DNA of 64,000 bases from Hyphomicrobiaceae bacterium. GTDB taxonomy: Bacteria > Pseudomonadota > Alphaproteobacteria > Rhizobiales > Hyphomicrobiaceae. This document shows, one piece after another, positions 1 through 64,000 of the stretch. Position 1 is the first letter of the stretch. Each line of letters starts with the position of its first letter. The translations under genes and the position numbers were made by a program. The stretch covers positions 124,001 to 188,000 of the forward strand of contig JAEUMD010000003.1 of the NCBI GenBank assembly GCA_016793635.1. Reading direction: 5' to 3'. The notes beneath the pieces are model-generated. The model made no database searches. It saw nothing but the letters and a program-made list of their open reading frames with translations, and was not told the origin of the DNA.

Positions 1-1787
1 ATTTCGAGCGTCGCATGGTGTCGCGGACAGCGGATAGCCTGAGAATCGAGCCGCTCTACACACGCGCCGACGCTCCCAAGGCCGGCGGCGTGACGCCCTT
101 CGTGCGCGGTATCGGCGCCGAGACCGAGGGAATGGGCTGGAGCATCGAGCAGGTGGTCGTCGCCGGGACCCCCGACGCCGCCAACGCGGCGGCGCTCGCC
201 GAGCTCGAAGGCGGCGCCAACGGCCTCGTGCTCAGGATCGCGGCGCCCGGCCAATCGGGCATTGCCATTGCCAGCGGCGCCGACATGGCGCGTGTCCTGG
301 CGGGTATCTATCTCGACTATGTTTCGATCGTGCTCGACGCCGGCGCCGACGCCGAGCGCGCCGCCGGGTTTTTCCGTGAAGCCATCGCTGCGCTCGGCAA
401 GCCGGCCGACAGGGTTTCCGTCCGCTTCGACATCGATCCCATCGGCGTCGCCGCCCGCACCGGCCATTCGCGCCTGCCCCTCGACGCCGCCATCAAGGCC
501 GCGGCGGCGAGCGCGAAGGTGCTCAAGGATGAGTTCGCCCTCGCCCGCACGGTCCTTGTCGATGGCCGTATCGCCCACGAGGCGGGCGCCAGCGAGGCGC
601 AAGAGCTGGCCGTCATCGCCGCATCGCTCGTCGCGTACCTGCGCGCGTTCGATGCCGCTGGCGTCGACGTCACCGCCGCGCTCGCGCAGATCACCGTGGC
701 CGTCTCCGTCGACGCCGACCAGTTCCTCGGTATCGCCAAGCTACGGGCTCTGCGTCGCATCATCGCCCGCATCGCGGAAGCCTCGGGCGCGGGTGCTGCC
801 GTCACGCCGCCACGTATCGCCGCCACCACGTCCGCGCGCATGATGACCAAGCGCGACCCGTGGACCAACATGCTGCGCACCACCATCGCCACTGCGGCGG
901 CGGCGTTCGGCGGCGCTGATGCGGTGACGGTGCTGCCCTACACCTGGGCACTCGGCATGCCCGACTCGTTCGCGCTCCGCATCGCCCGCAACACGCAGCT
1001 CGTCGCGCAGGAAGAATCTTCGCTCGGCCGCGTCACCGATCCGGCCGGCGGCTCCTGGTATGTGGAGAAGCTGACGGACGACCTCGCCCACGCCGCCTGG
1101 AGCCTGTTCCAGTCGATCGAACGGCAGGGCGGCATCGTCTCGGTGCTCGCATCCGGTTCGCTCGTCCGCGACATCACCCATATCGTCAAGGATCGCGACA
1201 AGGCGATCGCCACCGGCAAGCAGCCGCTCACCGGCACTTCCGCCTTCCCGCTGCTCGGCGACGACGGGGTGACCGTCGCGCCCTGGCCCGCGGCCGCTCC
1301 TCCCGTGGGCGAAGCCCTCATCGAACCGCTGTTCGCACATCGCCTCGCGGCGCCGTTCGAGGATCTGCGCGACGCCGCCGACGCCTATACAGCCGAGCAC
1401 GGCAAGCGGCCGACCGTATTCCTCGCGAGCCTCGGCACCATCGCCGATCACACCGCCCGCACCACCTGGGTGAAGAACCACCTCGCCGTCGCCGGTATCG
1501 ACACGATCGTTTCGGACGGCTACGCCTCGCCTGCGGAAGCCACGGCGGCGTTCAAGGGATCGCACGTCACCACCGCCTGCATCTGCTCGTCCGACGACGT
1601 CTACAAGCTCCACGCGGAGGCGACTGCGAAGGCCCTGACCGAGGCTGGAGCGGCGCGCGTGCTCATGGCGGGGCGGCCCGGCGATCAGGAGCCGATGCTG
1701 CGCGCTGCCGGCGTCGATGGGTTCCTCTACGCCGGCCAGAACGCCGTCGAGACGCTGACAGAGCTGCAACACGAGCTGACCGCATAA
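1..1787 (+). CDS. mutA: Methylmalonyl-CoA mutase small subunit (5' partial)
   Basis: This is the small (beta) subunit of the heterodimeric methylmalonyl-CoA mutase, which pairs with MutB to interconvert methylmalonyl-CoA and succinyl-CoA in propionate and ethylmalonyl-CoA pathway metabolism. The frame is open to the first base of the window, so the ATG at 15 is internal and the gene starts upstream. The visible 595 or so residues contain the family segments SLRIEPLYTR near the start, TKRDPWTNMLR and RIARNTQL with GGSWYVE in the barrel domain. The C-terminal flavodoxin-like domain lacks the cobalamin-binding DxHxxG motif found in the large subunit, as expected for the non-catalytic subunit. 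The large-subunit gene lies 1.6 kb downstream on the same strand, separated by two small genes, which is a looser arrangement than the usual mutA-mutB operon. Confidence 0.95.
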   Translation, partial: FERRMVSRTADSLRIEPLYTRADAPKAGGVTPFVRGIGAETEGMGWSIEQVVVAGTPDAANAAALAELEGGANGLVLRIAAPGQSGIAIASGADMARVLAGIYLDYVSIVLDAGADAERAAGFFREAIAALGKPADRVSVRFDIDPIGVAARTGHSRLPLDAAIKAAAASAKVLKDEFALARTVLVDGRIAHEAGASEAQELAVIAASLVAYLRAFDAAGVDVTAALAQITVAVSVDADQFLGIAKLRALRRIIARIAEASGAGAAVTPPRIAATTSARMMTKRDPWTNMLRTTIATAAAAFGGADAVTVLPYTWALGMPDSFALRIARNTQLVAQEESSLGRVTDPAGGSWYVEKLTDDLAHAAWSLFQSIERQGGIVSVLASGSLVRDITHIVKDRDKAIATGKQPLTGTSAFPLLGDDGVTVAPWPAAAPPVGEALIEPLFAHRLAAPFEDLRDAADAYTAEHGKRPTVFLASLGTIADHTARTTWVKNHLAVAGIDTIVSDGYASPAEATAAFKGSHVTTACICSSDDVYKLHAEATAKALTEAGAARVLMAGRPGDQEPMLRAAGVDGFLYAGQNAVETLTELQHELTA

Positions 1788-1817
1788 CTGGCGTCGCCTT
1801 GCCGGGACACACCACGA

Positions 1818-2813
1818 TCAGAGCGCGTCGGGCTCGGGCGGCGCAAGCATCGGCTGCGGCCGGTTCAACGCCGCCACGAGCGCATAGCTGATGATCATCA
1901 ACAGGAACCACGCGCCGAGCTTGCCGAGCGAAACCATGTGCCAGCCCGCCTTCTGGCTCGGATAGACCCACGCGGCCGTGAACGTGCCGATGTTCTCGGC
2001 GAGCCAGATGAACAGCGCGACGAGGAAAAGGCCGAGCAGCATGGGCATGCTGCGGTGTTCCTTCCACACCTTGAAGTGGACCCAGCACGGACCGAACAGC
2101 AACGCCGCCCCGAGGAAAAGCAGCGGGCGCATATCCCACGTGAAATGGTGCGCGAAGAAGTTCACGTAGATCGCCACCGCGAGCAGTCCGAGCGCCCATA
2201 GCGGCGGATGACGTGTGAAGCGGAAGTCGAACAGCCGCCACACCCGCGCAATGTAGGAGCCGACGGCCGCGTACATGAAGCCGGTGAACAGCGGCACACC
2301 GCCGATCCGTAGCAATGACGGCTCCGGGTAGATCCATGAGCCGACGCTGGTCTTGAAGATCTCCATCGCCGTGCCGACGACATGGAAGACCAGGATGACG
2401 CGCGCCTCCTCCCATGTCTCTAGGCCGAAGCGCAACATGACAATCTGGATGGCCACCGCCGCCAGCACCAGGAAGTCGTAACGAGCGAGCCAAGCCCCCT
2501 TCGGATAGACGAGATGCGTCGCAATCAGCAGCGTCAGCATCAGCCCGCCGAACAGGCAGGCCCAGCCCTGCTTGATACCGAAGCGCACGAACTCGTAGGC
2601 GAAGTGCGAGAAGAGGCCACGCGCCTCTGCCGCTTCGCCGATGCGCTGCTCGGCGGCGATGAAGCGGGCGAGAGGTGGCCAGAGGCGGGCGGCGCTCTCG
2701 TGGGGAGGGGTTGGCGGCGAAGCCCCGCGCTGCGGGAGTGATCCGGCCGGCGCAGCGTTCGGCGGCGAAGCGCCGGCGGGCCGATCCCGCGTCTCGTCAA
2801 CCCGCTTCTGCAT
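1818..2813 (-). CDS. DUF817 family integral membrane protein
   Basis: A 331-residue polytopic membrane protein of the DUF817 (YoaT-like) family, whose function is unknown. About eight hydrophobic helices are visible, with polar family segments such as [30 protein letters not shown] and [11 protein letters not shown] between them. I chose the ATG at 2813 (protein begins MQKRVDET); the open frame extends further upstream but that part is Arg/Pro-rich and uncharacteristic. The N-terminal 45 residues before the first family-like segment are Ala/Pro-rich and poorly conserved in character. It converges on mutA and diverges from the small membrane gene at 2990, with a 176-bp gap holding both promoters. 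Family assignment is from recognised sequence, not a search. Confidence 0.8.
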
Positions 2814-2989
2814 GGCGCCCCCGGCACATGGTGTGCCGGATAGTCCGCACCCGATTGGGGCGCGGGCGGGGCCGTCGGCCCGAATTCGCAGTGTTCCCCC
2901 TGGAACTGCCGGCGGAGGGCGCGTGCGGCATGCTGCCTCCAGATCAGAGGCCGCCCTGGCCCGCCCCGACAAGACGCAGGAGAAGCCCG

Positions 2990-3184
2990 ATGTCTTTCGC
3001 CACCCAGCTTGCCACTGCCTTCCTCGTCGCAACCGCCTTCACCCTGTTGCTGACCGCGGTCGGGCCGCTGCTCCCCGGACTTATGGCCGCGTTCCATGCG
3101 AGCCCCGTGGCCGCCGGATCGGTCGGCGCCGTCGCATTGGCGGTCGGGCTGGTGTTGTCGACGCTGATCGCCTGCCAGCGCTGA
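2990..3184 (+). CDS. Small two-helix membrane protein
   Basis: A 64-residue protein, too short for most ORF cut-offs when started correctly. The ATG at 2990 is preceded by an AGGAG ribosome-binding site at 2978-2982, and the upstream extension of the frame is not needed. Two hydrophobic segments cover residues 5-27 and 40-60, separated by a short Ala/His-containing turn. It is followed at 3245 by a strong intrinsic terminator, which supports its being a real monocistronic gene. No family is recognised and no function is claimed. Confidence 0.65.
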
Positions 3185-3244
3185 GCGCCGCCCTGACACT
3201 CACGTCTTCCTTGCCTTCCTCCCCCTGCCTTCCTCCCCTGCCTT

Positions 3245-3274
3245 GGCCGGTGCCCCCCACCGGCCTCTTTTTTT
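3245..3274 (+). terminator. Intrinsic terminator
   Basis: An 8-bp GC stem, GGCCGGTG (3245-3252) with CACCGGCC (3258-3265), is followed by TCTTTTTTT. It ends the small membrane gene and insulates mutB. Confidence 0.85.
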
Positions 3275-3405
3275 GCCCGCCGAAATCCCCTTATCGCATC
3301 AACTTGTTGCGCCGCACTTTCGCAGCGGTTGCCGCACGCCGCCGAGGCCGTATGATATGTTCTGCAAAGGTATGGCCGAACGCGCCACCGCGCCCCGACG
3401 ACGAG

Positions 3406-5580
<2,175 letters not shown>

Positions 5581-5731
5581 TGCTGCCTCGCATTGCGGAA
5601 CGCCAGACGGCCCCAGCGCCGCTCTCACCGAAGAGGGCGCGGGGGCCGATCTGTATCGGAATGACGTTTGTAATCAGAATGACCGAAGTCGCGTAGCGCG
5701 CAGCCCGACGAGCACGTCGTCAGAACCTCTG

Positions 5732-6220
5732 TCAGAACCGCTCGCGCCAGCCGATCGGACGGCGCGGATATTCGCCATCCCAATCGCGCCAGTTGTCACC
5801 GTCGCGCCAACGGGCAAACCGCCGTCGCGGCTCCAACGGGCGCGCTAGCACGACCTCACCACTGCAGCGGTCGATGCTCAGACTGAACAGCCGGCCGTTC
5901 GGGCGGCGCGCGTCGACCACGACATACGCTCCACGCGGCTCGGGCCATTTGAAGTCGTGCCAACCGTCTGCGGCGAGCCGGTGGCGAACGACGTCATTCG
6001 GGACGCAATCCACTTGGCGGCGAGCGTATCTCTCCCGCTCGTAATCGTCCTCGTCGCGGCGGTCGCCGTAGCGATCGTAGGGCTCGTCCTTGAAGGACGG
6101 CGGATAATCGAGATCAGCGGCGACGGCAGGCAGCGAAGCGCCGGCGAGGAACAGGGCACCGAGCGCCAGACCGAGAGCGGATCGACCGCCAGGGACCGGG
6201 CGCGCCTTGAGCCACTCCAT
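5732..6220 (-). CDS. Secreted hypothetical protein, Arg/Asp-rich
   Basis: A 162-residue exported protein of unknown function. The ATG at 6220 (MEWLKARPVPGG) follows a GGAGAA ribosome-binding site; the longer frame upstream is rejected. A signal peptide is clear: positively charged start, hydrophobic core around residues 14-30, and an ASLPAVAA cleavage region. The mature protein begins with an acidic/basic linker rich in Asp, Arg and Tyr, followed by a compact domain with VDCVPNDVVRHRLAADGWHDF and VVDARRPNGRLFSLSIDRC. That domain resembles small periplasmic PepSY-like or YpeB-like folds, but I cannot assign it. It may form a disulfide between its two cysteines. Confidence 0.75.
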   Translation of the reverse strand: MEWLKARPVPGGRSALGLALGALFLAGASLPAVAADLDYPPSFKDEPYDRYGDRRDEDDYERERYARRQVDCVPNDVVRHRLAADGWHDFKWPEPRGAYVVVDARRPNGRLFSLSIDRCSGEVVLARPLEPRRRFARWRDGDNWRDWDGEYPRRPIGWRERF

Positions 6221-6342
6221 GACGTTCTCCTGTGATGAGACAAGTTGTGCCGGGGCATGCGCCCGGGATTGCACGAGATTGAGCGTTCCAACATGAACGG
6301 CAGATGAACCAAAACCCAAGAAAATTATGCTCTGACAATTGG

Positions 6343-6588
6343 TTAGTGCGCGCCACCGCTAACATTACAGGAACCCGTTGCGGCAGCGCCTATGCCAGAA
6401 GGTTCTATAGCGCCAAGGAAATAGACAGCGGCTGCACCGGTGAGACAGAGCAGCACGAACCCGACCAATTCCTCCATCTGCCCGTCGACCGTCGCATCGA
6501 AACCGAGCGCCCAGAGCAGCAGGCGACCGAACCCGTAAAACAGCATCTCGACGAACGGCCCAAGAACGGCTTGCAGAAGTTCTTCCAT
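6343..6588 (-). CDS. Small membrane protein
   Basis: An 81-residue protein starting at ATG 6588 (MEELLQAVLGPFVE). Two hydrophobic helices are visible at about residues 5-30 and 38-60, with acidic residues at the start of each. The frame continues upstream for 78 codons but those are Arg/Ser-rich and look like random translation. It lies downstream of nothing on its strand and diverges from the GH114-like gene. No family recognised. Confidence 0.5.
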   Translation of the reverse strand: MEELLQAVLGPFVEMLFYGFGRLLLWALGFDATVDGQMEELVGFVLLCLTGAAAVYFLGAIEPSGIGAAATGSCNVSGGAH

Positions 6589-7104
6589 GCCGTCGATCTG
6601 GTGAGCGGGTCTGGCGGCGACAATCCCGTTCGTGGTCCGCGGCATTGAACACGGTAAACGGCTCGACCTCCACTCCGCTTTCCCCCTCGAAGTGGTGATG
6701 GCCGCCGGCGAGCGTTTCCCCGCGGCGACACACGAGACGACGAGTGGCGCGAGTTCAAGTCTGATCGCAATTGCCGCAGCCGATGCTAGACCGGTCGCTC
6801 CGTCACGGATGCTGGCCCGCACGCACTCAAACTTTTCGCGCGCGCCATCAACGCGTTGTCCGCGCGAGCCAGCCCTCGGCTGCGGCAGAAGCGCGCGTCG
6901 CTCTCATGCCAATTCGTTTCAAGCGAGCCAACCGCCGCTGGCCGTGGCCTCATTTTCGCCCCATCGAACCCGGCTCTGACGCATGCCGCCCGATCGCCGG
7001 ATGAACATGGCGAGGGGTGGCGGGTGCCGCACCGACACGTGGTGGGGCGCTCCAGCAAAGCCAAGTCGAGGCCCGGATCAAGGCCCGGATCAAGGTACGT
7101 CATC
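6589..7104. other. Intergenic, no gene seen
   Basis: The open frames here are short, Arg/Ser/Pro-rich and mutually overlapping, as expected by chance in GC-rich DNA. The only structure I see is a perfect 12-bp tandem duplication, GGCCCGGATCAA at 7070-7081 and 7082-7093, just upstream of the next gene start. It duplicates the weak ribosome-binding-like ATCAAGG. Confidence 0.5.
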
Positions 7105-7956
7105 ATGAGCAATTCTGAATTCAGCCGCCGCTTCGCGGCCGGCGCTCTTCTCGCCGTCGTGTCCAGCGTCACCCTCGTTCCGTTCGCGACAACCGCGCGC
7201 GCCGACATCGATACCGTGAAGCATGCCAAGAGCTGGACCTATCAGCTTCAGGGCGACACCAGCCGCGTCAACCGCACCGACGCCGATGTCGCCGTGATCG
7301 ATCCCGATCACGCCGGTGGCGCGCAGAAGTACAAGGCGAAGCGCAACGGCGGAAAGCGTGCCGTGCTCGCCTACATCTCGATCGGCGAGGTCGAGGAAGG
7401 CCGCGGCTACATGAAGAAGGGCGGCCGCAAGTACTCGACCGGGCGCACGCAGGGCTGGGCCGGGAACTATGCCGCGAAGTACTGGGAAGCCGGCTGGAAG
7501 TCGCTCGTGAAGGAGCGTGTGCGCGAGGCGATCCGCAAGGGATATGACGGCGTCTATCTCGATCGCGTCGATACCTATGAGAACGTCAAGGCACCGGGCG
7601 GCTCGAAGCAGGAGATGGTCCGCTTCGTCGAGGAAGTCTCGCGGGCGGCGAAGGGCGAAAAGGGCGATGCGGCCGTCGTGGTGCAGAACGCAGAGGAGCT
7701 TCTGTCGAACGACCGCTACGTCGCCGCCATCGACGGCGTCGCGAAAGAAGACCTCTATCACGGCATCCGTCACGACAAGCGGCGCAACAGCGCCGGCGAG
7801 ATCAACGCCAGCGAGCGACAGCTCTCGCGTGCGAAAGCCAAGGGCAAGGCCGTGATGGTCGTCGAATACCTCGACGGCGCGCAGGCGGAGAACGTGAAGG
7901 CGCGCGCGCGGTCAAAGGGCTTCGTGGCGACGACGGCACGGCGGCAACTGGATTGA
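7105..7956 (+). CDS. Secreted GH114-like (TM1410 family) glycosidase
   Basis: A 283-residue exported protein that looks like an endo-alpha-1,4-polygalactosaminidase-type TIM barrel (GH114/TM1410, DUF297-like). The ATG at 7105 begins a signal peptide (MSNSEFSRRFAAGALL, cleavage near ATTARAD). The barrel strands carry the family's pattern: AVIDPD, VLAYISIGEVEEGRGY, KGYDGVYLDRVDTYE, VVVQNAEELL and AVMVVEYLDG. Acidic residues at strand ends (Asp in DPD, Glu in GEVEE, Asp in YLDRVD, Glu in QNAEE) are candidate catalytic or binding groups. Length is near the family norm. A strong terminator follows. The substrate may be a surface polysaccharide but that is inference. Confidence 0.75.
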   Translation: MSNSEFSRRFAAGALLAVVSSVTLVPFATTARADIDTVKHAKSWTYQLQGDTSRVNRTDADVAVIDPDHAGGAQKYKAKRNGGKRAVLAYISIGEVEEGRGYMKKGGRKYSTGRTQGWAGNYAAKYWEAGWKSLVKERVREAIRKGYDGVYLDRVDTYENVKAPGGSKQEMVRFVEEVSRAAKGEKGDAAVVVQNAEELLSNDRYVAAIDGVAKEDLYHGIRHDKRRNSAGEINASERQLSRAKAKGKAVMVVEYLDGAQAENVKARARSKGFVATTARRQLD

Positions 7957-8008
7957 ACCGCGAACGGCGAAACGCGCAAGAAACCACTACGAGACAGCCT
8001 ACGACAAT

Positions 8009-8045
8009 GGGCCGGAAGCATCACGCTTCCGGCCCATTCCTTTTC
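8009..8045 (+). terminator. Intrinsic terminator
   Basis: A perfect 11-bp stem, GGGCCGGAAGC (8009-8019) and GCTTCCGGCCC (8025-8035), with a 5-nt loop and a pyrimidine-rich ATTCCTTTTCC tail. It ends the GH114-like gene. Confidence 0.8.
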
Positions 8046-8137
8046 CGCAACCTCAACCGTCTCATGTGGAGCAAGGGCTCGACGGCTGGCGAGGTGTTTG
8101 GCGATTACGCGATCCGGCGCGGTTCACACACTTCTGG

Positions 8138-8596
8138 TCAAGCGCTCCCACCGCCCATTTCGTCGAGCACGCGGCGCCGCGCCAGCATGCGGTCGCGATC
8201 GGGAACATGGATCAGCCCCGCGATCTGCCGGATGAGACGGTCCTCCTCGGGATCGAGCCGGCCATCGGCATAAGCGACGCGCCACAGCATCTCGATCACA
8301 CCGACCTTCTCCTCCGCGCTCATGTGCGTGTTGATGTTGTGGGTGAACGGGAAGTACTGAACCGTATCCTGGATGCGCGCGTCGGCCTGGGCGACCAACG
8401 CCGCCACATCGGCCTCCGCCAGCTCGAAACGCTGCGCCAGGAGGCGCGAGATGGTGTCACGCTCCTCGCCGCCGAAGCTCGAGTCCATGCGTGCGGCTTC
8501 GACGAGAAGTGCTGCGACGGCGAGGCGCAGGTCATCCTTCGACGAGCCTTCACTCGCCGCGTCGCCCTTGAGCAGCCTCAGCAGTTGATCGAACAT
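8138..8596 (-). CDS. TerB-like family protein
   Basis: A 152-residue all-helical acidic protein matching the TerB / DUF533 superfamily (tellurite-resistance-type domain). Visible family features are the repeated metal-site helices: LLVEAARMDSSFGGEERDTISRLL near residues 30-55 and the second copy MLWRVAYADGRLDPEEDRLIRQIA near residues 104-127. Each has the Asp-x-x-hydrophobic-x-x-Glu-Glu pattern thought to bind divalent metal. There are no other ter genes nearby, so a tellurite function should not be inferred. An AGGGGGAAAG ribosome-binding site precedes ATG 8596. It lies just downstream of pepF on the same strand. Confidence 0.8.
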   Translation of the reverse strand: MFDQLLRLLKGDAASEGSSKDDLRLAVAALLVEAARMDSSFGGEERDTISRLLAQRFELAEADVAALVAQADARIQDTVQYFPFTHNINTHMSAEEKVGVIEMLWRVAYADGRLDPEEDRLIRQIAGLIHVPDRDRMLARRRVLDEMGGGSA

Positions 8597-8630
8597 CGCC
8601 GGCTTTCCCCCTCGCGCCGCATGCGAACCG

Positions 8631-10445
8631 TCAAACCACGGCCTCCATGCGCTCGAGCTCGTCGATCATGCCCTCGAGGACCTTGAGGCCCTTGTTCCAG
8701 AACCCGGGATCGCGCGCATCCAAACCGAACGGCGCCAGCAGCTCGGAATGATGCTTGGAGCCCCCCGCCTTCAGCATCTCGAAATACTTCTCCACGAAGC
8801 CCGGATGCGCCTCCCGGTACAGCCCGTACAGCGAGTTCACGAGGCAGTCGCCGAAGGCATAGGCGTAAACGTAGAACGGCGAATGGATGAAGTGGGGGAT
8901 GTAAGACCAGAACACCTCGTAGCCGGGTTTGAACGATATCGCCGGACCGAGGCTCTCCGACTGCACGTCCATCCAGATCTCGCCGAGGCGGTCGGACGTC
9001 AGCTCACCCTGCCGGCGCTCCTCGTGCACCTTGCGCTCGAACGTGTAGAAGGCGATCTGGCGCACGACGGTGTTGATCATGTCCTCGACCTTGCCGGCGA
9101 GCATCGCCTTTCTCTCACGCCGGTCCTTGGCCTCCGACAGCAGCTTCTGGAAGGTCAGCATCTCGCCGAACACGCTCGCGGTTTCGGCAAGCGTCAGCGG
9201 CGTCTGCGCGAGCAGCGCCCCCTGCTTCGCCGCCAGCACCTGATGCACTCCGTGACCGAGCTCGTGCGCGAGCGTCATCACGTCGCGCGGCTTGCCGAGG
9301 TAGTTCATCATCACGTAGGGGTGCACCGACGGCACCGTCGCCGCCGAGAACGCACCCGGCGCCTTGCCCGCACGCACCGGCGCATCGATCCAGCGCTTGT
9401 CGAAGAACGGCTTCGCTATCGACGCCATCTCCGGCGCGAAACCGGCATAGGCCGAAAGCACTGTCTCTTGTGCCTCCGCCCAGGTGATGGTGCGGTCCGG
9501 CTTCTCGGGCAGCGGCGCGTTGCGGTCCCAATGCGAGAGCTTGTCCATGCCGAGCCACTTCGCCTTCATCGCGTAATAGCGATGCGAAAGGCGCGGATAC
9601 GCTGCGCGCACGGACTGGACGAGCGCGTCCACCACCGGCGCCTCGACGCGGTTGTTGAGATGACGGCTGTCGGCGACATCCTTGAAGCCGCGCCAGCGAT
9701 CCGAGATCTCTTTGTCCTTGGCGAGCGTGTTGGTGATGAGCGTGAAGAGCCGGACGTTATCCTTGAGCGTCTTGGCCACCGCCTCTGCGCCGGCACGGCG
9801 GCGCGGCTCGGCGGCATCCGACATCAGGTTGAGCGTCGGCTCGAGCGTCATCGGCTCGGCCTCGCCCTCCACCTGAAAGCGCAGCGCGCTCATCGTCTCG
9901 TTGAACAGGCGATTCCATGAGCCGCGCGACGTCTGCCCCTTCTCGTGGAATAGCTGCTCGAGCTTCTCGTCGAGCTGGTAGGGCTTCTCCTTGCGCAAGT
10001 CGTCGAACCACGGCTTGTATCGCGCGAGATCGGGGTGGGTGAGCGCCCTGCCGAGTGCCGCATCATCGATGGTGTTGAGCTCGAGCTCGAAGAACAGCAG
10101 ATCGGAGGAGATCGCCGTCAGCTTTTCGGAGATGTCACCGTAGAACTTGGCACGTGCCGGATCGCTCTGGTTGGCGGCATAGAGCAGGCCGGCATAGGAG
10201 CCGAGTTTACCCATCAGGTCGGAAAGCTGCTCATAGGCACGTACCGCCTGCGCCAGCTTCGCGCCGTCACCACCGGCCGGCGCCAGCTTTCCCTGCCACC
10301 GCTCCTTGAGCGACTTGGCGTCGGCCGCGGCGCTGGCGAGATCGCGCGTCACCGCATCGCAATCGGGTGCGGCGTAGAGATCGCTGAGGTCCCACTCCGG
10401 CATCGGTCCGAGGTCGAGCGATTTGGTCGCCATGGGCGCGTTCAT
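8631..10445 (-). CDS. pepF: Oligoendopeptidase F (M3 family)
   Basis: A 604-residue cytoplasmic zinc oligopeptidase of the M3B family, which cleaves short peptides of roughly 7-17 residues. The zinc motif HELGH is visible in MTLAHELGHGVHQVLA, with the third ligand region EMLTFQKLL downstream. Length agrees with PepF/oligoendopeptidase F. The first ATG at 10445 (MNAPMATKSLDLG) gives a good N-terminus; ATG 10433 is an alternative. The TerB-like gene follows with a 34-bp gap and may be co-transcribed. Confidence 0.93.
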   Translation of the reverse strand: MNAPMATKSLDLGPMPEWDLSDLYAAPDCDAVTRDLASAAADAKSLKERWQGKLAPAGGDGAKLAQAVRAYEQLSDLMGKLGSYAGLLYAANQSDPARAKFYGDISEKLTAISSDLLFFELELNTIDDAALGRALTHPDLARYKPWFDDLRKEKPYQLDEKLEQLFHEKGQTSRGSWNRLFNETMSALRFQVEGEAEPMTLEPTLNLMSDAAEPRRRAGAEAVAKTLKDNVRLFTLITNTLAKDKEISDRWRGFKDVADSRHLNNRVEAPVVDALVQSVRAAYPRLSHRYYAMKAKWLGMDKLSHWDRNAPLPEKPDRTITWAEAQETVLSAYAGFAPEMASIAKPFFDKRWIDAPVRAGKAPGAFSAATVPSVHPYVMMNYLGKPRDVMTLAHELGHGVHQVLAAKQGALLAQTPLTLAETASVFGEMLTFQKLLSEAKDRRERKAMLAGKVEDMINTVVRQIAFYTFERKVHEERRQGELTSDRLGEIWMDVQSESLGPAISFKPGYEVFWSYIPHFIHSPFYVYAYAFGDCLVNSLYGLYREAHPGFVEKYFEMLKAGGSKHHSELLAPFGLDARDPGFWNKGLKVLEGMIDELERMEAVV

Positions 10446-10718
10446 CGTATGTCCTTCTCAGAAAAAAGCATGCGGCGGGGCAGACGGTCGGAGCCGCAGG
10501 TCACTGTTCCACCAGTTAGGCCGCCACGACGCCGACGGCAAGGCCGAGCTACGTTTCGCGGCCACCTGCGGGCTGCCGCGTATGGAGGTCGGACGGGAGA
10601 TGACTTCGGATCATTATTCCGCCGTCAACCACGTCTGCGAACAGCTCGGGCGTTCGTCTTGCGATTGACATGTCGGTCCCCATAATGGGGGCAGGAGAAA
10701 CAGAAAAACGAGGTTTGA

Positions 10719-11432
10719 TTGAGTTCCGATCTACTGATCCCCGCGGTTATTTTCGGGGGCATCGCGACATTCGCGCTTTCCACATACGTCAAGTATCGCC
10801 GCCGTCTCGCATTCATCGACGGCTACCAGTGGCCGAAGGGCCTGATCGAGCGCCTCAGGCACCACCATCCGAGCCTCCCCGACGGCGACATTTCGCGCAT
10901 CGAGCAAGGGCTGAGGCAGTTCTTCCGCGCCTACCTCAAGGGTGGCTTCCGCTACGTCTCGATGCCCTCGCAGGCGGTCGACGATCTGTGGCACGAGTTC
11001 ATTCTCTACACGCGATCCTATGACGAGTTCTGCCGCAAGGCGTTCGGTCGCTTTCTGCACCACACGCCAGCCGTGGTCCTCGCCCAGGGGAAGAAGCAGA
11101 CCAACGAAGGGTTGCGCCGCGTCTGGTGGCAATGCTGCAAGGAAGAGGGGATCGACCCGAAGACCCCGGCGGCGCTGCCGCTGCTCTTCGCGCTCGATAC
11201 CGATCTCGCGGTTCCGAACGGATACCGCTACGTGCCGGATTGCCGGAAGCCGGCCAACTCCACCGCTCGGGGCCAGGAATTCACCATCGGTGTGAGCTTC
11301 GGAGCCGGCACGCAATGCGGCGGCGACTTCTCGTCCACGTCCTTCGATGGCGGCACCGACGGCCTCGGCGACGGTGATGGCAGCGGCGATGGCGGTGACG
11401 GGGGCGATGGCGGGGGATGCGGGGGCGATTGA
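10719..11432 (+). CDS. Membrane-anchored protein with Gly/Asp-rich tail
   Basis: A 237-residue protein starting at TTG 10719 (MSSDLLIPAVIF) behind a CGAGG site. One N-terminal transmembrane helix (residues 4-22) leads into a soluble domain with VDDLWHEFILYTRSYDEFCRKAFGRFLHH, a His/Trp-rich signature I have seen in uncharacterised glycine-rich-domain proteins. The last 35 residues are nearly pure Gly and Asp and end GGCGGD, including one cysteine. Such tails occur in TIGR04222-type and related proteins and may be post-translationally modified or bind metal. No function can be assigned. Confidence 0.7.
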   Translation: MSSDLLIPAVIFGGIATFALSTYVKYRRRLAFIDGYQWPKGLIERLRHHHPSLPDGDISRIEQGLRQFFRAYLKGGFRYVSMPSQAVDDLWHEFILYTRSYDEFCRKAFGRFLHHTPAVVLAQGKKQTNEGLRRVWWQCCKEEGIDPKTPAALPLLFALDTDLAVPNGYRYVPDCRKPANSTARGQEFTIGVSFGAGTQCGGDFSSTSFDGGTDGLGDGDGSGDGGDGGDGGGCGGD

Positions 11433-11618
11433 GCCAGCGCACCCCAACGCCTCACCTGCAACAAAAAGCGTCAACGTGGTCGATCTCTCAACCGCTTGTT
11501 TACCGAACTCGGGCAACCTCCTCTCCTGTGAGTTGTCACAACGTCCATGCGTGTCTCCAGGCGAGACAATGCTCAGACGAGTGACGGTGTCCTGTAGCGT
11601 GAAAGTGTCGAGTGCCCG

Positions 11619-13127
<1,509 letters not shown>

Positions 13128-13306
13128 GACCGATCCCAAACCAATCGAAAAACAGAACCTCGCTTTGCACCAACTCGGCGGGCCGGACGATCTCCGGACC
13201 CGCCGCTTTCATTCCGGGGTGAACGCAAGTGCTGCGGGTTTCGTAACGCGATCACCCACCGCAAAACGCTCGCCCTAGCATCGACCGGCAACCGATTGAG
13301 ACCTAG

Positions 13307-13708
13307 ATGGACGCAGATGGCGTCGCGCTCCTCCGCGACATCAAGTTCAATCTGAACCTGCTTCTGGCCGCGACGTTCTTCGTCGTAGTCTTTTCGGCCC
13401 TCCGCTTCATCAGAGTGGTCCGGCAGGACATCGGTGAAGCTCTTGGCAAGGCATTCAAGACCGAAGCCGAGACGCTCTTCGAAATAGGGGAGCTGGCGGC
13501 GCTGATCGAGACTTGTGCCGCCTATCTCAAGACGCGGCCGAACCACGCCTATGCGCTATGGTTCCTCGGGAGAGCATACTTCGCCGGGAAAGACTACGAG
13601 AGCGCCCGGATTCCGTTCGAGCGCCTGAACGAGCTGGAACCTGCATGGGATGCGAACATCCGGCCGTTTCTCAACATAATCGACGCAGAGCGTGGCGACG
13701 ATCTCTGA
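13307..13708 (+). CDS. Membrane-anchored TPR-like protein
   Basis: A 133-residue protein with one N-terminal transmembrane helix (about residues 16-36, LNLLLAATFFVVVFSALRF) and a cytoplasmic region carrying a TPR-like pair, IETCAAYLKTRPNHAYALWFLGRAYFAGKDYESARIPFERLNELEPAW. ATG 13307 is the first start. It shares a bidirectional terminator with ssb at 13793. Function unknown; such small TPR anchors usually mediate protein contacts. Confidence 0.7.
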   Translation: MDADGVALLRDIKFNLNLLLAATFFVVVFSALRFIRVVRQDIGEALGKAFKTEAETLFEIGELAALIETCAAYLKTRPNHAYALWFLGRAYFAGKDYESARIPFERLNELEPAWDANIRPFLNIIDAERGDDL

Positions 13709-13792
13709 CCGGACTCCAATGCATCTCCGGTGCCGTTCGTCTGCGTCCCGAACTGGATGCGTCGGCCGGATCATGGCCAAGCCAAAGGGAAA

Positions 13793-13812
13793 GGCCAGGG
13801 TTTCCCCTGGCC
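13793..13812. terminator. Bidirectional terminator hairpin
   Basis: Stem GGCCAGGG (13793-13800) and CCCTGGCC (13805-13812). Pyrimidine-rich DNA follows on both strands, so it can serve the TPR gene (plus) and ssb (minus). Confidence 0.7.
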
Positions 13813-13820
13813 TCTTGCTT

Positions 13821-14384
13821 TCAGAACGGGATCTCGTCGTCGAGGGTCTTGTCGAAACTGCCGCCCTTGCCGCCGCCCGACGAACCACCGCCTCGCGGCG
13901 CGGGCGACGAGGCCCGGCGCGGTTCGGGTGAGCCGTAACCGCCACCGCCACCAGAGCCACCGGCATATGGATCGTCATAGTCGGCCTGACCGCTCTCCAT
14001 CATGCCGCCGCCGGCGCGGGCACCGCCGCCGCCCGGACCGTCGAGCATTGTCAGCGTCGCGCCGAACCCTTGGAGCACCACCTCGGTCGAGTACCGCTCC
14101 TGCCCCTGCTGGTCCTGCCACTTGCGCGTCTGCAACTGGCCCTCGATGTAGACCTTGGAGCCCTTGCGCAGATATTGCTCGGCGACCTTGCACAGCCCCT
14201 CGGAGAAAATCACCACCGAGTGCCACTCGGTCTTCTCGCGCCGCTCGCCCGAATTCTTATCGCGCCACGTCTCGCTGGTGGCGACGCGCAGGTTGGCGAT
14301 GGGCCGCCCGTCCTGCGTGCGGCGGATCTCGGGGTCCTTGCCGAGATTGCCGACGAGAATGACCTTGTTGACGGAACCGGCCAT
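13821..14384 (-). CDS. ssb: Single-stranded DNA-binding protein
   Basis: SSB, 187 residues, the tetrameric OB-fold protein that coats single-stranded DNA in replication, recombination and repair. The OB domain (residues 1-115) has [28 protein letters not shown] and [17 protein letters not shown]. The linker is Gly-rich and the C-terminus ends DDEIPF, the acidic tip that binds partner proteins. The ATG at 14384 follows a strong AAGGAG site; the longer frame is rejected. A LexA box at 14895 lies 511 bp upstream. In many alphaproteobacteria ssb is divergent from uvrA; here uvrA is 4.3 kb away with three genes in between. Confidence 0.97.
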
Positions 14385-15015
14385 GTCGAAAACTCCTTCT
14401 GATTCATTTTCCCTGGCGGCCCGTGGTGCCAGAGGGACTTTGCGATCCGGCATTCGACGAGGGCCGAGGGGCGAACTTCCTGTGATGCGACCTCTGACCG
14501 CGAGCTGGGCCGCACGAAGACCGCACGGCTAACGAACGGCGCACGCCAACGTCGGGCAAAGTTGCCCGGCCCACCTCGGCGCAGAACGTCCTGCCACCGT
14601 CGCACTAGCAACGCCGCATTGCATCAGCACACTGCGCCGTCTCCCAGGCACCGGCACAACGGTCCCTAGACCGCCAGCATCGAGCCGCCACCATCGAGCA
14701 GTCAGAACACCGCACCGGTTATGGCGCGCACGCCAACGCGACTCGGCACCTACCCTAGCCACGTCGAGCGCCGTCCGCTCGCCCCACCTGCCGGCCGCGA
14801 GCCGCTGACATTGCTTTGTCCACGGGTTTCGTCGTCCAGGGGTTTCGCGGCAATGGCGAGCTGGCACCGCTCGAAACATCGCAGGCCGAAGCCTGTTCTT
14901 GCATTGTTCTAACATAATGACTTGGGCGAAACCGCGCAAGATGCGCGCTTGCGCCCGGCACCTGCCGTCAAGGTGCGGGCGCAGGTTCCGGGCCGCGCCC
15001 GCACGTCTGGTCGTT
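14385..15015. other. Intergenic region with no convincing gene
   Basis: This 631-bp stretch between ssb and the pentapeptide gene holds the LexA box described separately. Short frames exist on both strands but none has a good start signal together with protein-like composition. One 49-codon minus-strand frame starts at 14904 inside the LexA box. The ssb promoter should lie here. Confidence 0.5.
14895..14909 (-). promoter_or_regulatory. LexA (SOS) box, alphaproteobacterial type
   Basis: The sequence reads GTTC-N7-GTTC on the plus strand (GAAC-N7-GAAC on the minus), an exact match to the direct-repeat LexA operator known from Rhizobiales and Caulobacter. On the minus strand the nearest recognisable gene downstream is ssb. 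A box 511 bp upstream of its start codon is unusually far, so either the ssb leader is long or a small unrecognised SOS transcript starts here. Confidence 0.7.
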
Positions 15016-17073
15016 CTAATTTCCGCTGCGCGCGATATCGACGGCTGCGGCGAGACTGCGAACCATCTTGTCGGGCACCGATTTCCCCGCCGCGCAATCA
15101 GGCGACTTGATCCGCTCGTAAATGCCGATCAGGTCACCTCGAAACCCGCTCGATTGCGCCCGCCGGGCGACACCCGTCGCGAGCGCACCGTGGGTCCAGC
15201 GCGGCCGACACATCGCGGTCGTCAGGTATGCGGTCAGATCGTTCGCATAGGTCGGCTGCTCCGTGCGGCTCGCATCGGCGATGATCGCCTTCCACCGCTG
15301 TGCATCCGGCGTTCCAGCCCAGCGTGCGCTGGCAGCCGTATCGAGCAGCGGCGTCAGTGCCTCTTCCACCAGCTTGCGCGTGCGCTCGGACACAATGCGC
15401 TCGACCGACCGGCGCATCGCCGCGATCTCCGCCTCGGCGGGCGGCGCGACGATCGCGCCCGTCGCATCGGTCATGGCCAGCGCGGCGGCCGCAGGAGGCC
15501 CCGCCGCCCAGACAACTCCCCCCCGCATGTCGACTGCGGCAAGCCGCACGCCGGACATATCGGTTCCGATCAGCTTCGCCTGACGCATGCTCGCCGCCTC
15601 GAGATCGGCGTCACGCAGCACGGCGGCATGAAGATTGGCATAGTCCAGACCCGCCCCTTGCAGCCCCGCGCTGGAGAAGTCGGCGAACTGGAGCTGCGCA
15701 CCGGTGAGGTCGGCCCCCTGCAGGGAGGCGATCAGAAAATTCGCGCCTTGCGCCTGCACCCCGCCCGTCAGGTCGGCCATCTCGAGATGAGCGCTCGAAA
15801 AGTTCGCGCCGGTCAACAGCGCGTAGGGCAACGACGCTTCGACGAGCTTGGCCTCTTCCAGCCGCGCCCCCCTGAGATCGACGCCCACCATCTGCGCCCG
15901 GTCGAGACGCGCGCGCGAGAAATCGGCATTGCGCGCCGTGGCACACTGCGCCCGCACCCTGTCCTCAGACAGCAGCAGCTCGCTGACGTCGGCGCACTGC
16001 AGCCACACGTCGCGCAGATCCGAGCCGACGAAGCTCGCGCCCGAAACATCGGCACCCGTAAGGTCGGCCTGATGCAGGTCCGAGCGGTCGAGCCGGGCGA
16101 AGCGCAGGTCGCGGCCGCGCAATTTCAACGTCGGCTCGCCCTCACTCACTTCCTTGTCGACGACGAGATCGGTGTCGGTGACGATCAGGTTGCGGGCGAA
16201 AAGGCCGAACAGCGCGCCGTCGTGCTTCGAAGCCAGGAACGGCAGCAGGAAACCGCCCTGGTATCGCTGATCGCGTTCGAGGTCGCCGCTGCGCGCGACG
16301 CCCAGCATGTCGCGGCCCATCCGGTCCAGCGCTTCGCCCGGCACCGTGGCGATGAACAGCGACACGAGCGAGATGAACCCGACCACGAGAACGGTCGCCG
16401 AAAAGCGGATCGGATGGGCGGTGCTCGTTCTGCTGAAGGCACGCGTGAACGATGTTTCCGCGCGCATCAGGAACACGCCGATGAGCGCCAGCATGACGAT
16501 GTCGGCCAGCAGCACGACGCGGTGGCTCCACGTTGTCGTAACGTCGTGATACGGCAGGAAGCAGACTTGAATGTAGAGCAGGAGCACGACGGGCAGCAGC
16601 ACCAGCGTCAGCCAGCTCATGCCGTGCAGGAAGCCGCTCATCACGTTCGAGCGCTCGGGGCCGGCCATCGCCTGCACGAAGAAGAAGTTGTCGAGCTCGA
16701 GCCGCAGCGGATGCGTGCGCCGATCGCTTGCTTCCAGCATGCGCAGCGCGTGATCGAACTCCAGCGTCTTGCGGGCCAGCAGCGCGAGCTGTGAGACCAG
16801 GCCGAGATGGAGCAACACGAGAATGACGGGCGCGAACTGGAAGAATTGCGTGAGCTGGATCGAAACCTGGAGGATCGGCAGCGAGACGGGTGTCTCGCGC
16901 AGCAGATCTGCGTGGGTGACGCCAGCGACGGCGATCGTCAGGTAGGTCATGAGCGCGAGGAAGATCAACCAGGCGCTGTGCGCCGTGTTGCTCGACTCGT
17001 TGACGGCTTCCAGAAGGCTGTACGGGTTGACGGGAGGCTCTGCTTCTACAGACGCCGGCAACAACTCGGACAT
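15016..17073 (-). CDS. Pentapeptide-repeat membrane protein
   Basis: A 685-residue protein with an N-terminal membrane domain and a C-terminal pentapeptide-repeat region. Five hydrophobic helices lie within the first 260 residues (for example TYLTIAVAGV, FFQFAPVILVLLHL, WLTLVLLPVVLLLYIQV). From about residue 310 to 560 the chain follows the A(D/N)LxX five-residue periodicity (ADLTGADVSGASF, ADLTGAQLQFADF), which forms a right-handed quadrilateral beta-helix. A helical tail follows. ATG 17073 has a GGAGGGAG site 9 nt upstream; TTG 17079 is a weaker alternative. Comparable proteins are widespread in rhizobia without a known function. Confidence 0.85.
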   Translation of the reverse strand: MSELLPASVEAEPPVNPYSLLEAVNESSNTAHSAWLIFLALMTYLTIAVAGVTHADLLRETPVSLPILQVSIQLTQFFQFAPVILVLLHLGLVSQLALLARKTLEFDHALRMLEASDRRTHPLRLELDNFFFVQAMAGPERSNVMSGFLHGMSWLTLVLLPVVLLLYIQVCFLPYHDVTTTWSHRVVLLADIVMLALIGVFLMRAETSFTRAFSRTSTAHPIRFSATVLVVGFISLVSLFIATVPGEALDRMGRDMLGVARSGDLERDQRYQGGFLLPFLASKHDGALFGLFARNLIVTDTDLVVDKEVSEGEPTLKLRGRDLRFARLDRSDLHQADLTGADVSGASFVGSDLRDVWLQCADVSELLLSEDRVRAQCATARNADFSRARLDRAQMVGVDLRGARLEEAKLVEASLPYALLTGANFSSAHLEMADLTGGVQAQGANFLIASLQGADLTGAQLQFADFSSAGLQGAGLDYANLHAAVLRDADLEAASMRQAKLIGTDMSGVRLAAVDMRGGVVWAAGPPAAAALAMTDATGAIVAPPAEAEIAAMRRSVERIVSERTRKLVEEALTPLLDTAASARWAGTPDAQRWKAIIADASRTEQPTYANDLTAYLTTAMCRPRWTHGALATGVARRAQSSGFRGDLIGIYERIKSPDCAAGKSVPDKMVRSLAAAVDIARSGN

Positions 17074-17394
17074 ACGCAACCGCTCCCTCCGAAAACCCGG
17101 GCAATTTCATCCGACCATAGCGGAGAATGTATAACTGTGACACCTCGGCCGCTGGCAACGCAACCTCGTGTGGCGCAAAGGCTTCAAGCCAGCGATAACC
17201 GCCAGGGCGTCCTCCCTCCCAGCACCACACGAGCCGTCGCCCGCCACACACAGGCACGCGACCGAGAGGGCTTGACCGCCCCTCCCCGGCGCGCCATCGA
17301 TTGATCCGCGAGCGGTAGCGCGGTTCGCCGCGCCTAGCCACCCCGCCCCCCCGCTTCACCCCGCCCCTGCGGCGGCCCTGCTCCGAAGGACGCG
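17074..17394. other. Intergenic, no gene seen
   Basis: A divergent promoter region between the pentapeptide gene and the YkgJ-type gene. The DNA is C-rich towards its right end. No repeats or sites could be supported. Confidence 0.5.
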
Positions 17395-17763
17395 ATGCCC
17401 CGTTACGACTGCTCCAAATGCCCGGGCTACTGCTGCTCGTACCCGCTGATCGCCCTCGACCGGCGCGACGTCGAGCGGCTCGCCAAGCATCATGCCATGA
17501 GCGTCGAGGAAGCCCAGCGTGCCTTCACGCGCACCGCACATGGCCGCAAGTACGCCATGCGCCGCAAGAAGGACGAGATCTACGGCAAGATCTGCCGCTT
17601 CTTCGACACCAAGGCTCGCCGCTGTACCGTCTACGAGGCGCGCCCCGCCGTCTGCCGTTCGTTCCCGGGCGACGGTCGCTGCGGTTACTACGACTTCCTC
17701 AAGTTCGAGCGCCGCGCGCAGGACGACCCCGAATTCGTCGCCTTGACCGACCATAGCGACTGA
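17395..17763 (+). CDS. YkgJ family cysteine-cluster protein
   Basis: A 122-residue protein of the YkgJ (CxxCxxxCC, UPF0153) family. The N-terminal cluster is visible as CSKCPGYCC, and three further cysteines follow (ICRFF, RRCTVYEARPAVCRSFP, GRCGYY). The set probably ligates zinc or an iron-sulfur cluster. The length is typical. The glutathione S-transferase gene starts 45 bp downstream and uvrA follows it on the same strand, so the three may be co-transcribed. Biochemical role unknown. Confidence 0.88.
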   Translation: MPRYDCSKCPGYCCSYPLIALDRRDVERLAKHHAMSVEEAQRAFTRTAHGRKYAMRRKKDEIYGKICRFFDTKARRCTVYEARPAVCRSFPGDGRCGYYDFLKFERRAQDDPEFVALTDHSD

Positions 17764-17807
17764 GCAAACGCGCTCCACTCCGCCTGACGGCTGTAGAGGG
17801 ACCAAGC

Positions 17808-18524
17808 ATGATCACGCTCTTCATTTTCGGTCCCGCCTTCGGCCTGCCCGATCCGAGCCCGTTCGTCACCAAGGCGGAAGTCCTGCTCAAGATGTCGGGC
17901 CTTCCCTACCAGACGAAGCGCGCCGACGTGCGCAAGGCGCCGAAAGGCAAGCTGCCGTTCATCAAGGACGAGAGTGGCGCCGTGATCGCGGACTCCACGC
18001 TGATCCGCTTCTACCTCGAGCACAATCGAAACGTCGATTTCGACAAGGGGCTGTCGCCCGCCGACCGCGGCGCGGCGTGGATGATCGAGAAGTTCTGCGA
18101 GGATCACATATACTGGATCGTCATGCGCGAGCGCTGGCAGATCCGCGAAAACTTCGAGAAGGGCCCGAAGCACTTCTTCGACCCGCTGCCCGCCCCCTTG
18201 CGCCCGCTGGTGATCTCGATGGTGAACCGCCAGTTCCGTCGCAACCTGTGGGGCCAGGGGCTCGGCCGGCACTCGGCCACGGAGCTCGACGAGATCGCGG
18301 CGCGGGGCATCAACGGCCTCGCCGACTTCCTCGGCGATAAGGACTACCTGATGGGGGCCGCGCCGTGCGGCGCCGATGCCACGGTCTGGTCGGCGGTATT
18401 CGGAATCCTCTGCCCGCATTTCGAGAGTGCCACACGCGCCGTCACGGAGCAGCACCCGAACCTCGTCGCCTATGCCGAGCGGGGCCGCTCCCTGTGGTAT
18501 CCGCACATCGCGCCGTTCGCATAA
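17808..18524 (+). CDS. Glutathione S-transferase family protein
   Basis: A 238-residue GST-fold protein of the metaxin/FAXC-like type. The N-terminal thioredoxin-like half has FIFGPAFGLPDPSPFVTKAEVLLKMSGLPY, the cis-Pro region KGKLPFIKDE and the glutathione-type D/S motif IADSTLIRFYLE. The C-terminal helical half contains RGINGLADFLGDKDYLMGAAPCGADATVW. Conjugation activity is plausible but metaxin-like members often lack a known substrate. A GAGGGACC site precedes ATG 17808. Confidence 0.88.
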   Translation: MITLFIFGPAFGLPDPSPFVTKAEVLLKMSGLPYQTKRADVRKAPKGKLPFIKDESGAVIADSTLIRFYLEHNRNVDFDKGLSPADRGAAWMIEKFCEDHIYWIVMRERWQIRENFEKGPKHFFDPLPAPLRPLVISMVNRQFRRNLWGQGLGRHSATELDEIAARGINGLADFLGDKDYLMGAAPCGADATVWSAVFGILCPHFESATRAVTEQHPNLVAYAERGRSLWYPHIAPFA

Positions 18525-18659
18525 TTCGGCGTCGCCCCTGACATAATCAGACATCTGACGATTCGATCTGGAGGGGCCGTCAGTCGGGGCATGATCGCCC
18601 GCCGCGCGCCGGCGGGTTGCATTGCCGCCCGGTCGGAGTTCCGCTACCAAATCGGCCTC

Positions 18660-21683
<3,024 letters not shown>

Positions 21684-21765
21684 GATCCCACGCGGAATAA
21701 CCCTCTCGAAATCCGCAATGCGACCTGACGGCCAACCGCGACGATGTTCTGAACTCTTGCGTCAG

Positions 21766-21799
21766 AAAAAAACCGCGGCAGCCCGAGGGCTGCCGCGGT
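21766..21799 (-). terminator. Intrinsic terminator
   Basis: A 13-bp perfect stem (21772-21784 with 21787-21799) ends on the minus strand in a run of seven T. It terminates the small Trp-rich secreted gene at 21860 and may also stop uvrA read-through. Confidence 0.85.
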
Positions 21800-21859
21800 G
21801 TTCCAGTCTCGGCGAAGCCGTGTCTGTCCTGTTCACGGCATCGCGGGACCGACCCGGCC

Positions 21860-22183
21860 TCAGCAACCGTGATTGCGCATGCACTGGCGGAACCGCCAGT
21901 TGCCCCAGCCCCAGCGATCGCCGCATTCGTTTCGCCAACCGGCGCAGCGGCCATAGCCACCGCCACCCGTGCCGCACGGCACGTTGCCGACGCCGGGCAC
22001 GTGACGGTGATAGCGAACCGGACCCTGCTCGCACGAGCGGTGCCAGCCGTGAACCGTCTGGATCTGGCTCTCCGTCACGGCCCTGCCGTCCGCGATGCCG
22101 CCCATGGGCGCGGCGAATGCAGGGGCCGCTCCGGCGAGCATGAAGCCGAACATCGCCGTAGCGATCGAGCGTTTGATGGTCAT
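21860..22183 (-). CDS. Small secreted Gly/Cys/Trp-rich protein
   Basis: A 107-residue exported protein. ATG 22183 (MTIKRSIATAMFGFML) has a GGAGAATA site upstream. A signal peptide ends near APAFAAP. The mature part contains HGWHRSCEQGPVRYHRH and four or more cysteines in GRCAGWRNECGDRWGWGNWRFRQC, suggesting a small disulfide-stabilised or heme/metal-contacting periplasmic protein. A terminator follows directly. Related small Trp/Arg/Cys-rich proteins are common in rhizobia but I know no function. Confidence 0.75.
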   Translation of the reverse strand: MTIKRSIATAMFGFMLAGAAPAFAAPMGGIADGRAVTESQIQTVHGWHRSCEQGPVRYHRHVPGVGNVPCGTGGGGYGRCAGWRNECGDRWGWGNWRFRQCMRNHGC

Positions 22184-22510
22184 GCCTATTCTCCGATGAG
22201 AGGTTGATGCGGGTAACATGTTGAAGGCTCGCTGAATGCAGGATGAACGTTGCGTGCCGACGACGGTCTGTGCCGGCGAGCGGTCTGTCGCGTCAAGACA
22301 TCTCCGGTGGAACGCCGCCATGAACGGCGCGAGCGGTCCAACGTTTACGCCCCCTTGCAGCAGGAAAATGCAATAGCGGAGCATTTCCGTGCTCTCCCGA
22401 ACCGCCACCGCCGCCCCTGCTTCATCGCACCGGCACCGGTGCGGCCCGCGGTCCAGCATATTGCATGGCGCCGGCCGCGACGCAGATCCGTCGTCGCCCG
22501 AGGCGGCAAA

Positions 22511-22698
22511 TTGCTAGCAATGCTAGCAAGTTGCGCGCACGCGAATGCGCTTGCGTTGCAGAGACACATGACATATGCAGATTGCACCAGCACTTGTGCG
22601 GTAGCACCTTCAGATTGGTGCTAGCACTGCTAGATCGGCCGGCGTCCAGCGATCGGCCAATGTGCAGCGTACGAGTAGCGTGCAGCGTGTGAGTAGCG
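22511..22698. repeat. Repeats upstream of parA-like gene (putative parS/operator)
   Basis: Two kinds of repeats occupy the 190 bp before the ParA-type gene. Palindromes TTGCTAGCAA (22511-22520), TGCTAGCA (22521-22528) and GTGCTAGCAC (22618-22627) share the core TGCTAGCA. An 18-bp tandem direct repeat, TGCAGCGTACGAGTAGCG at 22663-22680 and TGCAGCGTGTGAGTAGCG at 22681-22698, ends 6 bp before the start codon. Iterated sites at this position are what ParG-type ribbon-helix-helix partners bind as operator or centromere. Confidence 0.6.
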
Positions 22699-22704
22699 TC
22701 CGTC

Positions 22705-23421
22705 ATGTCCGTCGTTGCCATCATTTCGACCAAGGGTGGGGCCGGTAAGTCCACCGTCGCCGTACACCTTGCCGTCGCCGCGGCCATGAAGAAGCGCCGC
22801 CCCCTGATCCTCGACTTCGACAAGCGCCAGCTTTCCGTTCTGCTGTGGGCGAAGGGCTTGCGCCGCCGCACCAAGTCGCCCGCCATTCAGAAGGGCGCCA
22901 TCGATACCCTCGCCGAGGACATCGCTGCGGCGAGCAAGAAGCACGATCTCATCATCATCGATGTCGGAGCCGGCGGCGGTGACGAGGTGCGCAACATCGC
23001 CACCATCGCCGAGCACATCGTCGTGCCGGTGCGCGCCTCCGCCTTCGATATCGCCGCAACACGCAACACGATCGAGCTGCTTCGCGCCTCCGCCGACAAT
23101 ACGGAGCCCGAGGAACTCGCCTACCGCAACGCCCTTGGCAAGGCCGTGATCGTCCTCAACTGCACCCCGCGCAGGCCGACCGCGAAGTGGCGCAAGGAGG
23201 TCGACGAGGCGCTGGAATCGTGCGGCGCGGGCGGCGTGCAGGTGATCGGCTCACTCGCCGATCGCCCGGCCTACAGCACCGCCATCGAGCGCGGCCAGGG
23301 CGTGACGGAGGAGAAGGAGGACGAGGACGCGGTCGCCGAGATCATCGCGCTCTATGACGGGCTGGCGGAAATCGAGAAGGAGCGCGTCAACAAGCTCAAG
23401 AAGACGAGGCGCACGAAATGA
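22705..23421 (+). CDS. Orphan ParA-type partition ATPase
   Basis: A 238-residue small ParA/MinD-family ATPase. It opens directly with the deviant Walker A KGGAGKST (Lys10 signature, Lys15), so it lacks the N-terminal DNA-binding domain and belongs with type Ib ParA/ParF proteins. Walker A' is LILDFD at about residue 32 and the Walker B-like strand is LIIIDVGAGGGDE. Type Ib ATPases usually pair with a ribbon-helix-helix protein, and the next gene, overlapping by 4 bp (ATGA), encodes one. The chromosomal parAB locus is expected elsewhere, so this pair probably came from a plasmid or positions some other cargo. The C-terminal 15 residues are Lys/Arg-rich. Confidence 0.85.
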   Translation: MSVVAIISTKGGAGKSTVAVHLAVAAAMKKRRPLILDFDKRQLSVLLWAKGLRRRTKSPAIQKGAIDTLAEDIAAASKKHDLIIIDVGAGGGDEVRNIATIAEHIVVPVRASAFDIAATRNTIELLRASADNTEPEELAYRNALGKAVIVLNCTPRRPTAKWRKEVDEALESCGAGGVQVIGSLADRPAYSTAIERGQGVTEEKEDEDAVAEIIALYDGLAEIEKERVNKLKKTRRTK

Positions 23422-23837
23422 CAAAGGCAAAGTTAGCGCGCGAGGTTCCGGCCAAAGCACGCAAGAGCACCGGCCACGCCAAGTCCGGAAGCGAAGGTAA
23501 AGCTGGCCGCGAGAGCAAGGCAGGCGCGGCCAGCAAGCCGCGCAATCTCGTCCATGCGAGCGTCGCCATGGGCCAAGCCGCGGACGAGGAGGACGCGCGC
23601 CATCCCAAGGCAAAGTCCACCACGTCGAAGCCCAAGAAGCCGAAGACGCGTGAGGGCAAGAAGGGGCTCGTCCTCTACATCGAGCCCGAAGGCGTGCTGG
23701 CGTTGCGCCGGCTCGCGCTCGACAACGACAGTGACGTGCAGCGCATGGGCCGCCGCGCCCTCGAGCTGCTGTTCGCCGAATACGGACGCGCCTTCCCGGC
23801 GAGCACGGAACCCGCCGCTGCCGCCGCCAAATCCTGA
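23418..23837 (+). CDS. Ribbon-helix-helix partner of the ParA-type ATPase
   Basis: A 139-residue protein translationally coupled to the ATPase gene (ATGA overlap). The first 85 residues are a Lys/Ala/Ser-rich disordered arm. The last third has a ribbon-helix-helix pattern: strand GKKGLVLYIEP, helix EGVLALRRLALDND, turn and helix VQRMGRRALELLFAEYG. This is the architecture of ParG/omega-type centromere-binding proteins, whose flexible arm stimulates the ATPase. The putative target is the repeat cluster at 22511-22698. The assignment rests on pattern and context only. Confidence 0.7.
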   Translation: MTKAKLAREVPAKARKSTGHAKSGSEGKAGRESKAGAASKPRNLVHASVAMGQAADEEDARHPKAKSTTSKPKKPKTREGKKGLVLYIEPEGVLALRRLALDNDSDVQRMGRRALELLFAEYGRAFPASTEPAAAAAKS

Positions 23838-23851
23838 ACGACTCACTCGCT

Positions 23852-24020
23852 CTAGTGTTCCTTCTCCGACACTTGGTTCCCAGTGCAGCATGCGATCGAC
23901 CAAGTGTCGGAGACGAAAAGAACACTAGCAACTCGATGATTCTAGTGTTGCTTTTGTCACTAACGCTTGGCAGGCCACCGTTCAGCAACCGGGAACCAAG
24001 CGTTAGTGACGCAACACTAG
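23852..24020. repeat. Two-hairpin dispersed repeat (copy A)
   Basis: Two adjacent long palindromes. The first (23852-23928) is bounded by CTAGTGTTC and GAACACTAG and has a 14-bp inner stem, CTCCGACACTTGGT with ACCAAGTGTCGGAG. The second (23942-24020) is bounded by CTAGTGTTGC and GCAACACTAG with a 15-bp inner stem, GTCACTAACGCTTGG with CCAAGCGTTAGTGAC. Related copies lie at 43431-43497 (first hairpin only) and 63702-63870 (both). No transposase gene is associated. It separates the ribbon-helix-helix gene from the TIR gene and may also attenuate transcription. Confidence 0.85.
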
Positions 24021-24055
24021 CCCTGCTACACGTCTTGCCCGAGGAGCCCCGAGAC

Positions 24056-24508
24056 ATGTCCCTCGCCAAAGCATCGCGCAGCATGAACACCGCCATCGAC
24101 GAGATGCGGCTCGCCTCGAACTTCGCTTCGCCGCGCGTGTTCATCTCCTATGCTCGCCCCGACCGCGAGCGAGTCGAGGTGCTGACGGCACGGCTGAAAT
24201 CGCAGGGCTATCAGGTTTGGTGGGACGACGAGATCGTTCCCGGCGAGTTCTTCGACGAGCGGATCAGCGATGCCATCGACGAGGCCCATGCCGTCGTCGT
24301 GCTGTGGTCGAAGAATTCCTACAAATCCCGCTGGGTCCGCTGGGAGGCGACCCAGGGCCTCAGAAGCGGAAAGCTCGTTCCCGTCGTCACCGAGGATCTC
24401 GACATGCGCGACATTCGCCCGCCGTTCAACGATCTCGATACGCTCGTATCGAATGACGAGGCGGGGCTACTTGGCGCGCTGAGGCGTATCAAGCCCCGCG
24501 AGAGGTGA
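24056..24508 (+). CDS. Stand-alone TIR-domain protein
   Basis: A 150-residue protein that is essentially one TIR domain (residues 25-140). ATG 24056 follows a GAGGAG site. The BB-loop/strand A region is RVFISYARPDRERVEVL, the second strand is GYQVWWDDEIVPGEFF, and the catalytic-position glutamate is Glu97 in the SRWVRWEATQG segment. Bacterial TIR domains of this kind hydrolyse NAD+ or make cyclic-ADP-ribose signals, often in anti-phage defence, and usually need a partner sensor; none is fused here. Its location directly after the ParA/ribbon-helix-helix pair, separated by a palindromic repeat, suggests an accessory cassette. Confidence 0.85.
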   Translation: MSLAKASRSMNTAIDEMRLASNFASPRVFISYARPDRERVEVLTARLKSQGYQVWWDDEIVPGEFFDERISDAIDEAHAVVVLWSKNSYKSRWVRWEATQGLRSGKLVPVVTEDLDMRDIRPPFNDLDTLVSNDEAGLLGALRRIKPRER

Positions 24509-24846
24509 ACGGCGATGGCAGCACCAGACTGACCGAGCACTCCGCGTCGGGGCTGCTACCGTCGACGCGCCTTGGTGCTGTCCATGCCGAGCTCACTGAG
24601 CGCACGAACGACGGGGTAATGTTGCCATCGAGCAGGGCTTGCAGTTCGTGGGATGGGCTCAACGAGCGCGGCGCAATGACCGATCGCCGCACCATGCTCC
24701 CGTCAAAGTATCGCCTGACGCGGCCTGCTAAAGACCCACGAACCAGCAAACCACTGAGACAAGCAGAGCGTGCACGGCCGGCTCCGGTCGCCGCCTGCCG
24801 GCGTCCCGCAACGTTACCGTCTCCACATTGAACCGAGAGAAATCGC
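24509..24846. other. Intergenic, no gene seen
   Basis: Open frames on both strands cross this 338-bp stretch but they lack family features and normal start signals. Composition is less GC-biased than in flanking genes. Possibly a decayed remnant. Confidence 0.45.
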
Positions 24847-25257
24847 ATGGCACCGTACACCTTGACCGCTCTCGTGATCGCGGCAGCCGCGGTCACCGGC
24901 CCAGCGCTTGCCGCCGAGCCGGCCTACGTCGGCGTGTGGTCGAAGCGCATGGAACACTGCTCGACGAAGCAGGACAAACCCGGTGCTCCAATGGTCGTCA
25001 CCGAGAAGGGATTCGATCAGCACGACCTGCACTGCTCGTTCGAAAAGATCGCGCCGGTCGCGGCCCCCGCAAGCGGCTCACCCGCTGTGCCCGAGTTGAG
25101 CGTACTCGCGAACTGCGAGTGGAAGGGCAACGCAACCAAGATGGAGATGACGTGGTCGGTTTCGGGCGAGACGCTCTCCATCACCGACAAGGGCGGCATC
25201 ACCCAACTGAAGAAGTGCGTGAAGCCGTCGCCTGCGACGGGCACCGGGAAGAATTGA
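24847..25257 (+). CDS. Secreted hypothetical protein
   Basis: A 136-residue exported protein. ATG 24847 with a GAGAGAAA site begins a signal peptide (MAPYTLTALVIAAAAVTGPALAA). The mature chain has VGVWSKRMEHC, CSFEK, NCEWKG and LKKCVK, four cysteines that could form two disulfides, and a lipocalin-like alternation of strands (MEMTWSVSGETLSITD). This pattern occurs in many small rhizobial periplasmic proteins. Function unknown. Confidence 0.75.
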   Translation: MAPYTLTALVIAAAAVTGPALAAEPAYVGVWSKRMEHCSTKQDKPGAPMVVTEKGFDQHDLHCSFEKIAPVAAPASGSPAVPELSVLANCEWKGNATKMEMTWSVSGETLSITDKGGITQLKKCVKPSPATGTGKN

Positions 25258-25330
25258 GAGATCGCGCGGCGGGTCATGGTGCGCGGAGCCTGGCGGCCGC
25301 GACGGCGACCGCAACGATACGTCCGGCGCG

Positions 25331-25876
25331 TCAGTTCTTCGGCATCGCCTCGACCAGGGCCTTGAGGCTTGCGAGACCCTTTTCGTAATCGGTGCCGACC
25401 ATCTCCTCCATCTTGATGCCGAGCATCATCATGGCGGCGCGCTCGAAGAAGCCGTTCTCGCCCGAGAGCGTCCAGGTGACGCTCGTCCCCTCACCTGCCG
25501 GTTGCAGCGCCAGAACCGCACCGCTGGTGCCTGTGAAGGGTTTGATGAAATCAAGCCGGATTGCGACCCGCTCGTTCGGCTTGCTCTCGACGATCGTCAT
25601 CTTGCCCTCGCCGACGTCTTTGTTGCCGGACCAGGCGAACGAGGCCCCCTCCCCGGACGTCACCGACGAATAAGCGACCTGCGCGGACGGGTCCTTGCGC
25701 GCCCAGGGCGACCAAGCCTGGAACTTCTTCACATCGTTGACGTGAGGGAATACGGCGGCGGGCGGCGCAGCAATGGTCGTCGATCGGGCGACATTGAACG
25801 CCGCAGGTTGCATCCACACGTAGGTCAGAAAAGCCGACATTGCCGACACGAAGCCGATCAGCAGGTTCTTGAGCAT
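25331..25876 (-). CDS. SRPBCC family (START-like) membrane-anchored protein
   Basis: A 181-residue protein with an N-terminal hydrophobic anchor (MLKNLLIGFVSAMSAFLTYVW) and an SRPBCC/polyketide-cyclase-like domain. The domain begins ARSTTIAAPPAAVFPHVNDVKKFQAWSPWARKDP, the classic start of this fold with its W-x-P-W segment, and ends in the long C-terminal helix KGLASLKALVEAM. ATG 25876 follows an AAGGAG site; a longer upstream frame is spurious. The fold binds hydrophobic ligands; no ligand can be named. Confidence 0.85.
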   Translation of the reverse strand: MLKNLLIGFVSAMSAFLTYVWMQPAAFNVARSTTIAAPPAAVFPHVNDVKKFQAWSPWARKDPSAQVAYSSVTSGEGASFAWSGNKDVGEGKMTIVESKPNERVAIRLDFIKPFTGTSGAVLALQPAGEGTSVTWTLSGENGFFERAAMMMLGIKMEEMVGTDYEKGLASLKALVEAMPKN

Positions 25877-26124
25877 GTTCGCTCCTTGGCTGTAGCCGCG
25901 GGCGGCGCCGAGCGGCGGGTTCGGCGTTCCTTTTGATCGGACGCGGCGCTTCTGTCGAGCGCGATCCGAACAATGCACCCGATCTCCTTATCTTCGGGGC
26001 AGGGCGAGCGCGCTGACCAAAAGTCTACGTTGGCCGACGCTCGGCATCCCATCAAGGTTTCGCACTGTGCGGAATTCATGCCGGGGGCCGGGGGACGGGG
26101 GGCGGTGCCCGTTGCGTGCCAGTC

Positions 26125-26505
26125 TCACGGGCTCGGACGTGGCCCTGTGTGCGCCGCGTCGCGGTGAGCGTGCACCCACTCCCTCACCTGCTCGTAAGCC
26201 TTCCAGGCGTTGCGCAGCGCGACGAGGAACGCCGGCACGACGGCAAGCGCCATGATCTTTTTCCACTCGAGACCGCCGGCCGAGGCGAAGTACCCCATTC
26301 CGTCGCGGACCAGCTCCGCAACGACGCGGGTCTCGAAGATCTCGTTGGCGTGCAGACCAGCCTGCGCAACCGTCGCCGCCATGTGCACGAGCATCCACGC
26401 CCAGGCGAAGAACGCGGCGAGCTGGTGCATAAGATGCACCGCGAACGCCAGCACCCGGATCGGCCATTTGAAGTGATGAATGAAGGGCCGGATGACGTGT
26501 CGCAT
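26125..26505 (-). CDS. Membrane protein of unknown function
   Basis: A 126-residue protein starting at ATG 26505 with a CGGAG site. Hydrophobic helices cover about residues 12-50 (FKWPIRVLAFAVHLMHQLAAFFAWAWMLVHM, rich in His) and 83-103. The amphipathic middle (NEIFETRVVAELVRDGMGYF) is probably cytoplasmic. No family recognised. It diverges from the L,D-transpeptidase gene with a 270-bp gap. Confidence 0.65.
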   Translation of the reverse strand: MRHVIRPFIHHFKWPIRVLAFAVHLMHQLAAFFAWAWMLVHMAATVAQAGLHANEIFETRVVAELVRDGMGYFASAGGLEWKKIMALAVVPAFLVALRNAWKAYEQVREWVHAHRDAAHTGPRPSP

Positions 26506-26774
26506 CGCTCTGCTCCGAGGTCTGATCCCGACTTCGAGATTAGATCGGAATCGGCCGGTGGCGAATCGCCTGACGCGGTTCGGCGGCGCGCCGACCGGAA
26601 TCCTGCCGCAACCATGACGGCATGATCGCCGCCGGCCAGGGCAATTAGGCTCGCAAGCATGCAAACGGGCAACACCGCACAACCACCCGCGAGAACGGGC
26701 CCCGATCGCGGCCGGTGCGGCTGGAAATCCTGACGTGCGTCGATTAGCTTTCTGGCGAACCTGAGGAGTGAGAG

Positions 26775-28553
26775 ATGCTTCGCCGATTTGCCGCCCCCGT
26801 TACGCTCGCCGCGACGCTGACGCTTGGCGGGATGGCCGCCATTCCGGCGCGTGCGGTCGAGCCCGAGCCGCCAGCGCAATTGATCTCGGCTGAAGAGGCG
26901 CTCGGTATCGCCGTACGCCAGAAGCTCGACGTCACAGACCGCGATGCGCGAGCCGGCGACAAGGAGGATCGCGAGGCACTCTCCCAGTTCTATGTCTCGC
27001 GCAACAACGCGCCGATGTGGGTAGGCGCTACCGGCATCACGCCGCGTGGCAGGGCGTTGGCCGAGGAGATCGCGCGTGCCGCCGATTGGGGTCTCGACCC
27101 GAAGGAGTTCGCATTGCCGCCTCTCGACCTCGGCGCCGCGCCGGCGCGCGAATCGCTGGTCGACGCCGAGGCCAAGTTGTCGCTCGCGGCGCTGCGCTAC
27201 GCTCGGCATGCGCGCGGCGGGCGGATACCGAACCCGCGCGACATGAGTTCCTATCTCGACCGCGATCCCCAGATCGTCTCGCCGGTGAAGGTGCTCGAAA
27301 AGCTATCCGCCACTGACGATCCCGGCGGCTACCTGGCTGGCCTCAACCCGCAGCACGAGGCGTTCAAGCGACTGCGAGCGAAGCTGCTCGAGATCCGCGG
27401 AGCCGAAAAGCAGAAGGCGGCAGCGGCGGACGAGCCGGTGCGGATGCCGGAGGACGGGCCGACACTTTCGCCGGGCCAACGCCACCCGCACGTCGCGATT
27501 CTGCGCCAGCGCCTCAAGGTGCTCCCCAGCGAGGCAGATGCCGAACTCTATGACGATGCCCTGCTCACCGCGGTCAAGACGTTCCAGCGCGAAAACGGCA
27601 TGACCGCCGACGGCCTCGTCGGACGTCGCACGCGCGCCAGCTTCAACGGCGACGCCCCAGAGAAGCGCAAGGTCGATGACGGGCTGCTGATCGCCAACAT
27701 GGAAGCCTGGCGCTGGATGCCCGAGGACATGGGCGAAACCCACGTCTGGGTGAACCTGCCGGAATTCATGGTGCGCGTGGTGAAAAACGGCGCCGTGATC
27801 CACGAGGAGCGGATCATTTCGGGCAAGGTGGACAATCAAACCCCGGTCTTCTCTCACGAGATGGAGACGGTGGTGCTGCACCCCTTCTGGGGCGTGCCGG
27901 AGTCCATCAAGGTCAAGGAGCTGCTGCCGAGTCTCGCGCGCGGTTCGTCACTGTCCCGCCAGGGCCTGCGCCTGCAATACAACGGGCGTGACGTCGACCC
28001 GACCCAGATCGACTGGTCGCGCGCCGACATCCGCAACTATCACGTCTATCAGCCGCCGGGCGGCAGCAACGTGCTCGGCGTCGTCAAGTTCCTGTTCCCG
28101 AACAAGCACCAAGTCTACATGCACGACACGCCGACCAAGGACCTGTTCAATACCTCGACGCGCACTTACAGCCACGGCTGCATGCGGGTTCGCAACCCGG
28201 TGAAACTCGCCGAGGTGGTGCTGCAAGAGGACAAGGGCTGGGATGCGGCCAAGGTGGCGGACCTGCTGCGCAGCGGACCTGAGAACAACAACATCGCGCT
28301 CGAGAAAAAGATTCCTGTCCACGTGACCTACTTCACGGCCTGGGTCGACGACGCCGGTCAGCTCCAGAGCCGCCCGGACATGTACAGCCACGAAAAGCGC
28401 ATCCGCCTCGCGCTCGCCGGCAAGTGGAACCAGATCCCGCGCCACCGCGACCATCTGGCCCCTGTGCCCTACGTGCGGCCGCAGATCGTCCAGAACGAGT
28501 ACGGCTCTAATTCCATGCAGAACTTCTTCCAGAATCTGTTCGGCGGATTTTGA
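26775..28553 (+). CDS. L,D-transpeptidase, YcbB-type, 3' end replaced by island
   Basis: A 592-residue periplasmic murein L,D-transpeptidase that makes 3-3 peptidoglycan cross-links. A GAGGAG site precedes ATG 26775 and a signal peptide ends near ARAVEP. A scaffold domain is followed by a peptidoglycan-binding segment (ILRQRLKVLP to DGLVGRRTRASFN) and the YkuD catalytic domain with YSHGCMRVRNP; the catalytic cysteine is about residue 469. The C-terminus is MQNFFQNLFGGF. The last 39 bp are the left attachment site of the downstream island; the displaced original end at 43261-43299 would encode MQCLFQNLFGGF. Integration therefore swapped the last codons almost silently and kept the enzyme intact. 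Its usual DUF882 neighbour now lies 15 kb away. Confidence 0.93.
   Translation: MLRRFAAPVTLAATLTLGGMAAIPARAVEPEPPAQLISAEEALGIAVRQKLDVTDRDARAGDKEDREALSQFYVSRNNAPMWVGATGITPRGRALAEEIARAADWGLDPKEFALPPLDLGAAPARESLVDAEAKLSLAALRYARHARGGRIPNPRDMSSYLDRDPQIVSPVKVLEKLSATDDPGGYLAGLNPQHEAFKRLRAKLLEIRGAEKQKAAAADEPVRMPEDGPTLSPGQRHPHVAILRQRLKVLPSEADAELYDDALLTAVKTFQRENGMTADGLVGRRTRASFNGDAPEKRKVDDGLLIANMEAWRWMPEDMGETHVWVNLPEFMVRVVKNGAVIHEERIISGKVDNQTPVFSHEMETVVLHPFWGVPESIKVKELLPSLARGSSLSRQGLRLQYNGRDVDPTQIDWSRADIRNYHVYQPPGGSNVLGVVKFLFPNKHQVYMHDTPTKDLFNTSTRTYSHGCMRVRNPVKLAEVVLQEDKGWDAAKVADLLRSGPENNNIALEKKIPVHVTYFTAWVDDAGQLQSRPDMYSHEKRIRLALAGKWNQIPRHRDHLAPVPYVRPQIVQNEYGSNSMQNFFQNLFGGF
28515..28553 (+). repeat. 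attL (direct repeat with attR)
   Basis: These 39 bp, the last 12 codons plus stop of the L,D-transpeptidase gene, match 43261-43299 at 31 positions. The longest identical blocks are TCTTCCAGAA and CTGTTCGGCGG, one base apart, and later differences fall mainly on third codon positions. The crossover lies somewhere in this core. Confidence 0.8.
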
Positions 28554-28635
28554 TGTCCCTTTGGACTGACTAACAGACTATTACGTCTTGATTTTTTGAA
28601 TTTTGGAACGCCGGATCGCCTGCTGATTAACTCGC

Positions 28636-28661
28636 GTTGTGGACCACGTTTGTGGAACACA
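28636..28661. promoter_or_regulatory. Putative integrase arm-type sites, left end
   Basis: Two tandem motifs, GTTGTGGACCAC (28636-28647) and TTTGTGGAACACA (28649-28661), lie about 85 bp inside attL. The second is repeated exactly at 43174-43186 near attR, where it is again preceded by a degenerate partner. Paired arm sites of this form are typical of lambda-type integrases. Confidence 0.55.
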
Positions 28662-28709
28662 CAAGACGTAGACGCTGGATCGCGCGCAGTGGATGGTAGA
28701 AGCTCTGCC

Positions 28710-29027
28710 ATGGACACGGAAAAGCGTCTCGCCGACCTGCTCGCCTTCGTGGCGTCAGACGGTCGCGTCTGCCCCCGGCCGATGGAGTGGCAGGACTTCT
28801 GGAAAATGCTTCCCCAGGCGAGGCGAACCGCGTCGGGGTTCACGCCTGCTCCACCGCTCGTTCTCTCGGCTTGGCACGGCTCGTCCGACGAAGCGAAGGC
28901 TGCTCGCTTGCGCGAGCACATCTTATGGGCTGCCGAGCGCGGTCGGCTCGATGCCGCCGACCGCTTCCTTCGCTCGTTACCGGTGGAGGCTTGGCATCAC
29001 TCTGAGCCGAGTAAGCCAAACTATTGA
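28710..29027 (+). CDS. Hypothetical island protein
   Basis: A 105-residue protein from ATG 28710 (MDTEKRLADLLAFVASDGRV), preceded by GGTAGAAG. It has a Trp/Pro-rich middle (PMEWQDFWKMLPQARR) and a helical C-terminal half (EAKAARLREHILWAAERGRLDAADRFLRSL). The pattern resembles short immunity or adaptor proteins found beside integrated elements, but no family is recognised. Confidence 0.6.
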   Translation: MDTEKRLADLLAFVASDGRVCPRPMEWQDFWKMLPQARRTASGFTPAPPLVLSAWHGSSDEAKAARLREHILWAAERGRLDAADRFLRSLPVEAWHHSEPSKPNY

Positions 29028-29052
29028 CCGCGCCCCGCAGCCTGCCTGACCT

Positions 29053-29814
29053 TCAAGACTTTAGAAAGGGCTTGCCCCCGGATTGTAGCTTTGCGTTGGC
29101 GGCAGCGCGCTTTGCCTGCAACTTCGCAGGGCGCTCGTAGTAGTGATCCATCAATTCTTCCACCACATCGATACACCAGTCGGCCTCGCCAGCCTCGACT
29201 TCGATCAGTTGAAGCGTCGTAACATCGGTGATCGGGTGCGCTCCGAAGTTACCGAAGTGCCTGATCGCATCAACGGCATCATGGACGCTTGCGGGCAGGG
29301 ACTTCCTGTTGTCAGGCTCCCTCAGAACGGCATCGATTTGCTGGACCAAGTTCTTCTGTCTGTAGCCCTGTTCAGCCAGGATACCCTGCAGGCAGCGCCG
29401 CGACATGCAGGCCGAGGCTGCGGGGCTCAATTCGAGTACGGCGCAAGCCTCGTGGTAGGCCTTAACATGTCCTTCGGTGGTGTTTGGGAAAGACCTGGTG
29501 GCTCTCCCAACGGGATATAATCGACGATGCCAATCCGTTAGCGTGAAAGCACCTTGCTCGACGCCTCCCCTACGAACAAAAAGCGACTCGCTTCCACAGC
29601 CTGCGCAAACAACAACAGAAAGCTGGTAACGTGGATGCCGCTCTGGCGCTCTGCCCGTCAGCGCTGCTCCGGGGTCGCCGCTCATAGCCACAGCCGAATA
29701 CATCATATGTGGCTTGGCTCTTTGACCGCAGTGGGCGCAGATCAGGTACCCGTCATCCAGGAACTCGGCAAGCTGGTCTACGAGGACGTCGCCGGGGTAA
29801 GTAATTCGCGCCAT
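29053..29814 (-). CDS. DUF4145-domain protein with zinc ribbon
   Basis: A 253-residue protein starting at ATG 29814 (MARITYPGDVLVDQL). An N-terminal zinc ribbon is visible as ICAHCG and, after a spacer, VCAGCG. The C-terminal DUF4145 domain has the helical signature AYHEACAVLELSPAASACMSRRCLQGILAEQGY, LVQQIDAVL and DAIRHFGNFGAHP, close to the R..GN.aaH core. DUF4145 domains recur in restriction systems and other phage-defence operons. Here it is island cargo between the left attachment site and the resolvase. Any defence role is inference. Confidence 0.8.
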   Translation of the reverse strand: MARITYPGDVLVDQLAEFLDDGYLICAHCGQRAKPHMMYSAVAMSGDPGAALTGRAPERHPRYQLSVVVCAGCGSESLFVRRGGVEQGAFTLTDWHRRLYPVGRATRSFPNTTEGHVKAYHEACAVLELSPAASACMSRRCLQGILAEQGYRQKNLVQQIDAVLREPDNRKSLPASVHDAVDAIRHFGNFGAHPITDVTTLQLIEVEAGEADWCIDVVEELMDHYYERPAKLQAKRAAANAKLQSGGKPFLKS

Positions 29815-30933
29815 CGAGGGCCACTCCAATTGTGATTGGTGCCAGGTTAGCCGGCGCCGCAACCAGTTGATGCCTGACGCTAACTGAAGCAGCGTCGCTG
29901 CTTGATCCACAACCGAGCCGCCGCCGTGACGAACTCTCGCGCAATAACGTGATCGCCGTTCCAGCACCAGATTAGACGGCCATCCTTCCACACTTTTGGA
30001 AGCGGCTTACCTTTGTCATAATACCGGATGCGAGAGTGTACTCTCAGCAATTCCCACGGCTTCCGCCATCAGACCGGGCGGCGCAATTTTATGTGCGCGA
30101 AAGTGTTCTTTTGCTTCCGATATGGCCCCGTATGCTTTGAGTTGGGTCCCTGCCTTTAAATTCTGGCGGAACATCGCACAAGCGCGGCCCCCCTCTCGCG
30201 GCGGACTTTCTGGCGCTTCTAGACGGGCAATCCGATATTTCCAGCCGAATGTGCGATGTGCTCCGCGTTGCATTGGCAAGTCGCCCGAAAATATAGGTTA
30301 GCCTCGCATGTGATGTCGCCCGGCGAAGGCCGTACCGGGGGACGCCCTCCGGGTCCCCTCCGTAAATCGGTAACCATCTGGAGCGATTGCCCAACGCTCG
30401 CCAGGTCGTCAAACATCGCACCCAAGTTTCCATTCGCCCCCTCGAAACCCGTCAAAAATCCCATCGAAAACATCGCACCCAAAGCACGATACGCGAGAAA
30501 CGCGACTTCAAAAGCAAATCATTCGGAACTCACAGCGAAGCCGACGAGACGAGGCAACGCGAGCCGATCCACGACACGACGACGAGCACGACGACGTGCA
30601 TGCATTGCCATCGCCTGCCGTGCCCCATGCCCCACCCATAGGGGAGCACGGCCTTGCGTGTGGCGTCTAGCACCTGCGGCCGGGGAGGCCGCTGGTGCGA
30701 GGGTGCGCTGTAGCCTCACGCCTTAGCCTCGCGCGTCGTGTCTGGATCGACGATGTAGCAGACCAGTGCAGGACGGCAGCGCTGCCACGTGGCGAGGGGT
30801 AGGGCGGCCGTCCTGCCGGTGGGTGGGATATGCCCCGGCTATGATCGGAGGCTTTGGCCGCCGCGCTGAGAGGCCGGAACGACAAGGCCAGCCGGTTAGG
30901 GCTGGCCTCGTTTCCAGGGACAAGGTGGGGGGC
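29815..30933. other. Largely non-coding island DNA with ACATCGCAC motifs
   Basis: Four copies of the island motif ACATCGCAC lie here: 30171-30179, 30251-30259 (inverted), 30413-30421 and 30470-30478. One weak minus-strand candidate gene, 30016-30273 (85 codons, ATG start, EAKEHFRAHKIAPPGLMAEA near its end), has fairly protein-like composition but no recognised family or ribosome-binding site. The rest of the open frames are Arg/Ser/Pro-rich. Confidence 0.5.
30885..30908. terminator. Hairpin downstream of resolvase gene
   Basis: A 9-bp perfect stem, AGGCCAGCC (30885-30893) and GGCTGGCCT (30900-30908), lies 25 bp past the resolvase stop codon. There is no long T run, so it is a probable rather than certain terminator. 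Confidence 0.5.
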
Positions 30934-31488
30934 TTATTCTGCGCCGAGTGCCCGGTACACACTGGCGCGGGATAAGGCCAGCCGCTCGCCGATCTGAGTC
31001 GCTGAGAGGCCTTCCTCGCGAAGCTGCTGGCACCGGGCCGCCGTCTTGGCGTCAATCTTGGCCTTCCGGCCGAATTTCACGCCGCGCGACTGGGCCGCCT
31101 TGATGCCCTCAGCCTGACGTTCGGCACGAAGCCGCGTTTCGAACTTCGCGATGCCCGCCAGAACCGTGAGCATCAACTCGCCTTGCGCAGTGTCCGTGCT
31201 CAATTCTGGCTGTTCCGTGAAGATCAGCTTCACGCCGCGCGCTTTCAGGTCCGCCACGATCTTGAGCAGATCAAGCGTGGAGCGCGCCAGACGGTCGGCG
31301 CGCGTGACGTACAGCGTATCGCCCTGGCGGACGTACCGGAGGCACTCGGCTAGAACCGGCCGCGCGCCGTCCAGGCCGGACTGCTTCTCACAGAACAGCC
31401 GATCCAGGGCGAACTTGCCGAGCGCGATCTCCTGCGAGTGCAAGTTCTGTTCGTTGGTCGAGACGCGGGCATATCCGATGGCGGCCAT
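30934..31488 (-). CDS. Serine recombinase (resolvase/invertase family)
   Basis: A 184-residue small serine recombinase. The N-terminal catalytic domain begins IGYARVSTNEQNLHSQ with the nucleophile serine in RVST, followed by YVTRADRLARS with the conserved arginines and GELMLTVLAGIAKFE. The C-terminal helix-turn-helix is LREEGLSATQIGERLALSRASVYRAL. ATG 31488 follows AGAGAGAA. Length and layout match Tn3/Hin-type proteins, which resolve multimers or invert segments. In an element that also carries replication genes, a multimer-resolution role is likely. Its own candidate site lies upstream at 31521-31592. Confidence 0.92.
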   Translation of the reverse strand: MAAIGYARVSTNEQNLHSQEIALGKFALDRLFCEKQSGLDGARPVLAECLRYVRQGDTLYVTRADRLARSTLDLLKIVADLKARGVKLIFTEQPELSTDTAQGELMLTVLAGIAKFETRLRAERQAEGIKAAQSRGVKFGRKAKIDAKTAARCQQLREEGLSATQIGERLALSRASVYRALGAE

Positions 31489-31520
31489 TCGGGTTCTCTC
31501 TCTAAAAGTCTTAGACGTTC

Positions 31521-31592
31521 TGAGAACCACTATATGAGACGGCTTCTGAGACAACAATCCAAATGTCGCGTGAAGTAGACCATTTGAGACGG
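31521..31592. promoter_or_regulatory. Candidate res site / resolvase promoter
   Basis: Three copies of TGAGAC (31535-31540, 31547-31552, 31585-31590; two extended to TGAGACGG) lie in the 100 bp upstream of the resolvase gene, with TATATGAGAC resembling Tn3-family ends. Resolvases usually bind repeated sites in this position. Confidence 0.4.
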
Positions 31593-32651
31593 AGAAAGCG
31601 AATAAGGTAAACGAAACACGAAGGCGATTTAGGCCGGTTTTTTTTCGGGTTCGGGTTCGGCCGAAATGAGATCAAGCGGCGCTTCGATGTGGCGGTGCGA
31701 CGTGCCGTGCGATGTGGCCGGGGTGGTCCCGTGTTGCATATCGAAAGCGCCCTGGAAAGGGCCGTGCCAATCCGGGCATTATCGGCGGGAAAAAATTGTA
31801 CCGCGCGACCTAGCGGCTAATGGAAAAAATCGTGCCCAACAATGCTCAGCCATCGGCTGAACGGCGCGCCAAAACACGAGATCGGGCCGAACCGGTGAAA
31901 CTCCGCCACCGGAGGAAGATGGTTAACGCCGCCTCGCCGCGATGGTTAATGCTTAACCATGCCACCTGTTAACTATGCGATTTTGGAAAATCTTCACTGT
32001 TCAGTAACCAAGAGGGGTGGCCGTGTTCACGGTAATATTTCACGTCTGTAACAATTATCACGAAACGTGGTTGGGCTCCCGGCGCTGACATCGCACCTTG
32101 CGGACATCGCACCTTGAGGACCGACATCGCACGTTGCGTCTAGGCCTTCCACCCTTGGCGCGTGGCGTTGGGTGCCTTCCAGGGCGATGTTAGCACCGCC
32201 TCCGGGGCGTTGCTGGCGTCCTGGACGGCTTGCCGCGCCTCCGGGCTGCGCCGTCGCGTTCAGTCGCCGCTGCCGGGTTTTGTTACGATGTGAGGGTTTG
32301 TTACGATGTGTTACGATGCGGAAAGCCGCCACATCGTAACAACTTTTCCCAATGATTTCAGTTACTTATGAGATTTGTAACGATGTAACGATGTAAAATA
32401 GCTATATAGGGAAAAACGGGTTCACACACTTGTTGTGAGGATGTAGGGGACCCTCTCGGGAAAAACCCGCTCCGCGTCGTTACACCGTTACAAACGCCGT
32501 AAGCCGTTGAAAACGCGAAACAATGTGCCGCTTCGCCATCGTTACACCCGTCGTTACACCCCCGGCCACCGTTACAAACGCCACGAAAAAGGGCGCAACC
32601 GTTGGCCGCGCCCCGTCGTCTTCGTCGCTGGCCTTCGTCGGTCCGGCCGGT
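31593..32651. other. Iteron-rich non-coding region, putative replication origin
   Basis: About 1.06 kb without a credible gene, between the resolvase and the primase-helicase. It holds three repeat families. A GGTTAA group at 31921-31973 includes the palindrome GGTTAATGCTTAACC (31944-31958). ACATCGCAC occurs at 31707-31715 (inverted), 32088-32096, 32104-32112 and 32124-32132. Several AT-rich stretches surround 31980-32060 and 32340-32420. Multiple CGTTACA copies lie at 32477-32577. Repeats plus AT-rich DNA beside a primase-helicase gene are what a theta-type origin would show. Confidence 0.6.
32282..32396. repeat. Iteron cluster, TTACGATGT type
   Basis: Six copies in 115 bp: GTTACGATGTG at 32282 and 32300, GTTACGATGCG at 32310, the inverted CACATCGTAAC at 32330-32340, and two overlapping copies in GTAACGATGTAACGATGTAA at 32377-32396. 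The spacing is irregular but two are directly abutting. Confidence 0.8.
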
Positions 32652-35600
32652 TCACGCCGGTTCAGGCTTGCCAAACGCGGCGAGGCCTTTCGCATCGGCC
32701 GTTTCGCCTTCCTGCGAAGGCTTCCAACCGTCGCTGCCGAACTGGTTTCGCTGCCAGACGTACACCGACAGCTTGCCGTCTCCGCGCTTGTATCCGCGCG
32801 CGGGTTCTCCGGTGTCTTTGAACCGGATCAGCTTGCTCTCGAACCCGAGCGCCGCCATCGCCGCCGCCACGTCCGCCTTCATTTGAACGTGTCGCCGCTC
32901 CACCGGTATGCCCAGCGCCTCGTAAACGTCATGAGAGCGTACGCAACAGGCCTCCGGCAGTGCTGCCAGCTTCACTTGCAACGCGTCTTCGTACGCGTTG
33001 GGGTCCATCCGTTCCGCCTGCGCCGCCTGCGCCGCCTCCCGGTATTCCTTGGGAAGTTCGATCACGGCCGCGTCCGCGTAGTGTTCACGGTAGCGCGCGA
33101 CAGCCTCCGACCATAGTTGATCGCGGTCCCGGATCAGCGCGGCGAAGTCGGTTCCGCTACAGGCTACCGGCCAAAAGCGTCGGTTGCCCGTTTGGTCGCG
33201 CAAATACTTCGCGTCGTTCGTCGTGCCGCCATAGACGAACTGGCGTGGCACTTCCTCGACGAACCAGCCGTAAGCCGCGCGCGCCTTATCGACTTGCCGC
33301 GATATCTGCGCCTTGATTTTTTCGACCTCCGACTTGCGCCCGCCGACCATCTCCGGAACTTCCACGATCCACTTGCCCGAAGTGGCTTCGATCACAAGTT
33401 TAGGGTCCGCGCCGAGTGACGCGTTATCGGTGAACCAAGGCGGGCTTGCCAACACGCGAAGGAATGAACTTTTTCCGGTGTTCTGCTTGCCTTCGAGCAC
33501 AAGCATCGAGTCGAATTTGACGCCCGGCCGATAGATACGCGCAACCGCCGCCACCATCCACGTTGAACCGAACGCCGCGTTCAGCGGCACGTCTTCCGCC
33601 CCCGCGTACGTGGTCAGCATCGCATCGAGCCGCTTCACGCCGTCCCATGTTAGGCCGTCTAGGTATTCCTTGACCGGGTGGTATGCCGACAGGTGCGCAA
33701 CGTCGTTCAAGTAATGCCGCGCGTTATCCTTCGCGACGATCAGCCCGAACTTGCTCTCAATTGAGTGAACGATCCGGAGTAAGCACGCATCCGTCAGAAA
33801 CGGCTCGCGCGGAACGCCTGCGACTTCGACGCGATCCGTGAACAGGTTATGCCGCAGCCCGATGCCAAGCCGATGCAGCGCACGGCGGAAGTTTTCGAAC
33901 GTCTTCGCGATACCGCGCTCGCCTTCGTCAAACGGGCTCGCAAGGTCCATCTGCCCGAGTATCGCGGGATGCACGCTGCCTTCAGGCAACGTAGCTTTCG
34001 CAACACGTACACGCTGCGCCTCACGCACCGCCGCCGCCTTGACCTCCGCCGCCGCCTTGATCGTCTCGTCAATCGCACCGCGCCCGGCCGCGTTCGTCGC
34101 TCCGGCCGCCGCATAAAGCAGCGTCGTCAACTCGTGGCGCTCCAACGGATCGGCAACGCCCGCGACCATTGCCGCAACCGGCCGAACATCGGCCGCGCTC
34201 GGCTTCTTAGGCAGAGCATCGATAGCCGCGCGAACCTCGAACGCGCGCCATCCGAACGCAGCGCGGACCCCATCAGGATCAACACAGAATTCGATCAAGT
34301 CGAACGTCGTGAACGGTCGTCCCTTCGTCATGTCGTCTGCACTTGCGCCGATGACGAGGCCGTAAACCGAGCGCGCCACATGGTCCCATGAAGCCGAACC
34401 GCCGCCGCACTTGGCATGATTGCACGTGATAACCCCGTGCCGCAGTACCGGATCAGTCGAACGCGGGTCAGCGTCACGCGCAAACAACGTCAGTTTGCCC
34501 GGCGCATCTTCCTCGGTATGCGCGGTCTCGCTGGCGCTCATGTGGGGCTGGTTCAAGCAGTAGGCTTCAACCGTGCCGTCGTCTTTCTCGCGCGCGTCCG
34601 TCCCGTGCTTCGCTAGGAACTTGGCCCAACGAAAACCCTTCACGTCCGCAAGACGGCGGAACTCGTCGAACCTCGGCAAGTGCTGAGTGTCGGCAGGGAT
34701 GCGAACGCGCGTGAGGCCTTCGTGATCGTGTCCGCCGTGTCCCGTCGTGGCGCGTTGCGCCTCGACCTCCGGAGCATCCTTCAACACCTCGTCAAAATCG
34801 ACTGCCGCGCCGTCGAACCATTTGAAAAAGTAGTCACGCTTCGCCGCTGCGTTCGGCACACGCGGGAAGTAGATCGGCTGCGAAAGCTTATCAAGGCTCG
34901 CGTCGTCTTTGACCCCGTCGCCAAGCTGCATCCATAGCGCCCGGCGAACACGCTTCAACGCAACCGGATCGGCCGGAACGGCCTCCGCAAGGAACAGGAT
35001 GACGCGAGCGCGCGGAACCTCCGGCGTGCTCGAATAGGTGGTGTGAACGATGCCCGCAAAGCCGCTGCGCTCCACGGCCGAGCACAGCTTGTCCAGGTCC
35101 GCGCCGTCGTCCAGGTCGAACGCGATAAGTTCGATACTGCTCATGTTTTCATTGTTGCGCGGGCCGTCCGCCTTCAATGCGCCCGTGACGTACAGCGGCC
35201 CATCTTTTCCCCCGATCTCGACCTTGTCCGGCATGAACCGCGCCGCGAATTGCCCGAGTTGCGCCCGGCCGTTCCGCGCTACGTCTTTCGTGCTCGCCGC
35301 GATCCCGAGCGTAATCTCGCGCTCCAGTAACGCGTCGGCGGCCGGTTGCTCAGCCTCAACGGCCGGGCGTTCAAACGTCCCATCGTCGCGAACCGTGACG
35401 CTGCGAGTAGCCCGGCCGGAGCGCTCCGGCTTGTCCAGCATCGAGAACCGGCGAGCGCTCGCAGCTTCGTCCCCACCACCGGACCGGCGCACATGACCTG
35501 ACGTTGAGGCTGAGCGGCTTTCCCGGCCCGGCCCGCTACCAGCATGCCCAGCGCCACGAGGAACGCCGTGAACGACGCCAAAGCGCTTCGACCTACGACG

Positions 35601-35762
35601 GCGGCGCGTCGGGAATTCGATGACTTCCGCCTCGCCCTCATATTCGAGGGCGTCAACGGCGGCTTCGTCGGTCGTTTCGGCCGCGTCATCGTTAACCATG
35701 TCCATCATGGTTTCCGGATTACTAACATCGGCTATTGCATTCGAAGGGTTACGCGTGTACAT
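32652..35762 (-). CDS. VapE-type primase-helicase
   Basis: A 1036-residue protein combining a primase-like and a helicase domain. ATG 35762 follows AGGAAGAC. The region around residues 205-290 (IELIAFDLDDG, HTTYSSTPEVPRARVILFL) resembles the catalytic core of archaeo-eukaryotic-type primases. The C-terminal half is the virulence-associated E superfamily 3-like ATPase (PF05272-type): DGVKRLDAMLTTYAGAED, Walker A GKQNTGKSS at about 755-763, IVEVPEMVGGRKSEVEKIK and GNRRFWPVACSG. Such proteins initiate replication of satellites and prophages. It is transcribed towards the iteron region, with the small-gene operon diverging on its other side. Confidence 0.88.
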   Translation of the reverse strand: MYTRNPSNAIADVSNPETMMDMVNDDAAETTDEAAVDALEYEGEAEVIEFPTRRRRRSKRFGVVHGVPRGAGHAGSGPGRESRSASTSGHVRRSGGGDEAASARRFSMLDKPERSGRATRSVTVRDDGTFERPAVEAEQPAADALLEREITLGIAASTKDVARNGRAQLGQFAARFMPDKVEIGGKDGPLYVTGALKADGPRNNENMSSIELIAFDLDDGADLDKLCSAVERSGFAGIVHTTYSSTPEVPRARVILFLAEAVPADPVALKRVRRALWMQLGDGVKDDASLDKLSQPIYFPRVPNAAAKRDYFFKWFDGAAVDFDEVLKDAPEVEAQRATTGHGGHDHEGLTRVRIPADTQHLPRFDEFRRLADVKGFRWAKFLAKHGTDAREKDDGTVEAYCLNQPHMSASETAHTEEDAPGKLTLFARDADPRSTDPVLRHGVITCNHAKCGGGSASWDHVARSVYGLVIGASADDMTKGRPFTTFDLIEFCVDPDGVRAAFGWRAFEVRAAIDALPKKPSAADVRPVAAMVAGVADPLERHELTTLLYAAAGATNAAGRGAIDETIKAAAEVKAAAVREAQRVRVAKATLPEGSVHPAILGQMDLASPFDEGERGIAKTFENFRRALHRLGIGLRHNLFTDRVEVAGVPREPFLTDACLLRIVHSIESKFGLIVAKDNARHYLNDVAHLSAYHPVKEYLDGLTWDGVKRLDAMLTTYAGAEDVPLNAAFGSTWMVAAVARIYRPGVKFDSMLVLEGKQNTGKSSFLRVLASPPWFTDNASLGADPKLVIEATSGKWIVEVPEMVGGRKSEVEKIKAQISRQVDKARAAYGWFVEEVPRQFVYGGTTNDAKYLRDQTGNRRFWPVACSGTDFAALIRDRDQLWSEAVARYREHYADAAVIELPKEYREAAQAAQAERMDPNAYEDALQVKLAALPEACCVRSHDVYEALGIPVERRHVQMKADVAAAMAALGFESKLIRFKDTGEPARGYKRGDGKLSVYVWQRNQFGSDGWKPSQEGETADAKGLAAFGKPEPA

Positions 35763-36169
35763 TTAAGTCTTCCTGAGTTGTTTTCTGAACCCGTCGCGCT
35801 CACAACGCGGCGGGTTCTCTGTTTCCCGCAAGGCTCAGAAATTGGCCCGCGCGGAACGAACCATTCGCCCCATCGTCGGACCTAATCGAACTCTGCCGCC
35901 TACAAGGCCGCAGAGTCCGAAACGTGACCTTAACAGATTGTTACCGGCCGCACAATCCACATTTGGCACATTTTCTATAAGATTTTAAAACCGTCCGTTG
36001 TCGTCTCTGTGCTCGCCCATTTGCAGGCCGGTCCGGACTCTCCCCGCAGACTCAACGGCTTGCATTAACTTTATTTGTGTCGGCACGATTTATGCATTTG
36101 ACAAATTGCTCCGAGTCCTGTATACGGGTTAATGAGAATGGTTAACGAACCGGAAAGAGGCGTCCCGAA
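35763..36169. other. Divergent regulatory region of the island
   Basis: A 407-bp intergenic stretch between the primase-helicase gene and the small-gene operon. It is markedly more AT-rich than the rest of the window around 35930-36130. It contains the promoter at 36098-36126 and, overlapping the presumed start of transcription, GGTTAA-N7-GGTTAA (36128-36146), the same hexamer as in the origin-like region. Confidence 0.6.
36098..36126 (+). promoter_or_regulatory. Strong sigma-70-type promoter
   Basis: TTGACA (36098-36103), a 17-bp spacer and TATACG (36121-36126). It drives the ribbon-helix-helix-led operon. A GGTTAA direct repeat just downstream is a candidate operator. Confidence 0.75.
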
Positions 36170-36397
36170 GTGGTACAGAAGCGTATGGGCCGGAAGCGGC
36201 TTCCACCCGGCGAGAAGAAAACTCGGCAGGTGCTCTTTAACGTTCGGCCCGACGAGTTTGAGCACATGCAATCAGCAATGGGTTTGACCGGTCAGACCAT
36301 TTCCCATTTCGCCCGCGATGCCGTGGCGGCTCATGTCGCACACGTCTTCGCCAACGCCGCCACGAGCCCGACCGAAAACCCCAAGGAAAACGAGTAA
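36170..36397 (+). CDS. Ribbon-helix-helix regulator
   Basis: A 75-residue basic protein starting at GTG 36170 with AAAGAGG upstream (ATG 36185 is an alternative). After a basic arm (RMGRKRLPPGEKKTRQ) comes a ribbon-helix-helix fold: strand VLFNVRPDEF, helix EHMQSAMGLTG and helix TISHFARDAVAAHVAHV. MobC-like mobilisation proteins and phage or plasmid repressors look like this. As first gene of the operon, directly after a strong promoter with repeated GGTTAA, it is probably an autoregulator; a mobilisation role is the main alternative. Confidence 0.7.
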   Translation: MVQKRMGRKRLPPGEKKTRQVLFNVRPDEFEHMQSAMGLTGQTISHFARDAVAAHVAHVFANAATSPTENPKENE

Positions 36398-36909
36398 TGA
36401 GTAACCGCCTTTCGACAATCGACGACGCCCGCGAAATTTTCGACGACGCACAAGCCGTCTATCGCGAGGCCGTTCGCCGGATCATCCGCGACAAGTTCGC
36501 GGCCGTTGCCAGTGAGGCGCACTTTGACGACATCGTGGCCGCCCTGATCCTTGCCGCGCCTGCCGACGTGATTGCCTATTGGAGCGCCCTTAAGGCCGGT
36601 CCGGAGGAAGCGGAGAACGCAAGCCGACGCCTTCACCGCGCCGTCGAAGACCTCGCGCGGCGCGAACCGATGCTGTTCATCAGCGATATCAGTCTAAGCG
36701 CCGTTTTCAGCCTTCGCATGGTCGCAGACTATCGCGGCTCCGCGACTGACGATCAGAAGCGCTACTTGCGTCGCGAGCTAAAGGACGGCCACGACGTTGA
36801 GGGTAGGCGTCGAGAATTCGTGCGCCTGTCTCGCGTGCTCTCGAAAATGGACTTCGCCCGAGCGCTCAAAGCCGCGCCGGAGTACGCAGCCTTTTGCGCG
36901 CGAGGCTGA
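36397..36909 (+). CDS. Hypothetical island protein
   Basis: A 170-residue mostly helical protein whose ATG overlaps the previous stop codon (TAATG). It contains two related helical blocks (AREIFDDAQAVYREAVRRIIRDKFAA and SHFDDIVAALILAAPADVIAYW-type segment) with many Asp, Arg and Ala. A short segment pattern, DDIVAALILAAPADVIAYW, is echoed by NDIAAAILTPMRFAAIL in the next protein, so the two may be distantly related. No family recognised. Confidence 0.65.
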   Translation: MSNRLSTIDDAREIFDDAQAVYREAVRRIIRDKFAAVASEAHFDDIVAALILAAPADVIAYWSALKAGPEEAENASRRLHRAVEDLARREPMLFISDISLSAVFSLRMVADYRGSATDDQKRYLRRELKDGHDVEGRRREFVRLSRVLSKMDFARALKAAPEYAAFCARG

Positions 36910-36911
36910 AC

Positions 36912-37274
36912 ATGACGCGCGCCGATTATCTCGCCCGACTAACCGAGCGCTTCGACGCCTTCGCTGCGACGGTCCGGAAGCTGCTTTCGCAGCGCACGGG
37001 ACTGCAAGTCACCGTTGAGCACGCCAACGATATCGCCGCCGCGATCCTTACGCCCATGCGGTTCGCTGCGATCCTTGCGGACGCCATCGATGATGAAACC
37101 GTGTGGGGCATAGTTGACCGTGCGCGCGTCGATGACCCGGCGCTTTTCATTGTGCCCAGCGCCGCCCGGTTCAACACGCTGTTAACCCGGAAGGGAATGA
37201 CGCTGCCGGACGCGCGCGCCATGTTCGAACGCCTATCACCGGACGCACGAAGACGCGTTGCATATCACGCCTAA
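36912..37274 (+). CDS. Hypothetical island protein
   Basis: A 120-residue protein from ATG 36912, 2 bp after the previous stop. Helical and Ala/Arg-rich, with NDIAAAILTPMRFAAILADAIDDETVW in the middle, similar in pattern to the preceding protein. No motif that allows a function call. Confidence 0.6.
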   Translation: MTRADYLARLTERFDAFAATVRKLLSQRTGLQVTVEHANDIAAAILTPMRFAAILADAIDDETVWGIVDRARVDDPALFIVPSAARFNTLLTRKGMTLPDARAMFERLSPDARRRVAYHA

Positions 37275-37309
37275 CAGTCCCGCAACCCTGTAACCGAGTT
37301 GAGTACCCC

Positions 37310-37993
37310 ATGACCGCCACCGCCAAGATTGCCGCAGCCCGTGCCGCCCTCGCTACCAGTTTGAAGGCCTCGCGTCCGCTGCTCGAAGCCGATCAAATCG
37401 CCGCCGCCGTCGATATCCTGCTTGCCGATGACAGCATCGCGCATGCGGTCCAGAACGTCGATTGGTTGCAGACCCAGGAAGGCGCGGCCGACCTACTGCG
37501 ACGCCATGAAGGCAAGATCGCAAGCGTCGCGACCGAAGCACCGTCTCCCGTCAACGTCTATGAGCACTGGCTTTCTGAGCAAGCCGCTATCGGCGGCCCG
37601 GTGCCGCCCGACGTTCGCATCACCCTCTATCGGCGCGCTCACGGCCTCTCACGCGATGAACGAGCCGCGACGTGCATCAAGGCTGAGCCTGTGAAGGCTG
37701 AGCCCGCGAAGAAAGCGCCAGCGCCGCAGTCGGTCGTCAACGCGTTGCCCGGCCGCGTCGGAGCGCCGAACTACAGCCATCCGGACTGGGACCGTCTGAT
37801 TGAAAAGCGCACGGGCCGTCCGGCTGGTCAGCTTCTCGCCAGTCAACGCAAGAGCTACATCGACGCCCTGCTTGCCAGCGCCAGCGACGGTGTGCCGCTC
37901 GCGCCGGATGATGGCCGCCCGCTCACTGAGATCACAAGCGTAACGCAGCGAATGACGCTGGCGCGCCAGCGGGCAAGGCTCGCCGCACGATGA
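37310..37993 (+). CDS. Hypothetical island protein
   Basis: A 227-residue protein. The N-terminal third is helical, the centre has EHWLSEQAAIGGPVPPDVRI, a Lys/Ala/Pro linker (KAEPVKAEPAKKAPAPQ) follows, and the C-terminal part reads HPDWDRLIEKRTGRPAGQLLASQRKSY. This two-domain layout with a flexible linker is common in scaffold-like or phage accessory proteins. The stop overlaps the next start (ATGA). No family recognised. Confidence 0.65.
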   Translation: MTATAKIAAARAALATSLKASRPLLEADQIAAAVDILLADDSIAHAVQNVDWLQTQEGAADLLRRHEGKIASVATEAPSPVNVYEHWLSEQAAIGGPVPPDVRITLYRRAHGLSRDERAATCIKAEPVKAEPAKKAPAPQSVVNALPGRVGAPNYSHPDWDRLIEKRTGRPAGQLLASQRKSYIDALLASASDGVPLAPDDGRPLTEITSVTQRMTLARQRARLAAR

Positions 37994-38091
37994 ACCCGAG
38001 ACCTGCACCACCAACAACCGACACAGTGCCGCCCGACTTCAACGCAGACGACACGCTGCCGCGGCCTGCACAAACGAGTGACAAGAAATGA
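37990..38091 (+). CDS. Tiny coupled ORF (33 aa)
   Basis: A 33-codon frame that starts in an ATGA overlap with the upstream gene and ends in an ATGA overlap with the downstream gene. The peptide is Pro/Thr/Asp-rich (MNPRPAPPTTDTVPPDF). The double overlap is the main evidence for translation; it may serve only to couple its neighbours. Confidence 0.5.
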   Translation: MNPRPAPPTTDTVPPDFNADDTLPRPAQTSDKK

Positions 38092-38510
38092 AAGCTTCCC
38101 GAACCGCCCGCCTCGTCGATGCCGAGGCAACTGTTACGCTCCGCGACCTCGCAGACGGCGCAGAGACGGCCACGGCTACCGAGACCCCGGTTCGCCTGCC
38201 GCGCCTGTCTGGCGCGTATTGGCAAGCCGACGCCGGGCCGGACGGCGTGTTGAACATCAGCGTTGACGTCGCGGAGCTATCCGAGACCGGCACTTATGAA
38301 TTCCAGTTGATCGCGGATAGCTCACCGACCGTGAGTGACAGCCCGACGACTGTTCACAGCGTGCCGATCACGGCCACCGGTTCGTTCCGGTTCGACCTCG
38401 ATCTTGCGACCATCCGACAACTCGCCGGAGATGATGCCGCGTACCTCGCCGCACGCATCGTCATAGGTGGCGCTGATCCGAGCATCAACTACGCCGCTTG
38501 GATCGACTGA
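38088..38510 (+). CDS. Predicted beta-rich protein, possibly virion-like
   Basis: A 140-residue protein in ATGA overlap with the preceding tiny ORF. Composition and alternation suggest a beta-sandwich: ETPVRLPRLSGAYWQAD, GVLNISVDVAEL, GTYEFQLIADSS, VPITATGSFRFDLDLATI and DPSINYAAWID. Similar small beta proteins occur among phage structural or decoration proteins, so this is the only island gene hinting at a particle component. I cannot name a family. A hairpin follows at 38516. Confidence 0.6.
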   Translation: MKASRTARLVDAEATVTLRDLADGAETATATETPVRLPRLSGAYWQADAGPDGVLNISVDVAELSETGTYEFQLIADSSPTVSDSPTTVHSVPITATGSFRFDLDLATIRQLAGDDAAYLAARIVIGGADPSINYAAWID

Positions 38511-38515
38511 AACAG

Positions 38516-38546
38516 CCAATCGCTGCGCCGCTTTCGCAGTGATTGG
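38516..38546 (+). terminator. Hairpin after the small-gene operon segment
   Basis: A 12-bp stem with one G-T pair: CCAATCGCTGCG (38516-38527) with CGCAGTGATTGG (38535-38546). There is no U tract; it may be a partial terminator or a processing site. Confidence 0.4.
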
Positions 38547-38649
38547 TCATTGGATCAGAACTCGTCGCGACATAGACGGCGCGGCGATCACTCGCTCCGG
38601 TCGGGAGTTCCCCGGCTTCTGATCGGAGCGCCTTTCTTCACGAGGAACC

Positions 38650-38979
38650 ATGTCAGAAGCTTTGCTGCCCGCCGAAATTCGAAGCTCCGCCGCTGCTGCC
38701 GGTCTAGGCCGCCGCGTCTGGGAACAGCTTTACGTCGCCCTGACATTGATCCGCTACGGCGCGAGCCTCAACACCGTAAGGCTCGCCCTCGATGTCAATT
38801 GGCGTGAATTACACGCAAACCTGGCGGTCGCGGGTCGCTTGACGATCACTCCGGACAACGCGCCCCGGTCCAAGCGCCACGGCTCACGTTATGGCTTCCT
38901 GTACAGCCCGCGCGACGGCGTCGAATTCCCAACGCTCGGCATGGTGCAAGGCAAACTTTACAGCGGCCCGAAGTGGTGA
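38650..38979 (+). CDS. Hypothetical island protein
   Basis: A 109-residue protein from ATG 38650 with a GAGGAA site. The first part is helical (VWEQLYVALTLIRYGASLNTVRLALDV, resembling a helix-turn-helix) and the second basic and Tyr/Gly-rich (RSKRHGSRYGFLYSPRDGV). A DNA-binding role is possible. No family recognised. Confidence 0.65.
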   Translation: MSEALLPAEIRSSAAAAGLGRRVWEQLYVALTLIRYGASLNTVRLALDVNWRELHANLAVAGRLTITPDNAPRSKRHGSRYGFLYSPRDGVEFPTLGMVQGKLYSGPKW

Positions 38980-39032
38980 ATTGCTGACTGACGTGGTATA
39001 GAATAACGCTCACCCAACCGGAGCACCCCAAC

Positions 39033-39170
39033 ATGCGTATGAACACCGCCGCCGCGCGCGACATCCAGCTTTTGGCCGAAACCATCATTGCGGCCCGCAC
39101 CCTCAACACTCGGGACGGCCGGGCAATCCTGCGGCAGGCCAGGAAGGAACTGAAAGAGCTAGTCCAATGA
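39033..39170 (+). CDS. Small island ORF (45 aa)
   Basis: A 45-residue helical peptide (begins MRMNTAAARDIQLLAE, ends KELKELVQ). Its stop overlaps the next start in ATGA. A short gap with GGAG precedes the ATG. Too short for confident annotation apart from the coupling. Confidence 0.5.
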   Translation: MRMNTAAARDIQLLAETIIAARTLNTRDGRAILRQARKELKELVQ

Positions 39171-39325
39171 GCAGCGACGACGACAAGCCCGCCAACAAAG
39201 CCGACGAGAAGCCCATGACGCGGAGCGAAATCGCGCGGCAGGAAGCGCTCGCGAGCATGCACGAAACCGCGCGCCGGTCGCGCTGGACTGTGCGCAATGA
39301 GCGCCACAAGAGGAAGCCGAGCTAA
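39167..39325 (+). CDS. Small island ORF (52 aa)
   Basis: A 52-residue highly charged peptide (MSSDDDKPANKADEKPM, then RSEIARQEALASMHETARR). It starts in an ATGA overlap and ends in a TAATG overlap, so it sits in a run of three coupled frames. Confidence 0.5.
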   Translation: MSSDDDKPANKADEKPMTRSEIARQEALASMHETARRSRWTVRNERHKRKPS

Positions 39326-39636
39326 TGCGAGACACTGCCCACCGCGATCAAGCTATCAAGCGCATCGTCGATCAAGCGCTTGACGCAGGCAGCGCCGTTG
39401 AAGCGCTCCGCGTGATCGCCCGCGATTTCCATTCGATCTACACGGACCGCGCGTCCCCGCGTGTCATTATCAGCAACGTTGAGATTGTCTGCCGCCTCGC
39501 AGAATTTTTGCCCGAACCTACCGACGTCGTCGCGCCCGAAGCCGTCCGCTATGGCCCGTCACAAAGGCGCTTCGTCGATAAGCGCGCCCCGCGCATTTGT
39601 CAGGACGGCAGCCTATCGAAGGCGAAGCCGAGCTAA
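39325..39636 (+). CDS. Hypothetical island protein
   Basis: A 103-residue protein starting at the TAATG overlap at 39325. Helical N-terminal half (RDQAIKRIVDQALDAGSAVEALRVIARDF), basic C-terminus. No family recognised. Confidence 0.55.
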   Translation: MRDTAHRDQAIKRIVDQALDAGSAVEALRVIARDFHSIYTDRASPRVIISNVEIVCRLAEFLPEPTDVVAPEAVRYGPSQRRFVDKRAPRICQDGSLSKAKPS

Positions 39637-39640
39637 CCCT

Positions 39641-40069
39641 ATGTGCCATCCACCGCGCCAGTATCGCCGCCCGCACAAGACCCGTCGCTTCCGGGCGGGC
39701 ACGACGAACGGCAGGCATTTTGCCGCTAGTGAGCTTGAACAACTGATCTGCGACGCCAAGGAACGCACGGCTGCACGTGACGCGGAGGAAGCCGAACGGG
39801 CCGCAGCGAGAGCAAAGCGAGAGGCTGAGAAAGCTGCGGCCAAAGCGGCGAGAGATGCCGCACGCGCCGCAAGGTTCGCAAAACTCGCCAGTATGACCGA
39901 CGCTGAGCGCGAGGAAGCTCTCAAGGCAAAGCGAACGCTTTACAACAGGACCTATTACCGCCGCCGTGTGGCGGGAGAGATACCGGGGCGCGATCCAGAG
40001 GCAGACCGACTGCGGCACAATGAGAGAATGAAAATCTATATGAGAGAATACCGCACGCGGCAGAAGTGA
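39641..40069 (+). CDS. Coiled-coil basic protein
   Basis: A 142-residue protein from ATG 39641, 4 bp after the previous stop. A long Ala/Glu/Lys/Arg helix (residues about 32-85, for example EEAERAAARAKREAEKAA) is flanked by a basic N-terminus (RRPHKTRRFRAG) and a Tyr/Arg-rich tail (YNRTYYRRRVAG). It is probably a coiled-coil nucleic-acid-binding protein. It ends the small-gene string. Confidence 0.6.
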   Translation: MCHPPRQYRRPHKTRRFRAGTTNGRHFAASELEQLICDAKERTAARDAEEAERAAARAKREAEKAAAKAARDAARAARFAKLASMTDAEREEALKAKRTLYNRTYYRRRVAGEIPGRDPEADRLRHNERMKIYMREYRTRQK

Positions 40070-40368
40070 GCCGCGCCGGTCCGATCTCCAACAGTGCACG
40101 GCCCGCCTCCGTTCTCCCCGTCTCTCGTCGCCGTTGGTTCGTCTCGCTGATCGCCTAGCGTCTCGCTTGTGGTGGTGCGAGTGTGCAAGGTGCAAGGTGC
40201 GATGTTTTGCGGCCATCGGCCGCCAGGTTGAAGGGCCAAAGAGCGTCAATCTGAGTGACGTTGCGTCATTCAAAATGCCAATTAACGTCATTGCTTTCAA
40301 AGACTTGCATGCCTAACGGCGACGCGTCACACTGCCTCCACGTTCAACCAACACAGGAGGCCTTACCG
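40070..40368. other. Non-coding island DNA
   Basis: No gene seen. One inverted ACATCGCAC copy lies at 40197-40205, preceded by the tandem CAAGGTGCAAGGTGC. A short dyad TGACGTTGCGTCA is present at about 40256-40268. Confidence 0.5.
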
Positions 40369-40575
40369 ATGAACCCGATGACCGATGCCGAGTTCATCCA
40401 GAGCGATCTATTCCGCCACGAAGCCGACGCGTTGGCAGCCTGCGAGCGATTGACCAGCGCCGCGCAACGCGGCCTTGGGGCCGTTAACGACATGAGGGCG
40501 CGACTTGCCGAGGCGAGCGCGGCCGTGGATGCGTTGGAACGTCTCCGGCTGATCGATGTCGCGACATCGCACTGA
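40369..40575 (+). CDS. Small helical island protein (68 aa)
   Basis: A 68-residue protein from ATG 40369 with a perfect AGGAGG site at 40355-40360. It is helical with heptad-like spacing (AALAACERL, VNDMRARLAEASAAVDALERL). The last codons contain a copy of the island motif ACATCGCAC (40564-40572). No family recognised. Confidence 0.65.
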   Translation: MNPMTDAEFIQSDLFRHEADALAACERLTSAAQRGLGAVNDMRARLAEASAAVDALERLRLIDVATSH

Positions 40576-40872
40576 ACTTCTAGCGCCTCGACGCGCCTCT
40601 CGATGCCCAGCGCCTCCATGCCTCTCGCCGATCCAGTCTCGACACGAGCGCCTAGATCGGGGTGCGCGGTGGTGCGATGTTTCCGACTGATGGACTGCCA
40701 GCGGCACGGATCGGTGGGTATGGATCAAACGCCGGGATCACTGCGGTATTCACACGCCAATGTAGCCGAATCCGTTGTGAAGATGACGCGCAGCGCATAG
40801 GCTCCAACGTACGCTGATTGGCCATGGGTTCCCAAGCCCACGGGAATCTCGACCGAATACAGCAGGTGGCTC
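40576..40872. other. Non-coding island DNA
   Basis: No gene seen in 297 bp. An inverted ACATCGCAC copy lies at 40672-40680. Confidence 0.5.
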
Positions 40873-41856
40873 ATGCGCGACGAATCGAAAAGCGAAGCTC
40901 CGATAAGCGGCGAACTCGCCGGTGCGGCCGCTGCTGTGGTCAACTCCAGGGCCGCCGACAAGCTGGCGAATGCGGTCGCGGGGTTGGTACAGGTACCGCA
41001 GAACATTCTTGACTACATCGCGGGACCAAAACGAATTGCGGCGGTGGAGGCGGCGCGGGCAGAGGGCGCCTTGGCGCACGCACGGGCCCAGGCCGAGGCA
41101 ACTCTAGAGAGCGCTCGCGCCCAAGCGGAGCTTGAGAAGCTGAGGGCCGAAACCGCCGAATACCTTCTCGATCACGAGATGCGTCGAACGTTGAACCGCA
41201 GGGCGATAATTGCGGAAGCGGCGAAAGCACTGCCTCCTCCGTCAACGCCAGTGGCAGATGAGAAAGTATCCCCGGACTTCGTTCATACTTTTTTTGACGA
41301 GTTCGACGGGATCAGCGATCCAGTGGTGCAAAGGATCGTCGGCAGGCTATTCGCAGGAGAGGTGGTGAAGCCGGGCTCTTACCCGCGCCGCACATTGCGC
41401 GTACTCCGCGACCTTGAGTCATCCGACTTCCGCATGTTCACCGAGCTATGCCGGTTCTCGTGGAACTTGGGTGGAGCGTTAGCCCCGCTTGTGTTTAATC
41501 TCGCAGATGAAATCTACCGGAAGCACGATGTGACGTTCGCAAACCTAACACATCTGGATTCGCTGGGGCTTTTGACGTTCGACCCGTTGGCTGGCTATGC
41601 TTTGCCTGAACTTCCGGCGAAAGTCGTGGTGACCTACGCTACCTCAGTGGTCTTGATCGAGCCGCCGAAAACATCCTCCAACCTAAGTACAGGTAAGGTT
41701 CTGTTGTCGGACGCTGGTAAGAGGCTCGCTCCCCTCACCAATGCAGAGGCTATCCCGGAGTGCCTTGACTACACTGTGGCGAAGTGGACGGCCGACGGCC
41801 ACAAGGTAACCATTGTGACCCCGCTCCAAAAGCCTCCGTCCCAACCTCAAGGGTGA
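40873..41856 (+). CDS. DUF2806-like protein (island cargo)
   Basis: A 327-residue protein. After GLVQVPQNILDYIAGPKRIAAVEAARAEGAL comes a long helical stalk, then the conserved-looking core FDGISDPVVQRIVGRLFAGEVVKPGSYPRRTLRVLRDLESSD, which resembles DUF2806 (PF10987-type) proteins. The C-terminal part is mixed alpha/beta (LTHLDSLGLLTFDP, KRLAPLTNAEAI). Such genes recur as lone cargo next to integrases; a host-protection role is suspected by guilt by association only. GC content looks lower than in chromosomal neighbours, consistent with transfer. Confidence 0.65.
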   Translation: MRDESKSEAPISGELAGAAAAVVNSRAADKLANAVAGLVQVPQNILDYIAGPKRIAAVEAARAEGALAHARAQAEATLESARAQAELEKLRAETAEYLLDHEMRRTLNRRAIIAEAAKALPPPSTPVADEKVSPDFVHTFFDEFDGISDPVVQRIVGRLFAGEVVKPGSYPRRTLRVLRDLESSDFRMFTELCRFSWNLGGALAPLVFNLADEIYRKHDVTFANLTHLDSLGLLTFDPLAGYALPELPAKVVVTYATSVVLIEPPKTSSNLSTGKVLLSDAGKRLAPLTNAEAIPECLDYTVAKWTADGHKVTIVTPLQKPPSQPQG

Positions 41857-41923
41857 GAGCATCGACGCTCACGGGGGGAGGCGCGAGTTTCAATGCTCGA
41901 TGGAGCGGCACCGGTCGGCCGGG

Positions 41924-43150
41924 TCAGTCCAGGTCCGGCCGGATCAGCGGAAGCCACTTCGCCTTATCGGCATACGTGCAGGGCGTGCCGTAGCGGCTAT
42001 GAGCGTCACGGCCTCGTGCGTGGCCGACCATCGCCTTGTGGACGTACTCCGGAACTCCGGCACGGATCGCCGTGGCGATAAAGGTATGGCGAGCGCCGTG
42101 TGCTGTTGTCTTTAATCCGAGTCCCCTGAAAAACTTCGTGAACTTCTGCTGAGCATGGTTAGCGGGGTCTTTGCCGTACCAGACCGGGTCATCGTCTTTC
42201 TTCGTGCATTTATGGACGTATTCATAAAACCCCAGGCATTCGGGATGCAGCGGCATAGCTCTTGCGGAGTCGTGGTTCTTTATCTCACCGTCCATTGTGA
42301 ACCGATCTGGCAACACGTCGCGCCGCCACATGTCCGCCAGATCGGACGCACGCGCGCCGTGAAATATCATCATTCGGAGCATCCAGGCATTATTCGGCGA
42401 TAGTTGACCTAGGTTCGCTAGGATCAAGCGGACTTCTGCCGGGGAGAAGCCTTCCGGCTCCGGGACGGTGAACTCGTGTACGTTCTCCATAGCAACGCCA
42501 ACGCCAATCCACGGATTGCGCTCGACGAGGTTCCGGCTCAATGCGTGCTTCCACAAGGTCCGAAGTGAGCTAACGCCTTGTGCTGCTGTGACGCGCGTAT
42601 ATGGCTGGCGCTCAACGTATGCGATGAAGGCCGCAACGTGGCGTTGCTCAACCTTCGCCACATCATTGCACTTCGTCACGTTGACGAACCGATCTGCCCA
42701 CATGCGCATTCGGCGAATTGCGGCACGTCTCGGGTTCTTCCGCTCAATCCAGATTTCGACGATGTCCGCCAGCTTCCGCTTCGCTGCGGCCTTCGCCTCG
42801 CGTTCTTCTGCGAGTATTTTCCGAGCGACGGCAGGGTACGCGGGATGCCCCAGCGGGATAACGGTATTCGCCGGTATCGGGACGTTTGTCGGGATCATCG
42901 CGTAAGTGTTCAGCAGTGCGTCCCGAAGCGCGCTGATGGGATTAGGATCACCAGCACGAGCTTTCGCGACCGTTGCGGCGAAGTCGAGACCGGCCGCATG
43001 AGCGCGGACCTCAGCAGCGGCATTTGAGAGACGGCCAATATAGACGACGTGTTCATCTTTGCCGAGTGTTGCAGCTACGTCCTTCGGGTATCGGCGACGG
43101 TACAGATACCGGCCGTCGCGCTTCACGAGGCCGGGCATTTTCCTAGCCAT
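41924..43150 (-). CDS. Tyrosine-type site-specific integrase
   Basis: A 408-residue phage-type integrase. The N-terminal half holds an arm-binding domain (RDGRYLYRRRYPKDV) and a core-binding SAM-like domain (MWADRFVNVTKCNDVAKVEQRHVAAFI). The catalytic domain has the first arginine in FHGARASDL, HxxR in TAHGARHTF, and the nucleophile tyrosine in GHARGRDAHSRYG. ATG 43150 is chosen; GTG 43159 is in frame upstream and neither has a good ribosome-binding site. It lies 110 bp inside attR and reads into the island. The target, judged from the duplicated ends, is the 3' end of the L,D-transpeptidase gene rather than a tRNA. Confidence 0.93.
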   Translation of the reverse strand: MARKMPGLVKRDGRYLYRRRYPKDVAATLGKDEHVVYIGRLSNAAAEVRAHAAGLDFAATVAKARAGDPNPISALRDALLNTYAMIPTNVPIPANTVIPLGHPAYPAVARKILAEEREAKAAAKRKLADIVEIWIERKNPRRAAIRRMRMWADRFVNVTKCNDVAKVEQRHVAAFIAYVERQPYTRVTAAQGVSSLRTLWKHALSRNLVERNPWIGVGVAMENVHEFTVPEPEGFSPAEVRLILANLGQLSPNNAWMLRMMIFHGARASDLADMWRRDVLPDRFTMDGEIKNHDSARAMPLHPECLGFYEYVHKCTKKDDDPVWYGKDPANHAQQKFTKFFRGLGLKTTAHGARHTFIATAIRAGVPEYVHKAMVGHARGRDAHSRYGTPCTYADKAKWLPLIRPDLD

Positions 43151-43160
43151 ATTGAACACC

Positions 43161-43186
43161 GTTTGTGGGCCGTTTTGTGGAACACA
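43161..43186. promoter_or_regulatory. Putative integrase arm-type sites, right end
   Basis: GTTTGTGGGCC (43161-43171) followed by TTTGTGGAACACA (43174-43186), mirroring the pair at 28636-28661 in the same orientation and spacing. They overlap the integrase leader, so integrase could also repress itself. Confidence 0.55.
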
Positions 43187-43260
43187 GATTGGCCCGAGTT
43201 GCGGCTAAAAAGCTAAACCTTTCATAATATTAGTTGGTTACGGTTAATTTCCGGTGCTGG

Positions 43261-43299
43261 ATGCAGTGTCTCTTCCAGAACCTGTTCGGCGGGTTCTAA
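43261..43299 (+). repeat. attR with displaced 3' end of L,D-transpeptidase gene
   Basis: A 12-codon in-frame remnant (encoding MQCLFQNLFGGF plus stop) that matches the end of the L,D-transpeptidase gene at 28515-28553. It marks the right boundary of the island and shows the pre-integration gene end. Confidence 0.8.
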
Positions 43300-43821
43300 G
43301 TCGCGATCGATACCGTCCCACCCTCTACGACAAGCCAACGGCCGACCCGCGATGCGGTGCGGCCGTTGGTGTTTCTGCAATCCGCTGCGCGCAGGGCCAT
43401 TCAGGGTGAAGAGCGCCGGCCCGCGCGCCAGTGTTCCGTCTCCGAGACTTGGTTCCCCGTGCAGCGTGCGATCGACCAAGTGTCGGAGACGGAACACGAG
43501 CGGCATAGCGAAGCAGGCAGCCACCCTGCCGGACCGCACTCCGCGCCCACCCCAATTCCGTCGCTATTGAATGGCTTAATCCGACGATGGTGGACGATGG
43601 TCTGCCCCGCGGCCGCAGCGCCGCGGGACGCGAGCAGAACCCGCCAGTGGCAGGGACACGCGGCGTTAAGGGTTGGGGATTAACCTTACGCTAGCCATTC
43701 GCTCCGAAGCCCATACCGCGGCGGTTGCGCCGCAGGCCGGTCGCAGGGACCGGGCCCGGATGCCGGGATTTCAGGTTCGGCTCTGGTGGGCGGGTGAGCA
43801 TTGTACGGGGACGTTTACGCG
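43300..43821. other. Intergenic with palindromic repeat copy
   Basis: Chromosomal DNA between attR and the DUF882 gene. It holds repeat copy B (43431-43497). GC-rich inverted sequence around 43605-43630 is present. No gene seen. Confidence 0.5.
43431..43497. repeat. Dispersed palindromic repeat (copy B, one hairpin)
   Basis: A 23-bp arm at 43431-43453 pairs with 43475-43497 with one mismatch. The inner part matches the first hairpin of copy A (GACTTGGTTCC, then GCGATCGACCAAGTGTCGGAG-like sequence). The second hairpin is absent. It lies outside the island, 130 bp past attR. Confidence 0.8.
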
Positions 43822-45465
43822 ATGTTGAGCGCTCGAGCTCTCACGTCAGGCGCTGCTGCGTTGATCGCGGTGTGCGCGGGAGTAACCGCGCTCGTTGCGC
43901 GCGGCGACGACGAGCGCACGCTGAGCCTCTACAACATCCATAACAAGGAATCGCTGTCGATCGTCTATATGCGCAACGGCAAGCGCGACGCCGAGGCTCT
44001 GAAGAAGATCAATTGGTTCATGCGCGACTGGCGTACGAACCAGCCGACAACGATGGACCCGGAGCTGATCGATCTGATTTGGGAGGTCCACGCCGAGCTC
44101 GGCTCGCGCGAGCCCATTCACCTGATCTCCGGCTACCGGTCCAGCGACACCAACGAAAGCCTGCGCAAGAACGGCGGCGGGCAGGCGAAGAACAGCCGCC
44201 ACACCGTCGGCAAGGCCGCCGACGTGCACTTCCCCGACGTGCCGGTGAAGCAGATCCGTTACTCGGGCCTCGTGCGCGAGCGCGGCGGCGTCGGCTATTA
44301 TCCGACCTCGGGCGTGCCCTTCGTCCATTTGGATACCGGTAACGTCCGCCACTGGCCGCGGCTGCCGCGCTACGAGCTGGCCCTGCTCTTCCCGAACGGC
44401 AATTCCAAGCATGTCCCGACCGACGGCCGGCCGCTGACGCGTCAGGACTACGTCGTCGCCAAGTCGCGCTATCAGGAGCTGGCGCAGCAGGTGGCGGCGT
44501 TCTTCGACCTGCGCAACAGCCCGAAGCAGCCGACCACGCTGGTCGCGGATGCGGGTGCGGGTGCAAAGGCACAACCTGGTTGGGGCGCCAGCGTCTCCAA
44601 GGGTGAGCGTATCCCATCCGCCGCCGTTGCCGCCGCCGTGACATCCGCAGGGCCTGCCGCTCCGACCGCGAAGACGGCCGAGGAAGCCAAGGTCGCCGCG
44701 CTCTCGCCCGCCGCCCCGCCGCGCCTCGTGGCGGAGCCGCGCCTGCTGTCACAGCCGGCCCGGGCGCAGCCGCCGCGCGACGCCGAAAGCGCCAACGCAC
44801 CGGCACCTGCCAGCGTCGCCGCCGCTGCGCCGCAACCGCCGGTACCGGCCGGAGTTTCGCCCGCCGACCGCAGCAGGCTCGCCTCACTGTTCAGCCTTGC
44901 GTCCTTCATGCCTGAGCCGACGCTTCTCAAGCCGCCGGCCCGCGTCTCCGATGACGACCGCCGTATGGCGCTCTCGAGCCTGACCGGTGGCAGTGGCCCA
45001 GCGCCCGCCGCACCGCCCGCCGCTTCACCCGCCAACGAGCCGCGCGTCGCCGCCATCGATCCCGCCACCCTCGGCGCGCCCGGCGCCCCGCAGAGCCTGA
45101 GCGACGTCGAGCGTGCTGGCTGGTCCACCGGCTGGGCCGCAGCGCCCGAGTTCGACGAAGAGCACCCCGACGAGATGTCGTACCGACCGTTCCCGGTCGC
45201 ACCGCTGTTGACGGCGACACCCTCCGCAGACGATCCGGTGCTCACTCGCATGGCCCATCCGCGTGTGCGCGAAACGCTGGAGCTGCTCGGCAAGGAGAAT
45301 GACGAGTTGCCGATGCGTCTGCGCCCCGGCCAGCAGCAGATGGCCCTGCTCATGGCGCAGCAGTTCCGCGGCGCCGCGGTTGATCTCTCAGCGCTCGACG
45401 AGGCGACAGCCAACGATCCGATCGGCAGTCTCGCCCGCCGCGTCGTCACGACGAGCGACCGCTAA
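43822..45465 (+). CDS. DUF882 (YcbK/M15-like) periplasmic peptidase with long Pro/Ala tail
   Basis: A 547-residue exported protein. The N-terminal domain (residues 35-190) is DUF882: SLYNIHNKESLSIVY, HLISGYRSSDTNESL, SRHTVGKAADVHFPD and GVPFVHLDTGNVRHW. The His/Asp/His set (SRHT..ADVHF..HLD) fits the zinc ligands of M15-type D,D-carboxypeptidases acting on peptidoglycan. The remaining 350 residues are Pro/Ala-rich and low complexity. The signal-anchor begins at ATG 43822 (MLSARALTSG); a TTG at 43801 is possible. In rhizobia this gene usually follows the YcbB-type L,D-transpeptidase; the island separates them here. Confidence 0.88.
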   Translation: MLSARALTSGAAALIAVCAGVTALVARGDDERTLSLYNIHNKESLSIVYMRNGKRDAEALKKINWFMRDWRTNQPTTMDPELIDLIWEVHAELGSREPIHLISGYRSSDTNESLRKNGGGQAKNSRHTVGKAADVHFPDVPVKQIRYSGLVRERGGVGYYPTSGVPFVHLDTGNVRHWPRLPRYELALLFPNGNSKHVPTDGRPLTRQDYVVAKSRYQELAQQVAAFFDLRNSPKQPTTLVADAGAGAKAQPGWGASVSKGERIPSAAVAAAVTSAGPAAPTAKTAEEAKVAALSPAAPPRLVAEPRLLSQPARAQPPRDAESANAPAPASVAAAAPQPPVPAGVSPADRSRLASLFSLASFMPEPTLLKPPARVSDDDRRMALSSLTGGSGPAPAAPPAASPANEPRVAAIDPATLGAPGAPQSLSDVERAGWSTGWAAAPEFDEEHPDEMSYRPFPVAPLLTATPSADDPVLTRMAHPRVRETLELLGKENDELPMRLRPGQQQMALLMAQQFRGAAVDLSALDEATANDPIGSLARRVVTTSDR

Positions 45466-45576
45466 ACCGTTATCGACGCCGATATCGACTTCCACAAAAA
45501 AGCCGGCGCTGTTCCATCGCCGTCGATAACGCTCGATGGCCGTGCCCGCCAAGCCAAGGCAGCACGTGGTAGCTCT

Positions 45577-46578
45577 TCAGCGTTGCTTCGTTCCTGGTGT
45601 GCGCATCTTCTCCGCCTTCGTTGGCGTCGAGCCCGACAAAGTTGCCGCATCGTCAACCGGGGCGCGGGCGACCGTCAGGGGAAGCTTGCCCCGAGCCTCG
45701 ACGAGGAGGCGGCCGAGCTCGGCGAAATCGCGTTTGCGCGGACTCGTCTGGCGCCAGGCCAGTCCGATTGTGCGGAACGGCTCGGGATCGGCGAACGGCA
45801 TCAGCTTGAGATCGCGACCGCGCGTTTCGATCGGCAGGCTGATCTCGGGTAGCAGGGTGATGCCGTAACCGGCCGCCACCATCTCGACGATCGTCGAGAG
45901 GCTCGACGCGCCGAACGTGTTTACCCCGTCGACCTCGCGCAAATTGCAGTAGCTGAGCGCCTGATCGCGCAGGCAGTGCCCCTCCTCGAGCAGCAACAGA
46001 CGCTCACCCGCAATCAGCTCGCGCGTCGCTCTCACCATCCCTGAGAGCTTCCGCCCCTCGGGCAGCGCCAGGAGAAAGCGGTCCTCAAATAGCGCCATCG
46101 TCTCGAGGTCGGGTTGGGTGAGCGGTAGCGCCAGCAGAATGCAATCGAGCTTGCCGGCAGCCAGCTCGTCGAGGAGATGCGCGGTCTGGGTCTCGCGCAC
46201 TTGCAGCTCGAGGTTGGGAAAGCTCGCGCGCACCAGCGGCAGTAACGGCGGCAGCAGGTACGGCGCGATGGAAGGGATGACGCCGAGCTTCAGCGCGCCA
46301 GCCAGCACGGCATCGGAATGCTTGGCGAATTCTATGAGCGCACGGACGTCACCGAGGATCCGCTCGGCTCGTTGCGCAATCTCCCTTCCCTTGTCGGTCA
46401 AGTAGACACCCGAAGAGGTGCGCTCGACGAGATCGATGCCGAGGCTCTGCTCCAGTTCCCTGATCTGCATGGATAGGGCGGGCTGCGTCACCGCGCATTG
46501 GTCGGCCGCGCGGCCGAAATGCTGGCAGCGCGCAAGCGCATCGAAATATTTGAGCTGTTTCAGAGTGACATGCGCCAT
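45577..46578 (-). CDS. oxyR: Peroxide-sensing LysR-type regulator
   Basis: OxyR, 333 residues. The N-terminal winged helix-turn-helix is TLKQLKYFDALARCQHFGRAADQCAVTQPALSMQI. The redox pair is conserved as Cys202 and Cys211 in EEGHCLRDQALSYC, equivalent to Cys199/Cys208 of E. coli OxyR, and GASSLSTIVEMVAAGYGITLLPE follows as in the family. Peroxide oxidation forms a disulfide and switches on catalase and peroxidase genes. No catalase gene is adjacent in this window. The C-terminal 35 residues are a nonconserved extension. Confidence 0.93.
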   Translation of the reverse strand: MAHVTLKQLKYFDALARCQHFGRAADQCAVTQPALSMQIRELEQSLGIDLVERTSSGVYLTDKGREIAQRAERILGDVRALIEFAKHSDAVLAGALKLGVIPSIAPYLLPPLLPLVRASFPNLELQVRETQTAHLLDELAAGKLDCILLALPLTQPDLETMALFEDRFLLALPEGRKLSGMVRATRELIAGERLLLLEEGHCLRDQALSYCNLREVDGVNTFGASSLSTIVEMVAAGYGITLLPEISLPIETRGRDLKLMPFADPEPFRTIGLAWRQTSPRKRDFAELGRLLVEARGKLPLTVARAPVDDAATLSGSTPTKAEKMRTPGTKQR

Positions 46579-47120
46579 TTGACCGTCTCCGCCGCGATTC
46601 CGGAGCCCCGCACGACGCAGGCCCCCGTTCGCAAATGGCCACCCGAAGTGCCGGCGCCACCCGATCCCGTGCGAGATGCCGCGATCACTGCGGGAAAGTC
46701 GCCTCAGCCGATCCGTTGAGCCACGCGCGATTCGCCAGATCGGATATCACTCCGGCCGGGCCGGAGGCCGCCGTTCGTTGCCCGCATCGTGGCGTCGCAG
46801 AAATGTGAACGGTGCCGTGGCGCGGGCAAATCCGAGAACTATCAACCACCATAAGATCACCTGATCGATCGCCAGCCAACTAACGATTTGCGCTGATCCC
46901 AACCTTTCTCCTTATTTCCGCCGAAGCGCGACGCACCCAAGGCGGCGCTTACCCGGTGCCATGACGGTTGCCGACGACACTGAAATTCGGGCCCGAAGGC
47001 GCCGCGGCCATGGCCGACGCTGACGGGCACCTTCTCGCTAGCGGCGAAGCGTGGCCAACGGTCATGCTCCGTCGCGGGCGCTCCCGGCCTGGCGCCGAAC
47101 TGGACCGGGGCGCCCACACG
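46579..47120. other. Intergenic, no gene seen
   Basis: The oxyR promoter should lie at the left end of this stretch. Open frames present are Arg/Pro-rich and lack start signals. No repeats recognised. Confidence 0.5.
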
Positions 47121-47154
47121 AAAAAAGGCGCGGCATCCCGAGGGATGCCGCGCC
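47121..47154 (-). terminator. Intrinsic terminator
   Basis: A 13-bp perfect stem (47127-47139 with 47142-47154) followed on the minus strand by six T. It terminates gapR. Confidence 0.88.
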
Positions 47155-47209
47155 ATTCAATTCCAGGCCCTGTGCGCTCGCGCACTGCCGCGTATGGCAC
47201 TGGATGGGG

Positions 47210-47503
47210 CTACTCCGCCGCCAGCATCTCGTCGGCCATGGTCTCGAGCCGCGCTCCGTCCAGCATGCCGAGCGCGTGCATGTAGACCTCGAGGATGCCC
47301 TCCTCCTCCTGCCGCTCCGTCTGCGATTTCTTGCGGAGCTGGATGATCTTCTTCATCGCCTTGACGTCGAAGCCGAGCGCCTTCGCCTCCGCGAACTTGT
47401 CGCGGATGTCGCCGCCGATCGCCTTCTTTTCTTCCTCCAGCCGCTCGATCTGCTCGATAAACTGGCGAAGCTGGTTCTGTGTCGAAGCCTGAAGAGTGGT
47501 CAT
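47210..47503 (-). CDS. gapR: GapR-type nucleoid-associated protein (DUF2312)
   Basis: A 97-residue protein of the DUF2312/UPF0335 family, known in Caulobacter as GapR, an essential tetramer that encircles overtwisted DNA ahead of replication and transcription. The family sequence is clear: [45 protein letters not shown] and [18 protein letters not shown] 47503 gives a normal length; the longer frame is not supported. A strong terminator follows. Confidence 0.93.
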
Positions 47504-47793
47504 TCTCGCTACCCCGCAAATACTTGTCCGGTCCGCTGCGACCGCCGCAGTGCCGCGCCGCGACCGGCCGGCCATCGAACTCACATCAGGACGCTAGAGC
47601 CGGGGTCCGGCCGCTTCAAGGCGCCCCTCAGCATCATCCAGAGCTTTTGCTGGGCAGTGGAAATCTTGGAGCCGTTTGAGGTGCCGGGTGCTTCGTCGCG
47701 GCGTTGAAATGCCTCACCCAGCCCAAAATTCTCGCAGGTATTGTAGCATGCATGCAACTCTACTGATCCGTGCATAACAAAAGGGAGACGCCC

Positions 47794-48738
47794 ATGCGCA
47801 TCGATTCGACAACCCGCAAACCACTTTTGGCTATGGCCGCGCTCGGACTGCTTGCGACCTCCGCGATCGCCCAGCAGCAGCCCGCGGGTGCCCCTCCGCA
47901 GGCACCCCAGCAGCAGACCCAGGCCGCGCCCGGCGCCATGCCGCAGCCACCGATGCAGCCGGGTATGATGCAGGGCCCGATGAGTGGGCCTTACCAGCAC
48001 CGCGGCCCGATGATGGGCGGGCCTGGCGGTCCTGGTAGCAACATGGGGCCGGGCGCGATGGGCCAAGGGCCGATGGGCCAGGGTCCGATGGGGCCGGGCC
48101 ACATGGGGCAGCCTCCGATGGCGCAAGCTCCGGCCGAGCAGAGCCAGATGGGTCCCGGCCCGATGCCGCAGGGCCAGGGGCCGATGCTGGGACACGGACC
48201 AATGATGGGGCATGGTCCAATGATGGGCCAGGGGCCGATGATGGGCCAGGGCCCGCAGGGACCGATGGGAGATGGCCCGCGCGGCCCCGGCATGATGCGC
48301 GGCGCCGGTCCGATGTGCTCTGCCATGAGTGGGCCGGGTGGCGCGGGTCCGGGAGCCGGACCGGCTGGCGGCTGCCCGATGATGAGCGGCGCACAGGACT
48401 TCACCGCCGGCCGCCTCGCGTTCGTCAAGGCTGAGCTCGGCATCACGGAAGCCCAGCAGGCCGCCTTCGATGCAGTAGGCGAGGCCTTCAAGAAGAACGT
48501 CGCCGGCATGCAGGAGGCGCGCATGGAGATGATGTCCAGCATGCAGACTGCGCGCGGCCCCGTCGATCGCCTCGACGCTCACCTTAAGGCCATGGAGAAG
48601 CGCATGGCCGCGCTCAAGGAGTTCAAGGCCGCACTCGACAAGCTCTATGCCGGACTGAACGAGCAGCAGAAGGCCATCGCCGACCAAATCATTCCCAGCA
48701 TGATGGGCGGTATGATGATGGGTCCGATGGGCGGTTGA
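47794..48738 (+). CDS. Spy/CpxP-like periplasmic protein with Met/Gly/Pro-rich tract
   Basis: A 314-residue exported protein. An AAGGGAG site precedes ATG 47794, and a signal peptide ends near TSAIAQQ. Residues about 45-205 are a low-complexity tract built on GPM/GQGPMMGHGPM-type units, rich in Met, His and Gln, reminiscent of methionine-rich metal (copper) binding segments. The C-terminal 100 residues are a helical LTxxQ-like module (FVKAELGITEAQQAAFDAV, YAGLNEQQKAIADQ), as in Spy/CpxP chaperones and metal-sensing relatives. Cysteines in RGAGPMCSAMSG and GGCPMM add potential ligands. A terminator follows. Confidence 0.8.
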   Translation: MRIDSTTRKPLLAMAALGLLATSAIAQQQPAGAPPQAPQQQTQAAPGAMPQPPMQPGMMQGPMSGPYQHRGPMMGGPGGPGSNMGPGAMGQGPMGQGPMGPGHMGQPPMAQAPAEQSQMGPGPMPQGQGPMLGHGPMMGHGPMMGQGPMMGQGPQGPMGDGPRGPGMMRGAGPMCSAMSGPGGAGPGAGPAGGCPMMSGAQDFTAGRLAFVKAELGITEAQQAAFDAVGEAFKKNVAGMQEARMEMMSSMQTARGPVDRLDAHLKAMEKRMAALKEFKAALDKLYAGLNEQQKAIADQIIPSMMGGMMMGPMGG

Positions 48739-48782
48739 TACAGCCGGCCGAGAAGGCCAGCCCGGTCATCGTCGAACATGCC

Positions 48783-48822
48783 GAAGCCGGCGGGACGGAA
48801 ACGTCTCGCCGGCTTCTTTCTC
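48783..48822 (+). terminator. Intrinsic terminator
   Basis: Stem GAAGCCGGCG (48783-48792) with CGCCGGCTTC (48807-48816), extended by a few more pairs inside, then TTTCTCCC. It ends the Spy-like gene. Confidence 0.8.
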
Positions 48823-48869
48823 CCGGCAGGCGTACGGGACGGGGGAGACCGCGCGCCGCCGCAGAGAGA

Positions 48870-49121
48870 TTACTGGCGGAAGGCACGCCGCGTGGCCGGT
48901 TCCGTCCCGCCGCCGCCTGGCGCCTTGAGCGACGTTGGCCCGCCGATGTCGAGGCGGCAGACGGAGTTGCCCTGGATAACGACCGGCTTGTAACCGTGCG
49001 GGCACGCGGCGGCGGGCGATGCGGCGGCGATGAGCAGCGCGACGCCGAGGGCGATGCCGGTGAGGGCGGCCGCGAGCGTGGTGGAGATCGAGACGCCGGT
49101 GGATTGGGCGAGCGCGGACAT
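48870..49121 (-). CDS. Small secreted protein
   Basis: An 83-residue protein from ATG 49121 with an AAGGGAA site. The signal peptide is long (MSALAQSTGVSISTT, core ALTGIALGVALLIAAA). The mature 42 residues contain ACPHGYKPVVIQGNSVCRLD, two cysteines that could pair. Function unknown. Confidence 0.65.
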   Translation of the reverse strand: MSALAQSTGVSISTTLAAALTGIALGVALLIAAASPAAACPHGYKPVVIQGNSVCRLDIGGPTSLKAPGGGGTEPATRRAFRQ

Positions 49122-49215
49122 GGGGTTCCCTTTCCCTTGAGCTGTGGGAGAGCCTGATCGCTCCCTCCTGCAAGGTTCGTCGCACCACTCACGCCATCGG
49201 TTCGAACGCCCGGGC

Positions 49216-49249
49216 AAAAAAAATGAGCCGCCCCCGCGGGGCGGCTCAT
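49216..49249 (-). terminator. Intrinsic terminator
   Basis: A 12-bp perfect stem, ATGAGCCGCCCC (49223-49234) with GGGGCGGCTCAT (49238-49249), followed on the minus strand by eight T. It terminates the FmdB-type gene. Confidence 0.88.
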
Positions 49250-49273
49250 CGCATGCGAGGCTCTGCGACCAGC

Positions 49274-49507
49274 TCAGCCGCAACCACCGCCAAAGCAGCA
49301 ACTTCCCGAAGCGCACGGGGGCGCGTCCGACGAACCCGACGCATACCCGCCGCCGGTGTCACCGCCTCGATTGGGCTGGGCGATCAGGGAAAGCTGGCGC
49401 GCGAGGTCGGTGCTGCCGCAAGACGGGCATTCGGCCGTCTCACTCGAGCGCACCAGCGTCTCGAACTCCTTGTTGCAGGCATTGCAGTGGAAGCCATAGA
49501 TCGGCAT
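49274..49507 (-). CDS. FmdB-family zinc-ribbon protein
   Basis: A 77-residue FmdB/CxxC_CxxC_SSSS-type regulatory-like protein. The zinc ribbon is MPIYGFHCNACNKEFETLV with the second pair CPSCG. The Ser/Gly/Cys-rich tail ends ASGSCCFGGGCG. GAGGGAGAC precedes ATG 49507. FmdB proteins accompany formamidase/amidase genes in methylotrophs but occur widely; no such gene is adjacent. Confidence 0.88.
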   Translation of the reverse strand: MPIYGFHCNACNKEFETLVRSSETAECPSCGSTDLARQLSLIAQPNRGGDTGGGYASGSSDAPPCASGSCCFGGGCG

Positions 49508-49624
49508 GGCCGTCTCCCTCGTGGAATGTGTTTCGGTACCAAATTTGGCTTACGGACCGCGATCCGCAAGGGACGAAACATCGCAGCACCGTGACAGCCC
49601 GAGCTCGGCCCTGACCAAGTGGGG

Positions 49625-50281
49625 CTATTCGGCCCGCAGCGCCGTCCCCAGACGCGCCCGCTCCGCGAAGTGGTGATAAAGCACGCCGCTCGCGACCGCC
49701 GCGAAGAAGCACCAGACAGACGAGAACGCCTGCCAATAGAAGGCGTAGGTGACACTCGCGCCGGCCAGGACCAGAGCCCCGAGCACACGGATGGCCCGAT
49801 GCGACGAGATCAGCGGCGCCGCACACGTCGCGAGCATGTAGAGCGCGGCGAGGCCGAGCGGCAGATGGTCTTTGCTCTCGTAGACGATGTGCCCGCCGAG
49901 TATCCAGGCCTCGCGCTTCGCCGAGACGATGTCGCTCAGGAAATAGAGGCCAACCGCGACGCCGCCCGCGACCAGCGCCAGCATCGCCCCGCGCCGTTGC
50001 CGGTCTGGCTCGACGAGCGCGGCTGCGAGTGGCGCGTAGACCGGCCAGAACACCTTCGCATAGACGAGGAACACGAACGTCAGCAGCGACGCCTCCGGTC
50101 CGTGCGGCGCAACGGGAAGCTGGAGCCAGAGCATGCCTTCGATCGCCTGCTGCAAGGAGAACAGGAGCGGCATGGACGCCAGCGGCACCTCGCGGACATT
50201 CTGAGTCTTGGTGAGGCAGGCGATGCCGACCACTCCCGTGATCCCTGCCGCCACGAAGCTCGCTGGCGCCGAAAAGCACAT
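49625..50281 (-). CDS. DUF6629-like membrane protein
   Basis: A 218-residue polytopic membrane protein starting at ATG 50281 (MCFSAPASFVAAGITGVVG). It begins with the CFSAxASF segment typical of DUF6629 proteins and has seven hydrophobic helices, with LFSLQQAIEGMLWLQLP and GGHIVYESKDHLPLGLAALYML between them. The upstream extension of the frame is spurious. Function unknown. Confidence 0.75.
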   Translation of the reverse strand: MCFSAPASFVAAGITGVVGIACLTKTQNVREVPLASMPLLFSLQQAIEGMLWLQLPVAPHGPEASLLTFVFLVYAKVFWPVYAPLAAALVEPDRQRRGAMLALVAGGVAVGLYFLSDIVSAKREAWILGGHIVYESKDHLPLGLAALYMLATCAAPLISSHRAIRVLGALVLAGASVTYAFYWQAFSSVWCFFAAVASGVLYHHFAERARLGTALRAE

Positions 50282-50436
50282 CTGTCCTCGCCTCCACCGC
50301 TTGCCCGCCGCGACGGCGGAACTCCCGGTCCCCATCGTCCCGCGCGATCGGCGAGCATCGTCGCACATCGCCGCCGACTGAGAAACGGCCAAGGCCAGTG
50401 CGCGCAATCGATCACCAGCCGCGAATGTGCGCCGCC

Positions 50437-50745
50437 TCAGTGCTCCTTCGGCCGGTTCACCTCGAACGCGGCGAGCTTTTCAGCGCTGGCCTCCTTCTGG
50501 TGCTTCGCCTGCCAATCTTTGTAGGGCTCGCCGTAGACGATCTCGCGCGAGGCGTCCTTGTCGATCGCGATGCCTTTCTCCTTCGCCGCGTCCATCATCC
50601 AGTTGGCGAGGCAGTTGCGGCAGAAGCCGGCGAGGTTCATGAGATCGATGTTCTGCACGTCCGTGCGCTTGCGCAGGTGCTCGACCAGCCGGCGGTAGAC
50701 AGCCGCCTCCAACTCGATGCGCGTGTTGTCGTCGATGTCCGCCAT
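50437..50745 (-). CDS. DUF1244 family protein
   Basis: A 102-residue protein matching DUF1244, with the signature LMNLAGFCRNCLANWMMDAA (two cysteines in a helix) and IVYGEPYKDWQAKHQ. ATG 50745 is preferred over the longer frame. Structures of this family are small helical dimers of unknown role. The N-formylglutamate amidohydrolase gene lies immediately upstream on the same strand, an arrangement seen in other rhizobia, with a hairpin between them. Confidence 0.9.
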   Translation of the reverse strand: MADIDDNTRIELEAAVYRRLVEHLRKRTDVQNIDLMNLAGFCRNCLANWMMDAAKEKGIAIDKDASREIVYGEPYKDWQAKHQKEASAEKLAAFEVNRPKEH

Positions 50746-50767
50746 GGCGGTCTCCCTGCATGACAAA

Positions 50768-50789
50768 GGGCCAGGATTGTCCCTGGCCC
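50768..50789 (-). terminator. Hairpin between amidohydrolase and DUF1244 genes
   Basis: Stem GGGCCAGG (50768-50775) with CCTGGCCC (50782-50789), followed on the minus strand by TTTGTC. Probably a weak terminator that reduces read-through into the DUF1244 gene. Confidence 0.55.
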
Positions 50790-50856
50790 GGGTAGATAGG
50801 TGAAGGCGACGCGGCTCGGCAACCCCACGCAGCGTGGGCTCGTGCCAATGCCGGGA

Positions 50857-51717
50857 TCAGATGGGACCGAAAGAGCCCGAGGCGAACTCCCCGAGCGCCT
50901 TGGCGGCATGCTCCTCGCCGATGTTCAACGCCAGCCCGCGACGACCGGCGATGGCGCGCATGATGCGGGCGATGCGCTCCGCCCATGCCCGCTGCCCGTC
51001 CGCCGTGCGGATCAGATCCTGGCGCACCTCGATGATGGCATGCGGCAGTCCGCGCTGCGTGCCATGCATCCACATGCAGTCGCCCTGCAACTTGCCGGTG
51101 TAGGGCTCGTTGTCGCCGACCAGCAGGTCGCCCTCCGCGACGAAGCGATCGATCAGCGGTCCGGCGAGACGGTCGTCCGCGTCCCACAGCACACCCACCT
51201 GCCACGGACGGATATCACCCCGCCAGACTTCCGTGAAACTGTGGATCGAGAGCAGCGTCGGGTGGGGATGGTGCGCGTGCGCCTCGTCAATCAGTGCGTC
51301 GACCGCCTTGTGATAGGGCTCGTACCATGTCGAAACGCGCTTCTGTCGCTCCTCCGGCGGAAGAACGCGGTTGCCGGGGATGATGGCTCCGTCCGAGAGG
51401 CGCATGACGAGGGTTGGATCGTCGAGGCCGCGGTTGGGGTCGATCAGCAGGCGCGAGAAACGGGTCAGGATCGCCGGCACGCCGAGAATGCGCGCGATGC
51501 CCTCGACGACGCCGGCAGCGCCGATGTCGTACGCGATATGCCGCTCGAGCTCCGACGCCGGCAGGCCGAGCGTCCCGTACCCCTCCGGCATCCGGTTTTC
51601 GGCGTGATCGCAAATCAGGATGAGGCCTGCGTCGGCGCGGCCCGGAACGATCCTGTGGCTTTCGGTGAAGGCCGCCGCCACCATCGGTGCGCCGCCCGGC
51701 ATGACGTGTTTGTGCAT
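50857..51717 (-). CDS. N-formylglutamate amidohydrolase family protein (copy 1)
   Basis: A 286-residue amidohydrolase of the HutG/N-formylglutamate deformylase fold. Family segments include LILICDHAENRMPEGYGTLGL (CDHA with the metal His), TRFSRLLIDPNRG, LLSIHSFTE and HAIIEVRQDLI. The fold hydrolyses N-formyl-L-glutamate, though several subfamilies have other substrates. A second, divergent member lies at 59068. It is followed by the DUF1244 gene. ATG 51717 is the first start; ATG 51702 and 51684 are in frame. Confidence 0.88.
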   Translation of the reverse strand: MHKHVMPGGAPMVAAAFTESHRIVPGRADAGLILICDHAENRMPEGYGTLGLPASELERHIAYDIGAAGVVEGIARILGVPAILTRFSRLLIDPNRGLDDPTLVMRLSDGAIIPGNRVLPPEERQKRVSTWYEPYHKAVDALIDEAHAHHPHPTLLSIHSFTEVWRGDIRPWQVGVLWDADDRLAGPLIDRFVAEGDLLVGDNEPYTGKLQGDCMWMHGTQRGLPHAIIEVRQDLIRTADGQRAWAERIARIMRAIAGRRGLALNIGEEHAAKALGEFASGSFGPI

Positions 51718-51988
51718 GGCCGGCGACTATAGGGCGGGCCGTGGCGGGTGACCACTGCCCCCACGCCGCAGTCGGCTTGCGCCGGGTCAATGCAGGCGGG
51801 GCCTCGGATGCCGCGCGGCGCTTGACGGCAGGGCGGCGATCTCGCAAACACGAGCACGACTTTCGACCAAGGCTGACGACCGCCGCGAACGAAGCAAGAG
51901 CTTCGCGGCCGGGCTGGCGAGCGTTTGCGCGTCATCGGGCGGCCTCGGAAGGGTTGAGGTACTTCGCCAACGACAAGGAAAAAAAGCC

Positions 51989-53293
51989 ATGCCCGCGAGC
52001 CCGCCCCCTACCCCCTCTGCTGAAACCCGCGCGTTCCTGCTGAAGCTCTACGAGACGGCGGTGAAGGCCGCGCACCCGTCGAGCGCGGTGCCGCCCTATT
52101 TGCCCGAAGTGCCGGAGGGCGGGCGCATTCTCGTCGTCGGCGCCGGCAAGGCGGCCGCGGCGATGGCACAGGCGACCGAGCGCCATTACATCGCTAAGGG
52201 ACAGGGCGATCGCATCACCGGTTTCGTCACCACCCGGCACGGCTTCAAACTGCCGACGGAGATCATCGGCGTGCTCGAGGCGGGCCACCCGGTTCCAGAC
52301 CAGATGAGCATCGACGGCGCCCGCCAGGCGATCGAGTTGGCGGCGAGCGCTGGCCCGAACGACCTCGTACTCGCACTGATGTCGGGCGGCGCCTCGGCAC
52401 TCTGGTCGGCCCCTGTCAACGGCATCACCTTCGCCGACAAGCAGGCGCTGACGAAGCAGCTACTTCGCTGTGGCGCGCGCATCTCCGAGATCAACACGGT
52501 GCGCAAGCACCTCTCCGGCATCAAGGGTGGCAAGCTCGCGGCGGCGACATACCCCGCCCGCCTCATCACGCTCGCCATCTCCGACGTGCCGGGTGACTTG
52601 CCCGAGGCGATCGGATCGGGGCCGACAGTCGCCGACCCGACCACCCTCGCCGACGCCCGCGCGGTGATCGAGCGCTACAAGCTGACCATTCCCGACAACG
52701 TCGCCGCCGCGCTCGCGAACCCGGCCAACGAGACGCTGAAGCCCGGCGACCCCAAGCTCGCCAGCGCGACGTACGTGATGGTGGCAGCACCGAAGGCCTC
52801 GCTCGCCGCGGCGGCCGAGGTCGCGAAGGCGGCCGGTTACGATGTCGTCCAGCTCGGCGATTCCCTCGAAGGCGAGGCGCGCGACGTCGGCGCCGAACAG
52901 GCCCGGCTTGCTCTGGCCGCGAAGGCGCGCGGCGAGCGCGTCGCGATCATGTCGGGTGGCGAATTGACGGTCACTGTGGTCGGCAACGGCAGTGGCGGCC
53001 CCAACCAGGAGTACGCCCTCGGCCTCGCAATCGCGCTCGGCGGTGCACCCGCCATCGCAGGTCTCGCCGGCGACACGGACGGCATCGACGGCGGCGGCGG
53101 CAATGCCGACGACCCGGCCGGCGCGCTGGTTCTGCCCGACACCCTTGCCAGGGCCGCGGCGCTCGATCTCAATGCGGCCAAGTTCCTGGCCAACAACGAT
53201 TCCACGGGGTTCTTCCGTTCCCTCGGGGACCTCGTCGAATGCGGACCCACACAAACCAACGTCAACGACTTCCGCGTCGTGCTCGTCGAGTAG
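51989..53293 (+). CDS. Glycerate 2-kinase (MOFRL/DUF4147 family)
   Basis: A 434-residue ATP-dependent glycerate 2-kinase of the GckA/TtuD type, which makes 2-phosphoglycerate from glycerate. The N-terminal DUF4147 domain has ILVVGAGKAAAAMAQATE, LALMSGGASALW and HLSGIKGGKLA. The C-terminal MOFRL domain has GELTVTVVGNGSGGPNQEYALGLA and AGDTDGIDGGGGNADDPAGA. Its product feeds into lower glycolysis, and pyruvate kinase is encoded two genes downstream, consistent with use of glycerate or the serine cycle. AAGGAAAA precedes ATG 51989. Confidence 0.93.
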   Translation: MPASPPPTPSAETRAFLLKLYETAVKAAHPSSAVPPYLPEVPEGGRILVVGAGKAAAAMAQATERHYIAKGQGDRITGFVTTRHGFKLPTEIIGVLEAGHPVPDQMSIDGARQAIELAASAGPNDLVLALMSGGASALWSAPVNGITFADKQALTKQLLRCGARISEINTVRKHLSGIKGGKLAAATYPARLITLAISDVPGDLPEAIGSGPTVADPTTLADARAVIERYKLTIPDNVAAALANPANETLKPGDPKLASATYVMVAAPKASLAAAAEVAKAAGYDVVQLGDSLEGEARDVGAEQARLALAAKARGERVAIMSGGELTVTVVGNGSGGPNQEYALGLAIALGGAPAIAGLAGDTDGIDGGGGNADDPAGALVLPDTLARAAALDLNAAKFLANNDSTGFFRSLGDLVECGPTQTNVNDFRVVLVE

Positions 53294-53328
53294 CGCGCGG
53301 AGGGTTGCTTGAAGACCGGAGCCCCGTC

Positions 53329-53811
53329 GTGAGAAACGACCGCGACGCAAGACGGCGGGTGGCGCTCCACCTCTTTGGCTGGCGGGCTGCGGCTGCCGTG
53401 GTGGCGCTGTTCGTCACAGGCTCCGCGCCGGCCCGCGCCGACCTCAAGCTCTGCAACTCGACCGACAGCCGCATCGGCGTCGCCATCGGCTACCAGGACA
53501 AGGACGGCTGGGTCACCGAAGGCTGGTGGAACATCGCCTCGCAAACCTGCGAGTCGCTGCTCAAGGGCGCGGTACCGAGCCGCTTCCTATACGTCCATGC
53601 CGTCGACTACGACCATGGCGGTGAATGGGTGGGCCGCAACTTCATGTGCACCAGCGACAAGTCGTTCGCGATCCGGGGTGTGCAGGATTGCCCCAATCGG
53701 GGCTATAAGCGCACGGGCTTCTTCGAGGTCGACACCGGAGACGCCAAAGACTGGACGATCAGATTGACGGATCCAGACGCAGGGGGAACCAAGGCGGATG
53801 CGACGCAATAG
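53329..53811 (+). CDS. DUF1036 secreted protein
   Basis: A 160-residue exported protein of the DUF1036 family. GTG 53329 with a CGGAG site starts an arginine-rich signal peptide that ends near APARAD. The mature domain has LKLCNSTDSRIGVAIGYQD, WVTEGWWNIASQTC and YVHAVDYDHGG. The stop codon overlaps the pyruvate kinase start by 14 bp, so the two are translationally coupled. A DUF1036 gene just before pyk is a conserved rhizobial arrangement; its role there is unknown. Confidence 0.9.
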   Translation: MRNDRDARRRVALHLFGWRAAAAVVALFVTGSAPARADLKLCNSTDSRIGVAIGYQDKDGWVTEGWWNIASQTCESLLKGAVPSRFLYVHAVDYDHGGEWVGRNFMCTSDKSFAIRGVQDCPNRGYKRTGFFEVDTGDAKDWTIRLTDPDAGGTKADATQ

Positions 53812-55240
53812 GCGCGTAAAACTCATAGCGACACTGGGACCGGCATCTTCGCCGCCCGAGATGATGGAGCGCCTGTTCCTGGCCGGCGTCGACGTCTTCC
53901 GCATCAACATGAGCCATTCCTCGCACGAGCTGGCCCGCCAGCTGATGTTCGACGTCCGCTCCGTATCGCGGAAGTACGGTTGTCCGATCGGCGTGCTCGC
54001 CGACCTTCAGGGGCCGAAGTTCCGACTCGGCACGTTCGCCGGAGAGCGTGTCGACGTGCCGGAGGGGTCCGTCTTCCATTTCGACCGCAACGAGTCCGCC
54101 GGTTCGTCCTCCCGCGTCTTCCTTCCCCACCCGCAGATCTTCGACGGCGTCGAACCGGGCCACACGCTGCTGCTCGACGACGGCAAGATCCGCATGCGCG
54201 TGGTCGAGGCGCGCGACGACCGCATCTCGGCCGAGGTGCTCGTCGGCGGCAAGCTCGCCAGCCGCAAGGGCATCAGCCTTCCCGACACGCTGCTGCGCAT
54301 TTCTCCGCTGACCGAGAAGGACCATGCCGATCTCGGCTGCGCGCTGGAGCTTGGCGCAGACTGGATCGCTCTGAGCTTCGTGCAGCGGGGTGACGACGTC
54401 GAGGAGGCGCGCAAGCTCATCACCAACGGCGCCGCCATCATGGTGAAGATCGAGAAGCCCTCGGCGATCGACGACCTCGATGCGATCATCGCTGCGGCCG
54501 ACGGCTTCATGGTGGCGCGCGGCGACCTCGGCGTGGAGCTGCCCGTCGAGCGCGTGCCCGGGTTGCAGAAGCGCATAACGCAGGCGGCCCGTGCTGCGGG
54601 CAAGCCGGTCGTCGTCGCGACGCAGATGCTCGAAAGCATGATCACCGCCCCGGTGCCGACCCGCGCCGAAGTCTCCGACGTCGCGACCGCCGTGTTCGAC
54701 GGCGCCGACGCGGTGATGCTGTCGGCGGAATCGGCGGTCGGCGAGTACCCGGTCGAAGCGATCCAGATGATGGACCGCATCGCCATCCAGGTGGAGAACG
54801 ACCCGAGCTACGCGACGCTGGTGCACGCCACCGCAATCCTGCCGCAGCCGACGTCGCACGATGCCATCGCGGCGGCGGCCCACGCCATCGCCGACACGGT
54901 GAAGCTCGCCGCCATCGTCTGCTTCACGGCGACCGGCTCGACGGCGCTGCGCGTCGCACGGGAGCGTCCGGGCCTGCCAGTGATCGGCCTCACGCCGGTG
55001 CACGCGACCGCCCAGCGCCTGGCCCTCGTCTGGGGCATCCACTCGATCCTGACGAGTGACCCCGACAAGCTCTCGGACATGGTGCGCAAGGCTTGCCGCC
55101 TGGCCTTCGAGAACGGTTTCGTGCGCCCAGGCGAGGGTATCCTCATCACGGCCGGCGTACCGCTCGGCTCGCCCGGCACCACCAACATGATCCGCATCGC
55201 CTATGTCGACGAGAACGGCGACGCGGTCGGCGGCGGCTGA
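53798..55240 (+). CDS. pyk: Pyruvate kinase
   Basis: Pyruvate kinase, 480 residues, transferring phosphate from phosphoenolpyruvate to ADP as the last step of glycolysis. Signatures are VKLIATLGPAS, FRINMSHSSHE, the catalytic loop IMVKIEKPSAI (Lys and Glu binding the metal), MVARGDLGVE, and KPVVVATQMLESM. The C-terminal effector domain has TATGSTALRVARERP. The start overlaps the DUF1036 gene. An intrinsic terminator follows at 55270. Confidence 0.96.
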   Translation: MRRNRRVKLIATLGPASSPPEMMERLFLAGVDVFRINMSHSSHELARQLMFDVRSVSRKYGCPIGVLADLQGPKFRLGTFAGERVDVPEGSVFHFDRNESAGSSSRVFLPHPQIFDGVEPGHTLLLDDGKIRMRVVEARDDRISAEVLVGGKLASRKGISLPDTLLRISPLTEKDHADLGCALELGADWIALSFVQRGDDVEEARKLITNGAAIMVKIEKPSAIDDLDAIIAAADGFMVARGDLGVELPVERVPGLQKRITQAARAAGKPVVVATQMLESMITAPVPTRAEVSDVATAVFDGADAVMLSAESAVGEYPVEAIQMMDRIAIQVENDPSYATLVHATAILPQPTSHDAIAAAAHAIADTVKLAAIVCFTATGSTALRVARERPGLPVIGLTPVHATAQRLALVWGIHSILTSDPDKLSDMVRKACRLAFENGFVRPGEGILITAGVPLGSPGTTNMIRIAYVDENGDAVGGG

Positions 55241-55269
55241 AATCGCAAGCGAACTCGATGCATGACGAG

Positions 55270-55305
55270 CGGGGGCGGGCCGGACGTGGCCGCCCCCGTT
55301 TCATT
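55270..55305 (+). terminator. Intrinsic terminator
   Basis: Stem CGGGGGCGG (55270-55278) with CCGCCCCCG (55290-55298), then TTTCATTTC. It ends the glycerate kinase / DUF1036 / pyk string. Confidence 0.75.
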
Positions 55306-55549
55306 TCGGGCTGTGCGGCGTGCCCCGGAGTTCGCGACGCGGTTGGCACCTGACGTGCATCAAACTTGGCAGCGAACGCCCGAGATGGAGCCCGAAACCT
55401 CCGCCGCACGGCGCCGATCGCACCCTAAGGAGATGTTTTCCATTGCTCTTCACGGCTTGTAGGTGGCGCTCGTGCGACATCTTGGAAGCGGAGAGCCGTC
55501 GAAAGCAGCGCTCCAGAAGGGGACAGCCATCGAACCGGAGACAACCCGG

Positions 55550-56704
55550 ATGCCATCGCGAGACACTCTGCTTCTGGCCGACATCCTCGAGCCCGCCCGC
55601 AATAATTTCGGAACGGTCCGGCTGATCCTTGCGCTGGCCGTGGTCGTCTCGCACAGCTTCTATCTGGCAACAGGCGTCGCGCTGACGTCCGAGCCCATCC
55701 ACGCCATCACCGGCTACTCCCTCGGCCAGCACGCCGTACAGTTGTTCTTCTTCTTGAGCGGCATCCTGGTGACGCAAAGCTTGGAGCGCGGCGGCGTCGT
55801 CGCTTACGCCAAGGCACGCGCCCTGCGCATCTTCCCTGGCCTCACGATCTGCGTACTCGCGACGGCGCTGCTCGTCGGCCCGCTCGTCACCAGCCTTTCG
55901 CCGGCCGCCTACTTCGCCGACACCGGCCTCTACCGCTATATCGTCCAGACGATCCTGCTGAAGACGGGCATGGCCCCCCTGCCCGGCGTGTTCGAGACAC
56001 TTCCTGCGGCCGGCGTCGTCAACTCGTCGCTCTGGACGCTGAAGTACGAGGCCGTGTGCTACGTGCTGCTCGCCGCGATTGGCGGTGCCGCCCTGCGCTT
56101 CAACGTCGCCCGCCCGGTCGGCATTGCCGCGCTCGTCGCGTTCCTATGGGTGGCCGCCGTGAACCCGCCCGAACTCGCTTACGGGAACGGGCTCCTCGAC
56201 CAGATTCAATACTTCGCGCTGTTCTTCGGCGCTGGTGTCCTCGCTTACGCGATGCGCCAGCACTTGCCGCTCAACGCCGTCGGCGTCGCCGTCGCGCTCG
56301 CCGTGCTGGTGGTGACGAACCGCACCGGTGCGGCCGAGATCGGCCAGGCGCTCGGCCTCGGCTACATCATGCTGTGGGCGGGGTCGCTGCCGACCGGGGC
56401 GCTGCGCAACTTTACCAACCGAAACGACTATTCCTATGGCGTCTACATCTATGGCGTGCCGGTGGGGCAGGTGCTGCTGCACTTCGCGCCCGGCATGCCC
56501 GTGGCGAACCTCATCCTCGCGACGGCAGCGATCTCGCTTGCCCTCGCAGCGCTGTCGTGGACGTTCATCGAGCGGCCGAGCCTCGCGCTGCGTCACGCCC
56601 GTCGCCGCACCGCCACCGGGCGTCACACGGTGTCGCCGCTACCGGATCTTTCACTGCCGAGTCGCGTCGCGCGCGTCACCGGCGTTGGCGGAGCGAAACG
56701 CTGA
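55550..56704 (+). CDS. Acyltransferase 3 family membrane protein
   Basis: A 384-residue integral membrane acyltransferase of the OafA/YrhL family, which O-acylates surface sugars or lipids. Ten or so hydrophobic helices are visible, with family motifs NNFGTVRLILALAVVVSHSF near the N-terminus (the catalytic-type His), QLFFFLSGILVTQSL, ARALRIFPGL and SSLWTLKYEAVCY. ATG 55550 with a CCGGAG site is preferred to the GTG at 55463. It stands between pyk and a convergent TPR gene. Confidence 0.9.
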   Translation: MPSRDTLLLADILEPARNNFGTVRLILALAVVVSHSFYLATGVALTSEPIHAITGYSLGQHAVQLFFFLSGILVTQSLERGGVVAYAKARALRIFPGLTICVLATALLVGPLVTSLSPAAYFADTGLYRYIVQTILLKTGMAPLPGVFETLPAAGVVNSSLWTLKYEAVCYVLLAAIGGAALRFNVARPVGIAALVAFLWVAAVNPPELAYGNGLLDQIQYFALFFGAGVLAYAMRQHLPLNAVGVAVALAVLVVTNRTGAAEIGQALGLGYIMLWAGSLPTGALRNFTNRNDYSYGVYIYGVPVGQVLLHFAPGMPVANLILATAAISLALAALSWTFIERPSLALRHARRRTATGRHTVSPLPDLSLPSRVARVTGVGGAKR

Positions 56705-56771
56705 CGCTGCGTGGCCGAGCTGCGCGATGCCCACTCGCCGGCGCCGTTAGCGGCAGCCAGCCGGCAGGTCG

Positions 56772-57713
56772 TCAGATGCCCTGGCCTTCGACTTCTCGCT
56801 TCAGCGTCTCAAGCGCCTCGGCGCCGCCGTCCCAGAACGGGTGGACGTCCATCAGCTTCTGGTAGGCCCGCAAGGCGGCCTTGCGCTCGCCGCTTTGCCG
56901 CATCACCTGCGCCACGCCGTCGAGCGCCTTGAAATGGTTCGGCTCCAGGGCCAGCGCCTGGCGCAAGGCATTAAGCGCACCTTCCGGATCGTCGCGGAGA
57001 TAGGCCACCAGCGCGCGCCTGTTCCAGCCCTCCGCATAGCCCGGAGCCAGTTCGATGACGGTGTCGGCAAGCTTCTCGGCGAGTTCCAGCTTCTGCTCCG
57101 CTACCGCTTTCAGAACACGCTCCATGAGCACGTCGATGGTATCGCTGCCGGTATAGAGCCAGAGGCGCTCGATCGCCGCGACCAGCGGCACGGCCTCGTC
57201 TGCCGTGCCCACGGCGGCGAGATGGGCATAGAGGTCGTCGAGCATACGGCGGCGCTGCGCTGGAGTGTCCGGAGCCTCCGATTGCATCCACGCGGGCTTT
57301 TTGCCGCCGGCTGCGCCGGCAGCGCCCGCTGCCGGACCGGCGACGCCCGGATCACCACGCTCTCCCGGCGCGGCTTGTCCAGCCCCCGCCTGTCCAGCCC
57401 CCGCCTGTCCGCGCCTCTCCGGCCGCGGCGCATCGGACCTGCGATCATTTGGCCCTGACGAATCCGGCCTTGCGGAATCGGGACGGGCCGAATCGGGTCG
57501 AACTCCATCAGGTTTATGCAGGTTCGGCGCTCGTCCCCACGGCGGAACCTCGCGCTGGCGCGGATCGGCCGAGAGCGGTGCTGCAAAGGCTAGAATACCG
57601 ATTGCCCCGACCAACAACGACACGGCAGCAGGAATTGGCGTGGCGGCCTTGGAGGGCGGCTTCCCAGAGGGACTAGGGCGCGCACGTTCGATCGACAGGT
57701 GGGGCTGTGTCAT
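56772..57713 (-). CDS. TPR-repeat secreted or anchored protein
   Basis: A 313-residue protein from ATG 57713 (MTQPHLSIERARP). One hydrophobic segment (about residues 28-47) serves as signal or anchor. A Pro/Arg/Gly low-complexity linker with tandem PDSARPDSARPDS and GQAGAGQAGAGQA follows. The C-terminal 150 residues are TPR-like helices, including AEGWNRRALVAYLRDDPEGALNALRQALALEPNHFKA. ATG 57713 has CGGGGG upstream. Function unknown. Confidence 0.8.
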   Translation of the reverse strand: MTQPHLSIERARPSPSGKPPSKAATPIPAAVSLLVGAIGILAFAAPLSADPRQREVPPWGRAPNLHKPDGVRPDSARPDSARPDSSGPNDRRSDAPRPERRGQAGAGQAGAGQAAPGERGDPGVAGPAAGAAGAAGGKKPAWMQSEAPDTPAQRRRMLDDLYAHLAAVGTADEAVPLVAAIERLWLYTGSDTIDVLMERVLKAVAEQKLELAEKLADTVIELAPGYAEGWNRRALVAYLRDDPEGALNALRQALALEPNHFKALDGVAQVMRQSGERKAALRAYQKLMDVHPFWDGGAEALETLKREVEGQGI

Positions 57714-57864
57714 GCCCCCGAGAATAGAGCGGGCGGCCCCAGCCGTCAAAGCTGTGCCGCCCTCTCGAATCCATCTCCACCGCGTACCGACCGGCGAGGG
57801 CACAAACGGCACCTTCGGGCGGTCTTCCGGGTCTGGCACGAACCCGAAGGCCCGCGCCGCGTTC

Positions 57865-57990
57865 TCAGCCCTGGCGGGCTTTGAACTTACGCTGCGTCTT
57901 GTTGATGATGTAGACGCGGCCCTTGCGGCGCACCAAGCGGTTGTCGCGATGGCGGCTGCGCAGCGACTTGAGCGAGTTCCTGACCTTCAT
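57865..57990 (-). CDS. rpmJ: Ribosomal protein bL36
   Basis: A 41-residue ribosomal protein L36 of the cysteine-free type common in proteobacterial paralogs: [20 protein letters not shown], then [20 protein letters not shown]. The usual CxxC...C...H zinc ligands are absent, and the zinc-free form is expected to matter under zinc limitation. A GC-rich hairpin (58029-58047) lies in its leader. Confidence 0.96.
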
Positions 57991-58259
57991 ATCCGTCACC
58001 GATCGAGTTGAAGCCACCAGGAAAAGCCGCTCCAGCTCCCCTGGAGCTTTCCAGAGGGCGAGGCGGCGCCTGACGGCATAGGAAAATAGATGCGCGAACC
58101 TAGTCGCAAGGGTGACGCCTGTCAACTTGCGGGTTCTGGATCGCGGCGAGGCGGGACTGGACAGTAGCGCGCCGACTTGTAGAAGCGTCGCACGGTGACC
58201 ACTGAATGTTCGGGATGGCGGAGCGAGGCGGCGGAACCGGGGGCATCCCTGGAAAGGGA

Positions 58260-58334
58260 TGGTGGGCACTAGAGGGATCGAACCTCTGACCCCTACCATG
58301 TCAAGGTAGTGCTCTACCGCTGAGCTAAGTGCCC
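58260..58334 (-). tRNA. tRNA-Val (GAC)
   Basis: A complete cloverleaf on the minus strand: acceptor GGGCACT with AGTGCCC, D-arm TAGCTCAGCGGTAGAGCA, anticodon stem CTACC/GGTAG with loop TTGACAT (anticodon GAC), and T-arm GAGGTTCGATCCCTC. The CCA end is encoded (58260-58262). Confidence 0.97.
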
Positions 58335-58434
58335 GGTCTTCCGCGCCATCGGCCGGAGGCGATCCCTATATCGGCATTGCCGACGAAGAGCAAGACGCAT
58401 CGAGCGATGTTTTTCGATCGCCTAACGGGCGCGT

Positions 58435-58821
58435 TCAGGCGGCGAGAACGCGCTCGACCTCGCGGACCAGATCCTTGAGGTGGAAGGGCTTGGAGAGCAC
58501 GCGCGTATCGCGCTTGGAGGCGAGTTCGCTGTTGAGCACCACGGCGGCGAAACCGGTGATGAACATGATCTTCAGCTCCGGATCGAGCTCGCTCGCCTTG
58601 CGCGCCAGCTCGATGCCGTCCATGTGCGGCATGACGATATCCGTCAGCAGCAGCGTGAACGGTTCCTGCTTCAGCAGCTCATAGGCCTCGAGACCGTTGG
58701 CGAAGCTCGCCACGTCGAAGCCGGCACGGACCAGCGCGCGCTCTAGAAAGCCGCGCATGGAATCGTCATCCTCGGCGAGCAGGATACGGCGCATGGGGAG
58801 TTGCGAGGGCTGTACGGTCAT
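58435..58821 (-). CDS. cpdR: Single-domain response regulator CpdR
   Basis: A 128-residue receiver-only protein matching CpdR, which in its unphosphorylated state primes ClpXP for degradation of cell-cycle substrates. The domain starts RILLAEDDDSMRGFLERAL (acidic pocket), has the phospho-acceptor Asp in LLLTDIVMPHMDG and the conserved Lys in LSKPFHLKDL. It lies next to a divergent N-formylglutamate amidohydrolase gene, as is usual in alphaproteobacteria. The ATG at 58794 (MRRILLAED) is an equally good start. Confidence 0.92.
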   Translation of the reverse strand: MTVQPSQLPMRRILLAEDDDSMRGFLERALVRAGFDVASFANGLEAYELLKQEPFTLLLTDIVMPHMDGIELARKASELDPELKIMFITGFAAVVLNSELASKRDTRVLSKPFHLKDLVREVERVLAA

Positions 58822-59067
58822 AACTCGAGACTATCTCTTTTTGGACGCAAGTTCAGCAGTTGACGAGGTGCCATTTGAATCTGGCGCGAGGATGGTAAAT
58901 GGAGGGTGAAACGCGGCGGGTTTTTTGGCGATCCACAGCGCCGTGTGTTCGGGCGCACGCCGTCCTTAGAACTCCGCCTCGCCGCATCGACAGCGCGTGC
59001 GACAACTGGCAGAGTGAGAATTCGCGAGATTGCGCGCCGTAGCCCTTCCCTTCCGACTGCGAGACCG

Positions 59068-59967
59068 ATGCCTGCCCTTGAGCTTTCCGCAATTGCCGCC
59101 GAGCTCGATCCGCCGTTCGTGGTCTCACAGCCGCTACAGCCGCGCGTGCCGTTCGTGTTCTGCTCACCGCATTCGGGCCGCATCTATCCGAACCATTTTC
59201 TCGCCCAATCCAGGCTCGATCCAGTAGCCCTGCGCCGCTCCGAGGATTGCTACGTCGACGAATTGTTCGCTGCCGTCGTCGGTCTCGGCGCGCCACTCAT
59301 CGCCGCGCGCTTTCCGCGCGCCTATCTCGATGTGAACCGCGAGCCGTACGAGCTCGACCCCCAGCTCATCCGCGAAAAGCTACCGCAGTTCGCCAACGCC
59401 CACTCCGCCCGCGTCGTCGGCGGCCTCGGCACCATCGCCCGCATCGTCGCCGACGGCGAGAGCATCTACCGCGCGCCACTTGCGCTTGAAGCCGCGCTCG
59501 CCCGCATCGAGGCGCTCTACATGCCGTTCCACGCCGAGCTCAATCGCCTCCTGCAACGGACTCAGGAGCTGTTTGGCTACGCCATTCTGATCGACTGCCA
59601 TTCGATGCCGTCCGCGCCGATGTCGCGAGGGGTGCTGACACGGCCGGATTTTGTGCTCGGCGATCGCTTCGGCGCATCCTGCGACACGCAGCTCTCGCTC
59701 TTCGTCCGCGATCATCTGGCGGGAGCCGGCTACGACGTCCACATGAACCGCCCCTATGCCGGCGGCTATATCACCGAGCATTACGGCCGACCGAGCCGCG
59801 GCTGGCATGCCCTCCAGATCGAGATGAACCGCGGGCTCTACCTGCACGAGCAGACGCTCGAGAAGTCGGCGGGGTTCGATCGCCTCGCCAATGACCTGAC
59901 AACGCTGGCGAGCGCTATGTTCGCGTCACTTCCCTCGCGGTTCGGTCGATGCGCCGCCGCCGAGTAG
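59068..59967 (+). CDS. N-formylglutamate amidohydrolase family protein (copy 2)
   Basis: A 299-residue amidohydrolase of the same fold as the gene at 50857, but divergent. Motifs are VFCSPHSGRIYPNHFLAQSRLD (metal-site His), FPRAYLDVNREPYELDP, ILIDCHSMPS and GYITEHYGRP with ALQIEMNRGLYL. I start it at ATG 59068; the frame upstream is open but unlike the family. It is the customary divergent neighbour of cpdR in alphaproteobacteria. Confidence 0.92.
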   Translation: MPALELSAIAAELDPPFVVSQPLQPRVPFVFCSPHSGRIYPNHFLAQSRLDPVALRRSEDCYVDELFAAVVGLGAPLIAARFPRAYLDVNREPYELDPQLIREKLPQFANAHSARVVGGLGTIARIVADGESIYRAPLALEAALARIEALYMPFHAELNRLLQRTQELFGYAILIDCHSMPSAPMSRGVLTRPDFVLGDRFGASCDTQLSLFVRDHLAGAGYDVHMNRPYAGGYITEHYGRPSRGWHALQIEMNRGLYLHEQTLEKSAGFDRLANDLTTLASAMFASLPSRFGRCAAAE

Positions 59968-60110
59968 GTGCGAGCTGAGAACACTGGACATCTGAGCGCG
60001 ACGAGCCGCGACTGCGAACGACGCGGTCGCAGCGAGATGGTCCAATCACTGGTGGAGGGGGCGGGGCATCCTTGCGGCGCTGCGGCCAGCCAGCTCCAGA
60101 AATGCGCCCA

Positions 60111-60188
60111 GAAAAGAAAAGGGGCCGTTCGAAAATCGAACGGCCCAAGTCTAGGGAGGAAACGCCCAAGGAGGGCTACGACAGGCAA
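60111..60188 (-). ncRNA. Small RNA, suhB/mmgR (alpha-r8)-like, copy 1
   Basis: On the minus strand a short hairpin (GCCC-AAGGA-GGGC as read on the plus strand) is followed by the single-stranded segment GGGCGTTTCCTCCCTAGAC. An 11-bp terminator stem comes next (60122-60132 with 60136-60146), with a T/C tail from TTTTCTTTTC. The TTTCCTCCC loop and this layout resemble the rhizobial suhB RNA / MmgR family. The 5' end is estimated. Confidence 0.7.
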
Positions 60189-60471
60189 GCGAGGCTCGCC
60201 GATGTCGCAATGCAATAATTAAGGGTGCGACGCACAAACTGCAAATGCAATTCTTGCATGGCTGAAGCTCCCCCAGCGGCTAGCTCCCAAACGGGGCTTG
60301 GCTGCCGCGGGCAAGCGCCTCAATCGCTTAATTCCTTACGAAAAGTGTGGGTTGAGCTTGCCGATAAACCCAAGCAGTGCGGCTGGATCGCCAATCCACG
60401 GCGCCAGACGCAGCGCCAGCTCGAGCGATGACTATCGATTGAGGATTTTGCTGCACCGCACTCGAGCGGGC

Positions 60472-60565
60472 AAAAAAAATGGCCGCTCGTCATGCGAACG
60501 GCCCAAGTCTAGGGAGGAAACGCCCAAAGTGGGCTGTGAGGCGGCCGGTGAAGCGGCCTCACACA
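60472..60565 (-). ncRNA. Small RNA, suhB/mmgR (alpha-r8)-like, copy 2
   Basis: A second copy sharing a run of about 30 identical bases with copy 1 (the GGCGTTTCCTCCCTAGAC region and the start of the terminator stem). Its 5' part has an added dyad (GTGAGGC at 60536-60542 with GCCTCAC at 60556-60562), and the terminator stem 60481-60489 / 60495-60503 runs into eight T. It lies upstream of an inositol-monophosphatase-family gene, as the suhB RNA does. Confidence 0.72.
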
Positions 60566-60852
60566 AGACATGCTGAGCTTGTTCGCCGGCCTTCGCAATC
60601 GGACAAAGTGACAATCTCGCCGTAACGTAACGCTGCGATGCAACATTGACACACTAAGGTTGTTGGCGGAGGGATTCGCCACGCTTGGTTTAGGCGGCCC
60701 GAGCGTCGAGCCGCAGTCGCCAAGGTGCAGCCGTCGCGGCAAACAACGCCGATTCACGTTCGGGCACGGCGTCTCGTGCTTCCTTCTCTCCCGGTCGCGG
60801 TCTAGCGTCTCAACGCTTGCTGACGACGAAATCCAATCGCAGGTGCTCACAC

Positions 60853-61656
60853 GTGGCCAAGGACCGCCCTCCCTCGTTCAAGTCGCTTCTCGACACCGCG
60901 CACCAGCTCGCCGATCTCTCCGGGCCGGTGATCCTGCGCCATTTCCGTAAGCGGATCAAAGTCGACAACAAGCAGGACGGTGGCTTCGATCCCGTCACGG
61001 CCGCGGACCGTGGCGCAGAGCGCGTCATCGCGGATGCCCTTGCCGCCCGCTTTCCCGATCATGGTGTCGTCGGCGAGGAGTACGGAATACGACAGCCCGA
61101 TGCGCGCTATCGCTGGATCGTCGACCCCATCGACGGTACCCGCTCCTTCATCATCGGCACCCCTATGTGGGGCACGCTGATCGGCCTCGTCGATGGAGCA
61201 GCGCCTGTACTCGGCATGCTCGATCAGCCCTATACCGGCGAACGCTTCTGGTCGGCCGAGCGCGCCTCCTACATGCGCAGCATCGGGGGGAAGACGAGCC
61301 GCCTCAGGACGCGGCAATGCCCGCGCATCGAGGATGCCATCGTCGCCACCACCCATCCGGACCTGTTCGCGCAGGGACGCGAGGCACAAAGCTTCGAGCG
61401 CGTGAAACGCCAGAGCCGCATGACCCGTTTCGGAGGTGACTGCTATTCCTATGGGATGGTCGCCGCCGGCCTCATCGACGTCGTCATCGAAGCGGGGTTG
61501 AAGAGCTTCGACGTCGTTGCCCTCATCCCGATCATCGAGCGGGCGGGCGGCCGCGTCACCACTTGGGACGGCAGGCCCGCGACGGAAGGCGGCAATGTGC
61601 TCGCGTGCGGAGACCCGGCACTGCACGACGCCGTCCTCGAGCTCGTCAATCGCTGA
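60853..61656 (+). CDS. Histidinol-phosphatase / inositol monophosphatase family
   Basis: A 267-residue metal-dependent phosphatase. Motifs in order are DPVTAADRGAERVI, VGEEYG, WIVDPIDGTRSFIIGTPMWGTLIGL (metal-binding DPIDGT) and KSFDVVALIPIIERAGG in place of the usual WDxAA. The GTRSF segment points to the HisN-type histidinol-phosphate phosphatase subgroup, which completes histidine synthesis in many Rhizobiales; SuhB-like activity is the alternative. The GTG at 60853 (AGGTG upstream) is preferred, and TTG 60817 is possible. Two sRNA copies lie upstream on the opposite strand. Confidence 0.88.
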   Translation: MAKDRPPSFKSLLDTAHQLADLSGPVILRHFRKRIKVDNKQDGGFDPVTAADRGAERVIADALAARFPDHGVVGEEYGIRQPDARYRWIVDPIDGTRSFIIGTPMWGTLIGLVDGAAPVLGMLDQPYTGERFWSAERASYMRSIGGKTSRLRTRQCPRIEDAIVATTHPDLFAQGREAQSFERVKRQSRMTRFGGDCYSYGMVAAGLIDVVIEAGLKSFDVVALIPIIERAGGRVTTWDGRPATEGGNVLACGDPALHDAVLELVNR

Positions 61657-61701
61657 AACCGCCACACGGTCCTCGGCGGGAACGCTACGTGACGGGCGTG
61701 G

Positions 61702-62664
61702 TCAGGCCGCCGCCGGAGCCGATACACCGAGATAAGCGTCGAAGGCTGCCCAAAAGCGCTGCCGGATCGGGTCCGCTTCCTGAAGGATTTCGTGCAGGGC
61801 GCCCGGCAGCAGTAGGTGACTGCCGACCTTCAGTCGCACCCCCAATTCCTCGATGGCCCGCGTCGAGACGATCTTGTCCTGACCCGCGGCAAGCATCAGC
61901 ACCGGCACGTGCACGCTCGGTGCGAAATCGGGCTCCGCGATCATGTGGCAGACCCGGTAGGCGGCCCTGAGCCAACCGATGGTCGGAGAGCCGAGACCGA
62001 GATCGGGAGCGGCCTCGAGCACGGCGCGCGTGCGCGACCAGCGTTCGGCATCGCTGGTGAGACCATTGCCCTCGAAACGACCCTGTTCGGCCGGAACGCC
62101 ATTGCCGCCGAGCACGTAGGCCGAGGACAGCCCGACCCGGGCGAACACTTCCGCATAGGCGTAGGCGAGTGGCTGAGGAAAGCCGACCTTCTCGTCGGCA
62201 AAGGCGATCATCGGCGCCGTCAGCACGATGTGCGAAAACCACGACCCGCGTTGAGTCGCCGCGCGCAGCAGAATGTTGCCGCCCATGGAGTGGGCGAGCC
62301 CGACGTACGGGGGCGGACAGTCCGGCAGGACGACATCCTTCATGAAGCGGATGAGGTCCTTGTCGTACTCGGCAAAGTCGTCCACGTGAGACTTGTTGCG
62401 GTCGGCCAGCGGACGCGCCGAGCGGCCTTGCCCGCGCCAGTCGAGTGTCGCGACGGCGAACCCGCGACGTCGAAGGTCGGCAATCGTCTCGAAATATTTC
62501 TCGATGAATTCGGCCCGGCCCTGGAATAGGCAAACTGTGCCGCGGCGCGGGCTGCGTGTCGCATCCCATCGGGCATAGCGCAACGCGGCCCCGTCATAGC
62601 CGGCGAATGTGCCGACGACGGCACCGCTCGGCACCGGATTGCGCGCCAATGACACAAGCTCCAT
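61702..62664 (-). CDS. Alpha/beta hydrolase (lysophospholipase-like)
   Basis: A 320-residue serine hydrolase of the Hydrolase_4 / monoglyceride-lipase type. The nucleophile elbow is GLAHSMGGN, the acid is in LAAGQDKIVSTRA and the histidine in LPGALHEIL. The start LFQGRAEFIEKYFETIADLRRRGFAVATLDWRGQGRS is typical of PldB-like enzymes. It converges on the phosphatase gene. Confidence 0.92.
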   Translation of the reverse strand: MELVSLARNPVPSGAVVGTFAGYDGAALRYARWDATRSPRRGTVCLFQGRAEFIEKYFETIADLRRRGFAVATLDWRGQGRSARPLADRNKSHVDDFAEYDKDLIRFMKDVVLPDCPPPYVGLAHSMGGNILLRAATQRGSWFSHIVLTAPMIAFADEKVGFPQPLAYAYAEVFARVGLSSAYVLGGNGVPAEQGRFEGNGLTSDAERWSRTRAVLEAAPDLGLGSPTIGWLRAAYRVCHMIAEPDFAPSVHVPVLMLAAGQDKIVSTRAIEELGVRLKVGSHLLLPGALHEILQEADPIRQRFWAAFDAYLGVSAPAAA

Positions 62665-62837
62665 GCCGGCTCCGAAAGTCTCCCGTTAGACCAACTTCAG
62701 AATAACACCGCAGTCACGCAGCGGACAGTCGTCGCGCCCTGGTTATTGCGGGTCTCGCCGAACTTCACGCCGCCGCCAACCCGCGACCAATCGGCTGCTT
62801 TGGCTTCGTCAGCGATGCCATTGCGAACGATGCCTCG

Positions 62838-63671
62838 CTAGGCGCCACCCAGCAAACCATAGTCGCGCATCAGCCGCCGGCGAATCTCATAGGCGGGGCG
62901 CACTGCCTCGCTCGACAGGAACGGCGAAGCGGTGGCGCTGTCGAACGAAATCTTCTCGCCCATAGCCCATCGCCGCCATAGATACCGGTCGATCGCCAAG
63001 CGCGTGTCGAGCGTCTCCCGCACACCCGGCGAAAGGTCCTTGAGCTTCACCGGCTGCCAACCCGTATCCTTGCTCCATTGCTCGCCCGTGTTGGCCCGCT
63101 CCGCCACCTCGGGGATGCCGAGTTCGCGGGAATGCCAGGCGGCAAGCTCGTCGGTTTGCGCAATATCGACAACGCGGTCGAGCGATCCGAGCGTCTCGTC
63201 GAGCATCGCCACCTTCGCTCGCACCGAAAGGCGCGCAATCTGCTGCCAGGACATCTCGTGCCAGCGCTCGAGAAAAAAGTGCGCGACAGGATCGACCGAC
63301 ATCGAGCGCAAGTGAAGCTCGAAGGGATAGGGCCGCAGACCTTGGCTCAGGTACCGCATCATGCGGTAGTTGTAATAGGAGATCATGAGCTGGACGGGAT
63401 CGCGCAGCACGACACTGCGGATCACCTGGCGCCCCGGAAACAGCCGCTCGATGGACTTGCCGAGGAAGTGTCCGGAGACGACGGAAATGTCATCAGTTCG
63501 AGACGGCGGACGCGCGTCGTACTTGCGGCCGAGCACCTCGAGCGGAATTTTCCGTGTTCTCTTCGCCGGGCTCCAGAAACCCGTTGGTCCGAGGTGACGC
63601 TTGAAATGCTGCTCGAGCGTGGTTCCCGCGCACTTCGGCACGTGCATCACGACATGTAGGCTGCCTGTCAT
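62838..63671 (-). CDS. Sulfotransferase family protein
   Basis: A 277-residue PAPS-dependent sulfotransferase-like protein. The 5'-phosphosulfate loop is HVPKCAGTTLEQHF and the 3'-phosphate-binding segment is VVLRDPVQLMISYYNYR. These are the usual Sulfotransfer_2-type features of enzymes that sulfate sugars or lipids. It is 40 bp from repeat copy C. No gene for an acceptor pathway is nearby. Confidence 0.85.
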   Translation of the reverse strand: MTGSLHVVMHVPKCAGTTLEQHFKRHLGPTGFWSPAKRTRKIPLEVLGRKYDARPPSRTDDISVVSGHFLGKSIERLFPGRQVIRSVVLRDPVQLMISYYNYRMMRYLSQGLRPYPFELHLRSMSVDPVAHFFLERWHEMSWQQIARLSVRAKVAMLDETLGSLDRVVDIAQTDELAAWHSRELGIPEVAERANTGEQWSKDTGWQPVKLKDLSPGVRETLDTRLAIDRYLWRRWAMGEKISFDSATASPFLSSEAVRPAYEIRRRLMRDYGLLGGA

Positions 63672-64000
63672 CGACGTGTCCCGATTGCGCCCCGCTTAGC
63701 CCTAGTGTTCCGTCTGCGATACTTGGTTGCCTGCGCAGCATGCGATCGACCGAGTGCCGCAGACGAAAAGAACACTAGTAACTTGATGATTCTAGTATTG
63801 CTTTTGCCACCAACACTTGACTGACCACCGTTCAGCAACCGGGAACCAAGCTATAGTGACGCAACACGAGTTGCGATCGGTCGAGACTGACGCTCGGGGC
63901 GTGTCGATCCCTGCCGATCGCGGCTCAAGGCTGGCTGTAACCCAAATCCCGCCGACAGCGAAATACATTCCCAGCGTCAGGTCAAACGTCCGAGGAACAC
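63672..64000. other. Intergenic with palindromic repeat copy C
   Basis: Apart from the repeat at 63702-63870 I see no gene or site before the window ends. Confidence 0.5.
63702..63870. repeat. Two-hairpin dispersed repeat (copy C)
   Basis: Same layout as copy A: a hairpin bounded by CTAGTGTTC (63702-63710) and GAACACTAG (63770-63778), a spacer AACTTGATGATT, and a second, more degraded hairpin from CTAGTATTGC (63792) to GCAACAC (63861-63867). The spacer TTCAGCAACCGGGAACCAAG is shared with copy A. Arms have drifted, so pairing is imperfect. Confidence 0.8.

Follow-up and report, generated by a model that had tools for sequence, protein, structure and literature searches.

Why should a single integrated island carry eleven exact copies of a 9-bp sequence, ACATCGCAC (GTGCGATGT on the other strand), dispersed over about 10.5 kb? 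Exact search of the 64-kb window (the whole stretch of DNA analysed) located all 11 copies, each 9 bp long, where and in the orientation that an initial annotation had placed them: at 30171..30179 (+), 30251..30259 (-), 30413..30421 (+), 30470..30478 (+), 31707..31715 (-), as a triple at 32088, 32104 and 32124 (32088..32132, +, some 520-565 bp past the vapE stop), and at 40197..40205 (-), 40564..40572 (+) and 40672..40680 (-). The other 49 kb of the window contain no copy, again as annotated. None of 100 dinucleotide shuffles reached 11 copies (mean 0.86), and the enrichment, computed directly, is equally clear on the scale of the genome: the genome-wide rate predicts 0.11 copies for the 14.8-kb island (Poisson P 8.5e-19) and a third-order Markov model predicts 0.19, in line with the original estimate of about 0.1. 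The claim that the motif occurs only in the island holds for the window and fails for the genome, which has 40 copies in 3,819,478 bases, 29 of them outside the island. Since 39 relatives hold 2 to 56 copies per genome, these 29 are ordinary background, and a density similar to that of the island was not found across the 3.82 Mb; elsewhere the motif is densest on contig C9, where about 5 kb hold three copies, two of which fall in gene-like frames.

The island copies also differ from this background in placement, which was likewise computed directly. Outside the island 28 copies were examined, all except one that sits close to a contig end, and 25 of these 28 lie in gene-like frames, versus one of the 11 in the island. 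Codon-position GC classed ten island copies as non-coding and bore out the annotated exception at 40564, where the motif coincides with the final three codons of a 68-aa gene (40369-40575, gene start by our reading). Four intergenic regions of the island total 3,315 bases, and three of them contain all 11 copies by position; exact search found none in the fourth, between vapE and a ribbon-helix-helix gene. The observation is thus confirmed, and it is strong.

The island is bounded by direct repeats (83% identical) at 28515..28549 (+), which is the 3' end of an L,D-transpeptidase (YkuD) gene (26775-28553, Pfam YkuD), and at 43261..43295 (+), next to which lies a tyrosine integrase gene (41924..43159, -, Pfam Phage_integrase E 6e-7). 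Just beyond the right att repeat, window positions 43426-43502 hold a 28-nt inverted repeat, 89% complementary with its arms 21 nt apart. Further content comprises a DUF2806 protein, a run of small genes with weak family matches only, and a DUF4145 protein (29053-29991, -) that matches PD-T7-4 in PADLOC (E 1e-11) and may be an anti-phage gene; vapE and the resolvase gene are transcribed from the minus strand and the small genes from the plus strand. Among the proteins scanned, which covered part of the small ORFs, we found no match to a structural phage gene, capsid, terminase or AlpA. An element with an integrase and VapE and with no structural gene among the proteins scanned looks like a satellite, and ACATCGCAC might accordingly be a packaging or recognition signal for a helper phage or for an uptake or packaging machine. 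We regard this as distinctly improbable: eleven sites in both orientations do not look like one cos or pac site, a terminase match was missing among the proteins scanned, and the rest of the genome offers no group denser than the three copies on contig C9.

The ribbon-helix-helix protein and the resolvase, both candidate DNA-binding proteins of the island, had been put forward as binders, and ACATCGCAC could in principle comprise recombination half-sites of the one or targets of the other. The serine resolvase/invertase gene (30934..31488, -, Pfam Resolvase E 6e-38; the ORF is listed to 31557 and the start at 31488 is our reading) has a repeat of its own just upstream, four TGAGA at 31521..31589 (+) that may form a res site, with a fifth at 31667, and no inverted pairs of ACATCGCAC half-sites around a short core were seen. 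The small protein at 36170..36397 (+) matches NikA-like ribbon-helix-helix proteins weakly (Pfam E 0.01, 16.4 bits, below the cutoff of 27), and the divergent promoter region that its gene shares with vapE (35763..36169) lacks ACATCGCAC. Both proteins are therefore disfavoured, and we consider either role very improbable.

The third protein put forward as a binder is a VapE-type primase-helicase of 1036 aa (32652..35762, -, Pfam VapE-like E 2.5e-69, PHROG helicase/primase), which we presume to be the replication initiator. Its sequence retrieved a single PDB entry at E values up to 1, namely 7pds (E 1.3e-43). A model of residues 601-1036, built from an alignment of 25 sequences (mean pLDDT 87.5), gave as its first six fold matches PriRep1 with double-stranded DNA (7pds, TM 0.68-0.70), and at its C-terminus the model predicts a helix-helix-helix-hairpin region, at approximately residues 923-993, that we read as a winged helix. 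On this directly computed model, the C-terminal half of VapE folds like the SaPI-type PriRep1. The SaPI Rep helicase is described as recognising its origin through the C-terminal domain (PMC7581432). By inference, VapE would bind either repeat of the island, TGTWACG or ACATCGCAC.

A predicted origin lies directly 3' of vapE, a structure beside ACATCGCAC that the initial annotation did not mention. At 32281..32576, 82-371 bp past the vapE stop (32652), eleven TGTWACG iterons occur on the plus strand (32281, 32299, 32309, 32376 and 32384) and on the minus strand (32335, 32478, 32486, 32540, 32552 and 32570), and beyond these TGTWACG occurs only twice more in the island and twice in the window's remaining 49 kb. 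TGTWACG is often followed by ATG, and seven of the ten TGTWACGATG in the genome are at the predicted origin. Within it, 32340..32418 is AT-rich (68% versus an island mean of 39%); six iterons lie to the left and five to the right of its part 32391-32418 (71% AT), and two of the six left iterons fall inside the stretch if this is taken as 32340-32418. A terminator-like hairpin follows vapE at 32590..32614 (-), picked up by a pattern scan whose matches number 14 versus 14.4 in shuffles. The anatomy, computed directly, resembles that of PICI origins, in which an AT-rich region is described as lying between two sets of iterons (PMC6092414), and on this basis we predict the region to be a replication origin.

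ACATCGCAC both flanks the predicted origin and resembles it. Copies sit beside it on one side (30.17-32.13 kb), and the remaining ones lie past the small-gene block (40.20-40.68 kb), about 8 kb from the origin. The commonest 10-mer on the GTGCGATGT strand, GGTGCGATGT (six copies), agrees with the origin iteron GTTACGATGT at 8 of 10 bases. For consensus strings of our own choice, and with a likeness that comes mainly from CGATGT, the score of ACATCGCAC against the iteron of its own island was reached by 0.5% of shuffles, as against 17-99% for the iterons of 12 other VapE loci, such that among the 13 iteron sets compared ACATCGCAC resembles only that of its own island.

The bases around the copies bear on whether ACATCGCAC is instead non-coding repeat DNA, REP-like or locally duplicated, that has no protein partner. 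A purine precedes 9 of 11 copies and C follows 6 of 11, further flanks mostly vary, and the extended consensus proposed at the outset, RACATCGCACC, fits just 6 of 11. Some copies do have partly common flanks, as would be expected of repeat DNA: CTTG follows three copies and GTTG a fourth, and CAAACATCGCACCCAA at 30413 may be compared with AAAACATCGCACCCAA at 30470. One-mismatch copies are at background in the island as a whole (3 versus 3.6 expected), and all three fall within the 3,315 intergenic bases (0.8 expected there), that is, in the same regions as the exact copies; two-mismatch copies number 16 in these bases versus 10.8 expected, and from this excess of near matches a few degenerate sites may exist. 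In addition, GGTGCGAT-type repeats form hairpins in unrelated genomes, one of them L139, in which GGTGCGATACATCGCACC-type hairpin arrays (L139:5570-6450) surround a gene that we take to resemble a REP-associated transposase. On the other hand, the nine bases are invariant amid mostly unrelated flanks, and eleven exact versus three one-mismatch copies do not look like gradual decay, making repeat DNA an improbable explanation. The copies showed no helical phasing (spacings of 16, 20, 57, 80 and more), no match to known RNA families, no greater proximity to AT-rich DNA than other intergenic positions have and, except at 40564, no inverted pairing at short distance in their flanks. Adjoining the copy at 40197, window positions 40240-40310 are AT-rich and hold TGACGTTGCGTCA and similar half-sites, which may be another operator.

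We favour the reading that the initiator, or a partner of it, uses ACATCGCAC as a second and dispersed set of sites, at a probability of roughly 45%, because the motif flanks and resembles the predicted origin, is absent from the vapE/ribbon-helix-helix promoter region, and lies on an island whose resolvase has its own repeat. The role of the set we infer as follows. The island would be an integrated element with a replication module of the SaPI/PICI type, in which VapE would bind the TGTWACG iterons just 3' of its own gene, open the AT-rich stretch among them and unwind the DNA. ACATCGCAC would give this initiator, or a partner protein whose specificity is similar, a second group of sites in non-coding DNA beside the origin and some 8 kb away, and their likely job would be to hold extra initiator for copy-number control or origin pairing, or to act as accessory replication sites in the manner of the ori and crr repeats of phage P4. 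The proposal of the initial annotation, a binding site for an element-encoded replication protein, was accordingly right in kind if unspecific, and it remains the best fit given the PICI-type initiator gene and a predicted origin that ACATCGCAC flanks and resembles. Counting against initiator sites, 16 of 29 vapE 3' flanks have no strong repeat cluster and the dispersed set is missing elsewhere (see below). The PLE satellite also counts against them: of the two families of repeats described within its origin region, one alone is the iteron (PMC7145576).

A serious rival, albeit a somewhat unlikely one, is that an island-encoded transcription regulator binds ACATCGCAC as its operator to coordinate the DUF4145, resolvase, 68-aa and DUF2806 genes. 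Upstream of the DUF4145 gene there are four copies at approximately 180-490 bp, upstream of the resolvase gene (start as we read it) one at about 220 bp, and upstream of the DUF2806 gene two at about 190-300 bp; exact 9-mers in both orientations would fit a regulator, and the copy at 40564 overlaps a perfect 16-bp palindrome (40554-40569) that occurs once in the window. However, a master regulator would be expected to act between the divergent vapE and ribbon-helix-helix genes, whose promoter region has no ACATCGCAC; no short-distance inverted pairing was seen besides that at 40564, no gene starts within about 600 bp of the triple at 32088-32132, and a clear regulator gene was not found among the proteins scanned.

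Other VapE loci were examined for repeats of their own. The searches gave 29 separate VapE places in other genomes, of which we fetched 27 (25 from the family and two from the order), leaving out the weak G102 and G122. For the flank test L078 was dropped, having no usable gene end at a contig edge, which gave 26 loci plus two on viral contigs; the weak VapE matches L097-L099 were kept, and L096 was excluded from the 5' test as too close to a contig end. Word clusters were scored from -100 to +600 bases around gene ends, and the score reached the threshold of 15 in 13 of 29 vapE 3' flanks (12 of 28 without the window's own locus), compared to 0 of 28 vapE 5' flanks (0 of 27) and 8 of 299 other gene ends from the same sequences and three further own-genome sequences. 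By this directly computed frequency, it is common in this group of loci for vapE to be followed on its 3' side by repeats of its own, with no strong cluster scored in the other 16 of the 29 3' flanks. The repeats vary by locus (e.g. GCTAGGAAC, CTGGCTACA and AGTGCTACC); in the 12 loci for which they were listed singly, the words are of 7-10 bp and occur in both orientations in 11 (one orientation in L086), a short, two-orientation form that ACATCGCAC shares. A further VapE locus outside these counts (L262:1-7257) has six CGGTAGACA by word count, and a viral contig with a VapE gene has 27 CCGGAGACC at multiples of 18 bp (L009:1783-2475), which looks like a coding tandem repeat.

The dispersion of ACATCGCAC has no such general counterpart. 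The origin-type repeats of the other VapE loci lie mostly within 700 bp of vapE. When the vapE flank was masked, eight dispersed ACATCGCAC copies remained in the own island with a score of 22.3, versus at most 12.6 for dispersed words in the 26 other loci (two best words each), so that a dispersed second set is not general among VapE loci; local arrays scored similarly or higher in three loci (L083, 23.8; L074, 21.0; L085, 19.6). Near a contig end, the VapE locus L085 also has four exact CTCCCTTGAA in one orientation, 171-310 bp apart (L085:14628-15347). We consider it unlikely that ACATCGCAC reveals a so far unrecognised level at which replication or copy number of VapE islands is controlled, its exact sites deriving from the origin iterons yet being distinct from them and letting the initiator or a partner bridge the origin and distant regions of the element.

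No close relative of the island was present in the family, order, class, plasmid, phage and viral sets searched. A VapE pattern search gave 17 candidates in genome contigs, none confirmed, and two distant loci in viral contigs. The VapE protein matched in 24 of 103 family genomes, always partially except in the own genome, and no match in plasmids (116 records) or phages (929 records) covered 80% of it; besides its own genome, its N-terminal 600 aa had four weak partial matches in 397 order genomes and two in 385 class genomes. A 227-aa island protein had no match in viral contigs and, besides itself, two weak partial matches in the 385 class genomes, in regions that contain no ACATCGCAC, and megablast of the whole island against plasmids found none. 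Pairs of ACATCGCAC occur in one of the 103 family genomes, namely the own, and in 29 viral and at least 115 genome stretches, and among those listed none matched any of 15 island ORFs (tblastn, 1e-3); several of those inspected are coding repeats, palindromes or REP-like hairpins. The distant VapE loci carry repeats other than ACATCGCAC. In the titles and abstract openings of the open-licence PMC texts that the searches listed, we recognised no account of a dispersed second iteron set on a VapE island.

The analysis assigns a SaPI/PICI-like predicted origin to an orphan island. Private repeats often follow vapE in the family and order of the host (in 12 of the 28 other loci, a set that includes two viral contigs), and such repeats 3' of vapE offer a computable hint to the origins of integrated elements. 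Should the same initiator bind the dispersed set, the island would offer a simple system in which to study how distant iterons control copy number in satellites and islands.

Compared to known systems, the island shares with the PICI/SaPI replication module an initiator helicase of the VapE/PriRep1 kind with a predicted PriRep1-like fold (7pds), iterons directly 3' of the initiator gene (eleven TGTWACG, 82-371 bp past its stop) and two iteron sets around an AT-rich stretch, and with PICIs an integrase and att repeats. Gram-negative PICIs are described as one-directional in transcription (PMC6092414), whereas vapE and the small-gene block of the island are divergent. The island differs from the PICI/SaPI arrangement further in having two iterons inside the AT-rich stretch and a second, exact 9-bp repeat over about 10.5 kb. 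Iteron plasmids carry extra control iterons, initiator-binding sites away from the origin; the island's extra sites, by contrast, are dispersed over several intergenic regions of an integrated element. Like phage P4, the island has repeats at more than one distant place; in P4 a single repeat serves both ori and crr, whereas the near and distant repeats of the island differ at 2 of 10 bases. P4 alpha, like VapE a primase-helicase with a winged helix (in VapE a modelled one), is described as binding the P4 origin repeats with that domain (PMC4234260), and P4 as having a cognate ori site (PMC6092414). The predicted origin belongs to the known PICI/SaPI kind, and the dispersed exact set is an unusual variant.
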